64,000 nucleotides of DNA from Flavobacteriaceae bacterium PS02337 (GTDB lineage: Bacteria; Bacteroidota; Bacteroidia; Flavobacteriales; Flavobacteriaceae): positions 62,001-126,000 of the forward strand of contig JASCOE010000001.1 of assembly GCA_029959285.1 (NCBI GenBank), written 5' to 3'. Within the stretch, counting starts at the first letter, position 1. The number at the start of each line of letters is the position of its first letter. The position numbers and the translations under genes were made by a program. The notes beneath the pieces are model-generated. The model was given only the letters and a program-made list of their open reading frames with translations. It did no database searches and was not told the DNA's origin. Positions 1 to 64,000 of this stretch are shown in pieces.

Positions 1-211
1 CAGCTGTAAAATCAATCTTTGTACCATCCAAAAAGATTTCACTAAGCCACCAATTTCTACTTTTAGTTGTTAATGTTACAGAATTAGAAGCAGCTGTAAA
101 ATTGACTTCGTTTTTTGAAAGCCCAACTCCCTCACAGTCGCCATCTTCTCTATTGCACGAAAGCAAAAACAATGAAAACACACAAAATAAAGCAATCAAT
201 AATTTATTCAT
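1..211 (-). CDS. Partial surface lipoprotein (N-terminal 70 residues)
   Basis: The gene runs off the left edge, so only its start is visible. Translated from the ATG at 211, it opens with a hydrophobic signal sequence and a lipobox LLSC with the acylated Cys at residue 19. The mature start is acidic and Cys-containing. The next stretch, with alternating Val/Thr/Phe and a WWLSE motif, resembles the opening of a BACON-like or Ig-like beta-sandwich domain. The family cannot be fixed from 70 residues. It is probably an outer-membrane lipoprotein. The ORF on the opposite strand here is a shadow. Confidence 0.7.
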   Translation of the reverse strand, partial: MNKLLIALFCVFSLFLLSCNREDGDCEGVGLSKNEVNFTAASNSVTLTTKSRNWWLSEIFLDGTKIDFTA

Positions 212-332
212 AATAATCTCTTTTTTAGTTAAATTTATTTTTAAAGCTTTCCAAATGTATTTAAAAAATAATAATAATTTTCCTATAACAGAATTATTTA
301 ATATTAGAAAACAAAAACTTAACAAACAAAAA

Positions 333-363
333 AACCTAACAGGTTTTAAAAACCTGTTAGGTT
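333..363. terminator. Hairpin between convergent and divergent genes
   Basis: Perfect inverted repeat with arms CCTAACAGG and CCTGTTAGG around a T/A-rich loop, just downstream of fbp on the minus strand. It belongs to a recurring hairpin type in this window (see 26748, 55867 and 56128), where most copies sit behind gene ends. Probably a terminator. Confidence 0.6.
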
Positions 364-390
364 GTCTGTGACTAAAAACTGAGACTGAGA

Positions 391-1395
391 CTAATTCGCC
401 GCCATAAACTCCTCAGCTTTTTCTACCATATTATAGCTTCCGCAGAAAAACGGAACTCTTTGATGCAGTTCTGTCGGTTGAATTTCCATAATTCTACCGA
501 AACCGTCTGTTGCTTTTCCTCCCGCTTGTTCTGCAAGAAACGCCATCGGATTACATTCATATAATAAACGTAGTTTTCCTTTTGGCGCTTTAGAACTTGT
601 CGGATAAATATAAACACCACCTTTAATCATATTTCGATGAAAATCGGCTACTAAACTTCCGATATATCTTGAAGTGTATGGTCTGTCTCCTTCTTCGCGC
701 TGGCAGTATTTAATGTAATTTTTTACGCCTTGCGGAAAATGAACATAATTTCCTTCATTCACAGAATAAATATTTCCATCTTTTGGAAATTTCATGTTTG
801 GATGCGAAAGGTAAAAAGTTCCAATCGCCGGATTTAATGTAAATCCGTTTACTCCAAAACCTGTCGTGTAAACCAGCATGGTTGAAGTTCCATAAATTAC
901 ATAGCCTGCTGCAACTTGATTGATTCCCGGTTGTAAAAAATCCTCGCTTGTTACCGGGGTTCCAATTGGAGTGATTCTTCTAAAAACAGAAAAAATAGTT
1001 CCAACCGAAACATTTACATCAATGTTTGAAGATCCGTCAAGCGGATCCATTAAGATAACGTACTTATTATTATGACAGTTGTCGCTCCCCTGAACTGTAA
1101 TAAAATCGTCGTTTTCTTCAGAAGCAATACCACAGACAATCTCACGGTTTATTAACGTCTGGATAAATACTTCGTTTGCATAGACATCTAATTTTTGCTG
1201 ATCTTCTCCCTGAATATTTTGTTCGCCCGCGGCGCCAATTATATCCACAAGTCCAGCTTGGTTTACTTTATGATTCACAACCTTGGCTGCCAATCGAATA
1301 GAGTTGATAATTCGGGAAAGTTCTCCCGAAGAATACTGAAATGCTTTTTGGTTCTCAATAATAAACTCTCCCAGTGTTTTATTGCGTTCTTCCAT
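391..1395 (-). CDS. fbp: Fructose-1,6-bisphosphatase class I
   Basis: Hydrolyses fructose 1,6-bisphosphate to fructose 6-phosphate and phosphate in gluconeogenesis; cytosolic. The 334-residue length is normal for class I. The metal-binding signature DPLDGSSN is at residues 117-124, preceded by [12 protein letters not shown] and ASEEND, which carry further acidic metal ligands. A GGKATDG segment near the C-terminus matches the substrate-binding end of the family. Single gene, transcribed away from the acetyltransferase at 1656, with a hairpin at 333-363 behind it. Confidence 0.97.
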
Positions 1396-1466
1396 TTCTA
1401 AATCGTTATAGTTTTGTTTTTAAGTCACAAATATCGCTTATTTTGTGAGAATGATTCAAAAATTAT

Positions 1467-1495
1467 TTTGTTAGTTTGCTACTATTGTATATTTG
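1467..1495 (+). promoter_or_regulatory. Bacteroidota-type promoter for the acetyltransferase
   Basis: TTTG at 1467-1470, a 17-nt spacer, then TATATTTG at 1488-1495. This fits the Bacteroidota sigma-ABfr consensus TTTG-N17-23-TAnnTTTG. It would give a leader of about 150 nt before the ATG at 1656. Confidence 0.55.
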
Positions 1496-1655
1496 CTAAT
1501 AATATGCGAAAAGCAACAACTAAAAAAATGCTTTTTTAGATAATAAATACTTAAAAATACGAATACAAAAAATTGTTTCTTATATAAATTCGCAAGAGCA
1601 AATCTGATAAAGGAAAAAGCGATACTATAAAGGACAAAAGTAAAATGAATTGATT

Positions 1656-2144
1656 ATGAATATTAGAAAAGGGAATCCTGAAGACATGAAATCGGTGTTG
1701 GGACTTATTCAGGAGCTGGCGATATTCGAAAAAGAACCTGAAGCCGTTGTCATTACCGAAGAAGATTTAATACGTGACGGTTTTGGAGAAAAACCATTAT
1801 TTCACGTTTTTGTGGCAGAGATTGAAAACGACGAAAAACAAAAAGAAATTGTTGGAATTGCTTTGTACTATTACCGCTATTCTACCTGGAAAGGAAAAAC
1901 AATACACCTTGAAGATTTAATTGTAAAAGAAAAAATGCGCGGCACTGGTTTGGGCTCTGCACTTTATGCTGAAATTATAAAACAAGGAAAAAAAGATGGA
2001 GTTCGAAGAGTTGAATGGAATGTTTTAGCATGGAACACTCCAGCAGTTAACTTTTACAAAAACTCTGGAGCAAAAATTCTTGAAGATTGGCAAGTTGTAC
2101 AAATGGATGAAGCTGGAGTTAATGCGTTCTTAGAAAAATTATAA
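1656..2144 (+). CDS. GNAT family N-acetyltransferase
   Basis: About 162 residues covering one GNAT fold. The acetyl-CoA pyrophosphate-binding motif RGTGLG is at residues 95-100, followed by the typical alpha-helix, and WNVLAWNTPAVNFYKNSGA matches the C-terminal GNAT motif B. It resembles the spermidine/spermine acetyltransferase (SAT-like) subgroup, but the substrate cannot be read from sequence. The in-frame TTG two codons upstream was passed over for the ATG at 1656, where the protein starts MNIRKGN. Monocistronic. Confidence 0.9.
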   Translation: MNIRKGNPEDMKSVLGLIQELAIFEKEPEAVVITEEDLIRDGFGEKPLFHVFVAEIENDEKQKEIVGIALYYYRYSTWKGKTIHLEDLIVKEKMRGTGLGSALYAEIIKQGKKDGVRRVEWNVLAWNTPAVNFYKNSGAKILEDWQVVQMDEAGVNAFLEKL

Positions 2145-2151
2145 AAAAATA

Positions 2152-2327
2152 TTTTTGCCACAGATTATCAGGATTAAAATGATTTAAAATCTATGTCAAC
2201 TTTGCCAAGAATTTCACGAATTTCCACTAATTAATTCGTGTTAATTAGTGACTCGAGCGATAGCGAACTGGCGAAGCAAATTCGTAGCGAAAAAATCAGT
2301 GAAAATCATTTTAATCTGTGGCAAAAA
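2152..2327. repeat. MITE-like inverted-repeat element
   Basis: Arms TTTTTGCCACAGATTA (2152-2167) and TAATCTGTGGCAAAAA (2312-2327) are exact inverted repeats bounding about 145 bp without a gene. The interior holds nested CACGAATT/AATTCGTG palindromic motifs that recur at 52399, 58551 and 59369. No ORF inside. Probably a non-coding dispersed repeat. Confidence 0.7.
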
Positions 2328-2414
2328 AACTGCAACAGAAAATTATAAAACAAAAAAATATTTAGGATTTCGCCTCAAATCTGAAATCTAGAATCTAAAA
2401 TCTATAAATTAATA

Positions 2415-3674
2415 ATGAGAGTATTTAAATTTGGAGGAGCATCGGTAAAAGATGCAGATGGAATTAAAAACGTATACGACGTTTTACAAAAAGTAGGTTA
2501 CGAAGACGTAATTCTTGTAGTTTCGGCTATGGGAAAAACAACAAATGCTCTTGAAGTTGTCATCAAGAATTACTTTGAAAAATCGACAGAATTAAATTCT
2601 TCTGTTCAGGAAATAAAAAAATATCACAATCAGATTTTATTAGATTTATTTGAAGATGAAAACCATGCCGTTTTTGCAGCAATTAATGCACAGTTTTCTG
2701 AATTAGAATATTTCTTAGCGCATAATAAATCTCCAAATTATAACTTTGTTTACGATCAAGTGGTAAGTTTTGGAGAATTAATTTCTACTAATATTTTAAC
2801 TCATTTCATGAATTTCATGGGCATTCAAACGCAATGGCTTGATGTTCGTAATTTCATTAAAACAAATGCAAATTATAGAGATGCAGAAGTAGATTGGGAA
2901 ACAACTCAACAACTTATCAGCAAAAATGTTCCAAGAAAACAGTTAAACATCACACAAGGATTTTTAGGTGCTGATGAAAATAACTTCACAACAACTTTAG
3001 GTCGTGAAGGTTCTGATTATACTGCTGGAATTTTTGCTTATTGCTTGAATGCTGAAAGTGTAACAATTTGGAAAGACGTTCCTGGAGTTATGAATGCTGA
3101 CCCGCGTTATTTTGAAAATGCAAGTTTATTGAATCAGATTTCGTATCGTGAAGCAATCGAATTGGCATTTTACGGCGCAACAGTTATTCACCCGAAAACA
3201 TTACAGCCATTACAGAAAAAAGAAATTCCGTTGTATGTTAAATCTTTTATCAATCCTTTATTAAAAGGAACTTGCGTTTCTAAAGGTGTCGATTTAGAAC
3301 CGCAATATCCATGTTTTATCGTAAAAAGAGAACAGCTTTTAATTTCGCTTTCATCTATTGATTTCTCTTTTATTATGGAAGAAAACATTAGTGAGATTTT
3401 TGGATTATTCCACGAATTTAAAATCAAAGTAAACTTAATTCAGAATTCTGCGATTAGTTTCTCTGTTTGTGTGGAAGATAAATTTGGAAATTTCCCAGAA
3501 TTGAATGCGATTCTTTCTAAAAAATTCAAAGTAGAATACAGCGAAAATGTAACTTTATATACCATTCGTCACTTTACAGAAGAAGCGGCGCAGACTGTTG
3601 AAGCGAACAAAGAAGTTTTATTGAAACAAGTAAGCCGCGAAACAATGCAAATTGTAACTAAAGAACTTAATTAA
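2415..3674 (+). CDS. Aspartate kinase (monofunctional)
   Basis: Phosphorylates L-aspartate, the first step toward lysine, threonine and methionine (and diaminopimelate). The 419-residue protein starts with the amino-acid-kinase motif KFGGAS (residues 5-10). It has the TTLGREGSDYTAG segment and the VTIWKDVPGVMNADPR nucleotide-binding segment near residues 190-235, then a C-terminal region (from about 300) fitting tandem ACT domains. No homoserine dehydrogenase domain is fused. A hairpin terminator follows at once, so it is probably a single-gene unit. Which aspartate kinase paralogue this is cannot be told here. Confidence 0.93.
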   Translation: MRVFKFGGASVKDADGIKNVYDVLQKVGYEDVILVVSAMGKTTNALEVVIKNYFEKSTELNSSVQEIKKYHNQILLDLFEDENHAVFAAINAQFSELEYFLAHNKSPNYNFVYDQVVSFGELISTNILTHFMNFMGIQTQWLDVRNFIKTNANYRDAEVDWETTQQLISKNVPRKQLNITQGFLGADENNFTTTLGREGSDYTAGIFAYCLNAESVTIWKDVPGVMNADPRYFENASLLNQISYREAIELAFYGATVIHPKTLQPLQKKEIPLYVKSFINPLLKGTCVSKGVDLEPQYPCFIVKREQLLISLSSIDFSFIMEENISEIFGLFHEFKIKVNLIQNSAISFSVCVEDKFGNFPELNAILSKKFKVEYSENVTLYTIRHFTEEAAQTVEANKEVLLKQVSRETMQIVTKELN

Positions 3675-3714
3675 TACTTTATAAAAAGGTAATTATTTCA
3701 ATTCAAATTATATA

Positions 3715-3748
3715 AAAAGGCTTTACTAAATTTAGTGAAGCCTTTTTT
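3715..3748 (+). terminator. Rho-independent terminator after aspartate kinase
   Basis: Stem AAAAGGCTTTACTAAA with TTTAGTGAAGCCTTTT, followed by a T run; 40 nt behind the stop codon. Confidence 0.85.
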
Positions 3749-3795
3749 CATTTCAAACTGGATATTCTAGCCCTGATTTTCCCAATTATAAATAC

Positions 3796-3803
3796 TACTT
3801 TTG
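3796..3803 (+). promoter_or_regulatory. -7 box for the large outer-membrane protein
   Basis: TACTTTTG matches TAnnTTTG and lies 21 nt before the ATG at 3825, giving a short leader. The -33 element is weak. Confidence 0.4.
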
Positions 3804-3824
3804 ACTTTTTAGAGTTAAAGTATT

Positions 3825-6800
3825 ATGTTGAAAAAATTACTGTTTTTAACGGTTTTCTTCTGGTTTTCTACGCTTCAGGCGCAGGACACAGAAACGCTGT
3901 ACAAAACGAAAAAAGTAATTGTTTCAAAAGATACCATTCGGCTAGAAAAAGTGAGTATTAACTCGGGATTTTTTCAGCTTTTAAACACCAAAAATGAACC
4001 GATAGATTCAACTTTTTATAAAGTTGATTTTCAAAAAGGTTTTTTTCTTTTAAACGAAAAATTCCAATCTACTTCTGATACTTTAGTTGTCAATTATCTT
4101 CAATATCCCGATTTTTTAACCAAAGAATATAGTCTTTACAAAGCTGATCAAATTGTAACAAATGACGTCGGAACGGAAAAATTATATCGGATTGACAACA
4201 ACGCAAATGCAAAAAAAGTCGCTCCGTTTGACGGTTTAAATACTTCTGGAAGTATTACGCGAGGCATCACAATCGGAAATAATCAAAGTACGGTTTTAAA
4301 CTCCAATTTAGATTTGCAGATTACGGGTAAAATTTCCGAAAAAGTCAGTTTAAGAGCTTCGCTGCAAGACAGTAATATTCCGCTGCAAGACGGCGGTTAT
4401 TCGCAAAAACTAGATCAGTTCGATAATATTTTCATGGAACTTTTTAGCGACGATTGGAACATTCGCGCAGGCGATGTGTTTTTAGAAAACAGGAAAACAC
4501 AATTTTTAAGTTTCAATAAAAAAGTTCAAGGAATTTCTGCCAGTTTTGATTTTGACACCAAAAAAAGTAAAACAAATGTTTTCGCTTCTGTCGCATTTGT
4601 AAAAGGTCAATATGCTAAAAGTACTTTTACTGGGCAAGAAGGAAATCAAGGTCCGTATAAATTAAAAGGTCAAAATGGCGAATTGTATGTTTTAGTTATT
4701 TCGGGTTCAGAACGCGTTTATGTAAATGGCGTTCTTTTAAAACGAGGCGAAAACAACGATTATGTTATTGATTATAATGCGGGAGAAATAATCTTTACAT
4801 CACTTTTTCCGATCAATTCCGAAATGCGTATTAATATCGAATATCAATATTCTGAACGAAATTACAATCGATTGGTGACTTACTCAGGCGCAACGCACGA
4901 GAACAAAAACTGGAGTTTTGGCGGTTATTTGTATTCTGAAAATGACATGAAAAATCAGCCTTTGCAACAAAATCTTTCTCCCGAACAAGTTCAGATTTTA
5001 AGTGAAGCCGGAGATGATGTCAATTTAATGAAAGCGCCTTCTGCCTACGAGGATAAATATGCTGACAACAAAATTTTGTATAAAAAGATCCTTATTAATT
5101 CGGTTGAAGTTTATGAATATTCGAACAATTCTGCTGATGTTTTATACAATGTAAGATTTAGTTTGGTTGGCGCAAACGCAGGAAATTATATCATTCAAAA
5201 CAATAATTCTGTAGAAAGAATTTACCAATATGTTGAACCTGTGAACGGAATTTTACAAGGAAATTACGAACCGGTTGTACAGCTTGTCGCGCCAAAAAAA
5301 CTTCAGGTTGCTACTTTTTCAGGAAAATACAATCCGAATGAAAAGACTTTAGTCAATTTTGAAGTTGCTGTGAGTAACAACGATCAAAATTTATTTTCTG
5401 GAATTGATGATGGTGATAACGAAGGAATTGCTTTTAAAACCAATCTTAAAAAACGTCTTTTTTCTCGAAGCTGGACTTTAGATGCTTTCGCGAATTATCA
5501 ATATGTGCAGCAAGATTTTAAATCTGTTGAACGTTTGTACAACATCGAATTTAATCGCGATTGGAATTTAAACGAAACACTTTTAGGCAATCAAAGTCTT
5601 TTGGTTACAGGTTTTAATTTTGATTTATTTTCGAAAAAGAAAACTTCAAACATTGGTTTATTGACCTATCAGTTTGAGAAATTAGATTTTAGCGAAAGTT
5701 ATTCGGGTTCGCGACACACGACTTCGGCTTTATTTAAATTCAAAAAATGGACAATCGAAAACAATGGAAGTTTCTTAAATTCTGACGCGACGATTTCTAC
5801 TTCAAAATTTATTCGAAATCAAACTCGAACCAAATATCATTTTGGTAAAAACTGGATTGGCGGAACTTTTCAACTTGAAGACAATCAGGAAAAAAATAAA
5901 ATTACCAATCAGTTTTCGACTTTAAGTCAAAGATTTTCAGAATACGGTGCTTTTGTTGGGCGCGGCGACAGTACCAAAGTTTTTGTTGAAATTGGATATT
6001 TGCAAAGACGCAACGATAGTTTACAAAACGGATTATTACAACATGTTAATAATTCGCAGACGTATTATTTAAAGTCAAAATTAATTCAAAACAAAACAAC
6101 CGATTTAGCGGTTTATGCGAGTTATAGAAATTTAGATTTTACGGATCAAACCCGAAAAAATGAACCTTCATTAAATTCGAGAGTTTTATATAATGATCGT
6201 TTTTTTAATCAGTTAGTACAAATCGGAACGGCTTACGAAACCAGTTCTGGAACTATTGCCCAACAAGAATTTACGTATGTAGAAGTTCCGACTGGACAAG
6301 GAGTTTACACTTGGAACGATTATAATGGCAACGGAATTAAAGAATTGGAAGAATTTGAAATTGCCGTTTATCAGGATCAGGCGCGATATGTTCGCATCTT
6401 TTTGCCGAATCAGGTTTACATAAAAACCAATCAGAATAAATTTTCGCAGTCGTTGACTTTGAATCCGCTGCAATGGCAAAATGAAAAAGGATACAAAAAA
6501 GTGCTTTCTTATTTCTACAATCAGACTTCTTTTATAATGGATCGAAAGGTTAGAAATGAAGGCGAATTAGAACTTAATCCGTTTCATTCTTCAGAAGAAA
6601 ATATTTTGGGTTTGAACTCGAGTTTTAGAAACAGTTTGTTTTACAACCGCGGCCGACAAAAACATTCGGTTACGTATTCTTATCTTATAAATAAAGGAAA
6701 AAGCTTGCTTTCTATCGGATCGCAAGATGTTGGAAATTATTCGCATCAACTTCAATATACGCATTTGTATCAGAAAAGCTGGCTGTTTAATTTCTTTACC

Positions 6801-7256
6801 AAAACCATCAAAACAGATTTGGTTTCAAAAGATTTTGCAGAGAAAAATTACGACATCAACGGCTGGCAAATTGCACCAAAAGTGAGTTATTTATTTTCTA
6901 AAAACACCAAATTGGATTTCTTTTACGAACTTCAAAACAAGAAAAATCAAATTGGAAATCTGGAAACTTTAGATCAGAATAGAATCGGAACATCATTTTC
7001 TTATGCAGGCGAAAAAAAAGTAACTGTAAATGGTGAATTTTCTTTCTATGAAAATAAATTTAATGGAAATGAATTTTCGTCAGTAGGTTTTCAAATGTTA
7101 GAAGGACTTCAAGCAGGATCTAATTTGGTTTGGAAACTGCTTCTGCAAAAGAATATTACGTCTTTTTTAGATGTAAATTTAAATTATCAGGGACGCAAAA
7201 GCGAAACAGGCTCAACGATTCACACAGGTAATATTCAACTTCGTGCATATTTTTAA
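3825..7256 (+). CDS. Very large outer-membrane beta-barrel/surface protein
   Basis: A 1143-residue protein with a signal peptide ending near LQAQ (residues 1-20). It is rich in alternating aromatic/polar strands and ends LRAYF, a terminal aromatic typical of outer-membrane barrels. Around residues 265-345 it carries EGNQGPYKL, a SERVYVNG strand and NDYVIDYNAGEIIFT; similar motifs occur in the huge gliding/T9SS protein SprA and related Bacteroidota surface proteins (from memory). It is less than half the length of SprA and is not SprA itself. Function unknown. It stands alone, followed after 63 nt by the Ala/Lys-rich secreted protein. Confidence 0.75.
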   Translation: MLKKLLFLTVFFWFSTLQAQDTETLYKTKKVIVSKDTIRLEKVSINSGFFQLLNTKNEPIDSTFYKVDFQKGFFLLNEKFQSTSDTLVVNYLQYPDFLTKEYSLYKADQIVTNDVGTEKLYRIDNNANAKKVAPFDGLNTSGSITRGITIGNNQSTVLNSNLDLQITGKISEKVSLRASLQDSNIPLQDGGYSQKLDQFDNIFMELFSDDWNIRAGDVFLENRKTQFLSFNKKVQGISASFDFDTKKSKTNVFASVAFVKGQYAKSTFTGQEGNQGPYKLKGQNGELYVLVISGSERVYVNGVLLKRGENNDYVIDYNAGEIIFTSLFPINSEMRINIEYQYSERNYNRLVTYSGATHENKNWSFGGYLYSENDMKNQPLQQNLSPEQVQILSEAGDDVNLMKAPSAYEDKYADNKILYKKILINSVEVYEYSNNSADVLYNVRFSLVGANAGNYIIQNNNSVERIYQYVEPVNGILQGNYEPVVQLVAPKKLQVATFSGKYNPNEKTLVNFEVAVSNNDQNLFSGIDDGDNEGIAFKTNLKKRLFSRSWTLDAFANYQYVQQDFKSVERLYNIEFNRDWNLNETLLGNQSLLVTGFNFDLFSKKKTSNIGLLTYQFEKLDFSESYSGSRHTTSALFKFKKWTIENNGSFLNSDATISTSKFIRNQTRTKYHFGKNWIGGTFQLEDNQEKNKITNQFSTLSQRFSEYGAFVGRGDSTKVFVEIGYLQRRNDSLQNGLLQHVNNSQTYYLKSKLIQNKTTDLAVYASYRNLDFTDQTRKNEPSLNSRVLYNDRFFNQLVQIGTAYETSSGTIAQQEFTYVEVPTGQGVYTWNDYNGNGIKELEEFEIAVYQDQARYVRIFLPNQVYIKTNQNKFSQSLTLNPLQWQNEKGYKKVLSYFYNQTSFIMDRKVRNEGELELNPFHSSEENILGLNSSFRNSLFYNRGRQKHSVTYSYLINKGKSLLSIGSQDVGNYSHQLQYTHLYQKSWLFNFFTKTIKTDLVSKDFAEKNYDINGWQIAPKVSYLFSKNTKLDFFYELQNKKNQIGNLETLDQNRIGTSFSYAGEKKVTVNGEFSFYENKFNGNEFSSVGFQMLEGLQAGSNLVWKLLLQKNITSFLDVNLNYQGRKSETGSTIHTGNIQLRAYF

Positions 7257-7319
7257 TGCGCGACGAAAAAGATGACAATAAATTGTGTAATTTTAATTGA
7301 AATTTAAACGTATAACCTT

Positions 7320-7874
7320 ATGAAAAAATTATTATTGTTCTGTTTTATAGTTGTTTTCTCATCTAATTTCTACGCCCAAGAAACAACTGCAAAAGCTTCT
7401 AAGAGCAAAACAGAAGCCTCAGCTAAAAAAGCCAAATCAACTGCAGACAAAGCTTCGGCTGATGCAAAAAAGGAAGCGGCAAAATCTAAAAAAGCAGCAG
7501 ATGATGCAAAAGAAGCTTCATCAAAAGCAAAAAAAGAAACAGCAGATAAAGCTAAAAAAACGGCAGACAAAGAAGCTACAAAAGCAAAAGCTGACGCAAA
7601 AAAAACAACTACTGAATCTGACAAAGCTACAAAAGCTGCAGACAAAGCTAAATCTGATGCTAAAAAATCGACTGCAAAAGCTGACGCTGCTAAAAAAGAC
7701 GCCGCAACTGCAAAAAAATCGGCTGCAAAAACTGTAAAAGAGACTAACGAAAAAGCACCAGCTGTTCCAGACAAAGTTACTGGAGAATACAATGGTAAAA
7801 AAGTATATACTGGACCAAGAGGCGGTAAATACTATATTAATAAAAATGGTAATAAAACGTATATTCAGGATTAA
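7320..7874 (+). CDS. Secreted Ala/Lys-rich coiled-coil protein with basic-adaptor C-terminus
   Basis: 184 residues. Residues 1-19 form a signal peptide ending FYAQ. Residues about 20-145 are almost entirely Ala, Lys, Asp, Thr and Ser in heptad-like KKAADDAK repeats, so a long charged helix or coiled coil is expected. The last 30 residues form a separate small domain, YTGPRGGKYYINKNGNKTYI, which resembles the PBCV-type basic adaptor domain (Pfam PF08789). Exported and probably surface or periplasmic. Function unknown; a binding or spacer protein is a guess. The low-complexity codons create long spurious ORFs in other frames. Confidence 0.85.
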   Translation: MKKLLLFCFIVVFSSNFYAQETTAKASKSKTEASAKKAKSTADKASADAKKEAAKSKKAADDAKEASSKAKKETADKAKKTADKEATKAKADAKKTTTESDKATKAADKAKSDAKKSTAKADAAKKDAATAKKSAAKTVKETNEKAPAVPDKVTGEYNGKKVYTGPRGGKYYINKNGNKTYIQD

Positions 7875-7947
7875 TTTTAAGGTTCTGAGGTTCTGAGATA
7901 CTAAGTTATTGAGTTTCTAAGATTTCTTAGATTATGATAATTTATTT

Positions 7948-7983
7948 AAAAGGAGCTGTCTGAAAAAGGCATCTCCTTTTTTT
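7948..7983 (+). terminator. Probable terminator behind the Ala/Lys-rich gene
   Basis: AAAAGGAG pairs with CTCCTTTT across a 17-nt loop, followed by TTTTTTT. It lies 75 nt behind the stop, after a stretch of CTAAG/CTGAG short repeats (7880-7935). Confidence 0.55.
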
Positions 7984-8372
7984 GTAAGCTTCGGAGAAGC
8001 GAAATATTTATAGAAAACAATAGATGTTTACGCTATATAAAAACTCCAGAGGAGTGATATATTTATTTTAAGCCTAATAATTTGTCGCTCCGCAGGAGCT
8101 TTTTTTCTTTGTCTTATTAAATTCTATAAATATTTTACCCCGCTGGGGTTTTAATATCCTAACTAAACTTACAAATCTCCTTATTAAGGTCATTTCAAAA
8201 AATGAAAATCGCTTAACATAGAGATAATCTTATTTCTCAAAACGAAATTAATTTTAAAATACCCCTCGAAAATTCTAGTGGTTTTTGAAATATAGAGTTA
8301 ATAATTTAGTAATACCCTCTAAATACCATCCCAAACATATTTCTTTATCTTCGTTTTTAAAACGTGTTAAAA
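7984..8372. repeat. Gene-free stretch of small palindromic repeats
   Basis: No gene seen in about 390 bp. It contains short G+C-rich palindromes set in AT-rich DNA: ACTCC-aga-GGAGT (8043-8055), GCTCC-gca-GGAGC followed by a T run (8087-8107), and ACCCC-gct-GGGGT (8137-8149), with AAATATTTATAGAA-like strings in both orientations. This looks like one or two decayed copies of a dispersed REP-like element. The rest up to 8372 is AT-rich spacer. Confidence 0.55.
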
Positions 8373-9455
8373 ATGAGCATTGATTATTCTGCGAATAAAA
8401 CTATTTTAGTAGCTCCATTAAATTGGGGTTTGGGTCATGCAACAAGATGTATTCCTATCATTAAGGCGCTTCAAGAGAATAATTATATTCCGATTATTGC
8501 TTCTGATGGTGTTGCATTGGCATTATTACGAAAAGAGTTTCCTTATATACAAACTTTAGAATTGCCTTCTTATCATATTGAATATGCAAAGAATGGTAAA
8601 AATTTTAAATGGAAGCTGATTAAAAATCTTCCGAAAATGATTACTGCCATTTTAGATGAAAAGAAAATGATTAACGGCTGGATCAAAAAACATGGTATTG
8701 ACGGAATAATTTCGGATAATAGATTAGGTGTTTTTAGCAAAAAAGTACCTTCTGTTTTTATGACGCATCAGCTAAATGTGATGACAGGAAATACAACTTG
8801 GTTTACCAGTAAATGTCACCAATATTTTATTAAAAAATACAATCAATGTTGGATTCCTGACTCGAATGAAAAGGTGAATCTTACTGGAGATTTAGGGCAT
8901 CTTAAAACCAATCATTTAAATTTAAAATATATTGGTCCGTTAAGTCGTATGAAGAAAAAGGAAACGCCAAAAGTTTACGATCTTATGATTATACTTTCTG
9001 GACCTGAACCTCAACGCACTTTTTTAGATGAAAAATTACAAAAAGAAGCAACAAAATTTCCTGGAAAAGTAGTTTTTGTACAAGGAATTGTAGACAAAAC
9101 ACAAGACAAATGGGAAAGTGGAAATATTACGTATTACAATTTCATGAACTCAAAACAACTGGAACAAACTTTTAACGAAAGTGAATTTGTTCTATGTCGT
9201 TCAGGATATACAACCGTAATGGATTTGGCAAAATTGGGTAAAAAAGCTTTTTTTATTCCAACGCCGGGACAATACGAACAGGAATATTTAGCCATAAAAC
9301 TTCAAGAAGAAAATTTGGTACCGTATGCATTGCAAGACGATTTTACGATTGAAGATTTATCAAAAGTAAAGTCGTTTAAGGGATTATCCCAATTTAAAAA
9401 TGATATTGACTGGGATTCTTTATTTTCTGTTTTTGAAGATAAATCACATCAATAA
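8373..9455 (+). CDS. Glycosyltransferase, GT28-type C-terminal domain
   Basis: About 360 residues. The N-terminus ILVAPLNWGLGHATRCIPI is the glycine-rich acceptor-side loop seen in MurG-like GT-B enzymes of the family 28 type. The C-terminal half has CRSGYTTVMDLAKLGKKAFFIPTPGQYEQEYLA, the usual nucleotide-sugar binding segment. Soluble and probably membrane-associated; donor and acceptor unknown. The GTG three codons upstream is in frame, but the ATG at 8373 gives the better N-terminus. Single gene with a strong hairpin behind it. Confidence 0.85.
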   Translation: MSIDYSANKTILVAPLNWGLGHATRCIPIIKALQENNYIPIIASDGVALALLRKEFPYIQTLELPSYHIEYAKNGKNFKWKLIKNLPKMITAILDEKKMINGWIKKHGIDGIISDNRLGVFSKKVPSVFMTHQLNVMTGNTTWFTSKCHQYFIKKYNQCWIPDSNEKVNLTGDLGHLKTNHLNLKYIGPLSRMKKKETPKVYDLMIILSGPEPQRTFLDEKLQKEATKFPGKVVFVQGIVDKTQDKWESGNITYYNFMNSKQLEQTFNESEFVLCRSGYTTVMDLAKLGKKAFFIPTPGQYEQEYLAIKLQEENLVPYALQDDFTIEDLSKVKSFKGLSQFKNDIDWDSLFSVFEDKSHQ

Positions 9456-9458
9456 AAA

Positions 9459-9508
9459 AAATCCGTTTAATCTATGCCTAACTTTTGACGCAGATTAAAC
9501 GGATTTTC
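9459..9508. terminator. Bidirectional terminator between glycosyltransferase and porin
   Basis: Perfect 15-bp inverted repeat (AAATCCGTTTAATCT and AGATTAAACGGATTT) between convergent genes, with T runs on both sides depending on strand. Confidence 0.85.
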
Positions 9509-9542
9509 TTTGTAAAAACGCGGATTGACGCAGTTTTTTTTC

Positions 9543-10838
9543 TTAGAAATTAAATTGCGCTTGCAATCTTAAAACATTTCCTTGTTGTCTGTTTATTGGA
9601 AGTGCACTGTCTTCAAAAGTTCTATCTGCAATTACATATTCTGCTGTTAGTTCGAATGCTTTAAAAGGTTGCCATTCTACACCAATTTCGTAATCTCTAA
9701 CTACGTAACTTCTAGCATCTTTTTCATATTTTTTTCCTCCATCATAATATTGAAATTTGGCGAAAGGGTAAATGCGCTGTTTTTTAAGATCCCATTTGTA
9801 ATTCAACAAAACATAACCTCCATTTAAATCTGTTTCATCAACAGTGTTGGTTACGGTATTGTAACGAGGCCCTCTTCCAATGTTATACTCTGTCTGGATT
9901 CCGAAAGGTCTTGGATATAAAACGAAAGTTGCTCCAACTCTCTGATCTTTTACATATTGCGGATCATTTACAATAACTCCTGACGAAATTTCTCCCGTAA
10001 ATGCCCATTTTCCTGTATAAGCTTGAATTCCGGGTTCAATAATCTGGCTTCCAATTACAAAAGGATAACTTACTCTTGTAACCACATTTAAATCTCTGTT
10101 TCCGTCTAATTTATTGGCAATTTGACCGTTGTAAACTCCGAAAGCAAAAACTCCGTAATCTCCAGAACCTTTGTAACCATCTTGAACCAACATGGCAAAA
10201 CGCGCTCTAATTTCGGCTGGAGCCCAATAGAAAATAGCACCTAAATCTCGTTCGTTTAATATCGAACTATTAATAGCGTCGGCACGATCTAAAGTTAAAC
10301 GTTGCGAGCTAGATTGCATATTTTCAAATCCGTACGGAATTTTACTTTGTCCGATACGAACGCGATATTCTTTTTTCTTATCGAAAGAAAGATCAAAATA
10401 CAAGTCACGAATCTGTACAAAGTTCTGAACTCCAGTACTTGGTGAACTAGCAAAATCGGGTTGAAAATAGAAATAAACATTTGGATGAACTTGTCCTGAA
10501 AATACAAAACGTGCACGGCGAATAAAAAGTCCGTTGTTTGCTTTTGCATTTGGATCTGTAGAAGTTGTTCCCCAAGATTTATCACATTGTTCGCAGGAAA
10601 CTTTATCATTAGTAGAAAACAAACCATTGTATCTAATTTGAGCATAACCTCTTAACGAAATTCTGTCGTACCAATGTTCAACATCACTAACACCAGAATT
10701 CGTTTCGGGTAACTTCGCATTATTGATAGAATCTAAAATACGCATTACCTCGTTTTTTACATCCTGTTTGTTTAATTCTTGCGCATTGACACCGCAAGTG
10801 ACTACTAATAAAACTGCAACAATTACTCTTTTTATCAT
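9543..10838 (-). CDS. Phosphate-selective porin O/P family protein
   Basis: About 431 residues. Signal peptide MIKRVIVAVLLVVTCGVNAQ, a short helical stretch, then a barrel with RISLRGYAQIRYNG, FIRRARFVFSGQVHPNVYFYFQPDF and a terminal phenylalanine (LRLQAQFNF), as in the OprO/OprP family. These trimeric outer-membrane channels take up phosphate or polyphosphate. The longer ORF begins 15 codons upstream, but the -7 box at 10870-10877 would place the transcript start inside that extension, and the signal peptide begins at 10838. Directly next to a PhoR/PhoB-like pair and preceded by 11-bp spaced hexamers, which supports phosphate control. Confidence 0.92.
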   Translation of the reverse strand: MIKRVIVAVLLVVTCGVNAQELNKQDVKNEVMRILDSINNAKLPETNSGVSDVEHWYDRISLRGYAQIRYNGLFSTNDKVSCEQCDKSWGTTSTDPNAKANNGLFIRRARFVFSGQVHPNVYFYFQPDFASSPSTGVQNFVQIRDLYFDLSFDKKKEYRVRIGQSKIPYGFENMQSSSQRLTLDRADAINSSILNERDLGAIFYWAPAEIRARFAMLVQDGYKGSGDYGVFAFGVYNGQIANKLDGNRDLNVVTRVSYPFVIGSQIIEPGIQAYTGKWAFTGEISSGVIVNDPQYVKDQRVGATFVLYPRPFGIQTEYNIGRGPRYNTVTNTVDETDLNGGYVLLNYKWDLKKQRIYPFAKFQYYDGGKKYEKDARSYVVRDYEIGVEWQPFKAFELTAEYVIADRTFEDSALPINRQQGNVLRLQAQFNF

Positions 10839-10869
10839 CTTTTTTTCTAAAAGCCTTAATTTCAGGATG

Positions 10870-10936
10870 CAAAGATGACTCACCTATGTTAAGAAAACAT
10901 TAACTAGATGTTACTATAATAAAAATTTAATGTTAC
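10870..10936 (-). promoter_or_regulatory. Pho-box-like promoter of the porin
   Basis: Read on the minus strand: GTAACA (10936-10931), a degenerate unit (10925-10920), GTAACA (10914-10909), TTAATG (10903-10898) and TTAACA (10892-10887), all in 11-bp register. After a 9-nt gap comes the -7 box CATCTTTG (10877-10870). The hexamers replace a recognisable -33 element, as expected for an activator-dependent Pho promoter. The same layout recurs at 13151-13228 and 16152-16207. Confidence 0.75.
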
Positions 10937-11007
10937 GGCTGAAATCCGTATGTTTATTTATTGTTAAAAACCACGTTTTACGCCTTTTAACATAAACACA
11001 ATTAGAT

Positions 11008-12087
11008 TTACTTAACCTCTAATTTTGAAAATTTATTTGCTTTTTCGAGCGTAAAAGAGAACTCAGAACCAATTCCGAACTCACTTTCTACGTAAACTTT
11101 CTCTTTATGTGCTTCAATAATATGTTTTACAATCGCCAAACCTAAACCAGAACCTCCTTCAGATCGAGTTCCGCTTTTATCAACTCTGTAAAAACGTTCA
11201 AAAAGTCTCGGAATATTCTGTTTTTCAACACCTTCTCCATTATCACTAATACGAATTAAGACTTTTTTCTTGGTTAAGTTAACAACGCCAACTTCGGTTA
11301 AACCGCCTTCTTTTCCGTATTTAATAGAATTTACAATCAGATTTTCAAGAACTTGCTGAATTCTGTCTTGATCTCCGCGAATCATAACCGACTGCACATT
11401 CTTACTTTCAAAAGCCAATTTGATTTTCTTTTTGTCTGCTTTCATTTCTAGCAGTTCAAAAACATTCTGAATCAATTCAACAACATCAAAATCAGTCATA
11501 TTCAAATCTAAATCGCCCGATTCTAATTTGGTAATCATATCCAAATCTTCTACAATATATATAAGACGCTCTACTCCTTTTTCGGCGCGTTTTAAATATT
11601 TTTTTCTGATGTTTTTATCGTCCATTGCACCGTCAAGCAAAGTAGAAACATAACCTTGAACGGTAAACAATGGTGTTTTTAATTCGTGTGAAACGTTTCC
11701 TAAAAACTCTCTTCTATATTGTTCACGAATTTCGAGCATTTCGATTTCGAGTTTTTTATCTGTTGCAAACTTTTTCACTTCACGCGAAAGCGTTTCCATA
11801 TCAGTGTTAATGGGCTGATTGATAAGTGTTGTCGACTCTAATAACGAAACCTCATCGTAGATTTTCTTTACTCTTCGGTAAATAAAGCGTTCTACGCGAT
11901 ATTGCAAAACCAAAAATGAAAATATATAGATGACAATAATGAAGATTATTCCGAATGCTACTTGATGTTTTAATTGATTTTTATAAAATAAAGACATCAG
12001 CATCAGTACAAATGCCGTCGCAAATAGACTTATATATAATGCCGATTTTATGGCAAATTTGTATGTTTTTTTAAAATTAATCTTCAT
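11008..12087 (-). CDS. Sensor histidine kinase, PhoR-like
   Basis: 359 residues with two membrane segments (about 13-35 and 43-63) and almost no periplasmic loop. A short linker leads to the dimerisation helix with the phospho-accepting His at 134 in NVSHELKTP. The ATPase domain has LENLIVNSIKYG (N box), ISDNGEGV (G1) and GGSGLGLAIVKHI (G2). The minimal periplasmic part matches PhoR, which senses through the phosphate transporter complex. Encoded downstream of its probable partner PhoB and upstream of a phosphate porin. The PhoR name rests on this context and is an inference. Confidence 0.88.
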   Translation of the reverse strand: MKINFKKTYKFAIKSALYISLFATAFVLMLMSLFYKNQLKHQVAFGIIFIIVIYIFSFLVLQYRVERFIYRRVKKIYDEVSLLESTTLINQPINTDMETLSREVKKFATDKKLEIEMLEIREQYRREFLGNVSHELKTPLFTVQGYVSTLLDGAMDDKNIRKKYLKRAEKGVERLIYIVEDLDMITKLESGDLDLNMTDFDVVELIQNVFELLEMKADKKKIKLAFESKNVQSVMIRGDQDRIQQVLENLIVNSIKYGKEGGLTEVGVVNLTKKKVLIRISDNGEGVEKQNIPRLFERFYRVDKSGTRSEGGSGLGLAIVKHIIEAHKEKVYVESEFGIGSEFSFTLEKANKFSKLEVK

Positions 12088-12188
12088 TGAAAAAATTGAA
12101 CCATTAAGAAATTAAGAAAATTAAGTTTTGCTTTTAAGCTATTTTCTTTTGAATATATAAAAAAACAAAAAAAGGAATAACTCAAAAA

Positions 12189-12232
12189 CCATATAAGAAA
12201 ATGAAGATTGTAAAGCTTCAATTCTTATATGG
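12189..12232 (-). terminator. Hairpin between phoB-like and phoR-like genes
   Basis: CCATATAAGAA pairs with TTCTTATATGG, extended by a further AT/GC stem. On the minus strand it is followed by GTTTTTG. It sits in the 253-bp gap between regulator and kinase, so it may attenuate read-through and let the two be expressed at different levels. The rest of the gap (12271-12345) has CTTAG/TTAGAA short repeats and no gene. Confidence 0.6.
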
Positions 12233-12340
12233 CTTAAATGTATTGAATATTTTTAAAAGAATTTGAAAGGGATTAAATCTTTACCAAAATTCTAAAATCA
12301 CTTAGCAACTTAGTATCTTAGAACCTTAGCATCTTAAAAT

Positions 12341-13024
12341 CTAAACTTCAAATTTATAACCTACTCCTTTTATTGTTTTGAAAAGATCTTCTCCAATTTT
12401 TTCGCGCAGTTTTCTAATGTGAACGTCAATTGTTCTTCCTCCAACCACAACTTCGTTACCCCAAACTTTATCCAAGATTTCGTCTCTTTTAAAAACTTTT
12501 CCAGGTTTTGAAGCCAATAGGTAAAACAATTCGAATTCTTTTCTTGGCAAAGCAATTTCTACATTGCCTTTTATGATTTTGTATTCTTCGCGATTAATCT
12601 CGATTCCGCCTACATTCAAAGTATCAGTAACAACTTCTTGTTCTTTTAACCTTCTTAACAGCGCCTTTACTTTAGACACTAATAATTTTGGTTTAATTGG
12701 CTTCGTAATATAATCGTCAGCACCAGCATCAAAACCAGCTACTTGCGAATAATCTTCACTTCTTGCTGTAAGGAAAGTTATGATAACATTATTTAATTCA
12801 GGAATTTTTCTAATATGCTCGCAAGCCTCCATTCCGTCCATTTCTGCCATCATCACGTCCATAATGATTAATTCAGGCAGCTCTTTCTGCGCTTTTGCTA
12901 TTGCATCTTTTCCATTAGATGCCGTAACAATCTGGTAGCCTTCCTGAGCAAGGTTATAGCCAACGATTTCTAAGATATCTGGTTCGTCGTCAACTAATAA
13001 AATCTTAGTTTGTGTTTTTTTCAT
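12341..13024 (-). CDS. OmpR/PhoB-family response regulator
   Basis: About 227 residues. Receiver domain: acidic pair VDDEP (11-15), phospho-acceptor Asp56 in LIIMDVMM, and Lys108 in YITKPIKP. The C-terminal winged helix (about 135-227) has PRKEFELFYLLASKPGKVFKRDEIL and GRTIDVHIRKLREKIG, the OmpR/PhoB DNA-binding signature. The ATG at 13024 is preferred to an in-frame TTG three codons upstream. Divergent from the TonB-dependent receptor, with PhoR-like kinase and phosphate porin downstream. Probable reader of the 11-bp spaced hexamers in this block. I see no phased hexamers on its own side. Confidence 0.92.
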   Translation of the reverse strand: MKKTQTKILLVDDEPDILEIVGYNLAQEGYQIVTASNGKDAIAKAQKELPELIIMDVMMAEMDGMEACEHIRKIPELNNVIITFLTARSEDYSQVAGFDAGADDYITKPIKPKLLVSKVKALLRRLKEQEVVTDTLNVGGIEINREEYKIIKGNVEIALPRKEFELFYLLASKPGKVFKRDEILDKVWGNEVVVGGRTIDVHIRKLREKIGEDLFKTIKGVGYKFEV

Positions 13025-13150
13025 AAATAGCAAAAATTGAGATTTTTATATCGAACTTTTATTGTTTAGTGTTCGACATTTCTTATTTCACAGGGTAAAT
13101 ATACTAACAAAAGAACCGTTAAAAAATGGTGTTAACCGTAATTTAATCTC

Positions 13151-13228
13151 ATAACAATTTGATAATCTTAACAACACAAAAACATAACAAGTCCGTAACA
13201 TGGACTTTACAGCGTGGTTCTTTCTTTG
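13151..13228 (+). promoter_or_regulatory. Pho-box-like promoter of the TonB-dependent receptor
   Basis: Six hexamers in 11-bp register: ATAACA (13151), ATAATC (13162), AACACA (13173, poor), ATAACA (13184), GTAACA (13195) and TTTACA (13206-13211). A 9-nt gap follows, then the -7 box TTTCTTTG (13221-13228). The transcript would start about 25 nt before the ATG at 13259. Confidence 0.75.
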
Positions 13229-13258
13229 CACAAAAATAAATTAACACAACACTGAACA

Positions 13259-16033
13259 ATGAAATTCAATTTAAGATTTCTCTTTATTGCATTATTTATC
13301 TGTACGATTTCGATCGCGCAAAACAAAGGTACAATTTCTGGGGTCCTAACTGACAAAGAAATGAACAATGATGTTCTGCCTTTTGCTAATGTATTGATTA
13401 AAGGTACGAATATTAGCGTAAATACCGACGTAGATGGAAAATATTCCTTAAGCGTAAATCCTGGAAATTATACTGTAATTTTTAGTTTCCTAGGATATGA
13501 ATCTGTAGAAACTCCAGTTGTCGTAAAAGCAAACGAAACTGTAGTTCTTAACCAAGCTCTTTCTTCTGGAAGTTATACACTAAAAGATGTAGTTGTAAAA
13601 GCTGCTCCAGTAAGCAAACAAAAAGAGTCAGCATTATTATTAGATCAAAAAAATGCGGTTTCTTTTAAAGCAGCAATTGGTGCTGAAGAAATAACTAGAA
13701 AAGGAGTTAACGATGTTGCAAATGCTGTTGCTAAAGTGAGCGGTGTTTCTAAACAAGATGATTCTGGAAATGTCTTCGTAAGAGGATTAGGAGACCGTTA
13801 CAATGTAACTACTTTAAATGGTCTTCCATTACCATCAAACAATCCGGCTAACAAAAACATTCTTTTAGAAATTTTCTCTACAAATATTGTTGACAATATC
13901 GGAATTAGTAAAACTTTTGAGGCTCAAAATTATGCTGATTTTGGTGGTGCAAATATTGATATTAGTGCTAAAAAATTCAGCGGAAGTCCTTTTATCACTT
14001 TCTCTATCGGTACTGGTGCAAACACAAATGTTTTAGGACAAGATCATTTTTACCTACAAGACGGACCAAATTATTTTGGATTTAAAAAAGTAGGCGTTCC
14101 TGATTCTCCGCTTCAACCATACAACTATTCAACAAGCTGGGACAGACAAACAAGTAAAAATGTATTAAATGCTTTCTACACATTATCTGGAGGAAAGAAA
14201 TTTAATATCAACGACGAAAGTTCAATTGGTACATTTATCACAGGATCTTTCAGCGCGAAAAACAAATTTACTGAAGGTTACAGCAGAGGAGGAATCACTT
14301 CTGACGGAGATATCTTCTCTGATTTTTACAGAACAGCTTACAAACACAGTACAACTACAACTGTTATGGGTACAGCTGATTATAAAATCAACAACAAAAA
14401 CTCTATTTTCTTTACATCTTTATTCTTAAACTCAAGTGATCAAGATTATAGCGAATACGAAGGAACAAACCAGAACTTTGACGGTGGTGGAGACGCAACT
14501 CAACAAATTACAGGTTTTATCAAACGTGGAACTTTCGAAAGAACTCAATTAATTGTAAACCAATTAACAGGTAAAAACAAATTCAACGATCAATGGAATT
14601 TAAATTGGGGAGTTGGTTACAGTATGTCTAACAGTGCAATTCCAGATCGTATGCAAAACTCTTTTGTATATGCTCCAAATGCTATTGATTATACATTTTT
14701 TACGAATTCAAACATCAATAACCACAGATTTTTTCAAGATTTGAAAGAAAATGAAATCGCGGCAAATGTTGCTCTTTCATACAATTTCAAAAAAGGAAGT
14801 GACGATGTTTACAAAGGAAAAGTAACTGTTGGTTACTCAGGAAAGTTCAAAGATGTAACTTATGATATGGAACAATATTCATTTTTTCCAAACAGAAATA
14901 CAATTTCTTTCCCTAAAGAAGATATACACCATGTAGATAACTATTTAGATCCTGCACATTGGGGTTCTTCTTACTCTAACAGAATTCACCAAGAGTATAA
15001 CGGAAATTTAGATATTAATGCTGGATTTGTAAATATTCAATATGCTTTAACTGAAAGATTGAGTGTTATATTAGGTGCTAGATTAGAGCAAGTAACTCAG
15101 AATGTTTCTTACATTACAACAACAGTTCCAGGTGGTGATAGTGCTAATGATTCGAAGTTTAATATTTTACCAAGTTTGATTTCGAAGTATACTTTGAACG
15201 ACAAACAGAATTTAAAATTCTCTGCTAGTAAAACATATACACTTCCTCAGTTTAAAGAAAAAGTGCCAATTATTTACGAAGACGTTGCACAAGCTTACGA
15301 AGGAAACCCGAATTTATATGCTTCAACAAATTACAATTTTGATTTAGGATGGGAATTTTTCCCGAAAGCAGGCGAATTAATTTCTGTAACTGCATTTGGA
15401 AAAATCATTCAAAATCCAATCAACGAAATGTTCTTAAATTCATCTTCAAATGATATTTCTTATGCAAACACTGGAGATAAAGGAACTGTAGCAGGAGTTG
15501 AAGTAGAATTTAGAAAAGATCTTTTTGAAATTGAAAGAAATGACAATCTAAAAACAAAACTTTCTTTTGACGCAAACGGATCTTATTTATACACTAAACA
15601 AGATTTAAGCAACGATAAAGTAAATAATGAAAATGATTTTGGAGCAAACTTTACTTTCACAGACAGTAAATTGACTGGAGCTTCTAATTTCTTAGCAAAT
15701 GCTAACTTATCTTTCTTAAATGAATTTTCAAATAATAAAGACATTTCAGCTACAATATCTTACTCTTATTTCTCAGATAAACTAGCTGTAATTGGAACTT
15801 CAAGAGTAGGAAACATGGTTGATAAAGCTGTAAACAAATTAGACTTTATTGCAAATACAAGTTTGACTAAAAGTTTAAAATTAGGTCTTATTTACAACAA
15901 TATCCTTAACCCAACTTTCGAGCGCGTACAAGAACAAGGAAAAGTACCAGGAAAAGAATCTGTTGGTGACATCACGGTTACATCATACAAAGCAGGTTCA
16001 GATATTAGACTTACTTTAAACTACACATTCTAA
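13259..16033 (+). CDS. TonB-dependent outer-membrane receptor, carboxypeptidase-regulatory-like N-terminus
   Basis: 924 residues. Signal peptide ending ISIAQ (1-21); a CarboxypepD_reg-like Ig fold (about 24-110, with GTISGVLTDKE and DVDGKYSLSV); a plug domain (about 125-230, with GNVFVRGLGDRYNVTTLNG and ADFGGANIDI); then a 22-strand-type barrel ending in phenylalanine. It imports a bulky ligand using TonB energy. There is no SusD partner, so it is not a classical polysaccharide system. The Pho-type promoter and the neighbouring phosphate genes suggest uptake of a phosphorus-containing compound, which is an inference. Confidence 0.93.
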   Translation: MKFNLRFLFIALFICTISIAQNKGTISGVLTDKEMNNDVLPFANVLIKGTNISVNTDVDGKYSLSVNPGNYTVIFSFLGYESVETPVVVKANETVVLNQALSSGSYTLKDVVVKAAPVSKQKESALLLDQKNAVSFKAAIGAEEITRKGVNDVANAVAKVSGVSKQDDSGNVFVRGLGDRYNVTTLNGLPLPSNNPANKNILLEIFSTNIVDNIGISKTFEAQNYADFGGANIDISAKKFSGSPFITFSIGTGANTNVLGQDHFYLQDGPNYFGFKKVGVPDSPLQPYNYSTSWDRQTSKNVLNAFYTLSGGKKFNINDESSIGTFITGSFSAKNKFTEGYSRGGITSDGDIFSDFYRTAYKHSTTTTVMGTADYKINNKNSIFFTSLFLNSSDQDYSEYEGTNQNFDGGGDATQQITGFIKRGTFERTQLIVNQLTGKNKFNDQWNLNWGVGYSMSNSAIPDRMQNSFVYAPNAIDYTFFTNSNINNHRFFQDLKENEIAANVALSYNFKKGSDDVYKGKVTVGYSGKFKDVTYDMEQYSFFPNRNTISFPKEDIHHVDNYLDPAHWGSSYSNRIHQEYNGNLDINAGFVNIQYALTERLSVILGARLEQVTQNVSYITTTVPGGDSANDSKFNILPSLISKYTLNDKQNLKFSASKTYTLPQFKEKVPIIYEDVAQAYEGNPNLYASTNYNFDLGWEFFPKAGELISVTAFGKIIQNPINEMFLNSSSNDISYANTGDKGTVAGVEVEFRKDLFEIERNDNLKTKLSFDANGSYLYTKQDLSNDKVNNENDFGANFTFTDSKLTGASNFLANANLSFLNEFSNNKDISATISYSYFSDKLAVIGTSRVGNMVDKAVNKLDFIANTSLTKSLKLGLIYNNILNPTFERVQEQGKVPGKESVGDITVTSYKAGSDIRLTLNYTF

Positions 16034-16059
16034 GAAGTAGATTCTAAATAAATTTAAAG

Positions 16060-16094
16060 AAAGGTGATTAGGCAATTCTAATCACCTTTTTTTT
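16060..16094 (+). terminator. Terminator after the TonB-dependent receptor
   Basis: AAAGGTGATTAG pairs with CTAATCACCTTT, followed by a T run, 26 nt behind the stop codon. It separates the receptor from the lipoprotein, which has its own promoter. Confidence 0.9.
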
Positions 16095-16151
16095 GTGCAC
16101 AAATGCAATGTAAATTTTACATTAAGCCGAAGTCGTTTTAATTCAGTATAC

Positions 16152-16207
16152 TTAATAGATTGTTAATCTCGTCTTAACTCAGCAAAAACATATGTTCATT
16201 TACTTTG
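16152..16207 (+). promoter_or_regulatory. Pho-box-like promoter of the beta-helix lipoprotein
   Basis: TTAATA (16152), TTAATC (16163), TTAACT (16174) and AAAACA (16185-16190) in exact 11-bp register. Then a 9-nt gap and the -7 box TTACTTTG (16200-16207), about 33 nt before the ATG. Confidence 0.7.
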
Positions 16208-16240
16208 CCTTGAATAAATAAAACAATAAAACACAACAAA

Positions 16241-17371
16241 ATGAAAAAAAGTTTATTTGCAATGGCTGCAATATTAGGACTTGCTTTAACAAGCTGTAGT
16301 TCTGATGATAACAAGAAAAACGAAAACTCAAGTTCTTTCGTTTTAAAAGTTGACGATTTAAAAGGGAGCATCAATGATGGTGTTGTTACTTTAGACCCAA
16401 CTCAAACTTACACGTTAACTGGAGGTTTAGTTGTAAAAGGTGGAGCAACTTTAGTTATTCCTGCCGGAACAGTAATCAAAAGTTCTGCTACTGCAGAAGC
16501 TACTTCTTTATATATTGCTGTAGAAAGAAATGCTAAAATTAACATCAACGGTACTGCTGCTAAACCAGTTATCATGACATCTGGAAAAGCAACTCCAGCT
16601 CAAAGTGACTGGGGTGGATTAATCATCGCTGGTAACGCTAAAGTAAACACTGGAGACAATGGTACTTCTGAAGTAGGTGGTTTAAGCTACGGAGGTAATG
16701 ATAATGCAGATTCTTCTGGAAATATCAACTTCTTAAAAATTTCTTACACAGGTTCTAAATATACAGCTGAAAAAGAATACAATGGAGTTTCTTTCTTCGG
16801 AGTTGGTTCAGGAACTGTAGTATCTGATATCTACACTTTCGAAAGTGGTGATGACGCAATTGAATTCTTCGGAGGAGCAGTAAACGCTACTAACTTAGTA
16901 ATGATCAACTCTTATGATGATTCATTAGATTTCGCTGACGGATGGCAAGGTACTGCTACAAATGTATACATTAGCGGTGTTACTAAAGCTGGTGTTGAAG
17001 GATCTACTAACGCAAAAGATCCAAGTGGAGCACTTCCAATGACTAATGCTAAAATCACTAACATCTCTATCATTAAAGGTGGTGCTGCTTTTACAGCTGA
17101 TGAAAAAGCAATCAATTACAAAGAAGGTGGTGGAAAACAAACTTACACAAACTTATATGTTGCTACAGGAATGCCTGCAGATCTTGTAAAATTATCTACA
17201 GATGCTGGTGTAACTGCTAACTTAGCTGCTGGTAACTTTACTATCACAAACTATACTTTTGGAGCTTCTATCACTAATACAGCTGGTCCTAAATTATCAG
17301 GAACAACTACAGGTGCTCTAGGTGCTGGTGCTGGTGCTGATTTGCCAACTTGGGCTAACTGGACTAAATAA
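16241..17371 (+). CDS. Lipoprotein with predicted right-handed beta-helix
   Basis: 376 residues. Lipobox LTSC with Cys19, then an acidic SSDDNKKN linker, typical of surface-exposed Bacteroidota lipoproteins. The rest is Gly/Asn/Val/Ile-rich with repeated short strands (LVVKGGATLVIPAGTVIKS, WGGLIIAGNAKVN, GDDAIEFFGGAVNATNLVMI, DDSLDFADGW), as expected for a parallel beta-helix such as pectate-lyase-like or choice-of-anchor surface proteins. No catalytic triad is evident. It follows the receptor but has its own promoter, whose hexamers match those of the receptor and porin, so it is probably a phosphate-starvation surface protein. The ligand is unknown. Confidence 0.85.
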   Translation: MKKSLFAMAAILGLALTSCSSDDNKKNENSSSFVLKVDDLKGSINDGVVTLDPTQTYTLTGGLVVKGGATLVIPAGTVIKSSATAEATSLYIAVERNAKININGTAAKPVIMTSGKATPAQSDWGGLIIAGNAKVNTGDNGTSEVGGLSYGGNDNADSSGNINFLKISYTGSKYTAEKEYNGVSFFGVGSGTVVSDIYTFESGDDAIEFFGGAVNATNLVMINSYDDSLDFADGWQGTATNVYISGVTKAGVEGSTNAKDPSGALPMTNAKITNISIIKGGAAFTADEKAINYKEGGGKQTYTNLYVATGMPADLVKLSTDAGVTANLAAGNFTITNYTFGASITNTAGPKLSGTTTGALGAGAGADLPTWANWTK

Positions 17372-17392
17372 TTCAAGTTCAAAATATAAAAG

Positions 17393-17426
17393 AAAAGCTG
17401 TCTGAAATATTTCAGACAGCTTTTTT
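17393..17426 (+). terminator. Strong terminator after the beta-helix lipoprotein
   Basis: AAAAGCTGTCTGAAA pairs perfectly with TTTCAGACAGCTTTT, followed by T residues. Confidence 0.93.
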
Positions 17427-17598
17427 CGTTTTAATCTATTATTGAAACAAATATATACTCTGATTATATATAATTAATAAAAGCCTTCTAACAACTTCTC
17501 CTACAAAATGTTAAAAACGTCCTAAATCTTAGAGATGTTTTTTTTTGGCGTACTTTTTGTATTTTTTTTTGTATATTTACAATAATCAAATACATGCG

Positions 17599-17937
17599 AT
17601 GGCAAAAAACTACTTTTATATTACTTTCTTATTGGCTTTTTTCTTTACTGTAACCGCTTCAGCGCAGGACAGCAAGCAATTACCAAAACCTCAAGAAACC
17701 ACTTCTATTGAGGGACTTAGCTTGTATCCTAATCCTGTTACAAACGGAAAAGTCTACGTATCAACTAAAAACGATTTAGAGAAGGAAATTATTGTGTTTG
17801 ACATTCTAGGAAAAAAAGTGCTTCAAGCACATTTAGTTTCAAAAGAATTAAATGTTTCCGAATTACCACCTGGAGTTTATATCATTAAAATCAGCGAACA
17901 AAATGCATCGGCAACCCGAAAACTCATTATAAGATAA
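17599..17937 (+). CDS. Small secreted protein made almost only of a T9SS type A sorting domain
   Basis: 112 residues from the ATG at 17599; upstream in-frame codons precede a good signal peptide and were not used. Signal peptide ends TASAQ (about residue 23). After a short Pro/Gln/Thr linker, residues about 40-112 form a type A C-terminal sorting domain: LSLYPNPVTNGKVYVS, VFDILGKKVL, LPPGVYIIKI, and KLIIR at the end. The domain normally directs a large passenger through T9SS to the surface; here almost no passenger is left. A -7 like box TATATTTA lies at 17572-17579. Role unknown; possibly a surface-anchored peptide or a sorting competitor. Confidence 0.85.
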   Translation: MAKNYFYITFLLAFFFTVTASAQDSKQLPKPQETTSIEGLSLYPNPVTNGKVYVSTKNDLEKEIIVFDILGKKVLQAHLVSKELNVSELPPGVYIIKISEQNASATRKLIIR

Positions 17938-17960
17938 AAGCTCCTTTGGAGCTTTTTTTA
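17935..17960 (+). terminator. Compact terminator behind the T9SS-domain gene
   Basis: AAAAGCTCC-TTT-GGAGCTTTTTTT overlaps the stop codon. Confidence 0.88.
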
Positions 17961-18043
17961 TTTTACAGTCTCACTGACAGTTTGCAGTTTACATACTATG
18001 CTGAAAACTGTGACTGAAAACTGTGACTGAACACTAAATATAA

Positions 18044-18051
18044 TATCTTTG
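18044..18051 (+). promoter_or_regulatory. -7 box that decides the TTG start of the LuxE-like gene
   Basis: TATCTTTG is a perfect TAnnTTTG match. Transcription would begin near 18058, only a few bases before the TTG at 18065, so no earlier start can be used. Just upstream are two exact copies of a 13-bp unit, CTGAAAACTGTGA (18001-18026). Confidence 0.65.
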
Positions 18052-18064
18052 CAAAAAAAAAGTT

Positions 18065-19045
18065 TTGATTACAGCTAGCGATATATTTACCATTTCGAGT
18101 CAGAAACAATTTGAAAAAATAGCATTAAAAGTGTTTCGTTTTCAGCATGAGAACAACAAAGTGTATCGCGATTTTTGTGATTTTTTGAAAGTTAATCCAC
18201 AACAGGTAAAATCACTTCAGCAAATTCCTTTTTTACCCATTCAGTTTTTCAAAAGTCATGATGTAGTTTCAAATACAGAACCTGCGCAAGTAACTTTTAC
18301 GAGCAGCGGAACTACTGGAATGATTACAAGCCGACATTTAGTGACCGATGTTTCCCTATATGAGGAAAGTTACCGCAAAGGATTTTCGCAATTTTATGGC
18401 AATATCGAAGATTACGTTGTTTTAGCTCTTTTGCCGTCTTATTTAGAACGCGAAGGCTCTTCGTTAATTTATATGGTAGAAGATTTGATAAAACTCTCGA
18501 ATCAGCCTGAAAGTGGGTTTTATTTACACAATCATGATGACTTAATTAAAAAGCTTCTTGAATTAGATAATGCAGGCCAAAATGTAATCTTAATTGGCGT
18601 GACTTACGCTTTATTAGATTTAATCGAAAAGCAAACTTTCAAACTTCAAAATACCATTATTATGGAAACTGGGGGAATGAAAGGAAAACGCAAAGAAATG
18701 ATTCGCGAAGAATTGCACGAACAGCTTTGCAAGGGTTTTGGCGTTTCTTCGATTCATTCAGAATACGGAATGACAGAACTTTTAGCCCAAGCATATTCTT
18801 TAGGAGAAGGTGTTTTCGAATGTCCATCTTGGATGAATATTTTAGTGCGCGATCCAGAAGATGCGCTCACTTACGTGAATGATGGAAAAACAGGCGGAAT
18901 CAACGTTATTGATTTAGCCAATATCAATTCGTGTTCTTTTATCGCCACTCAGGATTTAGGTAAAAAATATTCTAACAACTCTTTTGAAGTTTTGGGACGT
19001 TTTGATAATTCTGATATTCGTGGTTGTAACCTTATGGTTCTTTAA
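18065..19045 (+). CDS. LuxE-like acyl-protein synthetase / acyltransferase
   Basis: 326 residues. The P-loop-like adenylation motif FTSSGTTG (residues 78-85) and the segment SSIHSEYGMTELLAQAY place it in the LuxE / AMP-forming acyl-activating superfamily. It lacks the full C-terminal subdomain of ordinary AMP ligases, as LuxE does. It probably activates or transfers an acyl group; the substrate is unknown. It starts with TTG, supported by the promoter position. No lux genes are nearby, so bioluminescence is not implied. Confidence 0.82.
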   Translation: MITASDIFTISSQKQFEKIALKVFRFQHENNKVYRDFCDFLKVNPQQVKSLQQIPFLPIQFFKSHDVVSNTEPAQVTFTSSGTTGMITSRHLVTDVSLYEESYRKGFSQFYGNIEDYVVLALLPSYLEREGSSLIYMVEDLIKLSNQPESGFYLHNHDDLIKKLLELDNAGQNVILIGVTYALLDLIEKQTFKLQNTIIMETGGMKGKRKEMIREELHEQLCKGFGVSSIHSEYGMTELLAQAYSLGEGVFECPSWMNILVRDPEDALTYVNDGKTGGINVIDLANINSCSFIATQDLGKKYSNNSFEVLGRFDNSDIRGCNLMVL

Positions 19046-19100
19046 TATGGTTTAATCGTTGATTTGTTTAATTGGTTAATCGTTAATTCACTGCATTAAT

Positions 19101-19171
19101 CAAACGTTCCTACGAAACGTGTAACTGCAAAATAATTTTTTATTCTACCGACGAGACATTCCTAAGGAATG
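19101..19171. repeat. Partial copy of a dispersed inverted-repeat element
   Basis: CAAACGTTCCTACGAAACGT (19101-19120) and TTCTACCGACGAGACATTCC (19143-19162) closely match the right half of the complete element at 55935-56110, without its left arm. Non-coding. Confidence 0.7.
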
Positions 19172-19186
19172 ATTTTTTTCAATAAA

Positions 19187-19219
19187 AAATCCCAATATTC
19201 TTTTCGAACATTGGGATTT
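19187..19219. terminator. Hairpin terminator between LuxE-like gene and tyrS
   Basis: AAATCCCAATATTC pairs with GAACATTGGGATTT (one wobble) between convergent genes. Confidence 0.75.
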
Positions 19220-19285
19220 AAATATTTAACTTAATAGATTCTGATGGATCGATTAAACAATTAACCGATTAAACAGTTAAACCAT

Positions 19286-20581
19286 TTACACCACTCGAAT
19301 CACAAAGTAATTTTTCTTTCCGCTTTGCAACAATACAAACTGATTGTTAATCAAATCATTTGTAGTTAAAACAAAATCTTCTTTTATTTTTTCTCTGTTA
19401 ACAGAAATTGAGTTTGCAGTTAAAGCTCTTCTCGCCTCTCCGTTAGATTTAAAGAAACCTGTTTTTTCGTTTAAAACAGTAATAATTTCCAATCCGTTTT
19501 CTAAATCTGCTTTTGCAATTTCAGCTTGTGGAACTCCGTCAAAAACTTCTAAGAAAGTCGCTTCATCCAGTTTTTTCAAATCTTCAGCAGTTGAATTTCC
19601 AAACAAAATATTTGAAGCTTGAATTGCTTTTTCTAGTTCTTCTCTATTGTGAACAAAAACAGTAATTTCTTCCGCTAATTTCTTTTGTAAAACTCTTAAA
19701 TGTGGAGCCGTTTTGTGCTCTTCAATTAAAGCATCAATAGTATCTTTATCTAAGAAAGTAAAGATTTTAATATATTTCTCAGCATCAACATCTGTTGTGT
19801 TTACCCAAAATTGGTAGAATTTGTAAACTGAAGTTTTATCAGCATCTAACCAAACATTTCCTCCTTCAGATTTTCCGAATTTAGATCCGTCTGCTTTTGT
19901 AATTAAAGGTGTTGTTAAAGCGTATGCTTTTGCATTTTCGCCACCCATTCTGCGTACTAATTCTGTTCCTGTGGTAATATTACCCCATTGATCAGAACCT
20001 CCCATTTGCAGAATACAATTGTTGTTTTTATATAAATGATAAAAATCGTAACCTTGAATTAATTGATATGTAAATTCTGTAAAAGACATTCCTTCACCTT
20101 CTCCGCTAAATCTCTTTTTTACAGAATCTTTAGCCATCATGTAATTTACAGTTATTCTTTTTCCAACTTCACGTGCAAAATCGATAAAAGAGAATTCCTT
20201 CATCCAATCGTAGTTATTCACCATAACTGGTGCATTTGCTTCGTTTGAATTGAAATCTAAGAAACGAGATAGGACACTTTTAATTCCCGCCACGTTTTTA
20301 GCCAAAGCTACTTCATCAAGCAAATTTCTTTCATCAGATTTACCAGAAGGATCCCCGATCATTCCAGTTGCTCCACCTACTAAAGCAATCGGTTTATGAC
20401 CGAAATTCTTTAAGTGAACCAATAAAATAATCTGAACCATACTTCCGATATGCAGTGAATCTGCCGTTGGATCAAAACCGATATACGCAGTGGTAGCCTC
20501 TTTTAGCAATTGTTCTTCCGTTCCAGGCATACTATCATGATATAACCCGCGCCATTTTAATTCTTCAACTAGATTCTTCAT
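19286..20581 (-). CDS. tyrS: Tyrosyl-tRNA synthetase
   Basis: Charges tRNA-Tyr; cytosolic class I enzyme, 431 residues. HIGH-type motif HIGS at 44-47, KMSKS-type motif KFGKS at 234-238, [12 protein letters not shown] tyrosine-binding segment near 190-202, and a C-terminal S4 RNA-binding domain (about 355-425). The start [10 protein letters not shown] at 20581 is preferred to an extension of eight codons, because the -7 box TATATTTG on the minus strand (20610-20603) lies just upstream. Confidence 0.97.
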
Positions 20582-20602
20582 TTTTTTATAAAATAATTTG
20601 CG

Positions 20603-20610
20603 CAAATATA
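20603..20610 (-). promoter_or_regulatory. -7 box for tyrS
   Basis: On the minus strand the sequence reads TATATTTG, followed by GC, about 22 nt before the ATG at 20581. Confidence 0.5.
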
Positions 20611-20638
20611 ATCAATGGTAATGGCAATGGCAAAAAAC

Positions 20639-20722
20639 AATTTCAATGACAATTTCAATGACAATTTCAATGACAATTTCAATGACAATTTCAATGACAA
20701 TTTCAATGACAATTTGAATAAC
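20639..20722. repeat. 12-bp tandem repeat, six exact units plus one decayed
   Basis: The unit AATTTCAATGAC is repeated six times without change (20639-20710), followed by AATTTGAATAAC. It sits between the divergent tyrS and epimerase genes, upstream of both promoters. There are no spacers, so it is not CRISPR. It produces a spurious Lys/Leu/Ser repeat ORF. Copy number is probably variable by slippage. Confidence 0.9.
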
Positions 20723-20792
20723 AATGCAAATACGAGAAGTAAAACCTTTGCATCTCTGCAACTTTGAACCTTTGAACCTTCCCCAAAAAACC

Positions 20793-20823
20793 TTTGCACC
20801 TTAAAAGCAAAAACTTATCTTTA
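20793..20823 (+). promoter_or_regulatory. Promoter of the epimerase, nearly leaderless
   Basis: TTTG (20793-20796), a 19-nt spacer, then TATCTTTA (20816-20823), only 4 nt before the ATG at 20828. If used, the mRNA would have essentially no leader. Confidence 0.45.
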
Positions 20824-20827
20824 CAAC

Positions 20828-21829
20828 ATGATATTAGTAACTGGAGGAACTGGTTTAGTCGGCGCGCATTTATTGCTTCATTTAATTGAAAATGGAGAAA
20901 ATGTTCGGGCTATTTACAGAAGTCAGAGCAACATTAAGAAAACAAAATCGGTTTTTGACTTTTATAAAAAATCAGATTTGTTTGAAAAAATCAATTGGCT
21001 TGAAGCCGATATTTTGGACGTTCCTTCTCTTGAAATTGCTTTTATTGATATTACAGAAGTTTATCATTCCGCAGCGCTAATTTCATTTAATCCAAAAGAC
21101 GAAGAAAAACTTCGAAAAACCAACATCGAAGGAACTGCCAATATGGTTAATTTTTCGATTGCGAAAGACATAAAGAAGTTTTGCTTCATCAGTTCGATTG
21201 CCGCTTTAGGCGATATTGCTCCCCACGAAACCCATATTACAGAAGAAACAGACTGGAATCCTGAAAAACCGCACAGCGATTACGCGATTTCTAAATACGG
21301 AGCCGAAATGGAAGTTTGGCGCGCACAGCAAGAAGGATTGAATGTAATTATTGTGAATCCGGGCGTTATTTTGGGACCAATAAAAATGATGAATGTTTTT
21401 AAACAGGGAAGTAATGAAATTTACAAAAAAGTAGCAAACGGACTTTCTTTTTACACTCTTGGAAACACAGGTTTTATTGCTATTGATGATGTTGTAAAAA
21501 CAACTTTCCAATTGATGAAAAGCGAAATTAAAAATGAACGCTTCACGCTTATTTCTGATAATATTGTTTTTAGAGACATTTTGAATACCGTTGCAGATAC
21601 TTTAAAAGTAAAAAGACCTCATATTCATGCAAAACCGTTTTTCATGAATCTTTTATGGATTTCAGATTCGTTATTTTCTACTTTATTTTTTAGAAAAAGA
21701 AGCATTACAAAAGCAACTGCAATAGCTTCTTATTCGACTAATTTGTATAGTAATGAAAAAATAAAAACCGCTCTAGGAACGGTTTTTACTGATATTCATT
21801 ATTATATTAAAAATAGCGCAAAACTATAA
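20828..21829 (+). CDS. NAD-dependent epimerase/dehydratase family protein
   Basis: 333 residues, extended short-chain dehydrogenase fold. Dinucleotide motif TGGTGLVG at 5-12, and active-site Tyr152/Lys156 in DYAISKYG with the upstream Ser in ISSIAALG. It matches the 3-beta-hydroxysteroid dehydrogenase / dihydroflavonol reductase-like branch; the substrate is unknown. Its 3' end overlaps the convergent lipoprotein gene by 6 nt. Confidence 0.88.
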   Translation: MILVTGGTGLVGAHLLLHLIENGENVRAIYRSQSNIKKTKSVFDFYKKSDLFEKINWLEADILDVPSLEIAFIDITEVYHSAALISFNPKDEEKLRKTNIEGTANMVNFSIAKDIKKFCFISSIAALGDIAPHETHITEETDWNPEKPHSDYAISKYGAEMEVWRAQQEGLNVIIVNPGVILGPIKMMNVFKQGSNEIYKKVANGLSFYTLGNTGFIAIDDVVKTTFQLMKSEIKNERFTLISDNIVFRDILNTVADTLKVKRPHIHAKPFFMNLLWISDSLFSTLFFRKRSITKATAIASYSTNLYSNEKIKTALGTVFTDIHYYIKNSAKL

Positions 21830-22315
21830 ATCTTTTCTACGCTGCATCTGCAATCTTTTAATAGAATCTATATTAATTTTTCTGGTTGTTTTTTTGACAG
21901 AATCTTTAGGAACCTCTTTTAATTCTTCTTTCGGTTTATTCTTTTTTGCTTTAGCTTCTTTCTTTTCATCGATTTTAGCCAGAGAATCTGCCGCTCTTTG
22001 GTTTACAGCAATTCTTTTATTTACCTCATCAAACATATCCTTATAGCTTTCATAATCAGAAGCATAATACATATTATTTTGAGCAAACTGAAGACTGTCT
22101 ACTTTATATTTTTTGAAAATAAATTTTACAGGATCGCTTTCTACAGAATCTAAAGACAACGGTTTTTGATATCTTATGGCTTCCAAAAGCGATAAATCAT
22201 ACATAATATCAACCATTTTTTCTTTTTCAATAAGTTTTGCAGGCTCTTTTACGAGCTGTTTTTTACAACTTATAGAAAGAAACAAAACCAATAGTATTAC
22301 TATAAAATTTTTCAT
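21824..22315 (-). CDS. DUF4296 family lipoprotein
   Basis: 163 residues. Lipobox LSISC with Cys17, then a helical domain with MVDIMYDLSLLEAIRYQ and FIFKKYKVDSLQFAQNNMYYAS, the hallmark of DUF4296. A Lys/Glu-rich tail follows. Function unknown. Last gene of a minus-strand run with dihydroorotase and a dolichol-phosphate-mannose-synthase-like enzyme (gaps of about 10 nt), an arrangement I believe is common in Flavobacteriia. Confidence 0.88.
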   Translation of the reverse strand: MKNFIVILLVLFLSISCKKQLVKEPAKLIEKEKMVDIMYDLSLLEAIRYQKPLSLDSVESDPVKFIFKKYKVDSLQFAQNNMYYASDYESYKDMFDEVNKRIAVNQRAADSLAKIDEKKEAKAKKNKPKEELKEVPKDSVKKTTRKINIDSIKRLQMQRRKDL

Positions 22316-22324
22316 AGTTGCTTT

Positions 22325-23665
22325 TTATCTGTCAAACAATAATCTTTTCCCTGCTCTGGTATCTTTTACCTTAAAATTGTTGTAAACCAATTCTCCATTC
22401 ACGAAAGTATGCGTAATTCTAGATTTGAAAGTATAGTTTTCAAAAGGCGACCACCCGCATTTGTATAAAATATTATCTGGTTTTACACTCCAAGGCAAAC
22501 TCGGATTTACGATAACTAAATCGGCGTGATAACCTTCTCTAATAAATCCTCTTTTTTCGATTTTGAAAATCTTAGCTGGATTGTGGCACATTTTTTCCAC
22601 GATTTTTTCTACGCTAATTTTTCCTTGATGATGCGCTTCAAACATCGCTACAACTGCATGCTGAACTAACGGACCTCCAGAAGGCGCATTCAAATAAGAC
22701 TGCATTTTCTCTTCTTTTGTATGAGGCGCGTGATCTGTTGCAATTACATCAATTCTTCCGTCGTTTAATGCTTTCCAAAGTTCAGCACGATCTTCGGCAG
22801 TTTTTACCGCTGGATTCCATTTAATGAAATTCCCTTTTGTTTTGTAATCTTCATCCGTAAACCAAAGATGATGTACACAAACCTCAGCCGTGATTTTTTT
22901 ATCTTCTAACGGAATTTTATTCGTAAACAATTCCATTTCTTTCGCTGTTGAAAGATGGAAAATATGCAATCTTGCTCCTGTTCTTTTGGCCAAAGCCACC
23001 GCTTTTGAAGAAGAAATATAACACGCTTCTGCACTACGAATTAAATGATGCGCCGTAACCGGAACTTCGTCTCCGTATTGTTCTTTATAAGCGGCAAGAT
23101 TATTTTGAATTGTCGTTTCATCTTCACAATGAACTGCAATTAACATTGGCGTGCTTGAAAATATTTTTTCTAAAGTTTCTTCTCTGTCAACCAACATATT
23201 TCCTGTTGAAGAACCTAAGAAAATCTTGATTCCAGCAACATTTTTTGGATTTGTTTTTAAAACTTCCTCCAAATTATCGTTTGTTGCCCCCATCATAAAC
23301 GAATAATTCGCAAATGATTTCTGAGCTGCAATTTGATATTTATCTTCTAAAATTTCCTGAGTAACCGCATTCGGAACTGTATTTGGCTGTTCGATAAAAG
23401 AAGTAATTCCGCCCGCAACAGCAGCACGAGATTCTGATTCGATATCTCCTTTATGTGTTAATCCTGGCTCTCTAAAATGCACTTGATCGTCAATTGCGCC
23501 TGGCATTAAATAACTTCCTTCTGCATCAACTACAATACAATCTGACGTTTTTAATGAAATGCTGTCTGCAATTTCAACAATCAAATCATTTTCAATCAAT
23601 ACATCACCTTCAAAAATTGTCCCTTCGTTTACAATTTTGGCATTTTTTATTAAAATCCTGTTCAT
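22325..23665 (-). CDS. pyrC: Dihydroorotase (class I, Bacteroidota type)
   Basis: Closes carbamoyl-aspartate to dihydroorotate in pyrimidine synthesis; 446 residues, amidohydrolase fold. Visible motifs: HFREPG (63-68), GIKIFLGSSTG with the Lys that would be carboxylated, AVHCEDE, VTAHHLIRS, LHIFHLST, and DVIATDHAPHT with the catalytic Asp. The usual HxH metal pair at the start of the fold reads QxH here (Gln61, His63). The context is a co-transcribed run with DUF4296. Dihydroorotase is favoured over allantoinase by overall motif match, but substrate is not proven. Confidence 0.9.
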   Translation of the reverse strand: MNRILIKNAKIVNEGTIFEGDVLIENDLIVEIADSISLKTSDCIVVDAEGSYLMPGAIDDQVHFREPGLTHKGDIESESRAAVAGGITSFIEQPNTVPNAVTQEILEDKYQIAAQKSFANYSFMMGATNDNLEEVLKTNPKNVAGIKIFLGSSTGNMLVDREETLEKIFSSTPMLIAVHCEDETTIQNNLAAYKEQYGDEVPVTAHHLIRSAEACYISSSKAVALAKRTGARLHIFHLSTAKEMELFTNKIPLEDKKITAEVCVHHLWFTDEDYKTKGNFIKWNPAVKTAEDRAELWKALNDGRIDVIATDHAPHTKEEKMQSYLNAPSGGPLVQHAVVAMFEAHHQGKISVEKIVEKMCHNPAKIFKIEKRGFIREGYHADLVIVNPSLPWSVKPDNILYKCGWSPFENYTFKSRITHTFVNGELVYNNFKVKDTRAGKRLLFDR

Positions 23666-23675
23666 CGTGGTTGGT

Positions 23676-24401
23676 TTATAATGAATTGACTAATTTTCTT
23701 AATCTAAGTGAAATTACGCCAAGTATAGCTTCTTTAATAATGGCATTACTCATTTTAGAAACTCCTTTTGTTCTATCTGTAAAAATAATTGGGACTTCTG
23801 TAATTTGAAATTTACCGCAATACGTTCTGTATTTCATTTCAATTTGAAACGCATACCCGACAAACTTTATTTTATTCAAATTAATTTTCTCCAGAACTTC
23901 TCTTTTGTAACATACAAAACCTGCAGTCGCATCGTGAATTTTCATTCCGGTAATAAATTTGACGTAAACAGATGCAAAGTAAGACATCAGAACTCTACTT
24001 AAAGGCCAGTTGACAACATTTACACCCGTTACATAACGAGAACCAATTGCAAGATCTGCTCCACCAAAATGACAAGCGTCATACAATTTTTCTAAATCGT
24101 TTGGATTATGCGAGAAATCGGCATCCATTTCAAAAATGAATTCATAATTACGTTCCAAAGCCCATTTAAAGCCATGAACATAAGCGGTTCCTAATCCTGA
24201 TTTTTTAGCGCGTTGTTCTAAAAAAAGTTTTCCCGGAAATTCTTCCTGCAATGCAATTACTTTATTTGCAGTATGATCAGGAGAATTATCATCAATAATA
24301 AGCAGATGAAAAGATTTATGTTGCGAAAGTACGGCTCTTACAATACTTTCTATATTTTCAATTTCGTTATAAGTGGGAATTATGACAATACTATCATTCA
24401 T
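23676..24401 (-). CDS. Polyprenol-phosphate mannosyltransferase-like GT2
   Basis: 241 residues, family 2 glycosyltransferase. VIIPTYNEIENI at the N-terminus, LLIIDDNSPDHTA, EMDADFSHNP (DxD-type metal site) and GSRYVTGVNVVNWP match dolichol-phosphate-mannose synthase (DPM1-like). No C-terminal membrane segments, so it is the soluble, membrane-associated form. It likely makes a polyprenyl-phosphate sugar donor for glycan assembly. First gene of the operon with pyrC and the DUF4296 lipoprotein. Confidence 0.9.
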   Translation of the reverse strand: MNDSIVIIPTYNEIENIESIVRAVLSQHKSFHLLIIDDNSPDHTANKVIALQEEFPGKLFLEQRAKKSGLGTAYVHGFKWALERNYEFIFEMDADFSHNPNDLEKLYDACHFGGADLAIGSRYVTGVNVVNWPLSRVLMSYFASVYVKFITGMKIHDATAGFVCYKREVLEKINLNKIKFVGYAFQIEMKYRTYCGKFQITEVPIIFTDRTKGVSKMSNAIIKEAILGVISLRLRKLVNSL

Positions 24402-24422
24402 TTTTTCAAGGTAATTTCACCG

Positions 24423-24430
24423 CAAAAGTA
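24423..24430 (-). promoter_or_regulatory. -7 box of the GT2-pyrC-DUF4296 operon
   Basis: On the minus strand the sequence reads TACTTTTG, about 22 nt before the ATG at 24401. Confidence 0.45.
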
Positions 24431-24507
24431 AACTTTTTATAGCATTTGATTCATAATAAATATATAATAAAACTATTGCATAAAAAATTTACTAATTTTG
24501 TAACGCT

Positions 24508-25200
24508 ATGATTGAACAACTTCATCCTCGAATTCTAGAAAACAAAGACTGGGCAACGCTTTTGTTTGTACTGACCTTTGCTGTTGTTGCCATGACAAAA
24601 TCTGCTTACGAAAGTAGATTTAGTGAATTTAGCAAACTTATTTTTTCTGATAAATATGCTAAAATTTACCGCGACAATAATCATTTAAAAAGCAGCTTTA
24701 CAGTTGGTTTATTTTTTGTGCAGATTATCTCGTACGCATTTTTCATTTTGCTGACGATGCATATTTTTTCAGAGAATCCGAAAACGGGCATTTATTCGGT
24801 TTTAAAAACAGACTGGATTTTATTTATTCAGATTGCAACTTTCCTACTTTATTTCATTTTAGGAAAATATTTAATCGAAAAAATTGTAGCGACTTCCTTC
24901 AATATTGATGAGTTTGTAGAATTATTTAACTTACAAAAAGTGACTTATCGAACCTATATTGGAGTTTTAATCCTTCCAATTAATGCTATTTTGTTCTATT
25001 ACAGCAATATTCCAAAAATTGTTCCGCTAGCAATCATAGGTATTTCGCTGTGTATTAGCGTATACTCTTACTTTATTTCAATTAAAACATATCAAAACGC
25101 AATTATCGGTAAGTTATTTTATTTTATTTTGTATCTTTGCGCTCTTGAAATAGCCCCTTATTATTTTCTTTATTATTGGTTAACAAAAGGGAGTGCTTAG
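24508..25200 (+). CDS. DUF4271 integral membrane protein
   Basis: 230 residues with about six hydrophobic segments (the first near 18-30, then pairs around 70-90, 110-130, 150-190 and 200-225). Start MIEQLHPRILENKDWATLLF matches the DUF4271 family of Bacteroidota, whose function is unknown. A -7 like TAATTTTG at 24493-24500 lies just before the ATG. The next gene (hemD-like) begins 15 nt after its stop, so they are probably co-transcribed. Confidence 0.85.
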   Translation: MIEQLHPRILENKDWATLLFVLTFAVVAMTKSAYESRFSEFSKLIFSDKYAKIYRDNNHLKSSFTVGLFFVQIISYAFFILLTMHIFSENPKTGIYSVLKTDWILFIQIATFLLYFILGKYLIEKIVATSFNIDEFVELFNLQKVTYRTYIGVLILPINAILFYYSNIPKIVPLAIIGISLCISVYSYFISIKTYQNAIIGKLFYFILYLCALEIAPYYFLYYWLTKGSA

Positions 25201-25214
25201 AAAATGTTTATAAT

Positions 25215-25964
25215 ATGAAAGTGAAAACAATTTTGGTGTCACAGCCTGAACCTAAAGTGGAGAATTCTCCTTACTTTGAGCTCCAACAAAAACACAAAAT
25301 AAAAATTGATTTCAGACCATTTATTCATGTGGAAGGGGTTAGCGCAAAAGAGATCAGATTACAAAAAATCGATCTTAATCATTACACTGCGATCATTTTA
25401 ACAAGTAGAAATGCTGTAGATCATTTTTTTAGAGTTGCTGATGAAATGCGTTACAAAGTTCCTGAAGGATTGAAGTATTTCTGTCAATCTGAGGCTGTTG
25501 CGTTTTACCTTCAAAAGTATGTTGTGTACAGAAAACGTAAAATTTACGTTGGAGCAAAAGATTTTGCAGATTTATCTCCGCTAATTAAGAAGTACAAAGA
25601 CGAAAAGTTTTTGCTTCCTGCATCCGATCAATTAAACGCAGATGCTCCTGTAACATTAAACGGTCTTAAAGTAGACTGGGCGCAAGCTATTTTTTACAGA
25701 ACTGTAATGAGTGATTTATCTGACTTAGCAGACGTTTATTATGACGTTTTAGCTTTCTTCAGTCCAACTGGAATTAAATCATTGTTTAAGAATTTCCCAG
25801 ACTTTAAACAAAATGATACCAGAATTGCTGTTTTCGGAAGCACAACTCAGAAAGAAGCTTTAGATCATGGTTTAAGAATTGATATTCTTGCTCCAACTCC
25901 TGAAACTCCTTCTATGACAATGGCTTTAGAAAAATACGTTGCAGAAGCAAACAAAGGAAAATAA
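25215..25964 (+). CDS. hemD: Uroporphyrinogen-III synthase
   Basis: Cyclises and inverts hydroxymethylbilane to uroporphyrinogen III in haem synthesis; 249 residues. Two-domain HemD layout: KTILVSQPEP at the start, AIILTSRNAVDHFFR near 60-75, ADAPVTLNGLKVDWAQAIFYRTVMS, and YDVLAFFSPTGIKSLF with IAVFGSTTQKEALDHGLR at the end. The ATG at 25215 is preferred to an upstream in-frame ATG inside the DUF4271 gene. HemD is poorly conserved, so the call rests on several weak motifs together. Confidence 0.85.
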   Translation: MKVKTILVSQPEPKVENSPYFELQQKHKIKIDFRPFIHVEGVSAKEIRLQKIDLNHYTAIILTSRNAVDHFFRVADEMRYKVPEGLKYFCQSEAVAFYLQKYVVYRKRKIYVGAKDFADLSPLIKKYKDEKFLLPASDQLNADAPVTLNGLKVDWAQAIFYRTVMSDLSDLADVYYDVLAFFSPTGIKSLFKNFPDFKQNDTRIAVFGSTTQKEALDHGLRIDILAPTPETPSMTMALEKYVAEANKGK

Positions 25965-25987
25965 ACCTGACCAAGTAAAAATATTTA

Positions 25988-26033
25988 AATTCCAAATTTC
26001 AGTTTAATCACCTGAGATTTGGAATTTTCTTTT
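25988..26033 (+). terminator. Terminator after hemD
   Basis: AAATTCCAAATTTC pairs with GAGATTTGGAATTTT, followed by CTTTTTT. Confidence 0.8.
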
Positions 26034-26105
26034 TTAGAGCATTTTAATTACATTTGATTCCTATTCTAAACCCAAATCACAAAAAATAGTTTCAAATTGT
26101 AAGTT

Positions 26106-26576
26106 ATGAAAATCAACTCCCTCTTAATTGAAATTGACGGAATCGACAAAGAAATTCTTCGTTATTTAATGGACGATGCCCGAAAACCAATTCTGCAAAT
26201 CGCTAATAAAATCGGAATCTCTGGAGCCGCAATTCATCAGAGATTAAAAAAACTGGAACAATCTGGCGTAATTTCTGGATCTAAGTTTACGGTTAATCCA
26301 AAAGTTTTGGGCTATAATACAATGGCTTTTGTTGGAGTTTATTTAGACAAAGCGTCGCGAAACTCTGAAGCGGTAAAAGATTTAAAGAAAATTCCAGAAG
26401 TTTTAGAATGTCATTATACTACAGGAAACTGGTCGGTTTTGATTAAAATAATCTGTCGCGACAACGAACATTTGATGCAGCTTTTAAATACTAAAATTCA
26501 AGCGATTGAAGGTGTTTCAAGAACGGAAACATTTATTTCTTTAGATCAGCAAATTGATAGACAGATTCAGCTTTGA
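26106..26576 (+). CDS. Lrp/AsnC family transcriptional regulator
   Basis: 156 residues. The N-terminal AsnC helix-turn-helix (about 10-60: DKEILRYLMDDARKPILQIA, GISGAAIHQRLKKLEQSGVI) is followed by a ligand-binding RAM domain (about 70-150: VLECHYTTGNWSVLIKI, IEGVSRTETFISL). It binds DNA as an oligomer and usually responds to an amino acid; the effector is unknown. The gene stands alone. Confidence 0.95.
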   Translation: MKINSLLIEIDGIDKEILRYLMDDARKPILQIANKIGISGAAIHQRLKKLEQSGVISGSKFTVNPKVLGYNTMAFVGVYLDKASRNSEAVKDLKKIPEVLECHYTTGNWSVLIKIICRDNEHLMQLLNTKIQAIEGVSRTETFISLDQQIDRQIQL

Positions 26577-26614
26577 TTAGAAAATGTGTCAATTTGATAA
26601 TTAACTTATTATTA

Positions 26615-26720
26615 TAAACTGGACTGAAGTCCAGCCCTACAATATAATTTATTCCTTCGGAACTGTAAAAGAGCCTTTTGGCTCGATGTATATTGTAGAG
26701 CTGGACTTCAGTCCAGTTTA
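26615..26720. repeat. 106-bp MITE-like inverted-repeat element
   Basis: Arms of 32 bp (26615-26646 and 26689-26720) pair with one mismatch. Each contains the palindrome CTGGACTGAAGTCCAG. The loop has a smaller GAGCCtttuGGCTC-like hairpin (26672-26684). Non-coding, between the convergent Lrp regulator and peptidase genes. Confidence 0.85.
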
Positions 26721-26747
26721 ATTTGTACAAATATGCGAAAAGCAAAA

Positions 26748-26776
26748 ACCCGACAAATTTTAAAAATCTGTCGGGT
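26748..26776. terminator. ACCCGACA hairpin terminator
   Basis: ACCCGACA pairs with TGTCGGGT around an A/T-rich inner stem; the same hairpin type is seen at 55867 and 56128. Serves the convergent genes on either side. Confidence 0.7.
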
Positions 26777-26818
26777 CTGCTATAAATTATCTAATGACTA
26801 ATTATCTCAATTATCAAA

Positions 26819-27505
26819 TTAGTTCCTTCTACTTCCAGAATAAATTGAGATATAGTATAACAACGTTGCGATTGAACCAATTGCAGCGACTACATATGTT
26901 CTTGCAGCCCATTTTAAAGCATCTTTTGCTCCTGCTTGTTCTTCTTGCGTTAGCATATGTTTGTTTTCTAACCAAGCCAAAGCACGATTACTTGCATCGT
27001 ATTCAACAGGAAGTGTAATAACAGAAAACAATGTCGTTGCCGCAAAAATTACAATTCCGACTAATAATAATTGAGGAAAAACTTTAATCATTAAAATTCC
27101 CGCAATTAAAATCCATTGTACGTAGTTGGATGCGACACTTACAATCGGCACTAATTTAGAACGCATCGTTAGCCATTCATAGCCAATTGCATGTTGTACT
27201 GCATGACCACATTCGTGAGCAGCAACTGCAGCAGCAGCAGCATTTCGATGATTGTAAACCGCTTCGCTTAAATTGACTGTTTTATCTGAAGGATTATAAT
27301 GATCCGTTAACTGACCTGGTGTTGAAATTACACGAACATCTGTAATTCCGTTATCCGCAAGCATTTTTTCGGCGATTTCCGCACCACTCATTCCGTTTTT
27401 TAATTGTAATTTCGAATACAATTCAAATTTACTCTTTAGCTGAGAACTTACCAGCCAACTGAACAGCATAATAGCTCCAGCAATAATTAGATATCCAGAT
27501 CCCAT
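26819..27505 (-). CDS. Membrane zinc metallopeptidase, YugP-like (Zn_peptidase_2)
   Basis: 228 residues. Zinc-binding HECGH at residues 97-101 within AAHECGHAVQHAIGYEW, an N-terminal membrane anchor (about 5-20), and three further hydrophobic segments (about 120-170 and 205-225). This is the layout of the YugP family (Pfam PF04298). Substrate unknown; probably a membrane-embedded protease. Single gene. Confidence 0.92.
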   Translation of the reverse strand: MGSGYLIIAGAIMLFSWLVSSQLKSKFELYSKLQLKNGMSGAEIAEKMLADNGITDVRVISTPGQLTDHYNPSDKTVNLSEAVYNHRNAAAAAVAAHECGHAVQHAIGYEWLTMRSKLVPIVSVASNYVQWILIAGILMIKVFPQLLLVGIVIFAATTLFSVITLPVEYDASNRALAWLENKHMLTQEEQAGAKDALKWAARTYVVAAIGSIATLLYYISIYSGSRRN

Positions 27506-27607
27506 ATTTTTCGTTTTTTAGATTGATTTTTAAATTTACAAAACAAAATGCAAATTACGAACCATTTTAACAAAATGCCATTTTGACATTTTTTCGTCCT
27601 TTTTGAC

Positions 27608-28237
27608 TTAATTCAACATATTATTTTTCAATAAAAAAGCGATTAATTCTGCCACATTTTTCATTTTATATTTTTGAAGAATATTTCGGCGATGCGTCTG
27701 AACGGTTAGAAAACTTAAAAACAAATCATCTGCAATTTCTTGAGTCGATTTTCCTTGCGAAAGCAATAAAGCAATATCGCGTTCTCTTCTGCTCAAACCT
27801 GGAATTCTTTCTAAATCTTCAGACAACGGCTGACTGATAATCGTTTTTACTTCTTCACTAAAAACAATTTCGCCGTCAATAGCTTTATAAATGCAGTTTT
27901 TAAATTCATCAAAAGAAGCATTTTTCAAAATATAGCCGTTTCCGCCGTTTTGAATAAACTGCATTACCAAACTTCTTTCAGATTGGCTGCTCATTCCGAT
28001 AATAACTATTTTAGGATGTTTTTGTTTAATTGTTTTACATAAATCAACTCCGTTAATTATCGGAAGAAAAATATCCATTAAAATCAAATCAATTTTATGG
28101 TCTTCGATATAATCTAAAAGCGATATTCCTGATTCAAATTTTTTTACAATTTCAATATTTTCTAAATCAGCCAACAAACCGGCTATACCCGAAATAACAA
28201 TCGGATGATCGTCTACAATTACTGTTTTATACGTCAT
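27608..28237 (-). CDS. NarL/LuxR-type response regulator
   Basis: 209 residues. Receiver domain with DDHP (9-12) and phospho-acceptor Asp55 in LILMDIFLP, and a C-terminal LuxR helix-turn-helix (about 143-205: SRREREIALLLSQGKSTQEIADDLFLSFLTVQTHRR-like order). It lies 15 nt downstream of the TPR histidine kinase, so the two form a two-component pair. A candidate operator is described at 30305-30347. Confidence 0.95.
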   Translation of the reverse strand: MTYKTVIVDDHPIVISGIAGLLADLENIEIVKKFESGISLLDYIEDHKIDLILMDIFLPIINGVDLCKTIKQKHPKIVIIGMSSQSERSLVMQFIQNGGNGYILKNASFDEFKNCIYKAIDGEIVFSEEVKTIISQPLSEDLERIPGLSRRERDIALLLSQGKSTQEIADDLFLSFLTVQTHRRNILQKYKMKNVAELIAFLLKNNMLN

Positions 28238-28252
28238 ATTATCTATTTGGGG

Positions 28253-30241
28253 TTATATTTTCAATTCTATATAAGTGGAAGTTCCTTTATTCGGAATAGA
28301 ATCGATTTCTAGTTTTCCGTTTAAAAATGCCACACGGTTTTTAATATTTCTCAAACCCATTCCGTCTCTTTTTTCTGCGTGTTTAACATTAAATCCAACT
28401 CCGTTATCTTCAACTGTAATAAAAAAAACATCTTTATTCTGCGAGCACGAAATTAAAATTTGTGAAGCTTTGGCGTACTTTAAAGCGTTATTTAAAAGTT
28501 CTTGAATAATGCGATAAATCATGATTTTAAAATGTTGCGGAAAAGTTGATTTTTTAATTAAATATTGAAATTCTATCGAAGTTTCTAAATTAGAATGTGA
28601 AGCGCACAAATCTTTTAAGGCGTGTTCCAATCCTAATTTCATTAAACTTTCGGGCATCAAATTTTGAGAAATATTACGAAGTTCCTTAATCGAATCATTA
28701 AGCATTCCGTTAATATTTGGATTAATTTCTTTGCTTTCGCGATCCGCAATATTCAAGTGCATTTTTAAACCAGAAAGCATACTTCCGAGTCCGTCGTGCA
28801 ATTCTCTAGCAATTCTCTTTCGTTCGATTTCTTCGCCTTCAATTAAAGCATTAGAAATCGATAATTTCTGCTGATTTTCAAGTGCCGATAATTCTTGTTT
28901 GTGATTTACCTCTTTTTGAAAACTCAACTTTTTTTGATAATTACTGTAAATCCATAAAAACAAAACCGTTAGAAACAGCAGAAACGAAAGCACAGCAAAA
29001 AGCATCGAATTTAAACGGTTGTTATTGCCTTGTAAAACTGCTTTTTCATTTTCCGATTGAAGCAAATTAATTCTTCTTTCGCTTTCTGCTTTTTTATATT
29101 TTGCTTCTAGTTCAACAATTTCGCTTTTCAGTTTTGCATCATTCAAGCTATCATTTATAACATTGTATTTATTCGAATAATAATATGCTTTTGGAAATTC
29201 TTTTGTTGCATTGTAAAGCTTAGACAATTCTTTATAATAGTTTTTTTTATCTACAATAAAAGGTGTTTTTTCGATTAGATATTCTAAATTACTTTTGGCT
29301 TTATCGTAATTTTTAAGTTTAAAAAGCACTTCATATTCAGCAAATTTCAATCTATTTACTGCAATCGTATTTTGATGATTTTCTGCCGATTTAATTCCTT
29401 TTCCATAGCTCACCAAAGCTTCACTATGTTTATTTTGTTTGGCGTAATAAAGTCCTTCCGAATAAAAATAAGAATCATTTAAATTCGATTCCGGATATTT
29501 CTCCAAAGTCGAATACGCTTTCTCTAGAATTTCTTTTGCGTCATAAAAATGCTTTAGTTCAACTAAATTTTCTGCATTTATAATATACGTTTCCATCTTA
29601 GACTCTGCTAATGTTGGAGATTTTTTCGCTGTATTTTCAATATATTTTTGCGCCTGATCTAGATATTCTGAGGCTTTTTCGCGTTCATCATTATTCATAA
29701 AAATAATTGCAACCGCTTTATTTAGCGCACTGATTAACTCATAATCACCACTTTTTTTCGCAATAGGAATCGCTTCATTTACCAGCAATTTCATATAAGC
29801 ATTTTCGTTATTCTTTCGCTGCTGCATAATTCCATAATTCTGAAGTATAACGGCACGAAGTTTATAGGCTTCTTTATTACGATATTTTTTGAGTTTTGTA
29901 TTGGCTTCTAATAATGTTTTTTCAAAACCTTCTACATCACCTTTTTCAAGAAAACTAGAAGCATTATAAAAAATAGACGCATCTTTTAAAAAAGGGAATT
30001 TCACTTTTAATTGATTGGCTTGTTCGAGATATTCTTTAGAACTTTTTGCATTCTGCGCCATCAAAAATAGTTTAGATAACCTGAAACTATTCAAACATTT
30101 AACGCTGTCGGATTTTGTGTTTTTTGTGATTTTAACAATGCTGTCAATGTACACAGTATCATCATCTAATGAAAGAATTACTTGAGAATTTGAATTCGCA
30201 GAAAAAAACAAAAATAATAGTAAGGCGTAGATTTTATTCAT
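28253..30241 (-). CDS. TPR-containing sensor histidine kinase
   Basis: 662 residues. Signal peptide (1-19); a periplasmic all-helical TPR array (about 60-370); a coiled coil (about 372-410); one membrane span (about 412-434); a second coiled coil; a HisKA_3 dimerisation domain with His482 in ARELHDGLGS; and an ATPase domain with MIYRIIQELLNNALKYAKA, VEDNGVGFN and GMGLRNIKNRV. This is the NarX/DesK-like class that pairs with LuxR-type regulators. The TPR sensor part suggests recognition of a peptide or protein; no ligand is evident. Operon with the regulator downstream. Confidence 0.95.
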   Translation of the reverse strand: MNKIYALLLFLFFSANSNSQVILSLDDDTVYIDSIVKITKNTKSDSVKCLNSFRLSKLFLMAQNAKSSKEYLEQANQLKVKFPFLKDASIFYNASSFLEKGDVEGFEKTLLEANTKLKKYRNKEAYKLRAVILQNYGIMQQRKNNENAYMKLLVNEAIPIAKKSGDYELISALNKAVAIIFMNNDEREKASEYLDQAQKYIENTAKKSPTLAESKMETYIINAENLVELKHFYDAKEILEKAYSTLEKYPESNLNDSYFYSEGLYYAKQNKHSEALVSYGKGIKSAENHQNTIAVNRLKFAEYEVLFKLKNYDKAKSNLEYLIEKTPFIVDKKNYYKELSKLYNATKEFPKAYYYSNKYNVINDSLNDAKLKSEIVELEAKYKKAESERRINLLQSENEKAVLQGNNNRLNSMLFAVLSFLLFLTVLFLWIYSNYQKKLSFQKEVNHKQELSALENQQKLSISNALIEGEEIERKRIARELHDGLGSMLSGLKMHLNIADRESKEINPNINGMLNDSIKELRNISQNLMPESLMKLGLEHALKDLCASHSNLETSIEFQYLIKKSTFPQHFKIMIYRIIQELLNNALKYAKASQILISCSQNKDVFFITVEDNGVGFNVKHAEKRDGMGLRNIKNRVAFLNGKLEIDSIPNKGTSTYIELKI

Positions 30242-30260
30242 GAATGTTGGGGCATTTACT

Positions 30261-30268
30261 CAAAGTTA
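30261..30268 (-). promoter_or_regulatory. -7 box of the TPR kinase operon
   Basis: On the minus strand TAACTTTG, identical to the -7 box of the divergent lipoprotein gene, with a T-rich -33 candidate near 30292-30297. Confidence 0.6.
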
Positions 30269-30304
30269 TTAAAGCTTAATGACTTTCGAAACAAAAACAT
30301 GCGC

Positions 30305-30347
30305 TTTTACCTGATATCAGGTAAAAAAAAATACACTTTATCAGGTA
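30305..30347. promoter_or_regulatory. Candidate operator: 22-bp palindrome plus half-site
   Basis: TTTTACCTGATATCAGGTAAAA (30305-30326) reads the same on both strands over its central 20 bp and flanks. The half-site TATCAGGTA is repeated at 30339-30347, 24 bp from the palindrome's own right half. It lies between two divergent promoters with identical -7 boxes, just upstream of each -33 region. A NarL-type regulator is encoded in the adjacent operon and is the obvious candidate to bind it. Confidence 0.65.
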
Positions 30348-30378
30348 TTGTTACCCGCATTATTAGCTTCTAACTTTG
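30348..30378 (+). promoter_or_regulatory. Promoter of the MmpS-like lipoprotein
   Basis: TTG (30348-30350), a 20-nt spacer, then TAACTTTG (30371-30378). The second operator half-site ends directly before the -33 element. Confidence 0.6.
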
Positions 30379-30420
30379 TTTTCATCTTATTTTAAAATAT
30401 AAATATTAAAGAAATTACAC

Positions 30421-30822
30421 ATGAAAACACATTTGAAACAAATTATGCTGATGCTGACTCTTGTATTTACATTTGCGTCTTGCAGCAGCGATAACGATGA
30501 TAACGGTTCTGGAAATGCATCAAGAGATGTGAAATATGAAATCACTGGAAATTACACTGGAAAAACTTCTGTTACTTTTTTTGAAAAAGGCGGTAACGCA
30601 GTAAATGAAGATCTTACTAAACTTCCTTGGACTAAGGAATTTACAGCAGAAGCGAAATCTCTAGGAGCGACTTTAAGCGCTAGTGGATATGGCGGAAGCG
30701 CTGGACAAACGTTAACTGGAAAAATTTATGTTGGAGGAAAATTAGAAAATGAGCTAACTGTTACAGCAAATAGCGAAGGAATAATTGTATTATCTCTTAC
30801 TCCATACGTTTTCCCTCTATAA
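30421..30822 (+). CDS. Small lipoprotein with MmpS-like domain
   Basis: 133 residues. Signal sequence with lipobox FASC (Cys21), an acidic SSDNDDNGSG linker, then one beta-rich domain (about 36-133): VKYEITGNYTGKTSVTFF, KLPWTKEF, GATLSASGYGG and KIYVGGKLENELTV. That order (V-Y-E-V-T-G, then L-P-W, then I-x-V-x-G-K) resembles the MmpS/mycobacterial membrane accessory domain (Pfam PF05423); this is by eye and uncertain. Divergent from the two-component operon, with a shared operator-like site. Function unknown; perhaps an envelope-stress target gene. Confidence 0.75.
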   Translation: MKTHLKQIMLMLTLVFTFASCSSDNDDNGSGNASRDVKYEITGNYTGKTSVTFFEKGGNAVNEDLTKLPWTKEFTAEAKSLGATLSASGYGGSAGQTLTGKIYVGGKLENELTVTANSEGIIVLSLTPYVFPL

Positions 30823-30860
30823 TTAAAGATTAGGATTTAATTTTTTTGTTTTTGGTAAAA

Positions 30861-30890
30861 GAAAGCTTCGTAATTTTTACGAAGCTTCTT
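30861..30890. terminator. Bidirectional terminator
   Basis: GAAGCTTCGTAA-type stem (AAGCTTCGTAA with TTACGAAGCTT) between the convergent lipoprotein and membrane-protein genes. Confidence 0.8.
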
Positions 30891-30893
30891 TAT

Positions 30894-31490
30894 TTATAAT
30901 TCTAACTGATTGTTGACTTCTTTAAACTTTTCAATTAGACTGTTTATTTTTTCTTGCTGTTTTTTAACTTGTTTCGGACGTAGAAAAAACCAATTAAACA
31001 ACATCCAAAGCAAAGTGATTCCGTAAGCTAAACTTGCGCCTAAAATGCTCATTCTGCTTGCATATTCATACATGTACAAACAAATTCCGATTGTAAGCAA
31101 TACAAAATAAAAAGTCATCATTTTGGTTTGCAAAAATTGCTGTTTCTTTTTTATTGAAATGAGTTTCTGCAAATATTCCTGATTCGTTTGTGTGGAATCA
31201 ATATTTTTATAATCTTTCATTAATTTATTATAAACGAATACATAAACAGCCATAGCCAGGATTGTTAAGACGATTCCGATTTTGGTTGAAATGAATTGCG
31301 GCTGATAGTAAATCCAAATAAAAATGATGAATGTACTCGTTGCAAAAAGCAAAATATTGGTGATCCATAAACTTCGCAAAGCTATTTTTTTAAATTTGCT
31401 TACTCTCTCTTGCAAATCTTTTATATCGGGCTGACTTACGGATTGTTTTTTCCATAAATCTTTAAAATCTATATTGTTATCGTTGTCCAT
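30894..31490 (-). CDS. Four-span membrane protein following an ECF sigma factor
   Basis: 198 residues. A cytoplasmic N-terminus of about 40 residues (DFKDLWKKQSVSQPDIKDL) is followed by hydrophobic pairs (about 38-62, 68-85, 120-140 and 147-170) and a charged C-terminal helix. Its start overlaps the sigma gene by 14 nt, so translation is probably coupled. The position is that of an anti-sigma factor, but no zinc-finger anti-sigma motif is present. The role is inferred from position only. Confidence 0.75.
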   Translation of the reverse strand: MDNDNNIDFKDLWKKQSVSQPDIKDLQERVSKFKKIALRSLWITNILLFATSTFIIFIWIYYQPQFISTKIGIVLTILAMAVYVFVYNKLMKDYKNIDSTQTNQEYLQKLISIKKKQQFLQTKMMTFYFVLLTIGICLYMYEYASRMSILGASLAYGITLLWMLFNWFFLRPKQVKKQQEKINSLIEKFKEVNNQLEL

Positions 31491-31950
31491 TTTCTTTAAA
31501 TTTTTGAGTCAGTTTTTCTTTTATTCTGTGAATTTTCACTCTAACATTTGCTTCAGAAAGTCCGACAATTTTGGCGATTTCTGCTTGCTTTACATCTTCT
31601 AATTCTAGCGAAATAATGATACGTTCAGTTTCTGGCAATTCAGCAATACATTTATATAAAAACTGAATTTGTGGTTCGATTGAAATTTGTTTTTCTTCTG
31701 AAAGATGAATCGGAAGTTCAGATTTCGGGAAACGCTTTTCTTTTTCAATTTGCCTTAAACAATTATTTGAAGCAATTCTGAAAATCCAAGTTCCAATTGA
31801 AGATTCGTTTCTAAAGCTTTCCAATTTTTGCCAGACGATAATAAAAGTTTCCTGAGCTAAATCTTGCGCGGCATCATAATCGTTAACAAAACCCATGCAG
31901 AGCCTGAAAATTCGATCCCAATAGATTTTATATATTTCTTCGAATTCCAT
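31477..31950 (-). CDS. RNA polymerase ECF-type sigma factor
   Basis: 157 residues. Region 2: IYKIYWDRIFRLCMGFVNDYDAAQDLAQETFI. Region 4: ELPETERIIISLELEDVKQAEIAKIVGLSEANVRVKIHRIK. This is the short two-domain layout of sigma-E-like factors. It starts one nucleotide after the stop codon of the alpha/beta hydrolase and overlaps the following membrane gene, forming a three-gene operon. Targets unknown. Confidence 0.95.
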   Translation of the reverse strand: MEFEEIYKIYWDRIFRLCMGFVNDYDAAQDLAQETFIIVWQKLESFRNESSIGTWIFRIASNNCLRQIEKEKRFPKSELPIHLSEEKQISIEPQIQFLYKCIAELPETERIIISLELEDVKQAEIAKIVGLSEANVRVKIHRIKEKLTQKFKENGQR

Positions 31951-31951
31951 T

Positions 31952-32800
31952 TTATGCTTTTATAAAATTGTTTAACTGCTCTAAATACCAAGCTGTGTCA
32001 TCGTACATTATAAAATGCAAACCTTTGTTCGCGTATTTAAAATCGGCTGTTTTCAAATTTTTATATTGTTCTTCGATTGTTGGTTTTAAATTTATAAAAT
32101 AAGATTCTAATAAAATTAAAGACGGACATTTTATCTGTGCAATTCTGCTTCTCAAATCGGTATTAAAAAAATCGCAATACATTTGCCCAAAAGTAGTTCG
32201 GTCAGATTTTACGCTCCAATCCACAACCATTTCCAGTTTAGATTTATTTTCTAAAAGTCTTGGCATAGTTTGTTTCTGCATTTCGTAAAACTGAGTTTCA
32301 TTCATTGCCATCATTTGCGAAACCATTGGCGAGCAGTCATTATTTTCTTTTGATTTAAAAGAAGCATCACTCAAAGCCGCCAAACACGGAAGCGCATCGA
32401 CAACCACAATTTTTCCAATTAATTCTGGATAATCTGCAGCAATGGCAAGCGCCAATCCGCCGCCCATACTGTGACCAATTAAGATTGGTTTTTCTATTTT
32501 ATTGTCTTTGATATAACTGGCGATTCCGTTTTTCCAATTTTCGAATGAAGGATTTGGCTGGGGTTTTACTCCGGAAAATCCTGCCATTGTAAGTGTGTAA
32601 CAAGTGAAATCTTTTTCGAAAGCCGTTTTGGTTTCGTTCCAAACTTCTCCAGAAGAAGCAAATCCGGGAATAAAAATTATAGATTGTTTTCCTTTTCCAG
32701 TTTTAAGAACTTCAAAAGGATATGATTTTGTTTGTGCAAAAACATTTAAACATAATGCTGAGAATAAGAATGCGATAATTAAGATGATATACTTTTTCAT
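31952..32800 (-). CDS. Exported alpha/beta hydrolase
   Basis: 282 residues. Signal peptide (about 1-22, ending VFAQ), oxyanion segment IIFIPGFASSG (41-51), nucleophile elbow GHSMGGG with Ser111, and a late LHFIMYDD with the probable catalytic His. Periplasmic or surface carboxylic-ester hydrolase; substrate unknown. First gene of the operon with the sigma factor. That a hydrolase precedes and abuts a sigma factor suggests an extracytoplasmic function controlled with it. Confidence 0.9.
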   Translation of the reverse strand: MKKYIILIIAFLFSALCLNVFAQTKSYPFEVLKTGKGKQSIIFIPGFASSGEVWNETKTAFEKDFTCYTLTMAGFSGVKPQPNPSFENWKNGIASYIKDNKIEKPILIGHSMGGGLALAIAADYPELIGKIVVVDALPCLAALSDASFKSKENNDCSPMVSQMMAMNETQFYEMQKQTMPRLLENKSKLEMVVDWSVKSDRTTFGQMYCDFFNTDLRSRIAQIKCPSLILLESYFINLKPTIEEQYKNLKTADFKYANKGLHFIMYDDTAWYLEQLNNFIKA

Positions 32801-33005
32801 TTTTAATAGTTTTAAGTTGTTAATTAAATCGGATCCGTCCTTTGGATACGAGAACTATTAAAATGTTACAACTTAATTTATTTTTTTAATGAAAAAATTT
32901 TAAATCCCAATGTTGGTGAGGGTTTTTAACCGCAAAGTGCGCGAAGGTTTACGCAAAGGACGCTAGGTTTTTTTACTCGCTAAGTCGCAAATTTTTTCCC
33001 GCAAT

Positions 33006-33097
33006 CTTGTCATTGCGAGGAACGAAGTAACCACACTAAAAGTTAGACGCAAAACTTGATTCAGCAAATGAGATTGCTTCGTTCCTCGCAAGGACAA
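33006..33097. repeat. MITE-like element, GCGAGGAACGAAGCAAT family
   Basis: Left arm TTGTCATTGCGAGGAACGAA (33007-33026), right arm TTCGTTCCTCGCAAGGACAA (33078-33097). A second copy in inverted orientation lies at 52441-52531, with about 40 identical positions at one end and a diverged middle. Confidence 0.85.
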
Positions 33098-33107
33098 ACG
33101 ATACTCA

Positions 33108-33213
33108 TTGTCAGTCTGAGCGAAGTCTAAGACCACGCAAGAAGCTCCGCAAATAAAATCGCCAATCTTTGTAGAGTTACGTGCGTGGTCTTCGACTTCG
33201 CTCAGACTGACAA
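33108..33213. repeat. MITE-like element, TGTCAGTCTGAGCGAAGTC family
   Basis: 30-bp arms (33109-33138 and 33183-33212) with one mismatch, containing CAGTCTGAGCGAAGTC and its complement, around a 44-bp middle. No ORF. Eleven nt from the preceding element. Confidence 0.85.
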
Positions 33214-33292
33214 AACTAGGCGTAAAAAAAAATCCCAAACCCCAATCGTGAAATTGGAATTTGGAATTTTATATATTGAAATTTTAAAATTA

Positions 33293-36157
33293 TTAACCTA
33301 CAAGGTTGATGATTTTTCCAGGAACAATAATCACTTTATTTGGAGTTCTTCCGTCTAATTGTTTTTGTGTTCTTTCGTCTTTCATTACGATTTCTTCGAT
33401 TTGTTCTTTTGTTAAATCTAAAGGCAATTCGATTGTGAAACGCATTTTTCCGTTGAAAGAAACTGGATATTCTTTATTTGTTTCAACTAAATGTTTCTCT
33501 TCGAAAATTGGGAACGCCACTTCTGAAATTGAAGTTGTATGTCCTAATTGCGACCATAATTCTTCTGCAATATGAGGCGCATAAGGCGAAACCAAAATTG
33601 CTAACGGCTCTAAAATCGCTCTTGAATGACAGTTTTGAGAAGACAATTCGTTTACACAAATCATAAACTGAGAAACCGAAGTATTGAAAGAGAAATTCTC
33701 GATATCATCAGCAACTTTTTTGATGGTTTTATGTAATGATTTTAAGTTGTCTTTTGTTGGTTCGTCGTTGTTTACGATTAAACCGTTGTCATCAAAATAC
33801 AATCTCCATAATTTTTTCAAGAAACCAAAAACTCCCGAAATTCCAGCAGTATTCCAAGGTTTTGCCTGCTCTAACGGACCTAAGAACATTTCGTATAAAC
33901 GTAAAGTATCAGCTCCGTATTCAGCACAAATATCATCTGGCGTCACCACATTATAGTATGATTTCGACATTTTTTCGACTTCACGGCCTACAATGTATTT
34001 TCCGTTTTCATCAAAAATAAATTCTGCTGTATTGAAATCTTCTCTCCAAGCTTTGAACTTTTCGATATTCAATTCATCCGAAGAATTAACGAAATTAACA
34101 TCAACACGAATTGGCTGTACATTTTGACCTTCAATTTTATTTTTAGATACAAAAGTATTTGTTCCTTCTAATCTATAAACATAAGCCGTTGTCCCCAAAA
34201 TCATTCCCTGATTAATCAGCTTTTTGAATGGTTCTTCAGTTGGGGCAAAACCTTTGTCTTTTAAGAATTTGTTCCAGAAACGAGAATATAACAAGTGTCC
34301 TGTTGCGTGTTCGCTTCCTCCAATATATAAATCAACACTTTCCCAGTAAGCCAAAGCTTCTTTGCTTGCAAATTCATTTTCATTGTGTGCATCCATATAA
34401 CGCATCCAATACCATGAACTTCCCGCCCAACCTGGCATTGTGTTCAATTCTAAAGGAAAAATCGAAACATTGTCAACTAAATCTGTATCGACAACTTTAT
34501 TTTGTTTTGTATCCCAAGCCCAAACAGCTGCATTTCCTAAAGGAGGTAAACCGTCTTCTGTTGGTAAATATTTTTCTACTTCTGGTAAAATAATTGGCAA
34601 ATGTTGTGCATCAATCATTTTAGGCAATCCGTTTACATAATAAACCGGAAATGGTTCACCCCAATAACGCTGACGAGAAAAAACAGCATCACGCAAACGG
34701 TAATTTGTTTTACCTTTTCCTTGACCGATTTCTTCTAATTTATAAATCGCTTTTGCTGTCGCGTCTTTATAATTTAATCCGTTTAAGAAATCAGAAGCTG
34801 CAATTTCAACATTGTCTTTTGATCCGTAAGCAGCTTCAGAAATATCAACATTTGCGAAGATATTTTTAATTTCCTGCATTCCGTTTTGACCTTTAAAGAA
34901 ATTAGCAAAAGCGTAATCTCTTTCGTCTCCGCAAGGAACCGCCATTACAGCGCCTGTTCCGTAACCAGCCAAAACATAATCACCAATCCAAACCGGAATT
35001 GACTCTTTTGTAAATGGATGTTCAGCATAAGCTCCTGTAAATACACCCGAAATGGTTTTTACATCAGCCATACGCTCACGCTCAGAACGTTTTGATGTTT
35101 TTTCGATATAAGCTTCAACTGCTTCCTTTTGTTCTGGAGTTGTAATTTTAGCAACCAAATCGTGTTCTGGTGCCAAAGTCATAAAAGTAACTCCGAAAAT
35201 TGTATCAGGTCTTGTAGTAAAAACTTCGATTACTTCATCATGATTTTTCACATTAAAAGTTACCAAAGCTCCAACCGATTTCCCGATCCAGTTTCTTTGA
35301 GATTCTTTTATAGATTCACTCCAATCAATATCATTTAAACCTTGAAGCAAGCGTTCGGCATAAGCAGAAATTCGCATACTCCATTGTGTCATTTTTTTTC
35401 TTATAACAGGAAAGCCTCCACGTTCCGAAACTCCGTTTACAATTTCGTCATTTGCCAAAACAGTTCCTAAGCCTGGACACCAGTTTACTTCTGTTTCTGC
35501 CAAATACGTCATTCTGTATTGTAACAAGATTTTTTCTTTTTGATCTTCAGAATATGATTTCCATTCTTCAGCAGTAAAAATTGCCACGTTGTCGTCGCAA
35601 ACAGCTTCAACCAATGCATTTCCACTTTCTTCAAAAACAACTACAAGATCTTTAATATCAAAAGCTTTCCCTTGTTTTTTGCAATACCAAGAATTAAACA
35701 ATTGAATAAAAATCCATTGTGTATGTTTGTAATAATCAGGATTTGATGTACGCACTTCACGCGCCCAATCAAATGAGAATCCGATTTTATCTAATTGTTT
35801 TCTGTAACCCGCAATTTGTTTCCCTTCTTTGTCTACTCCACCATCAATATTTACGCGTGTTGTATCTTCTGGACGCTGCCCGGTCTGAATTGCGTATTGT
35901 TCTGCTGGCAATCCGAAACTATCATAACCCATTGGGTGCAAAACATTGAAACCTTGATGTCTTTTGAAACGAGAATACACATCTGAAGCAATGTAACCTA
36001 GCGGATGCCCAACGTGTAATCCTGCTCCCGAAGGATAAGGAAACATATCGAGTACATAATGTTTCGGTTTTTCAGAGTTATTTTTTGCTGCAAAAGTTTG
36101 ATTTTCTGCCCAATATTTTTGCCATTTGGCGTCAATTTCGTTTGGATTGTATTTCAT
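33293..36157 (-). CDS. leuS: Leucyl-tRNA synthetase
   Basis: Charges tRNA-Leu; 954 residues, class I. HIGH-type motif HVGH at 48-51, KMSKS within VEKMSKSYYN in the second half, a CP1 editing domain between (TRPDTIFGVTFM, GAVMAVPCGDERD), and the anticodon domain at the C-terminus. It starts ATG at 36157, with a TAAATTTG -7 box on the minus strand at 36231-36224. Single gene. Confidence 0.98.
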   Translation of the reverse strand: MKYNPNEIDAKWQKYWAENQTFAAKNNSEKPKHYVLDMFPYPSGAGLHVGHPLGYIASDVYSRFKRHQGFNVLHPMGYDSFGLPAEQYAIQTGQRPEDTTRVNIDGGVDKEGKQIAGYRKQLDKIGFSFDWAREVRTSNPDYYKHTQWIFIQLFNSWYCKKQGKAFDIKDLVVVFEESGNALVEAVCDDNVAIFTAEEWKSYSEDQKEKILLQYRMTYLAETEVNWCPGLGTVLANDEIVNGVSERGGFPVIRKKMTQWSMRISAYAERLLQGLNDIDWSESIKESQRNWIGKSVGALVTFNVKNHDEVIEVFTTRPDTIFGVTFMTLAPEHDLVAKITTPEQKEAVEAYIEKTSKRSERERMADVKTISGVFTGAYAEHPFTKESIPVWIGDYVLAGYGTGAVMAVPCGDERDYAFANFFKGQNGMQEIKNIFANVDISEAAYGSKDNVEIAASDFLNGLNYKDATAKAIYKLEEIGQGKGKTNYRLRDAVFSRQRYWGEPFPVYYVNGLPKMIDAQHLPIILPEVEKYLPTEDGLPPLGNAAVWAWDTKQNKVVDTDLVDNVSIFPLELNTMPGWAGSSWYWMRYMDAHNENEFASKEALAYWESVDLYIGGSEHATGHLLYSRFWNKFLKDKGFAPTEEPFKKLINQGMILGTTAYVYRLEGTNTFVSKNKIEGQNVQPIRVDVNFVNSSDELNIEKFKAWREDFNTAEFIFDENGKYIVGREVEKMSKSYYNVVTPDDICAEYGADTLRLYEMFLGPLEQAKPWNTAGISGVFGFLKKLWRLYFDDNGLIVNNDEPTKDNLKSLHKTIKKVADDIENFSFNTSVSQFMICVNELSSQNCHSRAILEPLAILVSPYAPHIAEELWSQLGHTTSISEVAFPIFEEKHLVETNKEYPVSFNGKMRFTIELPLDLTKEQIEEIVMKDERTQKQLDGRTPNKVIIVPGKIINLVG

Positions 36158-36223
36158 CTTAAAGGTTCAAAGTTGCAAAGTGACAAAGGCCCAAAGGTTT
36201 TCTCACTTTAATGAATTATCGCG

Positions 36224-36231
36224 CAAATTTA
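36224..36231 (-). promoter_or_regulatory. -7 box of leuS
   Basis: On the minus strand TAAATTTG, followed by GC, 67 nt before the start codon. The leader between has repeated CAAAG motifs on the plus strand. Confidence 0.5.
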
Positions 36232-36357
36232 CATTTATTGTTTCTTGTTCCAAAGCTATTTCGCTGACAAACAAATAAATTTACATTTTACTTATTTAGA
36301 ATTAAGTAAAAACACGTATTATTGTAACTAAAAAATACTTATTTACATTGAAGATCG

Positions 36358-36705
36358 ATGGCAGAAAATAAGAAATATAAGGTTGAAGTTCGTGTTTGGA
36401 TTGAAGAAACCGAAGGTGCATTTTTAGGAATTGGAAAAATCTGGCTTCTTGAAAATATCCGTAAAACCGGATCGATTACCAACGCGGCAAAAGAAATGAA
36501 AATGGCATATCGACAAGCTTGGCAATTGGTTGAAGAAATGAATCAGCGTGCAGCATCTCCTTTGGTTGAAAAACTTCTTGGCGGAAAAGGCGGCGGCGGA
36601 GCACGATTGACTGAAGCTGGCGAAAAAGCAATTGCTGTTTTTTATGAAGTTGAAAATCGTATTAAAGAATTTGCTCAGAAAGAAACTCAAAATCTGAAGT
36701 TTTAA
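36358..36705 (+). CDS. ModE-type winged-helix regulator (DNA-binding domain only)
   Basis: 115 residues. FLGIGKIWLLENIRKTGSITNAAKEMKMAYRQAW and LLGGKGGGGARLTEAGE match the ModE/LysR-like N-terminal domain. The C-terminal molybdate-binding (TOBE) domains of full ModE are absent, as in many small homologues. It probably binds DNA as a dimer; the signal is unknown and no molybdate genes are next to it. Confidence 0.88.
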   Translation: MAENKKYKVEVRVWIEETEGAFLGIGKIWLLENIRKTGSITNAAKEMKMAYRQAWQLVEEMNQRAASPLVEKLLGGKGGGGARLTEAGEKAIAVFYEVENRIKEFAQKETQNLKF

Positions 36706-37098
36706 TATTAAAATTTAACCGCAAAAAATTTAACCGCAAAGTTCACCAAGATTTACGCAAAGAAACGCAAAGTTTTTATTATTTAAATCCAAGCAAGGCT
36801 TTGAAATTCTGCAAAGCTTTATCTACACTCAGCTTTGCGAACTTAATATTTAGATCTTGCCTAAACTCTGCAGAAAGAAACTTAGCGTGCTTTGCGTTAA
36901 AAATTCGCAAAGCTTCATTCAAACTAAGCTTTGCGAACTTTGCGTTAATAACATAAAGCATTAAAAAATCTTTGCGTACTTTGCGGTTAAATCAACTTTT
37001 TATTTTTCATCTAATTGTACATTTATAGTATAAAAGTTCGTTAATAACTTTAAATAAAGAAATTCTTTATTATTTTTACCACATAATTTAAGCAGACT
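36706..37098. repeat. Repeat-rich gene-free stretch with GCAAAG inverted arms
   Basis: 393 bp without a credible gene. TTTAACCGCAAAGTTCACC (36730-36748) and its near complement at 36971-36992 (TGCGTACTTTGCGGTTAAAT) bound a region filled with GCAAAGCTT and AAGCTTTGCG hairpins (for example 36795-36841 and 36908-36937). A 60-codon minus-strand ORF inside consists of the repeats and is rejected. The last 100 bp before ftsX hold plain AT-rich leader sequence. Confidence 0.7.
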
Positions 37099-37974
37099 AT
37101 GAGTTCTAACTTTGATAAATTTCAAAAGCGCAGGTTAATTTCCTCTTATTTTTCGGTAGTATTAAGTGTATTCTTGGTTTTATTCCTTTTGGGAGTACTA
37201 GGATTATTCATCATTAATTCTAAAAAACTGGCAGACGATTTTAAAGAAAAAATCGCAATGACCGTTTTCTTCAAAAATGAAGCGAATGACAGCGTTGTTA
37301 AAGCCTTTAATACAGAATTAAAAAGAGCGCCATTTGCACTTTCTTATGTGTATGTATCTAAAGAAAAAGCTGCTAAAGAACATACAGACATTATCGGAGA
37401 AGATTTTTTAACCTTTTTAGGAGAAAATCCGTTATTGAATTCTTACGATATTCACTTAAAAGCAGATTATGTTGAAAGAGATAGCATTGTAAAAATCGAA
37501 AACCGTTTCCGCAAAAATGCTATGATTTCTGATATTGTTTACGACAAACAATTGGTAAATCTGGTAAACGACAACATCAGAAAAGTAAGTATGTGGATTT
37601 TGATTATCAGCGGTTTCTTGACTGTAATTGCTGTTTTATTAATCAATAGCTCATTACGTTTATCAATACATTCTAATCGTTTCATTATTAAAACAATGCA
37701 AATGGTTGGAGCAACAAAAGCCTTTATTCGTAAACCATTTGTAACTAGAAGTGTAAAATTAGGAATGTTGGGCGCTGGACTGGCAATTATCGCTTTAATT
37801 GCTCTTTTACTTTATGTAGAAAGCAATTTCCCTGGTTTAGGAATTTTAGAAGATAAAGCTTTAATCGGATTGGTTTTATTGGCCGTTTTCGGATTGGGAG
37901 TTTTAATCACTTGGGTAAGTACACATTTCGCAACACAACGTTTCTTGAATTTAAGAACTGACGATCTTTATTAA
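37099..37974 (+). CDS. ftsX: Cell-division protein FtsX
   Basis: 291 residues. Cytoplasmic N-terminus, a first membrane span (about 20-43), a large periplasmic domain (about 45-165), and three C-terminal spans (about 170-192, 222-245 and 258-280). The family's conserved GATKAFIRKPFV loop is between spans 2 and 3. With FtsE it forms an ABC-type complex that controls peptidoglycan hydrolases at division. FtsE is not in this window. First gene of the run ftsX-DUF3098-uppP-truB. Confidence 0.93.
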   Translation: MSSNFDKFQKRRLISSYFSVVLSVFLVLFLLGVLGLFIINSKKLADDFKEKIAMTVFFKNEANDSVVKAFNTELKRAPFALSYVYVSKEKAAKEHTDIIGEDFLTFLGENPLLNSYDIHLKADYVERDSIVKIENRFRKNAMISDIVYDKQLVNLVNDNIRKVSMWILIISGFLTVIAVLLINSSLRLSIHSNRFIIKTMQMVGATKAFIRKPFVTRSVKLGMLGAGLAIIALIALLLYVESNFPGLGILEDKALIGLVLLAVFGLGVLITWVSTHFATQRFLNLRTDDLY

Positions 37975-38068
37975 TATTTTAGATTTCAGATTGTAGATTT
38001 TAGATTTTAGATTTAAAAAATGCCTTCTCCCGAAGTCTCGGGACGCTCAGGCTGACAAATAGATAAAA

Positions 38069-38323
38069 ATGAAAAACAACAACAATAACATAGAACAACA
38101 GCCAAAACAGGAATTTCTTTTTGACGGAATCAATTACAAAATTTTATTGATTGGAATTGGTGTTATCGCATTAGGATTTATTTTAATGTCTGGCGGAGGA
38201 AGTAAAGATCCGAACGTTTTCAACGAAGATATTTTCAGTTTTAGACGTATTCGTTTAGCTCCAACGACTGTTTTAATCGGTTTTGGAATCACGATTTATT
38301 CTATTTTCAAAAAATCTAAATAG
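38069..38323 (+). CDS. DUF3098 small membrane protein
   Basis: 84 residues. Asn/Gln-rich start, then two membrane spans (about 27-45 and 66-80) around a short loop with SGGGSKDPNVFNEDIFSFRRIRLAPT, the DUF3098 signature. Function unknown, but it is placed between ftsX and uppP, an arrangement I believe is conserved in Bacteroidota, which suggests an envelope role. An imperfect CCCGAAG-CTCGGG hairpin lies in its leader (38028-38042). Confidence 0.9.
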   Translation: MKNNNNNIEQQPKQEFLFDGINYKILLIGIGVIALGFILMSGGGSKDPNVFNEDIFSFRRIRLAPTTVLIGFGITIYSIFKKSK

Positions 38324-38421
38324 ACTTTATTAGACTTCTTAGACTTCTTAGATTTTTAGAATAAACTTTTCTGAAAACTCTAAGAAGTCTAACAATCTAA
38401 AAATCTAACAATCTAAATTAA

Positions 38422-39219
38422 ATGAACACATTACAAGCTATTGTTCTTGCCATTATTGAAGGAATTACAGAATTTTTACCTGTTTCTTCAACTGGACACA
38501 TGATTATTGCCTCTTCTTTTTTCGGAATCGCGCACGACGATTTCACTAAACTTTTTACTATCGTAATTCAGCTTGGCGCAATACTTTCGGTTGTAATTTT
38601 ATACTTCAAACGTTTTTTTCAAACTTTTGATTTTTACTTTAAACTTTTAGTCGCTTTTATTCCTGCCGTAGTTTTAGGATTATTATTAAGTGATTTTATC
38701 GACGGATTATTAGAAAATCCCGTTACAGTTGCAGTTTCACTTTTAATTGGAGGAATCATTTTATTGAAAGTTGACGAATGGTTCAACAAACCAAATAGTG
38801 CCGAAACTTCTCAAGAAATCAGTTATTTACAAGCTTTTAAAATTGGACTTTTTCAATGTCTTGCTATGATTCCTGGAGTTTCACGAAGTGGTGCAAGTAT
38901 TGTTGGCGGAATGTCTCAAAAATTATCGAGAACTACAGCCGCAGAATTTTCATTTTTCTTAGCAGTTCCAACTATGCTAGGAGCAACAGCAAAAAAATGT
39001 TACGATTATTATAAAGATGGTTTTGAATTATCTCATGATCAAATCAACATGCTTGTTATTGGAAACATTGTAGCTTTCATTGTTGCACTTTTAGCCATTA
39101 AAACTTTCATCGGATTTTTAACTAAAAACGGTTTTAAAGTTTTTGGTTATTACCGAATTCTTGCAGGAATCATTTTATTATTGATTCACTTTTTCATTCA
39201 TCCGCTTACCATTATATAA
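38422..39219 (+). CDS. uppP: Undecaprenyl-diphosphate phosphatase
   Basis: Recycles undecaprenyl pyrophosphate to the monophosphate for cell-wall synthesis; integral membrane protein of 265 residues with about eight spans. Both family motifs are present: [14 protein letters not shown] (14-27, with catalytic Glu and Ser) and [13 protein letters not shown] (about 153-165, with the essential Arg). Its stop codon shares one base with the truB start. Confidence 0.97.
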
Positions 39220-39914
39220 TGACACCTGAAGAATATTTAGACGGACAAGTTTTATTGATTGACAAACCATTAAAATGGAGTTCGTTTCAAGCTGTCAATA
39301 AATTAAAATACCTTTTAATTAATAAAGTTGGACTTCCAAAAAAGTTCAAAATTGGTCACGCAGGAACTTTAGATCCTTTAGCGACTGGACTTTTATTGAT
39401 TTGTACTGGAAAATTTACCAAAAGAATTTCCGAACTTCAAGGTCAGGCAAAAGAATATACTGGAACTTTTTATATCGGAGCCACTACTCCATCTTATGAT
39501 TTGGAAACTGAAATCGATCAGACATTTCTAACCGAACATATTGATGAAGCTTTGATTCATGAAACAGTAAAACAATTTTTAGGCGAAATTGACCAAAAAC
39601 CGCCAATTTTCTCTGCAATTAAAAAAGATGGCGTTCGTTTGTATGAACATGCGCGCGCGGGAGAAACTGTAGAAATTGCAAGCAGAAAAACGACTATTCA
39701 CGAATTTGAAATAACTCGAATTGCATTGCCAGAAATCGATTTCAGAGTAGTTTGTTCTAAAGGAACTTACATTCGCTCACTTGCTTATGATTTTGGAAAA
39801 GCGATGAATTCTGGCTCGCATTTAACTGTTTTACGCCGAACGAAAATTGGCGATTACGATGTTAAAAATGCAATTGATATTACTTTGTTTGAAGAAGAAC
39901 TCCTAAAAAAATAA
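39219..39914 (+). CDS. truB: tRNA pseudouridine-55 synthase
   Basis: Makes pseudouridine 55 in the tRNA T-loop; 231 residues. GHAGTLDPLATGLLLICTG holds the catalytic Asp (about residue 50). VRLYEHARAGE and CSKGTYIRSLAYDFG are the other family motifs. No C-terminal PUA domain, as usual in Bacteroidota. Its ATG overlaps the uppP stop by one base (TAATG), so translation is coupled. Confidence 0.97.
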   Translation: MTPEEYLDGQVLLIDKPLKWSSFQAVNKLKYLLINKVGLPKKFKIGHAGTLDPLATGLLLICTGKFTKRISELQGQAKEYTGTFYIGATTPSYDLETEIDQTFLTEHIDEALIHETVKQFLGEIDQKPPIFSAIKKDGVRLYEHARAGETVEIASRKTTIHEFEITRIALPEIDFRVVCSKGTYIRSLAYDFGKAMNSGSHLTVLRRTKIGDYDVKNAIDITLFEEELLKK

Positions 39915-39921
39915 ATCTTGT

Positions 39922-40482
39922 ATGAAAAGAATTTTACTGACTATTGCATTTATTTCATTCTTTAATTCATTTGTTCACGGTCAAGTAACAAAATTCACAT
40001 ACACACAATTTGATATCGCAGTTTCTATAACAGGAAATCAAGATAGAGATGATTCTTATTATTATCCTGAAACAACTTCTTCAAATGCCTTTTTAGTTCC
40101 GAATGGTTTAGGATCAAAAATCGGTTATGGAGTTCATTATAGAAAATGGCTTACTTTCGGTATTCATAGCGGAATCGACTATAAATGGGATGACAAACTT
40201 GTTGCAGTTCCAGTTTATCTAAATTTCGGATTAAGTCCAAAAGTCGGTCCAGAAACCAGAATTATGCTTCAAGCCGGATATGGAAAAGGTTTTGCCTTAG
40301 GCCGCGGAAATTTAAACGGAGAATATAAAAAGACAAAACTCGGAATTGGTAATGATGATTTTATCCTTTTTGCAGAAATCAGCGATTATGCTTTTCGCCT
40401 TCACGATCAAAAAAGTATCGGAAGTATTTCCTTTGGAGTAACGTTAACAGATTTCTTTAGCTTCAATTCTCAAGAAGACTAA
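39922..40482 (+). CDS. Exported protein of unknown function
   Basis: 186 residues. Signal peptide ending FVHGQ (about 1-20). The rest has alternating aromatic/polar strands (GIHSGIDYKWD, IMLQAGYGKGFALGRG, SIGSISFGVTLTDFF), suggesting a small outer-membrane beta-barrel of about eight strands. It begins 7 nt after truB and is probably the last gene of that run. Family not recognised. Confidence 0.75.
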   Translation: MKRILLTIAFISFFNSFVHGQVTKFTYTQFDIAVSITGNQDRDDSYYYPETTSSNAFLVPNGLGSKIGYGVHYRKWLTFGIHSGIDYKWDDKLVAVPVYLNFGLSPKVGPETRIMLQAGYGKGFALGRGNLNGEYKKTKLGIGNDDFILFAEISDYAFRLHDQKSIGSISFGVTLTDFFSFNSQED

Positions 40483-40494
40483 TTTTCTTTCTAA

Positions 40495-40534
40495 AAAATA
40501 AAAAAGCACATTACTTTTTTATGGAGTAATGTGC
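40495..40534 (-). terminator. Minus-strand terminator of the small gene
   Basis: GCACATTAC (40506-40514) pairs with GTAATGTGC (40526-40534). The run of T needed for termination is present only when read on the minus strand, so it serves the 40586-40663 unit, not the plus-strand gene before it. Confidence 0.8.
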
Positions 40535-40585
40535 CGTGTTTCCTAAAGTCGATAAGTAAAATTATTTCATACTTATTTCCCTGAG

Positions 40586-40663
40586 TTAATAGTGAGGCAC
40601 ATTTTTTCCTCCAAATAAAAATTGAGAGAAGAAATCATAAAACCTTTCGAATAACTTTTTCAT
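40586..40663 (-). CDS. Candidate 25-residue protein in its own transcription unit
   Basis: ATG at 40663 to a TAA at 40586. The peptide starts MKKLFERFYDFFSQFLFGG and ends in a short polar tail; it is amphipathic, rich in Phe and basic at the N-terminus, so it could lie on a membrane. A -7 box TAATTTTG lies about 90 nt upstream (minus strand, 40766-40759) and a clear terminator about 50 nt downstream, so a discrete transcript is likely. Whether the ORF or an RNA is the product is open. No family is recognised. Confidence 0.5.
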   Translation of the reverse strand: MKKLFERFYDFFSQFLFGGKNVPHY

Positions 40664-40758
40664 AATAGTGATTTTTTAATTGTTAAACATTAAATAAACA
40701 CCAATAAAAAGAGTAAATCAGAAAGTTATAATAGAAGTGGGTTAGCAATACTAAGTTA

Positions 40759-40766
40759 CAAAATTA
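40759..40766 (-). promoter_or_regulatory. -7 box of the small minus-strand unit
   Basis: On the minus strand TAATTTTG, matching TAnnTTTG, with a T-rich stretch at the expected -33 distance. Confidence 0.5.
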
Positions 40767-40837
40767 GATGTAAAATAAAAACACTTTAAGATAATTTTAT
40801 TAACTAAGTTGTTTGTTTATCAACATATTATAAAAAA

Positions 40838-41455
40838 TTAAAGTCGATTATACTTAATATTTTCCATGATTTCAAGCAATTCTTCCTGAACAGAAATTCC
40901 TTTGTCGGCCAAATACCACAATTGCAAATCGGTTTTTATTTTTTCATTAAGTGGCCCAACATCTCTTTTGTGAATAGCCATTAATTCGGCTGCTCCTTTT
41001 GGTCTTGGTCCCCAATCTGTGCGAACAATTCCTGCTTCTTTACAAATCACAATTACTTTCGGAATTGCTCTTCCGCCATTTGTCAAATATTGATTCATCA
41101 AATCATCATTTTCATCTCGAAAAGCTATTTTAAGTTCTACTTTTTTATTTGAAGCCAAAGCCATTTTATTTAAAATTGGAAGAATTTGAGCCGCATCGCC
41201 GCACCAACCTTCCGACAGCACCAACCAAATGTAATGATTGTCTAAGTTTTGAAGTTTATGCGCAACATCATCAGAAATAGAAATTGTTTTTTCCAAACGG
41301 TTCATTCGCGCTTCATTCAATTTAGAATAATTGGTCAAACTTTCCGATTGTTTATTTCCTGTAGATTTTCCTTCAGATAATAAATCGGTTACAATCTTTC
41401 TGTATTCAATGTAAGAATGACTATTGAATAATGCTTTGGCTACGATGCTTTTCAT
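40838..41455 (-). CDS. Thioredoxin-like protein with single-Cys WCGDA site
   Basis: About 205 residues, start MKSIVAKALFNSHSYIEY. A thioredoxin fold of the Thioredoxin_9 type (PF14595-like): LVLSEGWCGDAAQILPIL holds Cys-Gly-Asp-Ala in place of CxxC, so only one active-site Cys remains. GGRAIPKVIVI is the cis-Pro strand. The longer ORF adds 29 residues without support and is not used. Role unknown; a monothiol exchange or binding function is likely. Confidence 0.85.
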   Translation of the reverse strand: MKSIVAKALFNSHSYIEYRKIVTDLLSEGKSTGNKQSESLTNYSKLNEARMNRLEKTISISDDVAHKLQNLDNHYIWLVLSEGWCGDAAQILPILNKMALASNKKVELKIAFRDENDDLMNQYLTNGGRAIPKVIVICKEAGIVRTDWGPRPKGAAELMAIHKRDVGPLNEKIKTDLQLWYLADKGISVQEELLEIMENIKYNRL

Positions 41456-41619
41456 ATTAGTTTGATTTTTAGGATACAATAAAAATACAAAATTTAGAAA
41501 GACGCAGAAATGACAATTGTCACATTCAAAATAAAATAACATTTGAAGTGTTTATTCACCTAAATTCACAACTGCAATTAATTTTTTGCAAACATTATTT
41601 CTAAAAATCAGAATATGTC

Positions 41620-41627
41620 TATATTTG
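41620..41627 (+). promoter_or_regulatory. -7 box of pyrH
   Basis: TATATTTG followed by CA, 22 nt before the ATG at 41650. Confidence 0.5.
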
Positions 41628-41649
41628 CACAAATTAACGCGACACACAC

Positions 41650-42357
41650 ATGAAATATAAAAGAATTCTTCTAAAACTTAGCGGCGAAGCGCTGATGGGT
41701 GATTTACAGTATGGTATAGACCCGAAAAGATTAGCAGAATATGCAGATGAAATCAAGCAGATTCACGACAAAGGAGTAGAAATTGCCATTGTTATTGGAG
41801 GAGGAAATATATTTAGAGGCGTTGCTGGTGCAAGTGCTGGTATGGACAGAGTGCAAGGAGATTACATGGGAATGCTTGCAACCGTTATTAACGGAATGGC
41901 GTTACAAGGAGCTCTTGAAGACAAAGGAATGAAAACACGTCTTCAAACAGCTTTAAAAATGGAATCTATTGCAGAACCTTACATTAAAAGAAGAGCAGAT
42001 CGTCACCTTGAAAAAGGTAGAATTGTAATTTTTGGTGCTGGAACTGGAAATCCGTATTTTACAACTGACACGGCAGCAGTTTTAAGAGGAATCGAAATTA
42101 ATGCTGACGTGATTCTTAAAGGAACTCGCGTTGATGGTGTTTACGATTCTGATCCAGAGAAAAACGCTTCGGCAGTAAAATTCGACCTTATTACTTTTGA
42201 TGACGTTTTGAAAAAAGGATTAAATGTGATGGATACAACTGCTTTTACTTTAAGCCAAGAAAACAAATTACCAATCGTTGTTTTTGATATGAATAAAATC
42301 GGAAACCTTTTGAAAATTTGTGACGGCGAAAATATCGGAACTGTAGTACATATCTAG
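41650..42357 (+). CDS. pyrH: UMP kinase
   Basis: Phosphorylates UMP to UDP; hexameric cytosolic enzyme of the amino-acid-kinase fold, 235 residues. [13 protein letters not shown] (5-17), [10 protein letters not shown] (about 48-57), and [30 protein letters not shown] in the nucleotide-binding half. Followed by frr, as in many bacteria. Confidence 0.97.
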
Positions 42358-42491
42358 ACTGCTTAGATTGTTAGAATTTTAGATTAAATAGAATTTCTAA
42401 GTTTTAACAGCCATTAAGAATCAAAAAAGAAAATAATATTAGCTAGTAAATTAGAAGAGTCCATTTTTAAGTCTAAAAATCTAATCTTCTA

Positions 42492-42507
42492 TCCCGAAGC
42501 TTCGGGA
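42492..42507. promoter_or_regulatory. Palindrome in the frr leader
   Basis: TCCCGAAGCTTCGGGA is a perfect 16-bp palindrome, 17 nt before the frr ATG. The same palindrome precedes asnS (52727-52744) and a decayed version precedes the DUF3098 gene (38028-38042). It may be a dispersed repeat or a leader hairpin. Confidence 0.6.
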
Positions 42508-42524
42508 CAAAAAATCTAAACAAA

Positions 42525-43088
42525 ATGACTGAAGAAATAGACTTTATTTTAGAAAGTACTGAAGAATCAATGAACGGTACTATTGCACACTTAGAGAAAG
42601 AATTTCTTAATATTCGTGCAGGAAAAGCCTCTCCAGCTATGCTTGGAGGTGTATTTGTAGATTATTACGGATCTGCAACTCCACTTTCTCAGGTATCTAA
42701 AATTAGTGTTCCAGATGCTAGAACAATTACTTTACAACCTTTCGAAAGAAACATGCTGCAAGCAATTGAAAAAGCAATTATGATCGCAAACATTGGTTTT
42801 AATCCGATGAATAATGGTGACATGGTAATTATCAGTGTACCGCCATTGACAGAAGAGCGTCGTCGCGATTTGGCTAAACAAGCAAAATCTGAGGCTGAAG
42901 ATGCTAAAATTGGTATTCGTAACTCTCGTAAAGATGCTAATACTGATATTAAAAAATTAGAAAAAGAAGGAACTTCCGAAGATGTTTGTAAATCTGCAGA
43001 AGAAGAAGTTCAGAACTTAACAAATGCTTTCATTAAAAAAATTGATGAATTATTGGTTTTGAAAGAAGCCGAAATCATGAAAGTTTAA
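42525..43088 (+). CDS. frr: Ribosome recycling factor
   Basis: Splits post-termination ribosomes with EF-G; 187 residues. IRAGKASPAMLGGVFVDYYG near the N-terminus, ISVPPLTEERRRDLAKQAK in the middle, IRNSRKDANTDIKKLEKEG, and a long C-terminal helix. About 167 nt of leader separates it from pyrH. Confidence 0.97.
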   Translation: MTEEIDFILESTEESMNGTIAHLEKEFLNIRAGKASPAMLGGVFVDYYGSATPLSQVSKISVPDARTITLQPFERNMLQAIEKAIMIANIGFNPMNNGDMVIISVPPLTEERRRDLAKQAKSEAEDAKIGIRNSRKDANTDIKKLEKEGTSEDVCKSAEEEVQNLTNAFIKKIDELLVLKEAEIMKV

Positions 43089-43108
43089 GTAAGTTTTGTG
43101 ATAAAATA

Positions 43109-43147
43109 AAAAATCCGTTTGGTTATTGTACCAGACGGATTTTTTTA
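43109..43147 (+). terminator. Terminator after frr
   Basis: AAAATCCGTTTGGT pairs with ACCAGACGGATTTT (wobbles allowed), then a T run. A -7 box TATTTTTG (43152-43159) for the next gene comes right after. Confidence 0.85.
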
Positions 43148-43206
43148 TTCCTATTTTTGCATACGAAAATTAAATTCTTTTCGTTTTTGAAACTATATCA
43201 TTCTGT

Positions 43207-45702
43207 ATGAAGCTATTTTGTTTTTTGACTTTGTTTTTTACGCTTACACTTCAAGCGCAAATTCAAATAAACGGAATCATAACCGATTCAAACAACAGAC
43301 CTCTTCCGTTTGCCACGATTACGACTTCTGAAAATAACAACACTATTACAGATGTTGATGGAAAGTTCATTTTCAAAATCAGTTCATCGGCAAATACGCT
43401 TACGGTATCTTATATTGGTTTTCAAACCAAAACTATTGCATTGTTAAACAGCAAAACTTTTTATGCGGTTTCTCTTGTACAGCAAACTGACAATCTAAAT
43501 GAAGTTGTTGTTTCGAATGAAAATCCTGCTTTAACGATTATTCGAAAAGTTATTGCGAATAAATCGCTAAATGATCCGCAGAAGAAACTCAACAATTTCG
43601 AGTATAAAACATACAATAAACTTATTGTAACAGCAAATCCTGATTCGATTGATGGCAGAATAGATACTACAACTGCTTATAAAAATCTGGACAAAAAAAT
43701 CATCAACATTGATTCTTCTGATTATAAATTCAAAGAAATTGTAAGCAAGCAACATTTGTTTCAAACAGAGAAAGTTTCGCAATATCAATTCGGAAATAAT
43801 AAATTAAAAGAAACTGTTTTAGGAACAAAAATAGCGGGTTTTAAACAACCCATTTATGAAGTTCTGGCGTTCAATCTTCAATCTATTTCTATTTACGATC
43901 CGAAATATGAATTGTTTGAAACGAAATATGAAAATCCGATTTCGGCTTCTGCCCCATCTAGCTATAATTACAAATTATTAGATACGGTAAGCATTCGCGG
44001 ACGCGATACGTATATGATTTATTTCAAAAACAAATCAAAGAAAAAATCATCTGGTCTAGAAGGCGTTTTATATATTGATAAAGAAAATTTTGCTGTTGCG
44101 AAAGCTGTAATGCGAATTAAAGGCGTTTTGGATATTAGCGGCATTCATGAATTTGAATATATTCCGAAAGAAAAAATCTGGTTTCAAAGCAACACGACTT
44201 TCAAAATTGTAAAAGGAAAAAACGACGATGATATTAGAATTTTGGGCGGAACTATTCAATTTGACGGAGACGTAGAAGAGAATTTTGAACCTAGAAAAAA
44301 AGTTGCTTCCGATTTTACGTATTTAATTTCAGAAAGTAATAGTTTCGACATTCGCGTCAACACGAACAATCCGATAAAAAACCCATCGCTTTATATCGAA
44401 ATTAAAGACGATGCGGCCAAAAAACCTGAAAACTTTTGGGAAGCTTACCGAAAGGAAAATTTGGATTTAAAAAGCCAAAAAACCTATTTACTGCTAGATA
44501 GTCTTTCTGTAAGCAATAGAATTGAAAAACGTTTAGGAATTGGACGAAAAATCATTAATGGTTTTTATCCGATTGGACCTGTTGATTTAGATTTAAAGAA
44601 AATCATTAGTTATAATAATTACGAAGGATTTCGACTTGGATTGGGAGGAATTACGAACGATCGCTTTTCTAAAAGTTTTAGAATTGAAGGTTACGGCGCT
44701 TACGGAACAAAAGATGGTGTTTTTAAATACAGCGCAGGTTCTGGAGTTTTATTGGATAAATATACCAATACGTGGTTAAACGGATATTATACAGATGATG
44801 TTCGAGAAATTGCGAGTACCGTTTTTGCGGTTGACAAGCGTGTTTTCAAAATCTACGATCCGCGACCGATTAACATTAGTACTTTCTATCATTACACCGG
44901 TTGGAAAGCAAATGTGCAGACGAAAATTATTCCGAAAACGGAAGCTATTTTTGAATTTGCAAGAACCTATATTGAACCAAAATTTGATTATCTTTTTAAT
45001 TATAACGGAAAATTGTATTCTGATTATGTGATGACAACTGCAATGGCCTCGATTGTTTGGGCGCCTTTTAGCGATTTTATGCAGACTCCGACAGGAAGAA
45101 CAGAATCTGATAAAAGATTTCCGAGGTTTACTTTTCAGTTTACGCAATCTTTGCCAAATGTTTTAGACAATGATTTTAAGTTTAGTAAAATTGACTTTAA
45201 AACCGAATACGAGAAAAAATATCTAAACGGTCAAAAAACTAGCTTACTATTGCAAGGCGGTTATGCAACTGGCGATGTGCCGATTACACATTTGTATAAC
45301 ACTATGCCGAATAACTTAACAAAAGAAACCGTTATTCAGCGTATTACTTTTGCAGGAAGAAACAGTTTTGAAACGATGTTTTTTAATGAATTTTTCTCGA
45401 GTCAATATGTGTTTTTCCAAATTAAACATGGTTTTGACAGAATTAAAATCATGAAAAAAGTACGTCCTTCTTTGGTTTTAGTAACGAGAATGGCGTGGGG
45501 ACATATGGAAAATCCAGAACAGCATGTTGGTCCAGATTACAAAACTTTAGACAAAGGGTATTTTGAATCGGGAATTGAATTGAACAAAATTTTTAAAGGT
45601 ATCGGAATTGGAGGTTTTTATCGTTACGGACCAAATCAGTTGTTGAAATTTGAAGATAATATTGCGGTTAAAATTTCTTATGTTTTAGATTTGGGATTAT
45701 GA
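43207..45702 (+). CDS. DUF5686 outer-membrane protein with carboxypeptidase-regulatory-like domain
   Basis: 831 residues. Signal peptide (about 1-18, ending LQAQ), a CarboxypepD_reg-like domain (about 20-95: GIITDSNNRPLPFATITT, DVDGKFIFKI), a middle helical/strand region with LTIIRKVIANK, and a large C-terminal barrel region ending in LDLGL. This matches the DUF5686 family, whose role is unknown; location is probably the outer membrane. It resembles a TonB-receptor entrance fused to a different barrel, but there is no plug domain. Confidence 0.88.
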   Translation: MKLFCFLTLFFTLTLQAQIQINGIITDSNNRPLPFATITTSENNNTITDVDGKFIFKISSSANTLTVSYIGFQTKTIALLNSKTFYAVSLVQQTDNLNEVVVSNENPALTIIRKVIANKSLNDPQKKLNNFEYKTYNKLIVTANPDSIDGRIDTTTAYKNLDKKIINIDSSDYKFKEIVSKQHLFQTEKVSQYQFGNNKLKETVLGTKIAGFKQPIYEVLAFNLQSISIYDPKYELFETKYENPISASAPSSYNYKLLDTVSIRGRDTYMIYFKNKSKKKSSGLEGVLYIDKENFAVAKAVMRIKGVLDISGIHEFEYIPKEKIWFQSNTTFKIVKGKNDDDIRILGGTIQFDGDVEENFEPRKKVASDFTYLISESNSFDIRVNTNNPIKNPSLYIEIKDDAAKKPENFWEAYRKENLDLKSQKTYLLLDSLSVSNRIEKRLGIGRKIINGFYPIGPVDLDLKKIISYNNYEGFRLGLGGITNDRFSKSFRIEGYGAYGTKDGVFKYSAGSGVLLDKYTNTWLNGYYTDDVREIASTVFAVDKRVFKIYDPRPINISTFYHYTGWKANVQTKIIPKTEAIFEFARTYIEPKFDYLFNYNGKLYSDYVMTTAMASIVWAPFSDFMQTPTGRTESDKRFPRFTFQFTQSLPNVLDNDFKFSKIDFKTEYEKKYLNGQKTSLLLQGGYATGDVPITHLYNTMPNNLTKETVIQRITFAGRNSFETMFFNEFFSSQYVFFQIKHGFDRIKIMKKVRPSLVLVTRMAWGHMENPEQHVGPDYKTLDKGYFESGIELNKIFKGIGIGGFYRYGPNQLLKFEDNIAVKISYVLDLGL

Positions 45703-45726
45703 TTTAAATTCCAATTTTACATAGCG

Positions 45727-45829
45727 TTTGTCATCCTGACGAAGGAAGGATCGCACTAGAAACTCGACAAAGATTTACAACTTACTTTACGGAATTACTA
45801 GTCGATCCTTCCTTCGTCAGGATGACAAA
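45727..45829. repeat. MITE-like element, GTCATCCTGACGAAGGA family
   Basis: Arms with TTGTCATCCTGACGAAGGAA (from 45728) and TTCCTTCGTCAGGATGACAA (ending 45828) pair nearly perfectly over about 30 bp around a 38-bp middle. Non-coding; no ORF inside. Located between convergent genes. Confidence 0.85.
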
Positions 45830-45913
45830 TATTGTGGTTACTTTGTGGCTTTTATATCCTTTAAAATCTTTTTTAAAGTTTAAAACTTTGAAAAAGTTCT
45901 CGCAAGATGAATC

Positions 45914-45960
45914 AAAAAAAAATCCCAAACTTCAACAACTTTTGAAGTTTGGGATTTTTT
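45914..45960. terminator. Bidirectional terminator between DUF5686 and antiporter
   Basis: AAAATCCCAAACTTCAA pairs with TTGAAGTTTGGGATTTT, flanked by A and T runs. Confidence 0.88.
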
Positions 45961-45980
45961 ATATTGAAAATTCTAAAACT

Positions 45981-48251
45981 TTATGGCTTCAAAATCAAAA
46001 CAGAAGGCGTATTATTTAACCAAATACTTTGCGATTCGATTAGTTTCTTCCAACTGTCTAAACTAATAATCATCAAATCCTGATTTTCTAAAAATTCTTT
46101 TTTGATCGTTCTATCATTCATAATCATAATATGATTTGGAGCAATCTGCTCAATCGAACGAATAGTTTCCTGAATATCGCGCGTGTTTTTTACTTCGCCA
46201 CTGGCATCCAAAACTGTAATTTGTGAACCATTATTATTGATTAACTTTTTTGCATATTCAATAAGAAAACCATCTTCTTTGCTAAAAACTGGCATAAAAA
46301 CCTGATTGACTTCTTCTAGATCTTTATCAATAAAAATTCCGACTGGCATTTTTGCTTTTGTAATAATATGACGCGTTCTTTCATCAAATGGATTATTTTC
46401 AAACAATCCTTCTTTACCCGTAAATTTATCAATCAAACGATCAGGATTTACAATTCGAGTGGTGAATCCGAGAATTTTACCTAATAAAGTTCCATCAAAA
46501 ATAGATTGTCCCAAACCGACTAACAATAAATCGTATTCTCCTTGATTTGCCGTGTCGATAATATCCGAATCAATGTCGTTTGTAACTTTAAACAAACTCA
46601 CCATATTCTGATTTAATCTTTCCGATTCTTCAACAATTGGAACTAACATTTTGCGTTCATGTTCTTTTACGTCAAACGAATGTATTTCGGTACTTAAAGA
46701 CAAATGCATCGCGGTTACAATAGAATTATCGGCTTGTTTTTTAACCAAACTATTTGCGATTTGCAGTAATTTTTTTCCTCTTTCTGGAGTTGCAAACGAA
46801 AGCAGAATCTTGTATTTGCTTTTAGTTCCAATTTCCTGAGGTACTTCTGTAACTTTATCTTTAAAAATAAACCCGATAAAATCTAAAGCTGTTCCCGTCA
46901 TAAAAGTGGTCACTAAAGCCATGATAACCATCATTGTGAAAATCTCTGTAGACAAAACTCCAAGATCGTAACCGATATTTAAAACAACCAATTCCATTAA
47001 TCCGCGTGTATTCATCAAAGCTCCAATTGCTAAACTATCTTTCCAGCTTTGTCCGACAAATTTTGCTGCAAGCGCGCTTCCAAAGAATTTCCCCACAACG
47101 GCAACAGCAATAATTAATCCTGTAATTTGCCAAAGTGCTGGATCATTCAATAATCCGATTTGTGTACGCAAACCTGTAAAAACAAAAAACAATGGCAATA
47201 AAACGATAATGGCAACATCTTCTACTTTTTCAATAAATATATTTCTAAATCTATTGTTTTCGGGCATAATTGCTCCAGCTAAAAAAGCTCCGAATAAAGC
47301 ATGAATTCCGATTAATTCTGCAGCATATGCAGAAATCAATAACGTGATAAAGAAAATAGCAACGACTGGTTTATTCAAACTTTCTCTTGTCGAATTTAAA
47401 TCCCCAACTCGTTTTAAGAAAGGACGAACCAATTTCAACATTATAATTACATACAGAATCGCCAATCCAATTACATACAAAGCACTTGTAAAAGAACCCG
47501 CTTTTACGATTGCAATTACAACAGCCAAAATACACCAAGCGGTAATATCGTCTGCGGCCGCGCACGTTATGGCAATGGTTCCTAATTTGGTTTTCTGCAT
47601 GCCGCGTTCCTGAACAATTCTAGCTAAAACTGGAAATGCCGTAATACTCATCGCAATTCCCATAAACAATCCGAAAGAAGAAAATTCTACTCCGATTGGT
47701 GCAAAAGTATGATAAATGAAATAAGCCAATGTTAATCCTAAAGCAAACGGAATCACAATACTGGCATGACTGATAACTACAGCGTCGTGCGCTTTATTTT
47801 TTAAAACTTTCAAATCCAATTCCATTCCGATTACGAACATGAAAAGGATTAAACCGATTTGACTTAAAAATTGTAAGTTCCCTAAAGATTCTTTCGGAAA
47901 TAAAGCTGCCGAAAACTCTGGAAAATACATTCCGACCAAAGAAGGTCCTAAAACAATTCCAGCAATCATTTCGCCGATTACAGATGGCTGTCCGATTTTT
48001 CTAAAAAACCATCCAAATAAACGTGCCACCAAAATAATGGTAACAATTTGTGCCAGTAAAATTGCTAAAGGATGCTGTAAATTTTCAACCATTGAATGCA
48101 GAAAATCATTCCAATGATTGCTCTCTATTTGTTTTTTGACAACGTTGCGTCCTACTTCTAACGCAGCGCCTTTAGATATTACCCAATATATTAGTGCAGT
48201 AAAGCCGCCAATGATTGTAATGTAGAATAAAGAGTTCTTAATTTTATTCAT
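45981..48251 (-). CDS. CPA2-type cation:proton antiporter with universal-stress-like C-terminus
   Basis: 756 residues. The N-terminal half (about 1-480) has about 13 membrane spans, with IGQPSVIGEMIAGIVLGPSLVG, FVIGMELDLKVLKN and TCAAADDITAWCILA, the DD-containing ion site typical of the CPA2 (NhaP/KefB-like) family. The C-terminal half (about 490-750) looks like a cytosolic universal-stress-protein-like regulatory region, with TAMHLSLSTE and YDLLLVGLGQ. Exchanges Na+ or K+ for protons; ion not known. Confidence 0.92.
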   Translation of the reverse strand: MNKIKNSLFYITIIGGFTALIYWVISKGAALEVGRNVVKKQIESNHWNDFLHSMVENLQHPLAILLAQIVTIILVARLFGWFFRKIGQPSVIGEMIAGIVLGPSLVGMYFPEFSAALFPKESLGNLQFLSQIGLILFMFVIGMELDLKVLKNKAHDAVVISHASIVIPFALGLTLAYFIYHTFAPIGVEFSSFGLFMGIAMSITAFPVLARIVQERGMQKTKLGTIAITCAAADDITAWCILAVVIAIVKAGSFTSALYVIGLAILYVIIMLKLVRPFLKRVGDLNSTRESLNKPVVAIFFITLLISAYAAELIGIHALFGAFLAGAIMPENNRFRNIFIEKVEDVAIIVLLPLFFVFTGLRTQIGLLNDPALWQITGLIIAVAVVGKFFGSALAAKFVGQSWKDSLAIGALMNTRGLMELVVLNIGYDLGVLSTEIFTMMVIMALVTTFMTGTALDFIGFIFKDKVTEVPQEIGTKSKYKILLSFATPERGKKLLQIANSLVKKQADNSIVTAMHLSLSTEIHSFDVKEHERKMLVPIVEESERLNQNMVSLFKVTNDIDSDIIDTANQGEYDLLLVGLGQSIFDGTLLGKILGFTTRIVNPDRLIDKFTGKEGLFENNPFDERTRHIITKAKMPVGIFIDKDLEEVNQVFMPVFSKEDGFLIEYAKKLINNNGSQITVLDASGEVKNTRDIQETIRSIEQIAPNHIMIMNDRTIKKEFLENQDLMIISLDSWKKLIESQSIWLNNTPSVLILKP

Positions 48252-48366
48252 AACTCGTTCTTTTTATTTAGTGCAGCAAATATCAGGACTGAGCTTTACG
48301 TGAAGAAGTAATTGCACTCTTAATTTCCGCACTATGTAACAAGTCGGGAAAAATTTGTAATAAGAT

Positions 48367-49086
48367 TTACAATTTCACTTTCTTCAAAAAATCAGAACGA
48401 TACGTTTCGCTTAAAATTAAAGTTGTGTTTTTATTGTTGTCTTCTAAATGATGCAAAACAATTTCGTTATGATTGAAAAACTTGATTGCTTTTACCGCTA
48501 CGATTTCTTTTTTGTTTACCCGACAAAAATCTGCATCTGGCAATTCACTCAAAAGCGTATCAAATTTAACATTTTTTAGATTCAAAAAACTACCGTCTGC
48601 AAGTAAAACCGATTTATCTCGACTGTCGCTAATAGCTGTTTTTATGTATTGAATTTTATTAAAATAAAGCAACGTTTTTCCTTTATCAGTATTCAACTGA
48701 ATGAATTTTTTAGAAGAATCTGATTTCTCAAAACGCTCTAAAGCTTTTCCGACGGCTTTTTGCAAACGTTCTAATTTTACAGGTTTTGTAATGTAATCTA
48801 CCGCGTCTATATTAAAAGCTTCTGCCGCATATTCTTTATACGCGGTACAAAAAATCACTAATTTATCTTGGAGTTTTTCTGCCAAATGAAGACCATCGAT
48901 TCCAGGCATTTCAATATCCGAAATCAACAAATCAAAATCAAGATTCGAGAAATCAGAAAGTAATTTCTCTGGATCGTTGCATGTTTTTACAATTTCCAAT
49001 TCCGGAATTTGTTCACAAAGCATTTTTAAGTACGTTAATCCTGGAAGTTCATCGTCCAGAAGCAAGCATTTCAGTTTTGTATTCAA
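48367..49086 (-). CDS. LytTR-type response regulator
   Basis: About 239 residues. Receiver domain with LLLDDELPG, phospho-acceptor Asp in LLISDIEMPG, and DYITKPVKLERL; then a LytTR DNA-binding domain (about 135-235: RVNKKEIVAVKAIKFFNHNEIVL). No ATG is available before the receiver; the TTG at 49086 (MNTKLKCLLLDDE) is the likely start, with another TTG three codons upstream. It overlaps the kinase gene by about 38 nt, so translation is coupled. Confidence 0.88.
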   Translation of the reverse strand: MNTKLKCLLLDDELPGLTYLKMLCEQIPELEIVKTCNDPEKLLSDFSNLDFDLLISDIEMPGIDGLHLAEKLQDKLVIFCTAYKEYAAEAFNIDAVDYITKPVKLERLQKAVGKALERFEKSDSSKKFIQLNTDKGKTLLYFNKIQYIKTAISDSRDKSVLLADGSFLNLKNVKFDTLLSELPDADFCRVNKKEIVAVKAIKFFNHNEIVLHHLEDNNKNTTLILSETYRSDFLKKVKL

Positions 49087-49810
49087 GTAAATCAATTTTT
49101 AGATGAGCAATATAAACGTCGTTTTCTATAAACTTATCGAGTTTGAAATTATTCTTATAAATAATTCGAAGACGATGTTCGAGCGTTGCGTGCCCAAAAC
49201 CGCTTCGTTCTTTTTTGAGCATTTTTTTATCGGAGATTTTGTTGGAAACCGTCATAAAAAAAGCATTGTCTTTAAATTCAAAAACGACCGAAATAAAAGC
49301 ATCTGCACTTTGAAGATCGGCGTGTTTAAAAGCATTTTCAATTAAATCAATAGAAATTAAAGGCGCCAGTAAAGGCTGATCGTACAATTTGTCTTCTTCG
49401 TTAATATTGGTTTTTACCTTCAACTCAAAAAGCGGACTGATTTTGATTTTATTGATTTCAATCAAATTCAAAGCAAAATCAATTTCTTCTTTTGCTGTGA
49501 CAAATTTCTTTTTGCTTTCGTATAAAATATAATCCAGAACGTTCGCCAGTTTGTCTAAAGCGAAATACGTTTGATACGCATGCGATTGAATCGAATTTAG
49601 AATATTCTTAAACAAATGCGGATTCAATTTCGATTCTAAATTTTCGAGCTGCAAATCGTTTACCTTAGATTCTAAAGCATAAAAACTTTTTTCGGCATCG
49701 TCTTTTGCTTTTTTAATCTGCATTAATTGATAAATCATAAAGCAAATTATGACAATCAACAATAAAAGAATTGCTAAGAAAATAAAAGTTGTTGTATTGT
49801 TTTGTTGCAT
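49049..49810 (-). CDS. LytS-type sensor histidine kinase
   Basis: 253 residues. One membrane span (about 8-28), a short coiled coil, and a His_kinase domain: LESKLNPHLFKNILNSIQSHAY holds the phospho-accepting His. The ATPase part has LIENAFKHADLQSADAF and RSGFGHATLEHRLRIIY. There is no extracellular sensor domain, so the signal is unknown. Pairs with the overlapping LytTR regulator. Confidence 0.9.
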   Translation of the reverse strand: MQQNNTTTFIFLAILLLLIVIICFMIYQLMQIKKAKDDAEKSFYALESKVNDLQLENLESKLNPHLFKNILNSIQSHAYQTYFALDKLANVLDYILYESKKKFVTAKEEIDFALNLIEINKIKISPLFELKVKTNINEEDKLYDQPLLAPLISIDLIENAFKHADLQSADAFISVVFEFKDNAFFMTVSNKISDKKMLKKERSGFGHATLEHRLRIIYKNNFKLDKFIENDVYIAHLKIDLLEYKTEMLASGR

Positions 49811-50001
49811 GTTTATCTATTTTTTCTACAGATTTGGTCGGAATTGATATGTTTTCACATTTCAAATTCAGTACAAATATGAGAAAAGCTAACGGTTCTA
49901 TAACAAAAACCAAGAAAATTATCACACTTAACAAACCTTCTTATATGTGTTAACATTAAGTAAAATACAAGCGATTGTTTATGATTTCGAGCACTTTTCA
50001 C

Positions 50002-50009
50002 TACATTTG
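50002..50009 (+). promoter_or_regulatory. -7 box of the MMPL transporter
   Basis: TACATTTG followed by CA, 21 nt before the ATG at 50030; a TTG lies 24 nt upstream of it. Confidence 0.45.
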
Positions 50010-50029
50010 CAACCATTTTTAAAGATTTT

Positions 50030-52396
50030 ATGAAAAACTCAATTCAAGTTGGATTTTGGGAGAAGTTGGCCCGAATTATACTTAAAAACAGAATCACAAT
50101 TCTGATTATACTTTCTCTATTAACTATTTTCCTTGGTTATCAGTGGAAAAACCTTTCTATGACTTATACTGAAGCAAACTTGCTTCCGAAAGATCATATT
50201 GCTAATAAAGAATATCAAAAATTCTTAGATAAATTTGGTGAAGAAGGAAATTTAGTTGTGATTGGTTTTCAAGATAAAAACTTTTTTACACCAAAAAATT
50301 ATGCCGCTTGGAACGAGTTAATGACGGGTTTAAAAAAATCTAAAGAAGTTGATTTGGTTGTTTCTTTGAATGATTTGAAGAAATTAGAAAAAGATACCGT
50401 TAACGAAAAATTCGTTTTAACGCCTTTTATCGATCAAAGCAAAGTTTTAGATCCTGCATATTTAAAAAGTGTTCAAAATGATTTGTTTCATAATTTGCCT
50501 TTTTATGAAGGATTATTATTCAACAAAGAAAGTGGAAGTGTTCGTTCTGCGATTTACATCAATAAAAAACTCGTAAATACCGCTGAAAGAAAGACATTTA
50601 TACTTGAAAATTTAGTTCCGAAAATCGATAAATTCGAAAAAACAACCGGAATTGATTTAAAAGTTTCGGGAATGCCTTACATCAGAACGATCAATGCGGC
50701 CGATATGAAAGGCGAAATCGGATTGTTTATCGGCGCGGCATTATTTACCGTTTCGCTGATTTTCTTTTTCTTTTTCCGTTCGTTCAGAGCGACTTTTATT
50801 TCAATTTGTATTTTAATTGTGGGCGTAATCTGGTCATTCGGAACGCTTGGATTATTTGGTTATAAAATCACGATTTTAACAGCAATTATTCCGCCGCTGA
50901 TTATAGTAATCGGAATTACAAACTGTATTTTCCTGATTAATAAATACCAGCAGGAAATTAAACTACACAACAATCAGGCAAAAGCATTACAGCGTGTTAT
51001 TTCGAAAATTGGAGTAGCGACTTTAATGACGAATTTAACCACAGCGATTGGTTTTGCAACCTTTATGATTACTGGAAATGATTTGCTTTTCGAGTTCGGA
51101 ATGGTGACTTCAATAAACGTAATTTCTGTTTATTTATTGACGCTTTTCATCGTGCCGATTATTTACAGTTTTATGCCTCTTCCAAAAGAAAAACATTTAT
51201 ACCATTTGACTAAAACGTACATTTCTACTTTATTGGATGTTGTTGAAAATCTGGTAAAAACAAAACGTAAATACGTTTATATTGTTTACGGTTTACTTTT
51301 GGTTTTTAGTGTAATTGGAGTTTCTCAAATGAAGGTTTCGGGAAGTTTAATTGGTGAAATGCCAAAAAGTGCTTCTTTCTTTAAAGATATTTTATTTTAC
51401 GAAAAAGAATTTAATGGTGTAATGCCGTTGGAAATTATGATTGACACCAAAAAGAAAAAAGGTGTTATGAAGGCTTCTACTATTCGTAAAATGGACGAAT
51501 TGCAAAATACAATTGCTGAAATTCCAGAATTGGCAAAACCAGTTTCGATTGTGAATTTGGTTAAATATTCAAAACAGGCTTTTTATAACGGAAATCCAGA
51601 ATATTATCAATTGCCAACTTCACAAGAGCAGACTTTTATTTTAAGTTATGCCAAAAACGCGACCAAAAACAGCAAAGAAAATCTGATGAAAGCGTATGTG
51701 GATTCGACTGGACAATATGCGCGAATCACCACTTTCATGAAAGACATCGGAACGGATGAAATGGCTAAAGTGGAGAAAAAATTAAACTCTAAAATTGCCG
51801 AAATTTTCCCGAAAGATCGTTATGAAGTTACTGTAACCGGAAAAGCATTGGTTTTCCAAAAAGGGACTTCTTATTTGGTTGACAATTTAATTGAGTCATT
51901 GATTTTTGCCATTTTAACGATTGCAGTTCTAATTTTATATTTATTCCGTTCGTTTAAAATGGTAATGGCATCGGTTATTACGAATATTTTACCTCTTTGT
52001 ATTACATCTGGCTTAATGGGTTATTTCGGAATTCCGTTGAAACCGTCTACAATTTTGGTATTCAGTATTGCTTTCGGAATTTCGGTTGATAATGCGATTC
52101 AGTTTATGGCAAAATACAGACACGACTTGCTTCAAAGTGGAGGAAAAGTGAAGAAATCGGTTTTCAGTGCTTTAAGAGAAACTGGAATTAGTACTTTCTA
52201 TACATCAGTAGTTTTGATTTTAGGTTTTGCAACTTTTACATTATCAAGCTTTAGCGGAACTATTGCACTTGGAGGATTAATTTCTTGTACTTTGGCTTTT
52301 GCAATGTTTGCTAATTTGGTTGTATTACCTTCATTAGTTTTAACTTTTGAGAAGAAGAAAACTAAGAAAGAGGAATTGGAGAATTTGGATAAGTAA
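50030..52396 (+). CDS. MMPL/RND family transporter
   Basis: 788 residues with 12 predicted membrane spans in the RND 1+5/1+5 layout: span 1 at about 22-38, a large periplasmic loop (40-225), spans 2-6 (about 230-370), span 7 (about 415-435), a second loop, and spans 8-12 (about 620-770). VFSIAFGISVDNAIQFMAKYRHDL matches the conserved spans 9/10 of MMPL proteins. Exports a lipid or hydrophobic compound with proton energy; substrate unknown. Not paired with a membrane-fusion protein. Confidence 0.92.
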   Translation: MKNSIQVGFWEKLARIILKNRITILIILSLLTIFLGYQWKNLSMTYTEANLLPKDHIANKEYQKFLDKFGEEGNLVVIGFQDKNFFTPKNYAAWNELMTGLKKSKEVDLVVSLNDLKKLEKDTVNEKFVLTPFIDQSKVLDPAYLKSVQNDLFHNLPFYEGLLFNKESGSVRSAIYINKKLVNTAERKTFILENLVPKIDKFEKTTGIDLKVSGMPYIRTINAADMKGEIGLFIGAALFTVSLIFFFFFRSFRATFISICILIVGVIWSFGTLGLFGYKITILTAIIPPLIIVIGITNCIFLINKYQQEIKLHNNQAKALQRVISKIGVATLMTNLTTAIGFATFMITGNDLLFEFGMVTSINVISVYLLTLFIVPIIYSFMPLPKEKHLYHLTKTYISTLLDVVENLVKTKRKYVYIVYGLLLVFSVIGVSQMKVSGSLIGEMPKSASFFKDILFYEKEFNGVMPLEIMIDTKKKKGVMKASTIRKMDELQNTIAEIPELAKPVSIVNLVKYSKQAFYNGNPEYYQLPTSQEQTFILSYAKNATKNSKENLMKAYVDSTGQYARITTFMKDIGTDEMAKVEKKLNSKIAEIFPKDRYEVTVTGKALVFQKGTSYLVDNLIESLIFAILTIAVLILYLFRSFKMVMASVITNILPLCITSGLMGYFGIPLKPSTILVFSIAFGISVDNAIQFMAKYRHDLLQSGGKVKKSVFSALRETGISTFYTSVVLILGFATFTLSSFSGTIALGGLISCTLAFAMFANLVVLPSLVLTFEKKKTKKEELENLDK

Positions 52397-52440
52397 AACA
52401 CGAATTTCACAAATTGGCACGAATTCTTGTTTCCCAGCTA

Positions 52441-52531
52441 AGTCCTTGCGAGGAACGAAGCAATCTCATTTGCTGAATCAAATCTTGTCACTTATTGTAG
52501 TGAGGTTGCTTCGTTCCTCGCAATGACAAAA
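52441..52531. repeat. Second copy of the GCGAGGAACGAAGCAAT element
   Basis: Reverse-complement copy of 33006-33097: about 40 bp nearly identical at one end (AGTCCTTGCGAGGAACGAAG onward), the same length within 1-2 bp, a diverged centre, and a matching second arm ending GCAATGACAA. Confidence 0.88.
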
Positions 52532-52569
52532 ATGAGAATGAATAAAAAAGAATTGCTTCTTATAAAACC

Positions 52570-52655
52570 TAGCGCCCTAGCCCTGATAGAAGCGGCATCC
52601 TTTCTATTTTTTCTTTAAAAATAGAAAGATATAGCGGATAGCAGGAAACAGCTTC
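52570..52655. repeat. Repeat with CCTAGCCCTGATAG flank and TATAGCGGATAGCAGG
   Basis: CTAGCCCTGATAGAAGCGGC (52578-52597) is followed by a strong hairpin CTTTCTATTTTT/AAAAATAGAAAG (52600-52628) and by GATATAGCGGATAGCAGG (52628-52645). I believe this motif set recurs in Flavobacteriaceae genomes, but cannot verify it here. Non-coding; it ends about 20 nt before the asnS -7 box. Confidence 0.65.
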
Positions 52656-52675
52656 AAAAATTAATTATTATCGTT

Positions 52676-52683
52676 TATATTTG
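52676..52683 (+). promoter_or_regulatory. -7 box of asnS
   Basis: TATATTTG followed by CAA. The leader to the ATG at 52762 is about 72 nt and contains the palindrome GTCCCGAAGCTTCGGGAC (52727-52744), 18 nt before the ATG. Confidence 0.55.
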
Positions 52684-52761
52684 CAATTCGATATAAAAAC
52701 ACTGGTTTTATTATAAACTAAAATCAGTCCCGAAGCTTCGGGACTTAAATCTAAAATTAAA

Positions 52762-54207
52762 ATGAGACACACAAAGGTTAAAGACTTATTAAACAGTACG
52801 ACGACGCTACAGGAAGTGAATGCAAAAGGATGGGTGAGAACTTTTAGAAATAATCAGTTCATCGCGCTTAATGACGGTTCTACCATTAATAATATACAAT
52901 GTGTTGTTGATTTTGAAAATACGCCAGAAGAGACTTTAAAAAGAATCACAACTGGAGCTGCGGTTTCGGTAATTGGAACTTTGGTTGAAAGTAAAGGTGC
53001 GGGTCAGAAATATGAAATTCAGGTTAACAAACTTGAGATTCTTGGAGATTCTGATGCTGAGAAATTCCCAATGCAGCCTAAAAAACACTCTTTAGAATTT
53101 TTACGTGAAAATGCTCACTTGCGTGTACGTACAAATGCTTTTGGTGCAATTATGCGTGTGCGTTCTGTTTTGTCTTATGCCGTTCATAAATATTTTCAAG
53201 ACAAAGGTTTTGTTTACGTAAATACGCCAATTATTACCGGAGCTGACGCTGAAGGTGCTGGAGAAATGTTTCAAGTTACTTCTTTGCCATTGGATAATCT
53301 TCCAAAAAATGAAGAAGGAAACATTGATTTCAAAAAAGATTTCTTCGGAAAACATACAAACTTGACAGTTTCTGGACAATTAGAAGGTGAAACTTTTGCA
53401 ATGGCTTTGGGTCAGATTTATACTTTTGGACCAACGTTTAGAGCTGAGAATTCAAACACTTCTCGTCACTTAGCAGAATTCTGGATGATTGAGCCGGAAG
53501 TTGCTTTCAATGATTTGGATGACAACATGGATTTGGCTGAAGATTTTATTCAGTACGTAATTAAATATGCTTTAGACAACTGTAAAGATGATTTAAAATT
53601 CTTAGAAGGAAGACTTTTAGAAGAAGAAAAATCAAAACCACAGGCAGACAGAAGCGAAATGGCTTTGCTAGAAAAATTGAACTTCGTTTTAGAAAACAAC
53701 TTCAAACGTGTTTCTTATACGGAAGCAATTGACATTTTAAGAGATTCAACTCCAAATAAAAAGAAGAAATTTCAATATATCATCAACGAATGGGGTGCTG
53801 ATTTACAATCAGAACACGAGCGTTATTTAGTTGAAAAACACTTTAAATGTCCGGTAATTTTATTTGATTACCCAGCAAATATTAAAGCGTTTTACATGCG
53901 TTTGAACGACAACACAGAACCAGGAAGAGAAACAGTTCGTGCAATGGATATTCTTTTCCCTGGAATTGGAGAAATCGTTGGTGGTTCTGAAAGAGAAGAG
54001 CGTTACGATGTTTTGGTTGAAAAAATGAAAGCCCTAGAAATTGATGAAGAAGAATTATACTGGTACTTAGACACTAGAAGATTCGGTTCTGCAACTCACG
54101 CAGGTTTCGGTTTAGGATTTGAGCGTTTGGTATTGTTTGTAACTGGAATGACAAACATTAGAGACGTAATTCCTTTCCCAAGAACTCCTGGAAGTGCGGA
54201 ATTTTAA
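52762..54207 (+). CDS. asnS: Asparaginyl-tRNA synthetase
   Basis: Charges tRNA-Asn; class II dimer, 481 residues. N-terminal OB-fold anticodon domain (about 10-110), class II motif 2 around [25 protein letters not shown], and motif 3 at [25 protein letters not shown]. The Asn-type rather than Asp-type enzyme is indicated by the EPE in motif 2 and by the overall closeness. Confidence 0.96.
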
Positions 54208-54356
54208 TGGAAAGTTATAAATTATAAATTATAAGTTATGAGTTAAGAGTTAAATCTTGACTCATAATCATTTAATAGAAATACATAACTTTTATAAGTT
54301 ACTAGTTCATGGGCAGAAAACTCATAACTCTTAACTTATAACTCTTAACTCAAAAT

Positions 54357-55817
54357 ATGCTTAAGCAATTTTTAAATTTAAAATTATCACAAAAATTATC
54401 TCCACAGCAAATTCAGCTGATGAAGTTAATTCAATTGCCTACGCAAGCTTTTGAACAACGTTTATTAGAAGAAATGAACGAAAATCCGGCTTTGGAAGCT
54501 GGAAAAGAAGATGAATACGAAGCCGATGAATTCGCTAATGAAGACTACGACGATTATGACGATGCAGAATCGGACAGAATCGAAGCAGACGACATTAACA
54601 TTGACGAATACTTAAGCGACGACGATACGCCTGATTATAAAACTCAGGTTAATAATTATGGTGATGAAGAAGAGCGAGAAACTCCTTTTGCTTCTCCGAT
54701 AAGTTTTCATCAGGATTTGATCAATCAATTGAATACTTTTATTTTGAATGATGAAGAGCGCGAAATCGCTGAATTCTTAGTTGGAAGTATTGATGATATG
54801 GGTTACATCCGCAGAAGCATTCCAGACATTGTAGACGATATGGCTTTTACTCAGGGAATTTATACTGATGAAGCAATGGTCGAAAAAATGATGACGGTAA
54901 TTCACGAACTTGAACCTTCTGGAGTTGGCGCACGTGATTTACAGGAATGTTTATTATTGCAATTAAAGCATAAAACACCAACTGAATATGTTGATTTAGC
55001 GATTGATATTATCGAAAATCAGTTTGATGCTTTTACGAAGAAACATTACGATAAACTTTTACAGAAATACAGCGTTTCGAACGAACAGCTTAAAAAAGCG
55101 ATTCACGAAATTGAAAGACTAAACCCAAAACCAGGTGGATCTTTTACAGGAAATAATAAAGTTACAGAAAACGTAGTTCCGGATTTTGCGATCAGAATTG
55201 TTGACGGCGAATTGGAATTGACTTTAAACGGAAGAAATGCTCCTTCTCTGCACGTTTCTAAAGATTATCAGGAAATGATGCAGACGTATAAAGATTCTCG
55301 TGATAAATCGACTGCGCAAAAAGATGCCGTTCAGTTTATCAAACAAAAACTGGATTCCGCTAAATGGTTTATCGATGCGATCAGACAACGTCAGGAAACA
55401 CTTTTTGTAACGATGAATGCAATTATGCATTATCAGGAAGAATTTTTCTTAGACGGAGATGAAACCAAACTAAAACCAATGATCTTAAAAGATATTGCGG
55501 ATATGGTTGGTTTGGACATTTCGACAATTTCGCGTGTAGCAAACAGCAAATACGTTGAAACGCCGTACGGAACAAAACTGATTAAAGAGTTTTTCTCTGA
55601 AGCAATGAAAAACGATCAGGGAGAAGATGTTTCGACTTTAGAAATCAAAAAAATCCTTAAGAATACTATTGAAGAAGAGGATAAAAAGAAACCGCTTCCA
55701 GACGATCAATTGGCAGAAATATTAAAAGAAAAAGGTTATCCGATTGCTAGAAGAACTATTGCAAAATACCGTGAACAATTAGATATTCCAGTAGCGAGAA
55801 TGAGGAAGAAGATTTAA
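54357..55817 (+). CDS. rpoN: RNA polymerase sigma-54 factor
   Basis: 486 residues. Region I (LKLSQKLSPQQIQLMKLIQL with TQAFEQRLLEEMNENPAL), then a highly acidic region II (about 45-110), core-binding region III, and the C-terminal RpoN box ARRTIAKYRE (464-473). Needs an enhancer-binding activator, none of which is in this window. Preceded by AT-rich CTTATAACT repeats. Confidence 0.97.
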   Translation: MLKQFLNLKLSQKLSPQQIQLMKLIQLPTQAFEQRLLEEMNENPALEAGKEDEYEADEFANEDYDDYDDAESDRIEADDINIDEYLSDDDTPDYKTQVNNYGDEEERETPFASPISFHQDLINQLNTFILNDEEREIAEFLVGSIDDMGYIRRSIPDIVDDMAFTQGIYTDEAMVEKMMTVIHELEPSGVGARDLQECLLLQLKHKTPTEYVDLAIDIIENQFDAFTKKHYDKLLQKYSVSNEQLKKAIHEIERLNPKPGGSFTGNNKVTENVVPDFAIRIVDGELELTLNGRNAPSLHVSKDYQEMMQTYKDSRDKSTAQKDAVQFIKQKLDSAKWFIDAIRQRQETLFVTMNAIMHYQEEFFLDGDETKLKPMILKDIADMVGLDISTISRVANSKYVETPYGTKLIKEFFSEAMKNDQGEDVSTLEIKKILKNTIEEEDKKKPLPDDQLAEILKEKGYPIARRTIAKYREQLDIPVARMRKKI

Positions 55818-55866
55818 GTTTTTTTTTAAAACCATGTAAGAAATATAAGTTCATTTAAAAATAACA

Positions 55867-55897
55867 AACCCGACAGATTTTAAATTTGTCGGGTTTT
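55867..55897. terminator. ACCCGACA hairpin after rpoN
   Basis: AACCCGACA pairs with TGTCGGGTT (inner stem AT-rich), followed by TTG and T runs. Same type as 26748 and 56128. Confidence 0.78.
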
Positions 55898-55934
55898 GTT
55901 TTTATTAATTTGACATTAAATAATAAAATTTGTT

Positions 55935-56110
55935 ATTCCGTAGGAATATCTGGTCGGTAGAAAAAAATATTAACGGTATTTAGGTAGTGTCCTGTAGGGA
56001 CACTTGTTTTTAACCAATATACGTTTTGAAACACAATCAAACGTTCCTACAGAACGTATATCTGGCAAACCAAATTAAAATTTTCTACCGACCAGACATT
56101 CCTACGGAAT
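55935..56110. repeat. 176-bp MITE-like element, complete copy
   Basis: 30-bp arms (55935-55964 and 56081-56110) with ATTCCGTAGGAAT and GGTCGGTAG pair with one or two mismatches. Inside are two further palindromes, GTGTCC-tgta-GGGACAC (55987-56003) and an ACGTTCCTACAGAACGT (56041-56057). A truncated relative is at 19101-19171. No ORF. Confidence 0.88.
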
Positions 56111-56127
56111 GAATATATATTTAAAAC

Positions 56128-56162
56128 AAAAAACCCGACAGGTTTTGGAACTTGTCGGGTTT
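56128..56162. terminator. ACCCGACA hairpin before the small membrane-protein gene end
   Basis: ACCCGACAGGTTTT pairs with AACTTGTCGGGT, T-rich on the sides. Probably terminates the minus-strand gene that ends at 56182. Confidence 0.75.
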
Positions 56163-56181
56163 AAAATATCTTTTTCTCAGA

Positions 56182-56601
56182 TTATTTATATTCGTCTGGC
56201 AATATCTTCACATCAAATAAAAATTCTTTCTTTTTATCGCTATAACTATAAATCAAAGTATAATCATTATCTCTAAAAACCTGAAGTCCCGGATTTGCTT
56301 TTGCGGTGCTAATCAAGCTTTTTTCAATTTCTTCTTTTATAACATTTATCTCAGCCGTTTCTTTAGCAACATTCAATAAAGTCAAATTGTACTGAACAAA
56401 TCTTTCTTCAGGAAGACTTACACTGTCTAAACGAATTCCTTCTTGAATATTTAACGGGCAATTTTTATTGTATTTCGCAACAAGTTCAACGACTTCTGTG
56501 TTTACTTCATTGGCATTTTCAGAAAGAAAAAACTGAAAATACACCACTAAAGCAACCGCAATTCCAATCAATATTAATAATAAAATGTTTTGTTTTCTCA
56601 T
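56182..56601 (-). CDS. Small anchored protein of unknown function
   Basis: 139 residues. One N-terminal membrane segment (about 6-25), then a soluble alpha/beta stretch with EGIRLDSVSLPEERFVQYNLTLL and YTLIYSYSDKKKEFLFDVKI. It probably faces the periplasm. Family not recognised. About 30 nt downstream of tdk on the same strand, so possibly co-transcribed. Confidence 0.75.
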   Translation of the reverse strand: MRKQNILLLILIGIAVALVVYFQFFLSENANEVNTEVVELVAKYNKNCPLNIQEGIRLDSVSLPEERFVQYNLTLLNVAKETAEINVIKEEIEKSLISTAKANPGLQVFRDNDYTLIYSYSDKKKEFLFDVKILPDEYK

Positions 56602-56633
56602 ACTTTGAATTGATTACGGCTTAGAATTAGTTT

Positions 56634-57224
56634 TTATTTTTCCTGATTTTTTTTCATAGCATTAAAATACGCTGCACGGCTAAGTGGCTCGTATTCTTCG
56701 GTTTCACCAAGCATTACTAATTTATCATTAGCGGTTTTTCTAAAACTATAATTGGCTAAATTTCCAGTTCGCGTACACACCGCATGAACTTTTGTAACAT
56801 ATTCCGCAGTTGCCATTAGTCCAGGCATTGGTCCAAACGGATTTTCTTTAAAATCCATATCTAATCCGGCAACAATAACTCGAATTCCTTGATTGGCAAG
56901 ATCATTACAAACCGTAATAATTTCGTCATCAAAAAATTGCGCCTCGTCAATACCAATCACATCGCAACCTTGCGCCAAAATTAAAATATTAGCCGCCGCT
57001 GGCACTGGTGTAGAGCGAATTTCGTTGGCATCGTGAGATACCACCATTTCGTCATGATAACGAGTATCAATAGCGGGTTTGAAAATTTCGACTCTTTGTT
57101 TGGCAAATTGAGCGCGTTTTAATCTGCGAATCAGCTCTTCGGTTTTACCCGAAAACATTGATCCACAAATAACTTCAATCCAACCAAATTGTTCTTTGTG
57201 ATTTACTGTATTTTCGAGAAACAT
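56634..57224 (-). CDS. tdk: Thymidine kinase
   Basis: Phosphorylates thymidine for salvage; about 196 residues, type II. P-loop GSMFSGKT near 21-28, [21 protein letters not shown] (Walker B with the catalytic Glu), and a C-terminal lid. The last part lacks the usual pair of zinc-binding Cys motifs; one CTRTG is visible. The start [18 protein letters not shown] is preferred to a 31-codon extension that begins with TTG. Confidence 0.93.
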
Positions 57225-57460
57225 TTTGTATTTTTCTGCCTTTAAAAATGAATAGTTTTTATTACTTTGTACTGGTAATAAATCGACGTAAAAATGTGTT
57301 GTTTTACATTTTTTCAAAAGTAGAAAATTTTTATCAAATCGGAGATTGGCTAAAGCTTATTAACAGAAATAAAAAATTATCTTTTGAATTTTCCTTTAGA
57401 ATAGAGACATTCAGACGTTAAATACACTAAAATACCTTATTCACTATAATTTCAACAGTT

Positions 57461-58543
57461 ATGAAAAAAAAATTGGAAGCCGATTTAATCAGCATTGCTC
57501 ATCGAATTTTAAAACTTAAGAATAAATCCGATATCAATCAATTGTATCTTGAAACTCAGAAATTATACGAGAAATTAGCGGTATTAAAATTTGTAGAAGA
57601 GAATTTCGACGCTGCAAAACCAACAATTGGACAAAATGATATTACTTCAGAATTGGAAACAATTTTCGATAAAGAAGAAATAATTGCTTCTGTTACTCAA
57701 ATAGAAACTCCTACAGCATCAACAATAATTGAACTTGAAGAATCTTACGAACCAGAAGTTGCAGAAGAAATCGTTGCTGAAATTCCGGAAACAATTGAAG
57801 AAGAAACAGAAGAGCCAATTGTTGCCGAAGTTGCTGAACCACTTATCGAAGAAGAAACTGAGCCGATTGTTGCTGAGATAATTGAATCTGTTGAAGAAAA
57901 AGCAGAGGAAACAATTGTTGCCGAAATTATTGAACCAGAAGCAGAAAAAGAAATTGAACAAATCGAAGAATCTAAAACTTCAATTGACGAACTTTCTTTT
58001 ACAACTGTAAATGATTTGAAACCAATTCCAGATTTTAAACCTGCTTTCGAATTAGAAACTGAAGAAATTAAAGAAGAAGAAAAAGAAGAACCCAAAGCAG
58101 AAATTTCACCAATACCTACAATTTTATTTGAAGATTTTGGAGTGAATTATGCAGATGCTCAATTTGTAAAAGTAGATAGTTTTGAAGCTATTCCTGTGAA
58201 AACTCCTTCTATAAACGATTTTAAGGAAGAAAAAAAGGAAGAGAAAAAAGTTGAAACTGCTATTCTTGAAACTCCTTCACAGCCAAAATCAGTTAGTTTG
58301 AATGAAAAACTAGCAAGAGGTTTTCATATTGATTTGAATGACAGAATTGCTTTCACTAAAAATCTTTTCGGAAACAGTACTGAAGATTACAGCCGTGTGC
58401 TAAACCAATTATTGACTTTTGATTCTTATGCTGAAGCGCAAGAATTTATCGAAAATATGGTAAAACCAGATTACAATAATTGGGAAGGAAAAGACGATTA
58501 TGCAGAACGTTTTCTAGGAATTATCGAGAAGAAATTCTCATAA
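57461..58543 (+). CDS. Acidic repeat protein with conserved ends
   Basis: 360 residues. N-terminal helical domain (about 1-60: DLISIAHRILKLKNKSDINQ, YEKLAVLKFVEENF), then a long Glu/Val/Ile/Pro-rich region (about 75-245) of PIVAEIIE-type repeats, and a conserved C-terminal helical domain (about 275-360: FHIDLNDRIAFTKNLFGNST, YAERFLGIIEKKF). The middle is probably disordered and very acidic, and the ends are the functional parts. Cytosolic, no signal peptide. Family name not recalled; function unknown. Confidence 0.8.
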   Translation: MKKKLEADLISIAHRILKLKNKSDINQLYLETQKLYEKLAVLKFVEENFDAAKPTIGQNDITSELETIFDKEEIIASVTQIETPTASTIIELEESYEPEVAEEIVAEIPETIEEETEEPIVAEVAEPLIEEETEPIVAEIIESVEEKAEETIVAEIIEPEAEKEIEQIEESKTSIDELSFTTVNDLKPIPDFKPAFELETEEIKEEEKEEPKAEISPIPTILFEDFGVNYADAQFVKVDSFEAIPVKTPSINDFKEEKKEEKKVETAILETPSQPKSVSLNEKLARGFHIDLNDRIAFTKNLFGNSTEDYSRVLNQLLTFDSYAEAQEFIENMVKPDYNNWEGKDDYAERFLGIIEKKFS

Positions 58544-58648
58544 ACATGAATTTCACAGATTTTCACTAATTCATTTATGTGAAATTTTATGCACTTTAAT
58601 CATTCGTGATAATTCGTGCAATCTGTGTTTAAATTATCATAATTAAAT
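58544..58648. other. Spacer with CACGAATT-type inverted repeats
   Basis: About 105 bp with no gene. ATTCGTGATAATTCGTGCAA and the ATTTCACAGATTTTCACTAA stretch are related to the arms in 2152-2327 and 59369-59452. Confidence 0.55.
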
Positions 58649-59365
58649 ATGTCAAAATTATATATCGTTCCAACGCCAATTGGCAATCTTGAAGACATGA
58701 CTTTTAGAGCCATTCGAGTTTTAAAAGAAGTCGATTTGATTTTGGCGGAAGATACACGCACAAGCGGAAAACTCTTGAAGCATTTTGAAATTGGCACGCA
58801 CATGCACAGCCATCATATGCACAACGAACACAAAACAACCGAAAATCTAATTGCACGTTTGAAAGCTGGCGAAACTATCGCTTTAATTTCAGACGCCGGA
58901 ACTCCAGCAATTTCAGATCCAGGTTTTCTATTAACTCGCGCTTGTGTCGAAAATAAAATTGAAGTAGAATGTCTTCCAGGCGCAACGGCTTTTGTTCCCG
59001 CTCTTGTAAACAGTGGATTACCAAACGATAAATTTATTTTTGAAGGTTTTCTGCCTGATAAAAAAGGACGTCAGACTCGCTTTTTAGCTTTAGCCGAAGA
59101 AACCCGAACCATGATTTTATACGTTTCTCCACATAAACTCGTTAAAACTTTAGGTGAATTTATTCAGTATTTTGGAGAAGACAGACAAGTTTCCGTTTCG
59201 AGAGAATTATCAAAATTACACGAAGAAAATGTACGCGGAACTGCAAAAGAAGTTCTAGCACATTTTGAAAAAACAGCACCACGAGGCGAAATTGTCGTTG
59301 TCGTTGCTGGAAAAACAATAGAAAAAGAAGCCAAGAAAAGTAAATATTCTAAAGACGAAGAATAA
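58649..59365 (+). CDS. rsmI: 16S rRNA (cytidine-1402-2'-O)-methyltransferase
   Basis: 238 residues, tetrapyrrole-methylase fold. SKLYIVPTPIGNLEDMTFRA at the start, ILAEDTRTSGKLLKHF, LISDAGTPAISDPGF (SAM-binding), LPGATAFVPALVNSGLP, and a C-terminal RGEIVVVVAGK. Methylates the ribose of C1402. The Lys-rich tail is slightly longer than usual. Confidence 0.95.
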   Translation: MSKLYIVPTPIGNLEDMTFRAIRVLKEVDLILAEDTRTSGKLLKHFEIGTHMHSHHMHNEHKTTENLIARLKAGETIALISDAGTPAISDPGFLLTRACVENKIEVECLPGATAFVPALVNSGLPNDKFIFEGFLPDKKGRQTRFLALAEETRTMILYVSPHKLVKTLGEFIQYFGEDRQVSVSRELSKLHEENVRGTAKEVLAHFEKTAPRGEIVVVVAGKTIEKEAKKSKYSKDEE

Positions 59366-59368
59366 TTT

Positions 59369-59452
59369 TCGCCACGAATTTCACTAATTAGCACGAATTA
59401 AATTAGTGAAAATTCGTGACAAAAAAATCTCTCTAATCATTTTAATCTGTGG
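59369..59452. repeat. CACGAATT-type inverted repeat
   Basis: CCACGAATTTCACTAATTAG (59371-59390) and its near complement TTAGTGAAAATTCGTG (59403-59418) form a hairpin, followed by TAATCTGTGGCAAAAA, which is an exact match to the right arm of the element at 2152-2327. Confidence 0.75.
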
Positions 59453-59493
59453 CAAAAAACCTAAACTGCAAAGCAGAAAAAACAACACATATC

Positions 59494-59838
59494 ATGAGCA
59501 TACAAGCCTTTTTAGAAAAAGTAAAACAAACTCCAACCCAAATCACATTTCCTGAAACGATTGCAGTAATCGAAGAAAATTACAATTTTACACCAACTGC
59601 TTTTCAAAACGGAACACAACATAATGCAGCAGGTGAAAACTCTGGTTCTTGTAAATTATTTTCTTTCGCAAAACTGCAAAACTTAAACAAAGAAGAAACT
59701 TTAGCTTGTTTTGGAGCTTTCTATTTTGAAGAAGTTTTAGGAGATCCAAACGGAACAAACCATCAAAACATTAGGAATTTCATCAACTTAGGTTGGGACG
59801 GAATTAAGTTTGAAGGAAATGCTTTAGAAGCGAAATAA
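59494..59838 (+). CDS. HopJ-like family protein
   Basis: 114 residues. MSIQAFLEKVKQTPTQITF, IEENYNFTPTAFQNG, LACFGAFYFEEVLGDPNG and HQNIRNFINLGWDGIKFEG match the HopJ family (Pfam PF08888), first described as a type III effector but widespread in free-living bacteria. Function unknown here; no type III system is suggested. The 15-codon upstream extension is rejected. Confidence 0.85.
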   Translation: MSIQAFLEKVKQTPTQITFPETIAVIEENYNFTPTAFQNGTQHNAAGENSGSCKLFSFAKLQNLNKEETLACFGAFYFEEVLGDPNGTNHQNIRNFINLGWDGIKFEGNALEAK

Positions 59839-59954
59839 TATTTAAGATTTTTGATTAACGATTTTTGATTTCAGATTTAAAAATCATACTATTTAAAATC
59901 ATCTAAAGAAAATCAAAAATCGTTAATCAACATTCTAAAATCTAAAATCAACCC
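59839..59954. other. Spacer with ATTTTTGATT inverted repeats
   Basis: GATTAACGATTTTTGATTT (59853-59871) and AAATCAAAAATCGTTAATCA (59909-59928) form a hairpin; CTAAAATCTAAAATC follows to the recJ start. No gene. Confidence 0.6.
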
Positions 59955-61658
59955 ATGCGTTGGACATTAAAACCAAAACCTTCTGAAGATAAAATCAAAC
60001 ATTTGGCACAAGCTTTAAATGTAGAAGATTTTGTAGCAACACTTTTGATTCAGCGTGGAATTGAAACCTTCGAAGATGCAAAGAATTTCTTTCGTCCTTC
60101 TTTAGAACATTTGCATGATCCGTATTTAATGAAAGATATGGACAAAGCCGTTTCACGAATCGAACGCGCCATCGAAAAACAAGAAAACATAATGGTTTTT
60201 GGCGATTATGATGTCGACGGAACAACAGCAGTTTCTTTGGTTTCTTCGTATTTAAAATCACATTATCCAAATATTGCAACTTACATTCCAGATCGTTATG
60301 ACGAAGGTTACGGAATCTCTTATAAAGGAATTGACTACGCAGACGATAACGGAATTTCTTTAATTATCGCTCTAGACTGCGGAATCAAATCAATAGATCA
60401 TATTGCTTACGCGAAAGCTAAAAACATCGATTTTATAATCTGCGATCACCACAGACCTGGAGATTTTCTTCCCGATGCAGTTGCGGTTTTAGACCCAAAA
60501 AGAGAAGATTGTAATTATCCTTACGATGAATTGTGCGGTTGTGGCGTTGGTTTTAAATTGATTCAAGCTTTAGGTCAAAATCGAGAGGAAACTATTGAAG
60601 ATTTAATTCCATATCTCGATTTAGTTGCGACTGCAATTGCTGCCGATATTGTTCCGATAACGGGAGAAAATCGTGTTTTGGCTTACTTCGGATTGAAAGT
60701 AATCAACAGCGAACCACGACCAGGAATCAAAGCTTTGGTGCATCAAGTCAAAAAGAAAGTTCTAGATATTACCGATGTTGTTTTTATCATTTCACCGAGA
60801 ATTAATGCTGCTGGAAGAATCAAACACGGAAATCATGCCGTTGAATTGTTAACCGAATTTGATTTTGATCAAGCACAGCAATTTGCATCAGAAATTGAAC
60901 AATACAATGCTGACCGAAAAGATTTAGACAAAAGAATTACAAAAGAAGCCTTTCAGCAAATTTTAGAAAACAATGAAGAAGAACGTTTTTCGACAGTTGT
61001 TTTTCAAGAAGATTGGCACAAAGGTGTTATCGGAATTGTAGCTTCTAGATTGATTGAGACCTATTATCGTCCGACTTTGGTTTTTACTAAAAGTGGAGAC
61101 AAATATGCTGCTTCGGCACGTTCTGTAAAAGGTTTTGATGTTTACAATGCATTAGACGCTTGTTCAGAACATTTGGAACAATTTGGCGGTCATATGTACG
61201 CCGCAGGAATGACTTTAAAAGCTGAAAATTATTCTATATTTAAAGAAGCTTTCGAAAAACAAGTCTCAGCAACTATTCTTCCTGAAATGTTAACTCCAGA
61301 AATCGAAATTGACGCCGAAATTAATTTCTCAGACATAACGCCAAAGCTTATTCGGATTTTAAAACAATTTGAACCTTTTGGTCCACAAAACATGACGCCC
61401 GTTTTTATGACTGTAGATGCAAAAGATACGGGTTATGCGAAAACTTTAGGCGCAGAAGAAGAACATTTAAGGCTTTTTGCAAAACAATCAAACTCAGACG
61501 GAATTGCCGCAATTGGCTTTGGGCTCGGAAAAAAATTAAATATTGTACAAAATCAAAATCCGTTTCAACTGGCATATTGCATTGCCGAAAATGAATGGAA
61601 CGGAACTGTTTCAACTCAGCTTATGCTGAAAGATATTAGAACAAATGGAAGAGATTAA
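59955..61658 (+). CDS. recJ: Single-stranded-DNA-specific exonuclease RecJ
   Basis: 567 residues. 5'-3' nuclease of DNA repair. DHH domain: FGDYDVDGTTAVSL (about 78-92), ALDCGIKS, CDHHRPG (the DHH motif), VAVLDPKRED. DHHA1 domain: SARSVKGFDVYNAL and EQFGGHMYAAGMTL. The C-terminal OB-fold is present. The final 14 nt overlap the next gene. Confidence 0.96.
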   Translation: MRWTLKPKPSEDKIKHLAQALNVEDFVATLLIQRGIETFEDAKNFFRPSLEHLHDPYLMKDMDKAVSRIERAIEKQENIMVFGDYDVDGTTAVSLVSSYLKSHYPNIATYIPDRYDEGYGISYKGIDYADDNGISLIIALDCGIKSIDHIAYAKAKNIDFIICDHHRPGDFLPDAVAVLDPKREDCNYPYDELCGCGVGFKLIQALGQNREETIEDLIPYLDLVATAIAADIVPITGENRVLAYFGLKVINSEPRPGIKALVHQVKKKVLDITDVVFIISPRINAAGRIKHGNHAVELLTEFDFDQAQQFASEIEQYNADRKDLDKRITKEAFQQILENNEEERFSTVVFQEDWHKGVIGIVASRLIETYYRPTLVFTKSGDKYAASARSVKGFDVYNALDACSEHLEQFGGHMYAAGMTLKAENYSIFKEAFEKQVSATILPEMLTPEIEIDAEINFSDITPKLIRILKQFEPFGPQNMTPVFMTVDAKDTGYAKTLGAEEEHLRLFAKQSNSDGIAAIGFGLGKKLNIVQNQNPFQLAYCIAENEWNGTVSTQLMLKDIRTNGRD

Positions 61659-62928
61659 ATCGAACAAGCCAGATCCGTATCAGGCATTGCGTTACAGAGA
61701 ATTCAACGTATTTTTATTATTGCGTTTTGCCATGGTTTTTGCTTGGTCGATGCAATTTATTGTAATTGAATGGGAAGTTTATAGTTTAACTAAAAATCCG
61801 CTTTCTTTAGGAATTATTGGTTTAATGGAAGTTATTCCAGCCGTTTCTATGGCATTGTTTGCAGGTCATATTGTCGATCAAAAAGAAAAGAAAGGCTTAT
61901 TGGTAAAATGCATTTTAGGATTTTCTGTAATCAGTTTTGGGCTATTTTTATTGACTTGGCCAAAAGTAGTTGGCGGTTGGTCTTCACATGTCATTTTGTA
62001 TTCAATTTATGCGTTAGTATTTTTAGGTGGTTTAGTTCGTGCCTTTCTTGGTCCAACAATTTTCTCTCTTCTATCTTTAATTATTCCTAAAAAAGTATAT
62101 CCAAATGCCGCAACTTGGAGCAGTTCTGTTTGGCAAATTGGAGCTGTTATGGGTCCCGCGTTGGCAGGATTTTCAATAAACTGGATTGGAGTTCATTGGT
62201 CTATGTGCCTCGTTTTCGGGTTCTCTATTCTTTCTTTAATTGCTTTATCACAAATTAGTGCAAAACCAATCATAAATCCGAAAATTGGTGAATCTATAAA
62301 AGACAGTCTTACTGAAGGTTTGAATTTTGTATTTAAAAACCAAATTGTTTTAGGTGCTTTATCTCTTGATATGATTGCGGTACTTTTTGGTGGAGCCGTA
62401 GCATTATTGCCAGTTTTCGCTCAAGATATTTTAAAAGTTGGTGCTGAAGGTTTTGGAATATTAAGAGCCGCTCCAGCTGTCGGCGCTTTCATTACCATGA
62501 TTGTTTCTGCTTATGTGCCTTTATATCAAAATGCAGGAAAAAAACTTTTGGTTGCCATTTTTGTTTTCGGATTGTCAATTATTCTATTTGGACTTTCAAC
62601 GTCTTTTTGGCTTTCAGTTTTTGCCTTATTTTTGAGCGGACTTGCCGACGGAATTTCAGTTGTTATTCGCCAGACCATTTTACAGCTTAAAACTCCAGAT
62701 CATATGCGCGGACGCGTTGGTGCAGTAAATTCGATTTTTGTTGGATCTTCTAATGAATTAGGCGCTTTTGAAAGTGGTGCAACGGCTAAATTAATGGGTG
62801 CTGTAACTTCAGTTATTTTTGGAGGAAGCGTTACGCTTTTGACGGTTTTAGGTTTTGGATTTATATCGCCAACGTTTAGAAATTTAGATCTGAAAAAAGA
62901 TATGGACGATCACCATAAATTAGAATAA
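61645..62928 (+). CDS. MFS transporter
   Basis: 427 residues with 12 spans. FAMVFAWSMQFIVIEWEVYS (span 1), GHIVDQKEKKGLLVKC (the cytoplasmic loop between spans 2 and 3), and LKTPDHMRGRVGAVNSIFVG in the second half match the MFS_3/EntS-like drug or siderophore exporters. Substrate unknown. It overlaps recJ by 14 nt and the next gene starts directly after its stop, so three genes may be co-transcribed. Confidence 0.93.
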   Translation: MEEIKSNKPDPYQALRYREFNVFLLLRFAMVFAWSMQFIVIEWEVYSLTKNPLSLGIIGLMEVIPAVSMALFAGHIVDQKEKKGLLVKCILGFSVISFGLFLLTWPKVVGGWSSHVILYSIYALVFLGGLVRAFLGPTIFSLLSLIIPKKVYPNAATWSSSVWQIGAVMGPALAGFSINWIGVHWSMCLVFGFSILSLIALSQISAKPIINPKIGESIKDSLTEGLNFVFKNQIVLGALSLDMIAVLFGGAVALLPVFAQDILKVGAEGFGILRAAPAVGAFITMIVSAYVPLYQNAGKKLLVAIFVFGLSIILFGLSTSFWLSVFALFLSGLADGISVVIRQTILQLKTPDHMRGRVGAVNSIFVGSSNELGAFESGATAKLMGAVTSVIFGGSVTLLTVLGFGFISPTFRNLDLKKDMDDHHKLE

Positions 62929-63510
62929 ATGCCGAAATTGAAAAAAATACTTTTAAGAATTCATTTAGCGACATTAATTATGCTTGTATTTAATGTCCTG
63001 GTTATTGGCGCTTTTGGATTTAATTTAATCTCTAATCTTAGCTTAATTCTTAAAATTTTATTTTACGGTTCAGGTTGCTTACTTTTCTTTTTTTATATAA
63101 AACCTTTTAAAAAGAAAGCAATCTATTTCGGATTTTATTTCTTCTATCCAATATTTGCCTTTTTCGGCTGGCTAATGGATGGAATTTTTGGAGCTATTTT
63201 GTCTTCTTTTTTATTCCTTTTCTTTATGCCAAATGATTGTCGATTTGAAAACGATCAAATTCAAATAAATAAAAAATTTGCAGGTTTCTTTGGCGGGTGC
63301 TGTAAATATGAAATAATTGAAAAGAAATATTTTCTATTTCAAAAAAAAGTCTATGATTTTCAATACGAAGAGGATATGCATTTCAGAAAAAATGATATTA
63401 AAATTCAGGATAATTCTTTGCAAATACATCTTATTTTAAAGGATTATGATTATAATGAAAATCATGAAATAACAAAAGACACCATTCTAAAAATACCTTT
63501 AAAAGATTAA
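62929..63510 (+). CDS. Membrane protein of unknown function
   Basis: 193 residues. About four hydrophobic segments in the first half (about 12-32, 40-57, 64-82 and 84-105), then a soluble C-terminal domain with GCCKYEIIEKKYFLFQKKVYDF and NSLQIHLILKDYDYNE. The ATG directly abuts the MFS stop codon. No family recognised. Confidence 0.75.
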   Translation: MPKLKKILLRIHLATLIMLVFNVLVIGAFGFNLISNLSLILKILFYGSGCLLFFFYIKPFKKKAIYFGFYFFYPIFAFFGWLMDGIFGAILSSFLFLFFMPNDCRFENDQIQINKKFAGFFGGCCKYEIIEKKYFLFQKKVYDFQYEEDMHFRKNDIKIQDNSLQIHLILKDYDYNENHEITKDTILKIPLKD

Positions 63511-63522
63511 GCCTTTTAATAA

Positions 63523-64000
63523 ATGAAATTATTTTTTCTTTCTATATTCTTGACAATTTCTCTTTTTGCGAAAGGACAAAACCTTTATATCAAAACTTAC
63601 GGAAACGAGAAAAACAAAACCATTATTTTCATTCATGGCGGTCCAAGCGGAAATGCCACTTTATTTGAAGGAACAACTGCACAAAAAATGGCTGATAAAG
63701 GTTTTTACGTTATCGCTTACGATCGTCGTGGCGAAGGAAGATCTACAGATCCAAATGCGAAATTTACTTATGAAGAAGCTTTTCAAGATTTAAATTCGAT
63801 TTACAAAAAATATCATTTAAAAAAAGCAGTTCTACTTGGTCACAGTTTTGGGGGTTTAGTTGCAACGCTTTATACCAATAAATATCAACAAAATGTTAGC
63901 GCTTTGGTTTTGGCTGGCGCATTATTTTCTCAGCAAGAAACTTACGATCATATCTTAAATTCTATAAAAAAGATTCATTATTACGATTCTAAAACGCACA
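63523..64000 (+). CDS. Alpha/beta hydrolase, exported, truncated at the window end
   Basis: At least 159 residues, the end is outside the window. Signal sequence (about 1-18, FAKGQ), oxyanion HGGPSG at 38-43, AYDRRGEGRS (about 65-74) and nucleophile GHSFGG with Ser108. The HGGPG/RG-type layout resembles proline iminopeptidase (S33) hydrolases. The 13-nt gap to the preceding gene suggests co-transcription. Confidence 0.85.
   Translation, partial: MKLFFLSIFLTISLFAKGQNLYIKTYGNEKNKTIIFIHGGPSGNATLFEGTTAQKMADKGFYVIAYDRRGEGRSTDPNAKFTYEEAFQDLNSIYKKYHLKKAVLLGHSFGGLVATLYTNKYQQNVSALVLAGALFSQQETYDHILNSIKKIHYYDSKTH

Follow-up and report, generated by a model that had tools for sequence, protein, structure and literature searches.

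Our analysis has shown that three genes around the phoB gene of a Flavobacteriaceae bacterium are preceded by a lattice of NTAACA-like hexamers, and we propose, with a probability of roughly 85%, that this lattice is the Pho box of the Bacteroidia, a tandem array that adjacent PhoB would occupy in the -33 region. The lattice, its phase relative to the -7 box, its conservation and its preference for phosphate genes were all observed directly. We place high confidence in phosphate control of the arrays and somewhat less in the prediction that the neighboring PhoB is their reader.

Hexamer arrays in the phoB locus

The window, a stretch of 64,000 nucleotides, contains in this order a glycosyltransferase gene (8373..9455, + strand; PF04101), a gene for a phosphate-selective porin O/P (9543..10838, - strand; PF07396, Porin_O_P), a PhoR-like histidine kinase gene (11008..12087, - strand; HisKA and HATPase_c domains), a PhoB-like response regulator gene (12341..13021, - strand; Response_reg and a Trans_reg_C winged helix), a TonB-dependent receptor gene (13259..16033, + strand; Plug, beta-barrel and CarboxypepD_reg) and a lipoprotein gene (16241..17371, + strand). 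The last had earlier been named a beta-helix lipoprotein, and a Pfam search with it gave no match. The Pfam domains bear out the assignment of a regulator and a kinase gene between the box-bearing promoters: a receiver and winged-helix regulator adjoins a HisKA/HATPase kinase, as in a PhoB/PhoR two-component system. Order and families agree with those of Fjoh_0541 to Fjoh_0546 of Flavobacterium johnsoniae as given in Table 1 of PMC8115612. Judged by families and order only, the counterparts are Fjoh_0541 for the glycosyltransferase, Fjoh_0542 (OprP) for the porin, Fjoh_0545 for the receptor and, by gene order, Fjoh_0546 (FII) for the lipoprotein.

Reading the three promoters base by base confirmed the 11-bp lattice that had been described, with its final position ending 9 nt before a -7 box in each case. 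The porin array (10887..10936, - strand) consists of GTAACA (10936-10931), an unfilled position with TTTTTA 11 bp after this first hexamer, GTAACA (10914-10909), TTAATG (10903-10898) and TTAACA (10892-10887), followed by the -7 box CATCTTTG at 10870..10877. At the receptor promoter (13151..13211, + strand), six lattice positions are occupied by ATAACA, ATAATC, AACACA, ATAACA, GTAACA and TTTACA, which start at 13151, 13162, 13173, 13184, 13195 and 13206 (the last ending at 13211), and the -7 box TTTCTTTG lies at 13221..13228. The lipoprotein array (16152..16190, + strand) comprises TTAATA at 16152, TTAATC at 16163, TTAACT at 16174 and AAAACA at 16185-16190, upstream of the -7 box TTACTTTG at 16200..16207.

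Two details of the original prediction stood only in part. The -7 boxes had been assigned to the Bacteroidota type; TTTG is present in all three, whereas the leading TA of TAnnTTTG, the -7 consensus of Flavobacterium psychrophilum (PMC9723704, in whose text, as far as it was covered, the word PhoB is absent), is missing from each of them. The hexamer 9 nt from the -7 box does occupy that position, but it is the weakest of the lattice. At the receptor (TTTACA) and the lipoprotein (AAAACA) it is degenerate, and in many lipoprotein orthologs it is unrecognizable. The best-kept hexamers of the aligned promoters, the invariant core, lie farther upstream, their ends being 20 and 31 nt before the -7 box.

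Conservation in phoB loci

Conservation was assessed in the best 80 of 573 confirmed phoB loci. PhoB is 71-100% identical in the loci kept, and the receptor proteins in them are just 24-60% identical to that of the window. These loci yielded promoters of 29 receptor, 34 lipoprotein and 8 porin genes, which were scanned with 147 geometries (spacings of 8-14 combined with gaps of 0-20). The hexamer scores had been chosen manually on the basis of the window's hexamers, so that the scan was not blind. A spacing of 11 with a gap of 9 ranked first of the 147 for receptor promoters (n = 29) and porin promoters (n = 8). For lipoprotein promoters (n = 34), spacing 11 with gap 20 ranked first and spacing 11 with gap 9 second. 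Thus the spacing is kept in orthologous promoters, as had been anticipated: 11 was the best of the spacings from 8 to 14 for all three groups, as expected of 11-bp direct repeats, and the gap peaks at 9 and 20 indicate a fixed phase. The lattice score was below 5 in five of the 28 receptor promoters scored.

An alignment matrix was built from 54 of the 74 extracted sites, three of them from the window, after 20 with low lattice scores had been dropped. Relative to TTTG, the aligned sites carry TAAC at -73, -62, -51, -40 and -29, and a degenerate ACA at -16 to -14. Because the register was picked from the proximal hexamers alone (-40, -29 and the degenerate one at -18), the outer three hexamers independently indicate a long array. 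The -33 element would be expected near -29 to -24. The aligned sites have TAAC around these positions and no G at -24, so no TTTG-type -33 element is seen there.

Phosphate response and proposed mechanism

Published expression data from F. johnsoniae bear on phosphate control of the locus. In the fold-change column of the phosphate-depletion transcriptome, for which the authors' text speaks of a log2 threshold, the receptor Fjoh_0545 has a value of 8.02, the lipoprotein Fjoh_0546 9.91, the glycosyltransferase Fjoh_0541 5.42, phoB 3.06 and PhoR 0.76 (PMC8115612). The porin OprP (Fjoh_0542) was not induced at low phosphate (-1.3, p-adj 0.245; PMC8115612), which speaks against the porin box acting simply as an activating site, although this array is the second-best box of its own genome. 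The idea of a Bacteroidota Pho regulon that includes the receptor and the lipoprotein is thus supported by induction in F. johnsoniae, and also by the conservation of the arrays, their rarity elsewhere and the additional phosphate genes that they mark. Since the period, the gene set and the phase of the arrays are the sequence features of a Pho box, we class them as a probable one.

Based on these observations, we infer PhoB binding, PhoB phosphorylation and a contact with the sigma factor, and we predict the following mechanism. When phosphate is scarce, PhoR would phosphorylate the adjacent PhoB, whose dimers would bind head to tail on a single face of the DNA, with one winged helix per NTAACA hexamer and hexamers spaced by one helical turn. 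The fixed distance from array end to -7 box would put the two best-kept hexamers, ending 20 and 31 nt upstream, at or beside the place of the housekeeping -33 element. We therefore propose that PhoB replaces the -33 contact: it would substitute for this absent contact and recruit the sigma factor and RNA polymerase. In this way PhoB would switch on the TonB-dependent receptor and the surface lipoprotein, probably the porin, and also the DUF47-PitA operon for phosphate transport, which lies at another place in the genome. The mode of action would be like that of the E. coli Pho box, with a hexamer similar to that of Bacillus PhoP.

OmpR-family proteins generally use direct repeats with a period of about 11 bp, and the lattice could in principle be a phosphate-starvation operator that is read by another member of this family and not by the neighboring PhoB. 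In one other genome (L287), two PhoB-like regulators, named by eye, flank a box-bearing stretch, which would fit such a reading. Against it, phoB is located between the box-bearing genes, PhoB is 71-100% identical in the 80 loci kept, and a 60% identical PhoB has a box of its own (L283). Further, the F. johnsoniae counterpart of phoB is itself among the genes induced by low phosphate (PMC8115612). We therefore consider another reader unlikely and retain the neighboring PhoB as the predicted one.

Preference for phosphate genes

When 41 Flavobacterium genomes, the window's own included, were searched with a pattern derived from the matrix, there were 47 matches (two of them in the own genome) and five with backward-pattern controls. 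Downstream of the 47 matches were 22 receptors and one weak receptor, six lipoproteins including the window's, six porins (for one of which a TTG start was assigned by eye), one glycerophosphodiester phosphodiesterase (GDPD), one PstS and 10 other genes. Receptors, lipoproteins and porins are also the training set of this pattern, and GDPD and PstS lie outside it.

The matrix was also run on every ORF of at least 120 amino acids in the 80 loci, with the scored locus left out. A score of at least 10 was reached by 31/36 receptors, 8/8 porins and 23/33 lipoproteins, compared with 3/49 glycosyltransferases, 1/75 phoR, 0/78 phoB promoters and 16/471 other genes. These 16 include all four PstS genes, all four PitA genes, three of three further porins, two of three genes for PlcP-like Metallophos_2 proteins and the single DUF47 gene, and the remainder are the one chromate transporter and one of 27 genes for proteins with a T9SS tail. 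Taken together, 14 of 15 phosphate-type genes outside the training set scored at least 10, versus none of 428 unclassified genes, with the limit that the families were named from the top scorers and then counted completely, so the count is not blind. Nine of the high-scoring other proteins were checked by Pfam, and one of the three further porins was without a match.

Boxes at pstS homologs had likewise been expected, and here the outcome was divided. In a sample of 80 genomes of the family, with nine PstS genes above the cut-off, four have the array directly upstream (L161, L162, L164 and L165) and five do not; some of these five perhaps lie inside operons. The window's own genome gave no match to PhoX (PF05787) and no PstS (TIGR02136) above the cut-off. 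A PstS-like gene on one of its contigs (C11, at 6.8 kb), situated beside TonB/ExbD-type genes named by eye, has no array. Over all searches, including those across the class and the phylum described below, the genes found downstream of a box encode PstS, PitA, DUF47, PlcP-like proteins, GDPD, PhoD, polyphosphate kinase (PPK) and a Na/Pi transporter.

These counts bear on the idea that the lattice is a general promoter feature of outer-membrane protein genes in Bacteroidota, unconnected to phosphate. Receptors, porins and lipoproteins do stand downstream of most genus-level matches, as such a feature would require, but boxes also occur at genes for inner-membrane or cytoplasmic phosphate proteins (PitA, DUF47, PPK, PlcP-like phosphoesterases and PhoB), the unclassified genes of the 80 loci are devoid of high scores, and each genome has few matches. 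This makes a general outer-membrane role very improbable, and a Pho box remains the reading that we prefer.

Occurrence in the genome and across the class

A pattern made from the three sites had three exact matches in the 5,697,118 bases of the genome, and these are the same three sites. With one mismatch allowed it gave seven matches versus 11 for the backward control, so the matches beyond the three are background. With a second, broader pattern, again allowing one mismatch, there were 14 matches versus six for controls, 11 of the 14 being outside the window sites. When the matrix was trained on other species, leaving out the window and its nearest relative, the three sites scored 45.3, 38.8 and 28.3, and the maxima of 20 simulated sequences of 64 kb ranged from 0.6 to 18.2.

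For searches of whole genomes we used R1, a sequence-only model built from 42 of 67 sites (25 were left out), none of them from the window. Its training set includes one DUF47, one PitA, four PstS and two PlcP-like sites in addition to the register, so its hits across the class lean toward that register and those genes, and hits to trained families are independent of the training by genome but not by family. In the window's own genome, the receptor array ranked first (34.4 bits, E = 1.3e-7) and the porin array second (31.7 bits, E = 9.1e-7), followed by the DUF47-PitA operon (contig C7; E = 4.4e-5) and the lipoprotein array (E = 8.9e-4). Six matches had E <= 0.01, and two of them, below E = 0.01, are without a known phosphate gene: one upstream of a GH1 glycosidase (contig C55) and one at C11:812866. 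Several matches at E = 0.02 to 0.4 are also without a known phosphate link. Two weaker matches, at a choice-of-anchor lipoprotein (E = 0.058) and at an OMP_b-brl_4 receptor (E = 0.35), concern genes that, judged by description only, appear to resemble the induced Fjoh_3414 and Fjoh_3841. Set against six matches, the 95 transcripts strongly induced at low phosphate in F. johnsoniae (PMC8115612) weigh against the proposal, in that a large share of such a response would need to be indirect or to proceed through weaker boxes.

Five near relatives (L014-L018) had 37 R1 matches, 30 of which were examined. They precede the receptor, the porin and DUF47 in five genomes each and the lipoprotein in three, and for 12 of the 30 a phosphate link is not evident. 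Several receptor, porin and lipoprotein sites of these genomes had served to train R1; their DUF47 sites had not.

In 60 genomes of the class, 32 (the window's own included) had an R1 match at E <= 0.01, and 29 of the 51 foreign matches were examined, one per genome. At 12 of these 29 loci the box lies upstream of phosphate-related genes, namely PstS (L268, L271, L292), a PstC-like permease with a partial PstS domain (L296), a PHO4 transporter (L294 and, divergently, L272), DUF47 (L274, L288), a Na/Pi cotransporter (L269), polyphosphate kinase (L291), a purple acid phosphatase (L286) and the 60% identical PhoB (L283). At six further loci (L273, L277, L278, L280, L282, L289) the gene behind the box is related to the window's receptor or lipoprotein, or to a porin that carries a box. 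The genes at the other 11 loci encode outer-membrane proteins that Pfam does not name, an acyltransferase-GNAT fusion and a potassium transporter, or have no evident link. An 11-bp pair in register with TTTG was present at 17 of the 29 loci, and with ten shifted registers each gave such a pair at 0-2 of the 29, in a test where R1 itself leans to the register tested; of the 12 phosphate loci, seven are in register and five are not.

The remaining possibility, that AT-rich intergenic DNA full of TTAA words (frequent at 33% G+C) was read selectively, agrees with the background level of the one-mismatch matches in the own genome, but it is refuted by the genus count, by the window-free matrix that puts the three sites far above simulation and by the register test, and its likelihood is close to nil. 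The spacing is rare in Flavobacterium DNA overall, in line with the original expectation, which the genus search and the lack of high scores among unclassified genes both bear out.

A pattern search over the phylum gave 16 matches versus three controls in the genus, eight versus zero in the family, zero versus zero in the order and 18 versus four in the rest of the class. Beyond the class, in 149 genomes of the rest of the phylum, the pattern was not enriched (eight matches versus 13 controls); three of these eight matches fall within a single family, represented by four genomes, and the genes downstream of them encode a receptor, a PhoD phosphatase and an unnamed protein. Among 11 class loci examined from this search were five receptors, one PHO4 transporter, one porin O/P, one acyltransferase-GNAT fusion and three other genes. 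As judged with the pattern and R1 searches, the box is a class-level feature. We lean toward the further view that a single ancestral Pho box, a TTTG-phased 11-bp NTAACA array replacing the -33 element, may govern phosphate acquisition throughout the Bacteroidia.

Comparison with known Pho boxes

The Pho box of E. coli abuts the -10 element and replaces the -35 element, and its targets are pst, phosphatase and polyphosphate genes. In contrast to the CTGTCAT of E. coli, the hexamer here is NTAACA, an array has up to six lattice positions and is anchored on a TTTG-type -7 box, and the main targets within the genus are TonB-dependent receptors, porins and surface lipoproteins. The PhoP box of Bacillus subtilis consists of TTAACA repeats, with hexamer and spacing nearly those of the arrays described here. 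This likeness is one of sequence, across a different phylum and a different sigma factor, and TTAACA as a Bacillus hexamer was not found among the papers listed in a search for it.

The Pho box has been reviewed, in the parts covered, as two 11-nucleotide direct repeats whose consensus varies by species, and the arrays share with the two CTGTCAT repeats of E. coli the 11-nt direct repeat and a PhoB of the OmpR family (PMC4415409). The Flavobacterium PHO regulon of Lidbury et al. shows the same locus order and families (GT, OprP, PhoR, PhoB, TBDT and FII lipoprotein), and the main text, as far as it was covered, contains neither "Pho box" nor "promoter" (PMC8115612). Putative Pho boxes have been predicted computationally near plcP in gene clusters of marine bacteria, and the flavobacterium Dokdonia sp. 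MED134 is one of the isolates of that study; the covered parts of the main text contain no box sequence and leave unstated which flavobacterial clusters carry one (PMC4796936). In Bacteroides fragilis, PhoB controls the expression of pstC, likewise a case of a Bacteroidota PhoB governing a phosphate gene. That article, in the parts covered, mentions the Pho box once, in general terms and without a sequence, and lacks the words "consensus" and "binding site" (PMC3547664). No sequence of a Bacteroidota Pho box was found in the literature searched, which covered main texts and few subscription journals.

If our proposal is correct, this would be the first such operator defined for the Bacteroidia, and the Pho regulon could be read from genomes; its members would include TonB-dependent receptors, ornithine-lipid-type acyltransferases and unnamed outer-membrane families. 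Bacteroidota abound in soil, sea and gut. For the DNA element behind the known, strong phosphate response of F. johnsoniae, the literature searched gave no sequence. A usable matrix would permit prediction of the regulon genome by genome, and, judging by the box, receptors, lipoproteins and porins whose substrate is not known may have a phosphate role. In addition, the array could serve as a simple bench system for how an activator replaces the -33 element in Bacteroidota.

Weaker candidate sites in the window

A weaker fourth candidate box (8285..8355, + strand; TTAATA, GTAATA and CTAAAT) lies upstream of the glycosyltransferase gene, with a -7 box that has TTCG at 8350. Its 8.7 bits rank it fourth in the window and lie inside the range of the simulated maxima, and the R1 search over the window gave it E = 0.27. 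Similar sites in L014-L018 score 2.0-12.5.

Between phoB and the receptor gene, a conserved block, GTTAACCGTAATTTAATCT (13131..13149), contains an 11-bp TTAA pair that is out of phase with the receptor lattice. It is a possible autoregulatory site of phoB. In the phoB loci the pair has no fixed distance to the -7 box of phoB; the block was found in 34 of 78 loci, or in 38 when a looser pattern was used.

Results and Discussion

The receptor that follows phoB is strikingly divergent among loci L014-L041, which belong to the set fetched around phoB. When the receptor and lipoprotein genes of the window (13259-17371) were compared with these loci, identity to the window's receptor was 24-60%, whereas PhoB was 80-100% identical in the same loci. 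This is illustrated by L014, where the receptor is 49% identical to its counterpart in the window, while the porin is 94% and PhoB 100% identical. These identities suggest that the receptor-lipoprotein cassette diversifies quickly, or is exchanged, beneath a retained promoter. Between phoB and the receptor lies a block, GTTAACnGTAATTTAATnT (13131-13149), that was found again in many loci and is not in phase with the receptor's 11-bp lattice. This block may act for phoB, on the other strand.

Putative Pho boxes were also found ahead of other genes. Two genomes from other families carry a box directly upstream of an acyltransferase-GNAT fusion protein (L178:1569-3044 and L279:1-1482). These fusions resemble ornithine-lipid synthases, and the boxes before them hint at lipid exchange under phosphate control. 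Matches are also carried by three proteins without a Pfam match (L270, L276 and L285), the one at L276 being out of register with TTTG. By eye, these proteins share a GY...DY.....DS..RG stretch near the N-terminus, and they are a possible unnamed outer-membrane family tied to phosphate. In a genome of another family, three pattern matches fall within 7 kb of one contig (G173:C12, locus L193; at 995, 2179 and 7637). The only one with a called gene precedes a 157-aa protein, and the three are possibly repeated cassettes.

In five genomes (L206, L261, L263, L264 and L266), a GH1 beta-glucosidase-like gene is preceded, at a distance of ~132-136 nt, by a conserved box-like array (C55:237677-237737 in the own genome); the GH1 assignment by Pfam applies to the own-genome copy only. 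This gene has no known phosphate link. A TTAACA/GTAACA repeat run (C11:812866-812919) is kept in four genomes (L207, L254, L256 and L258). Its match ends at model position 55-56, so the -7 box is not included. In L207 and L254, a 115-aa protein of unknown role adjoins the run on the opposite strand.
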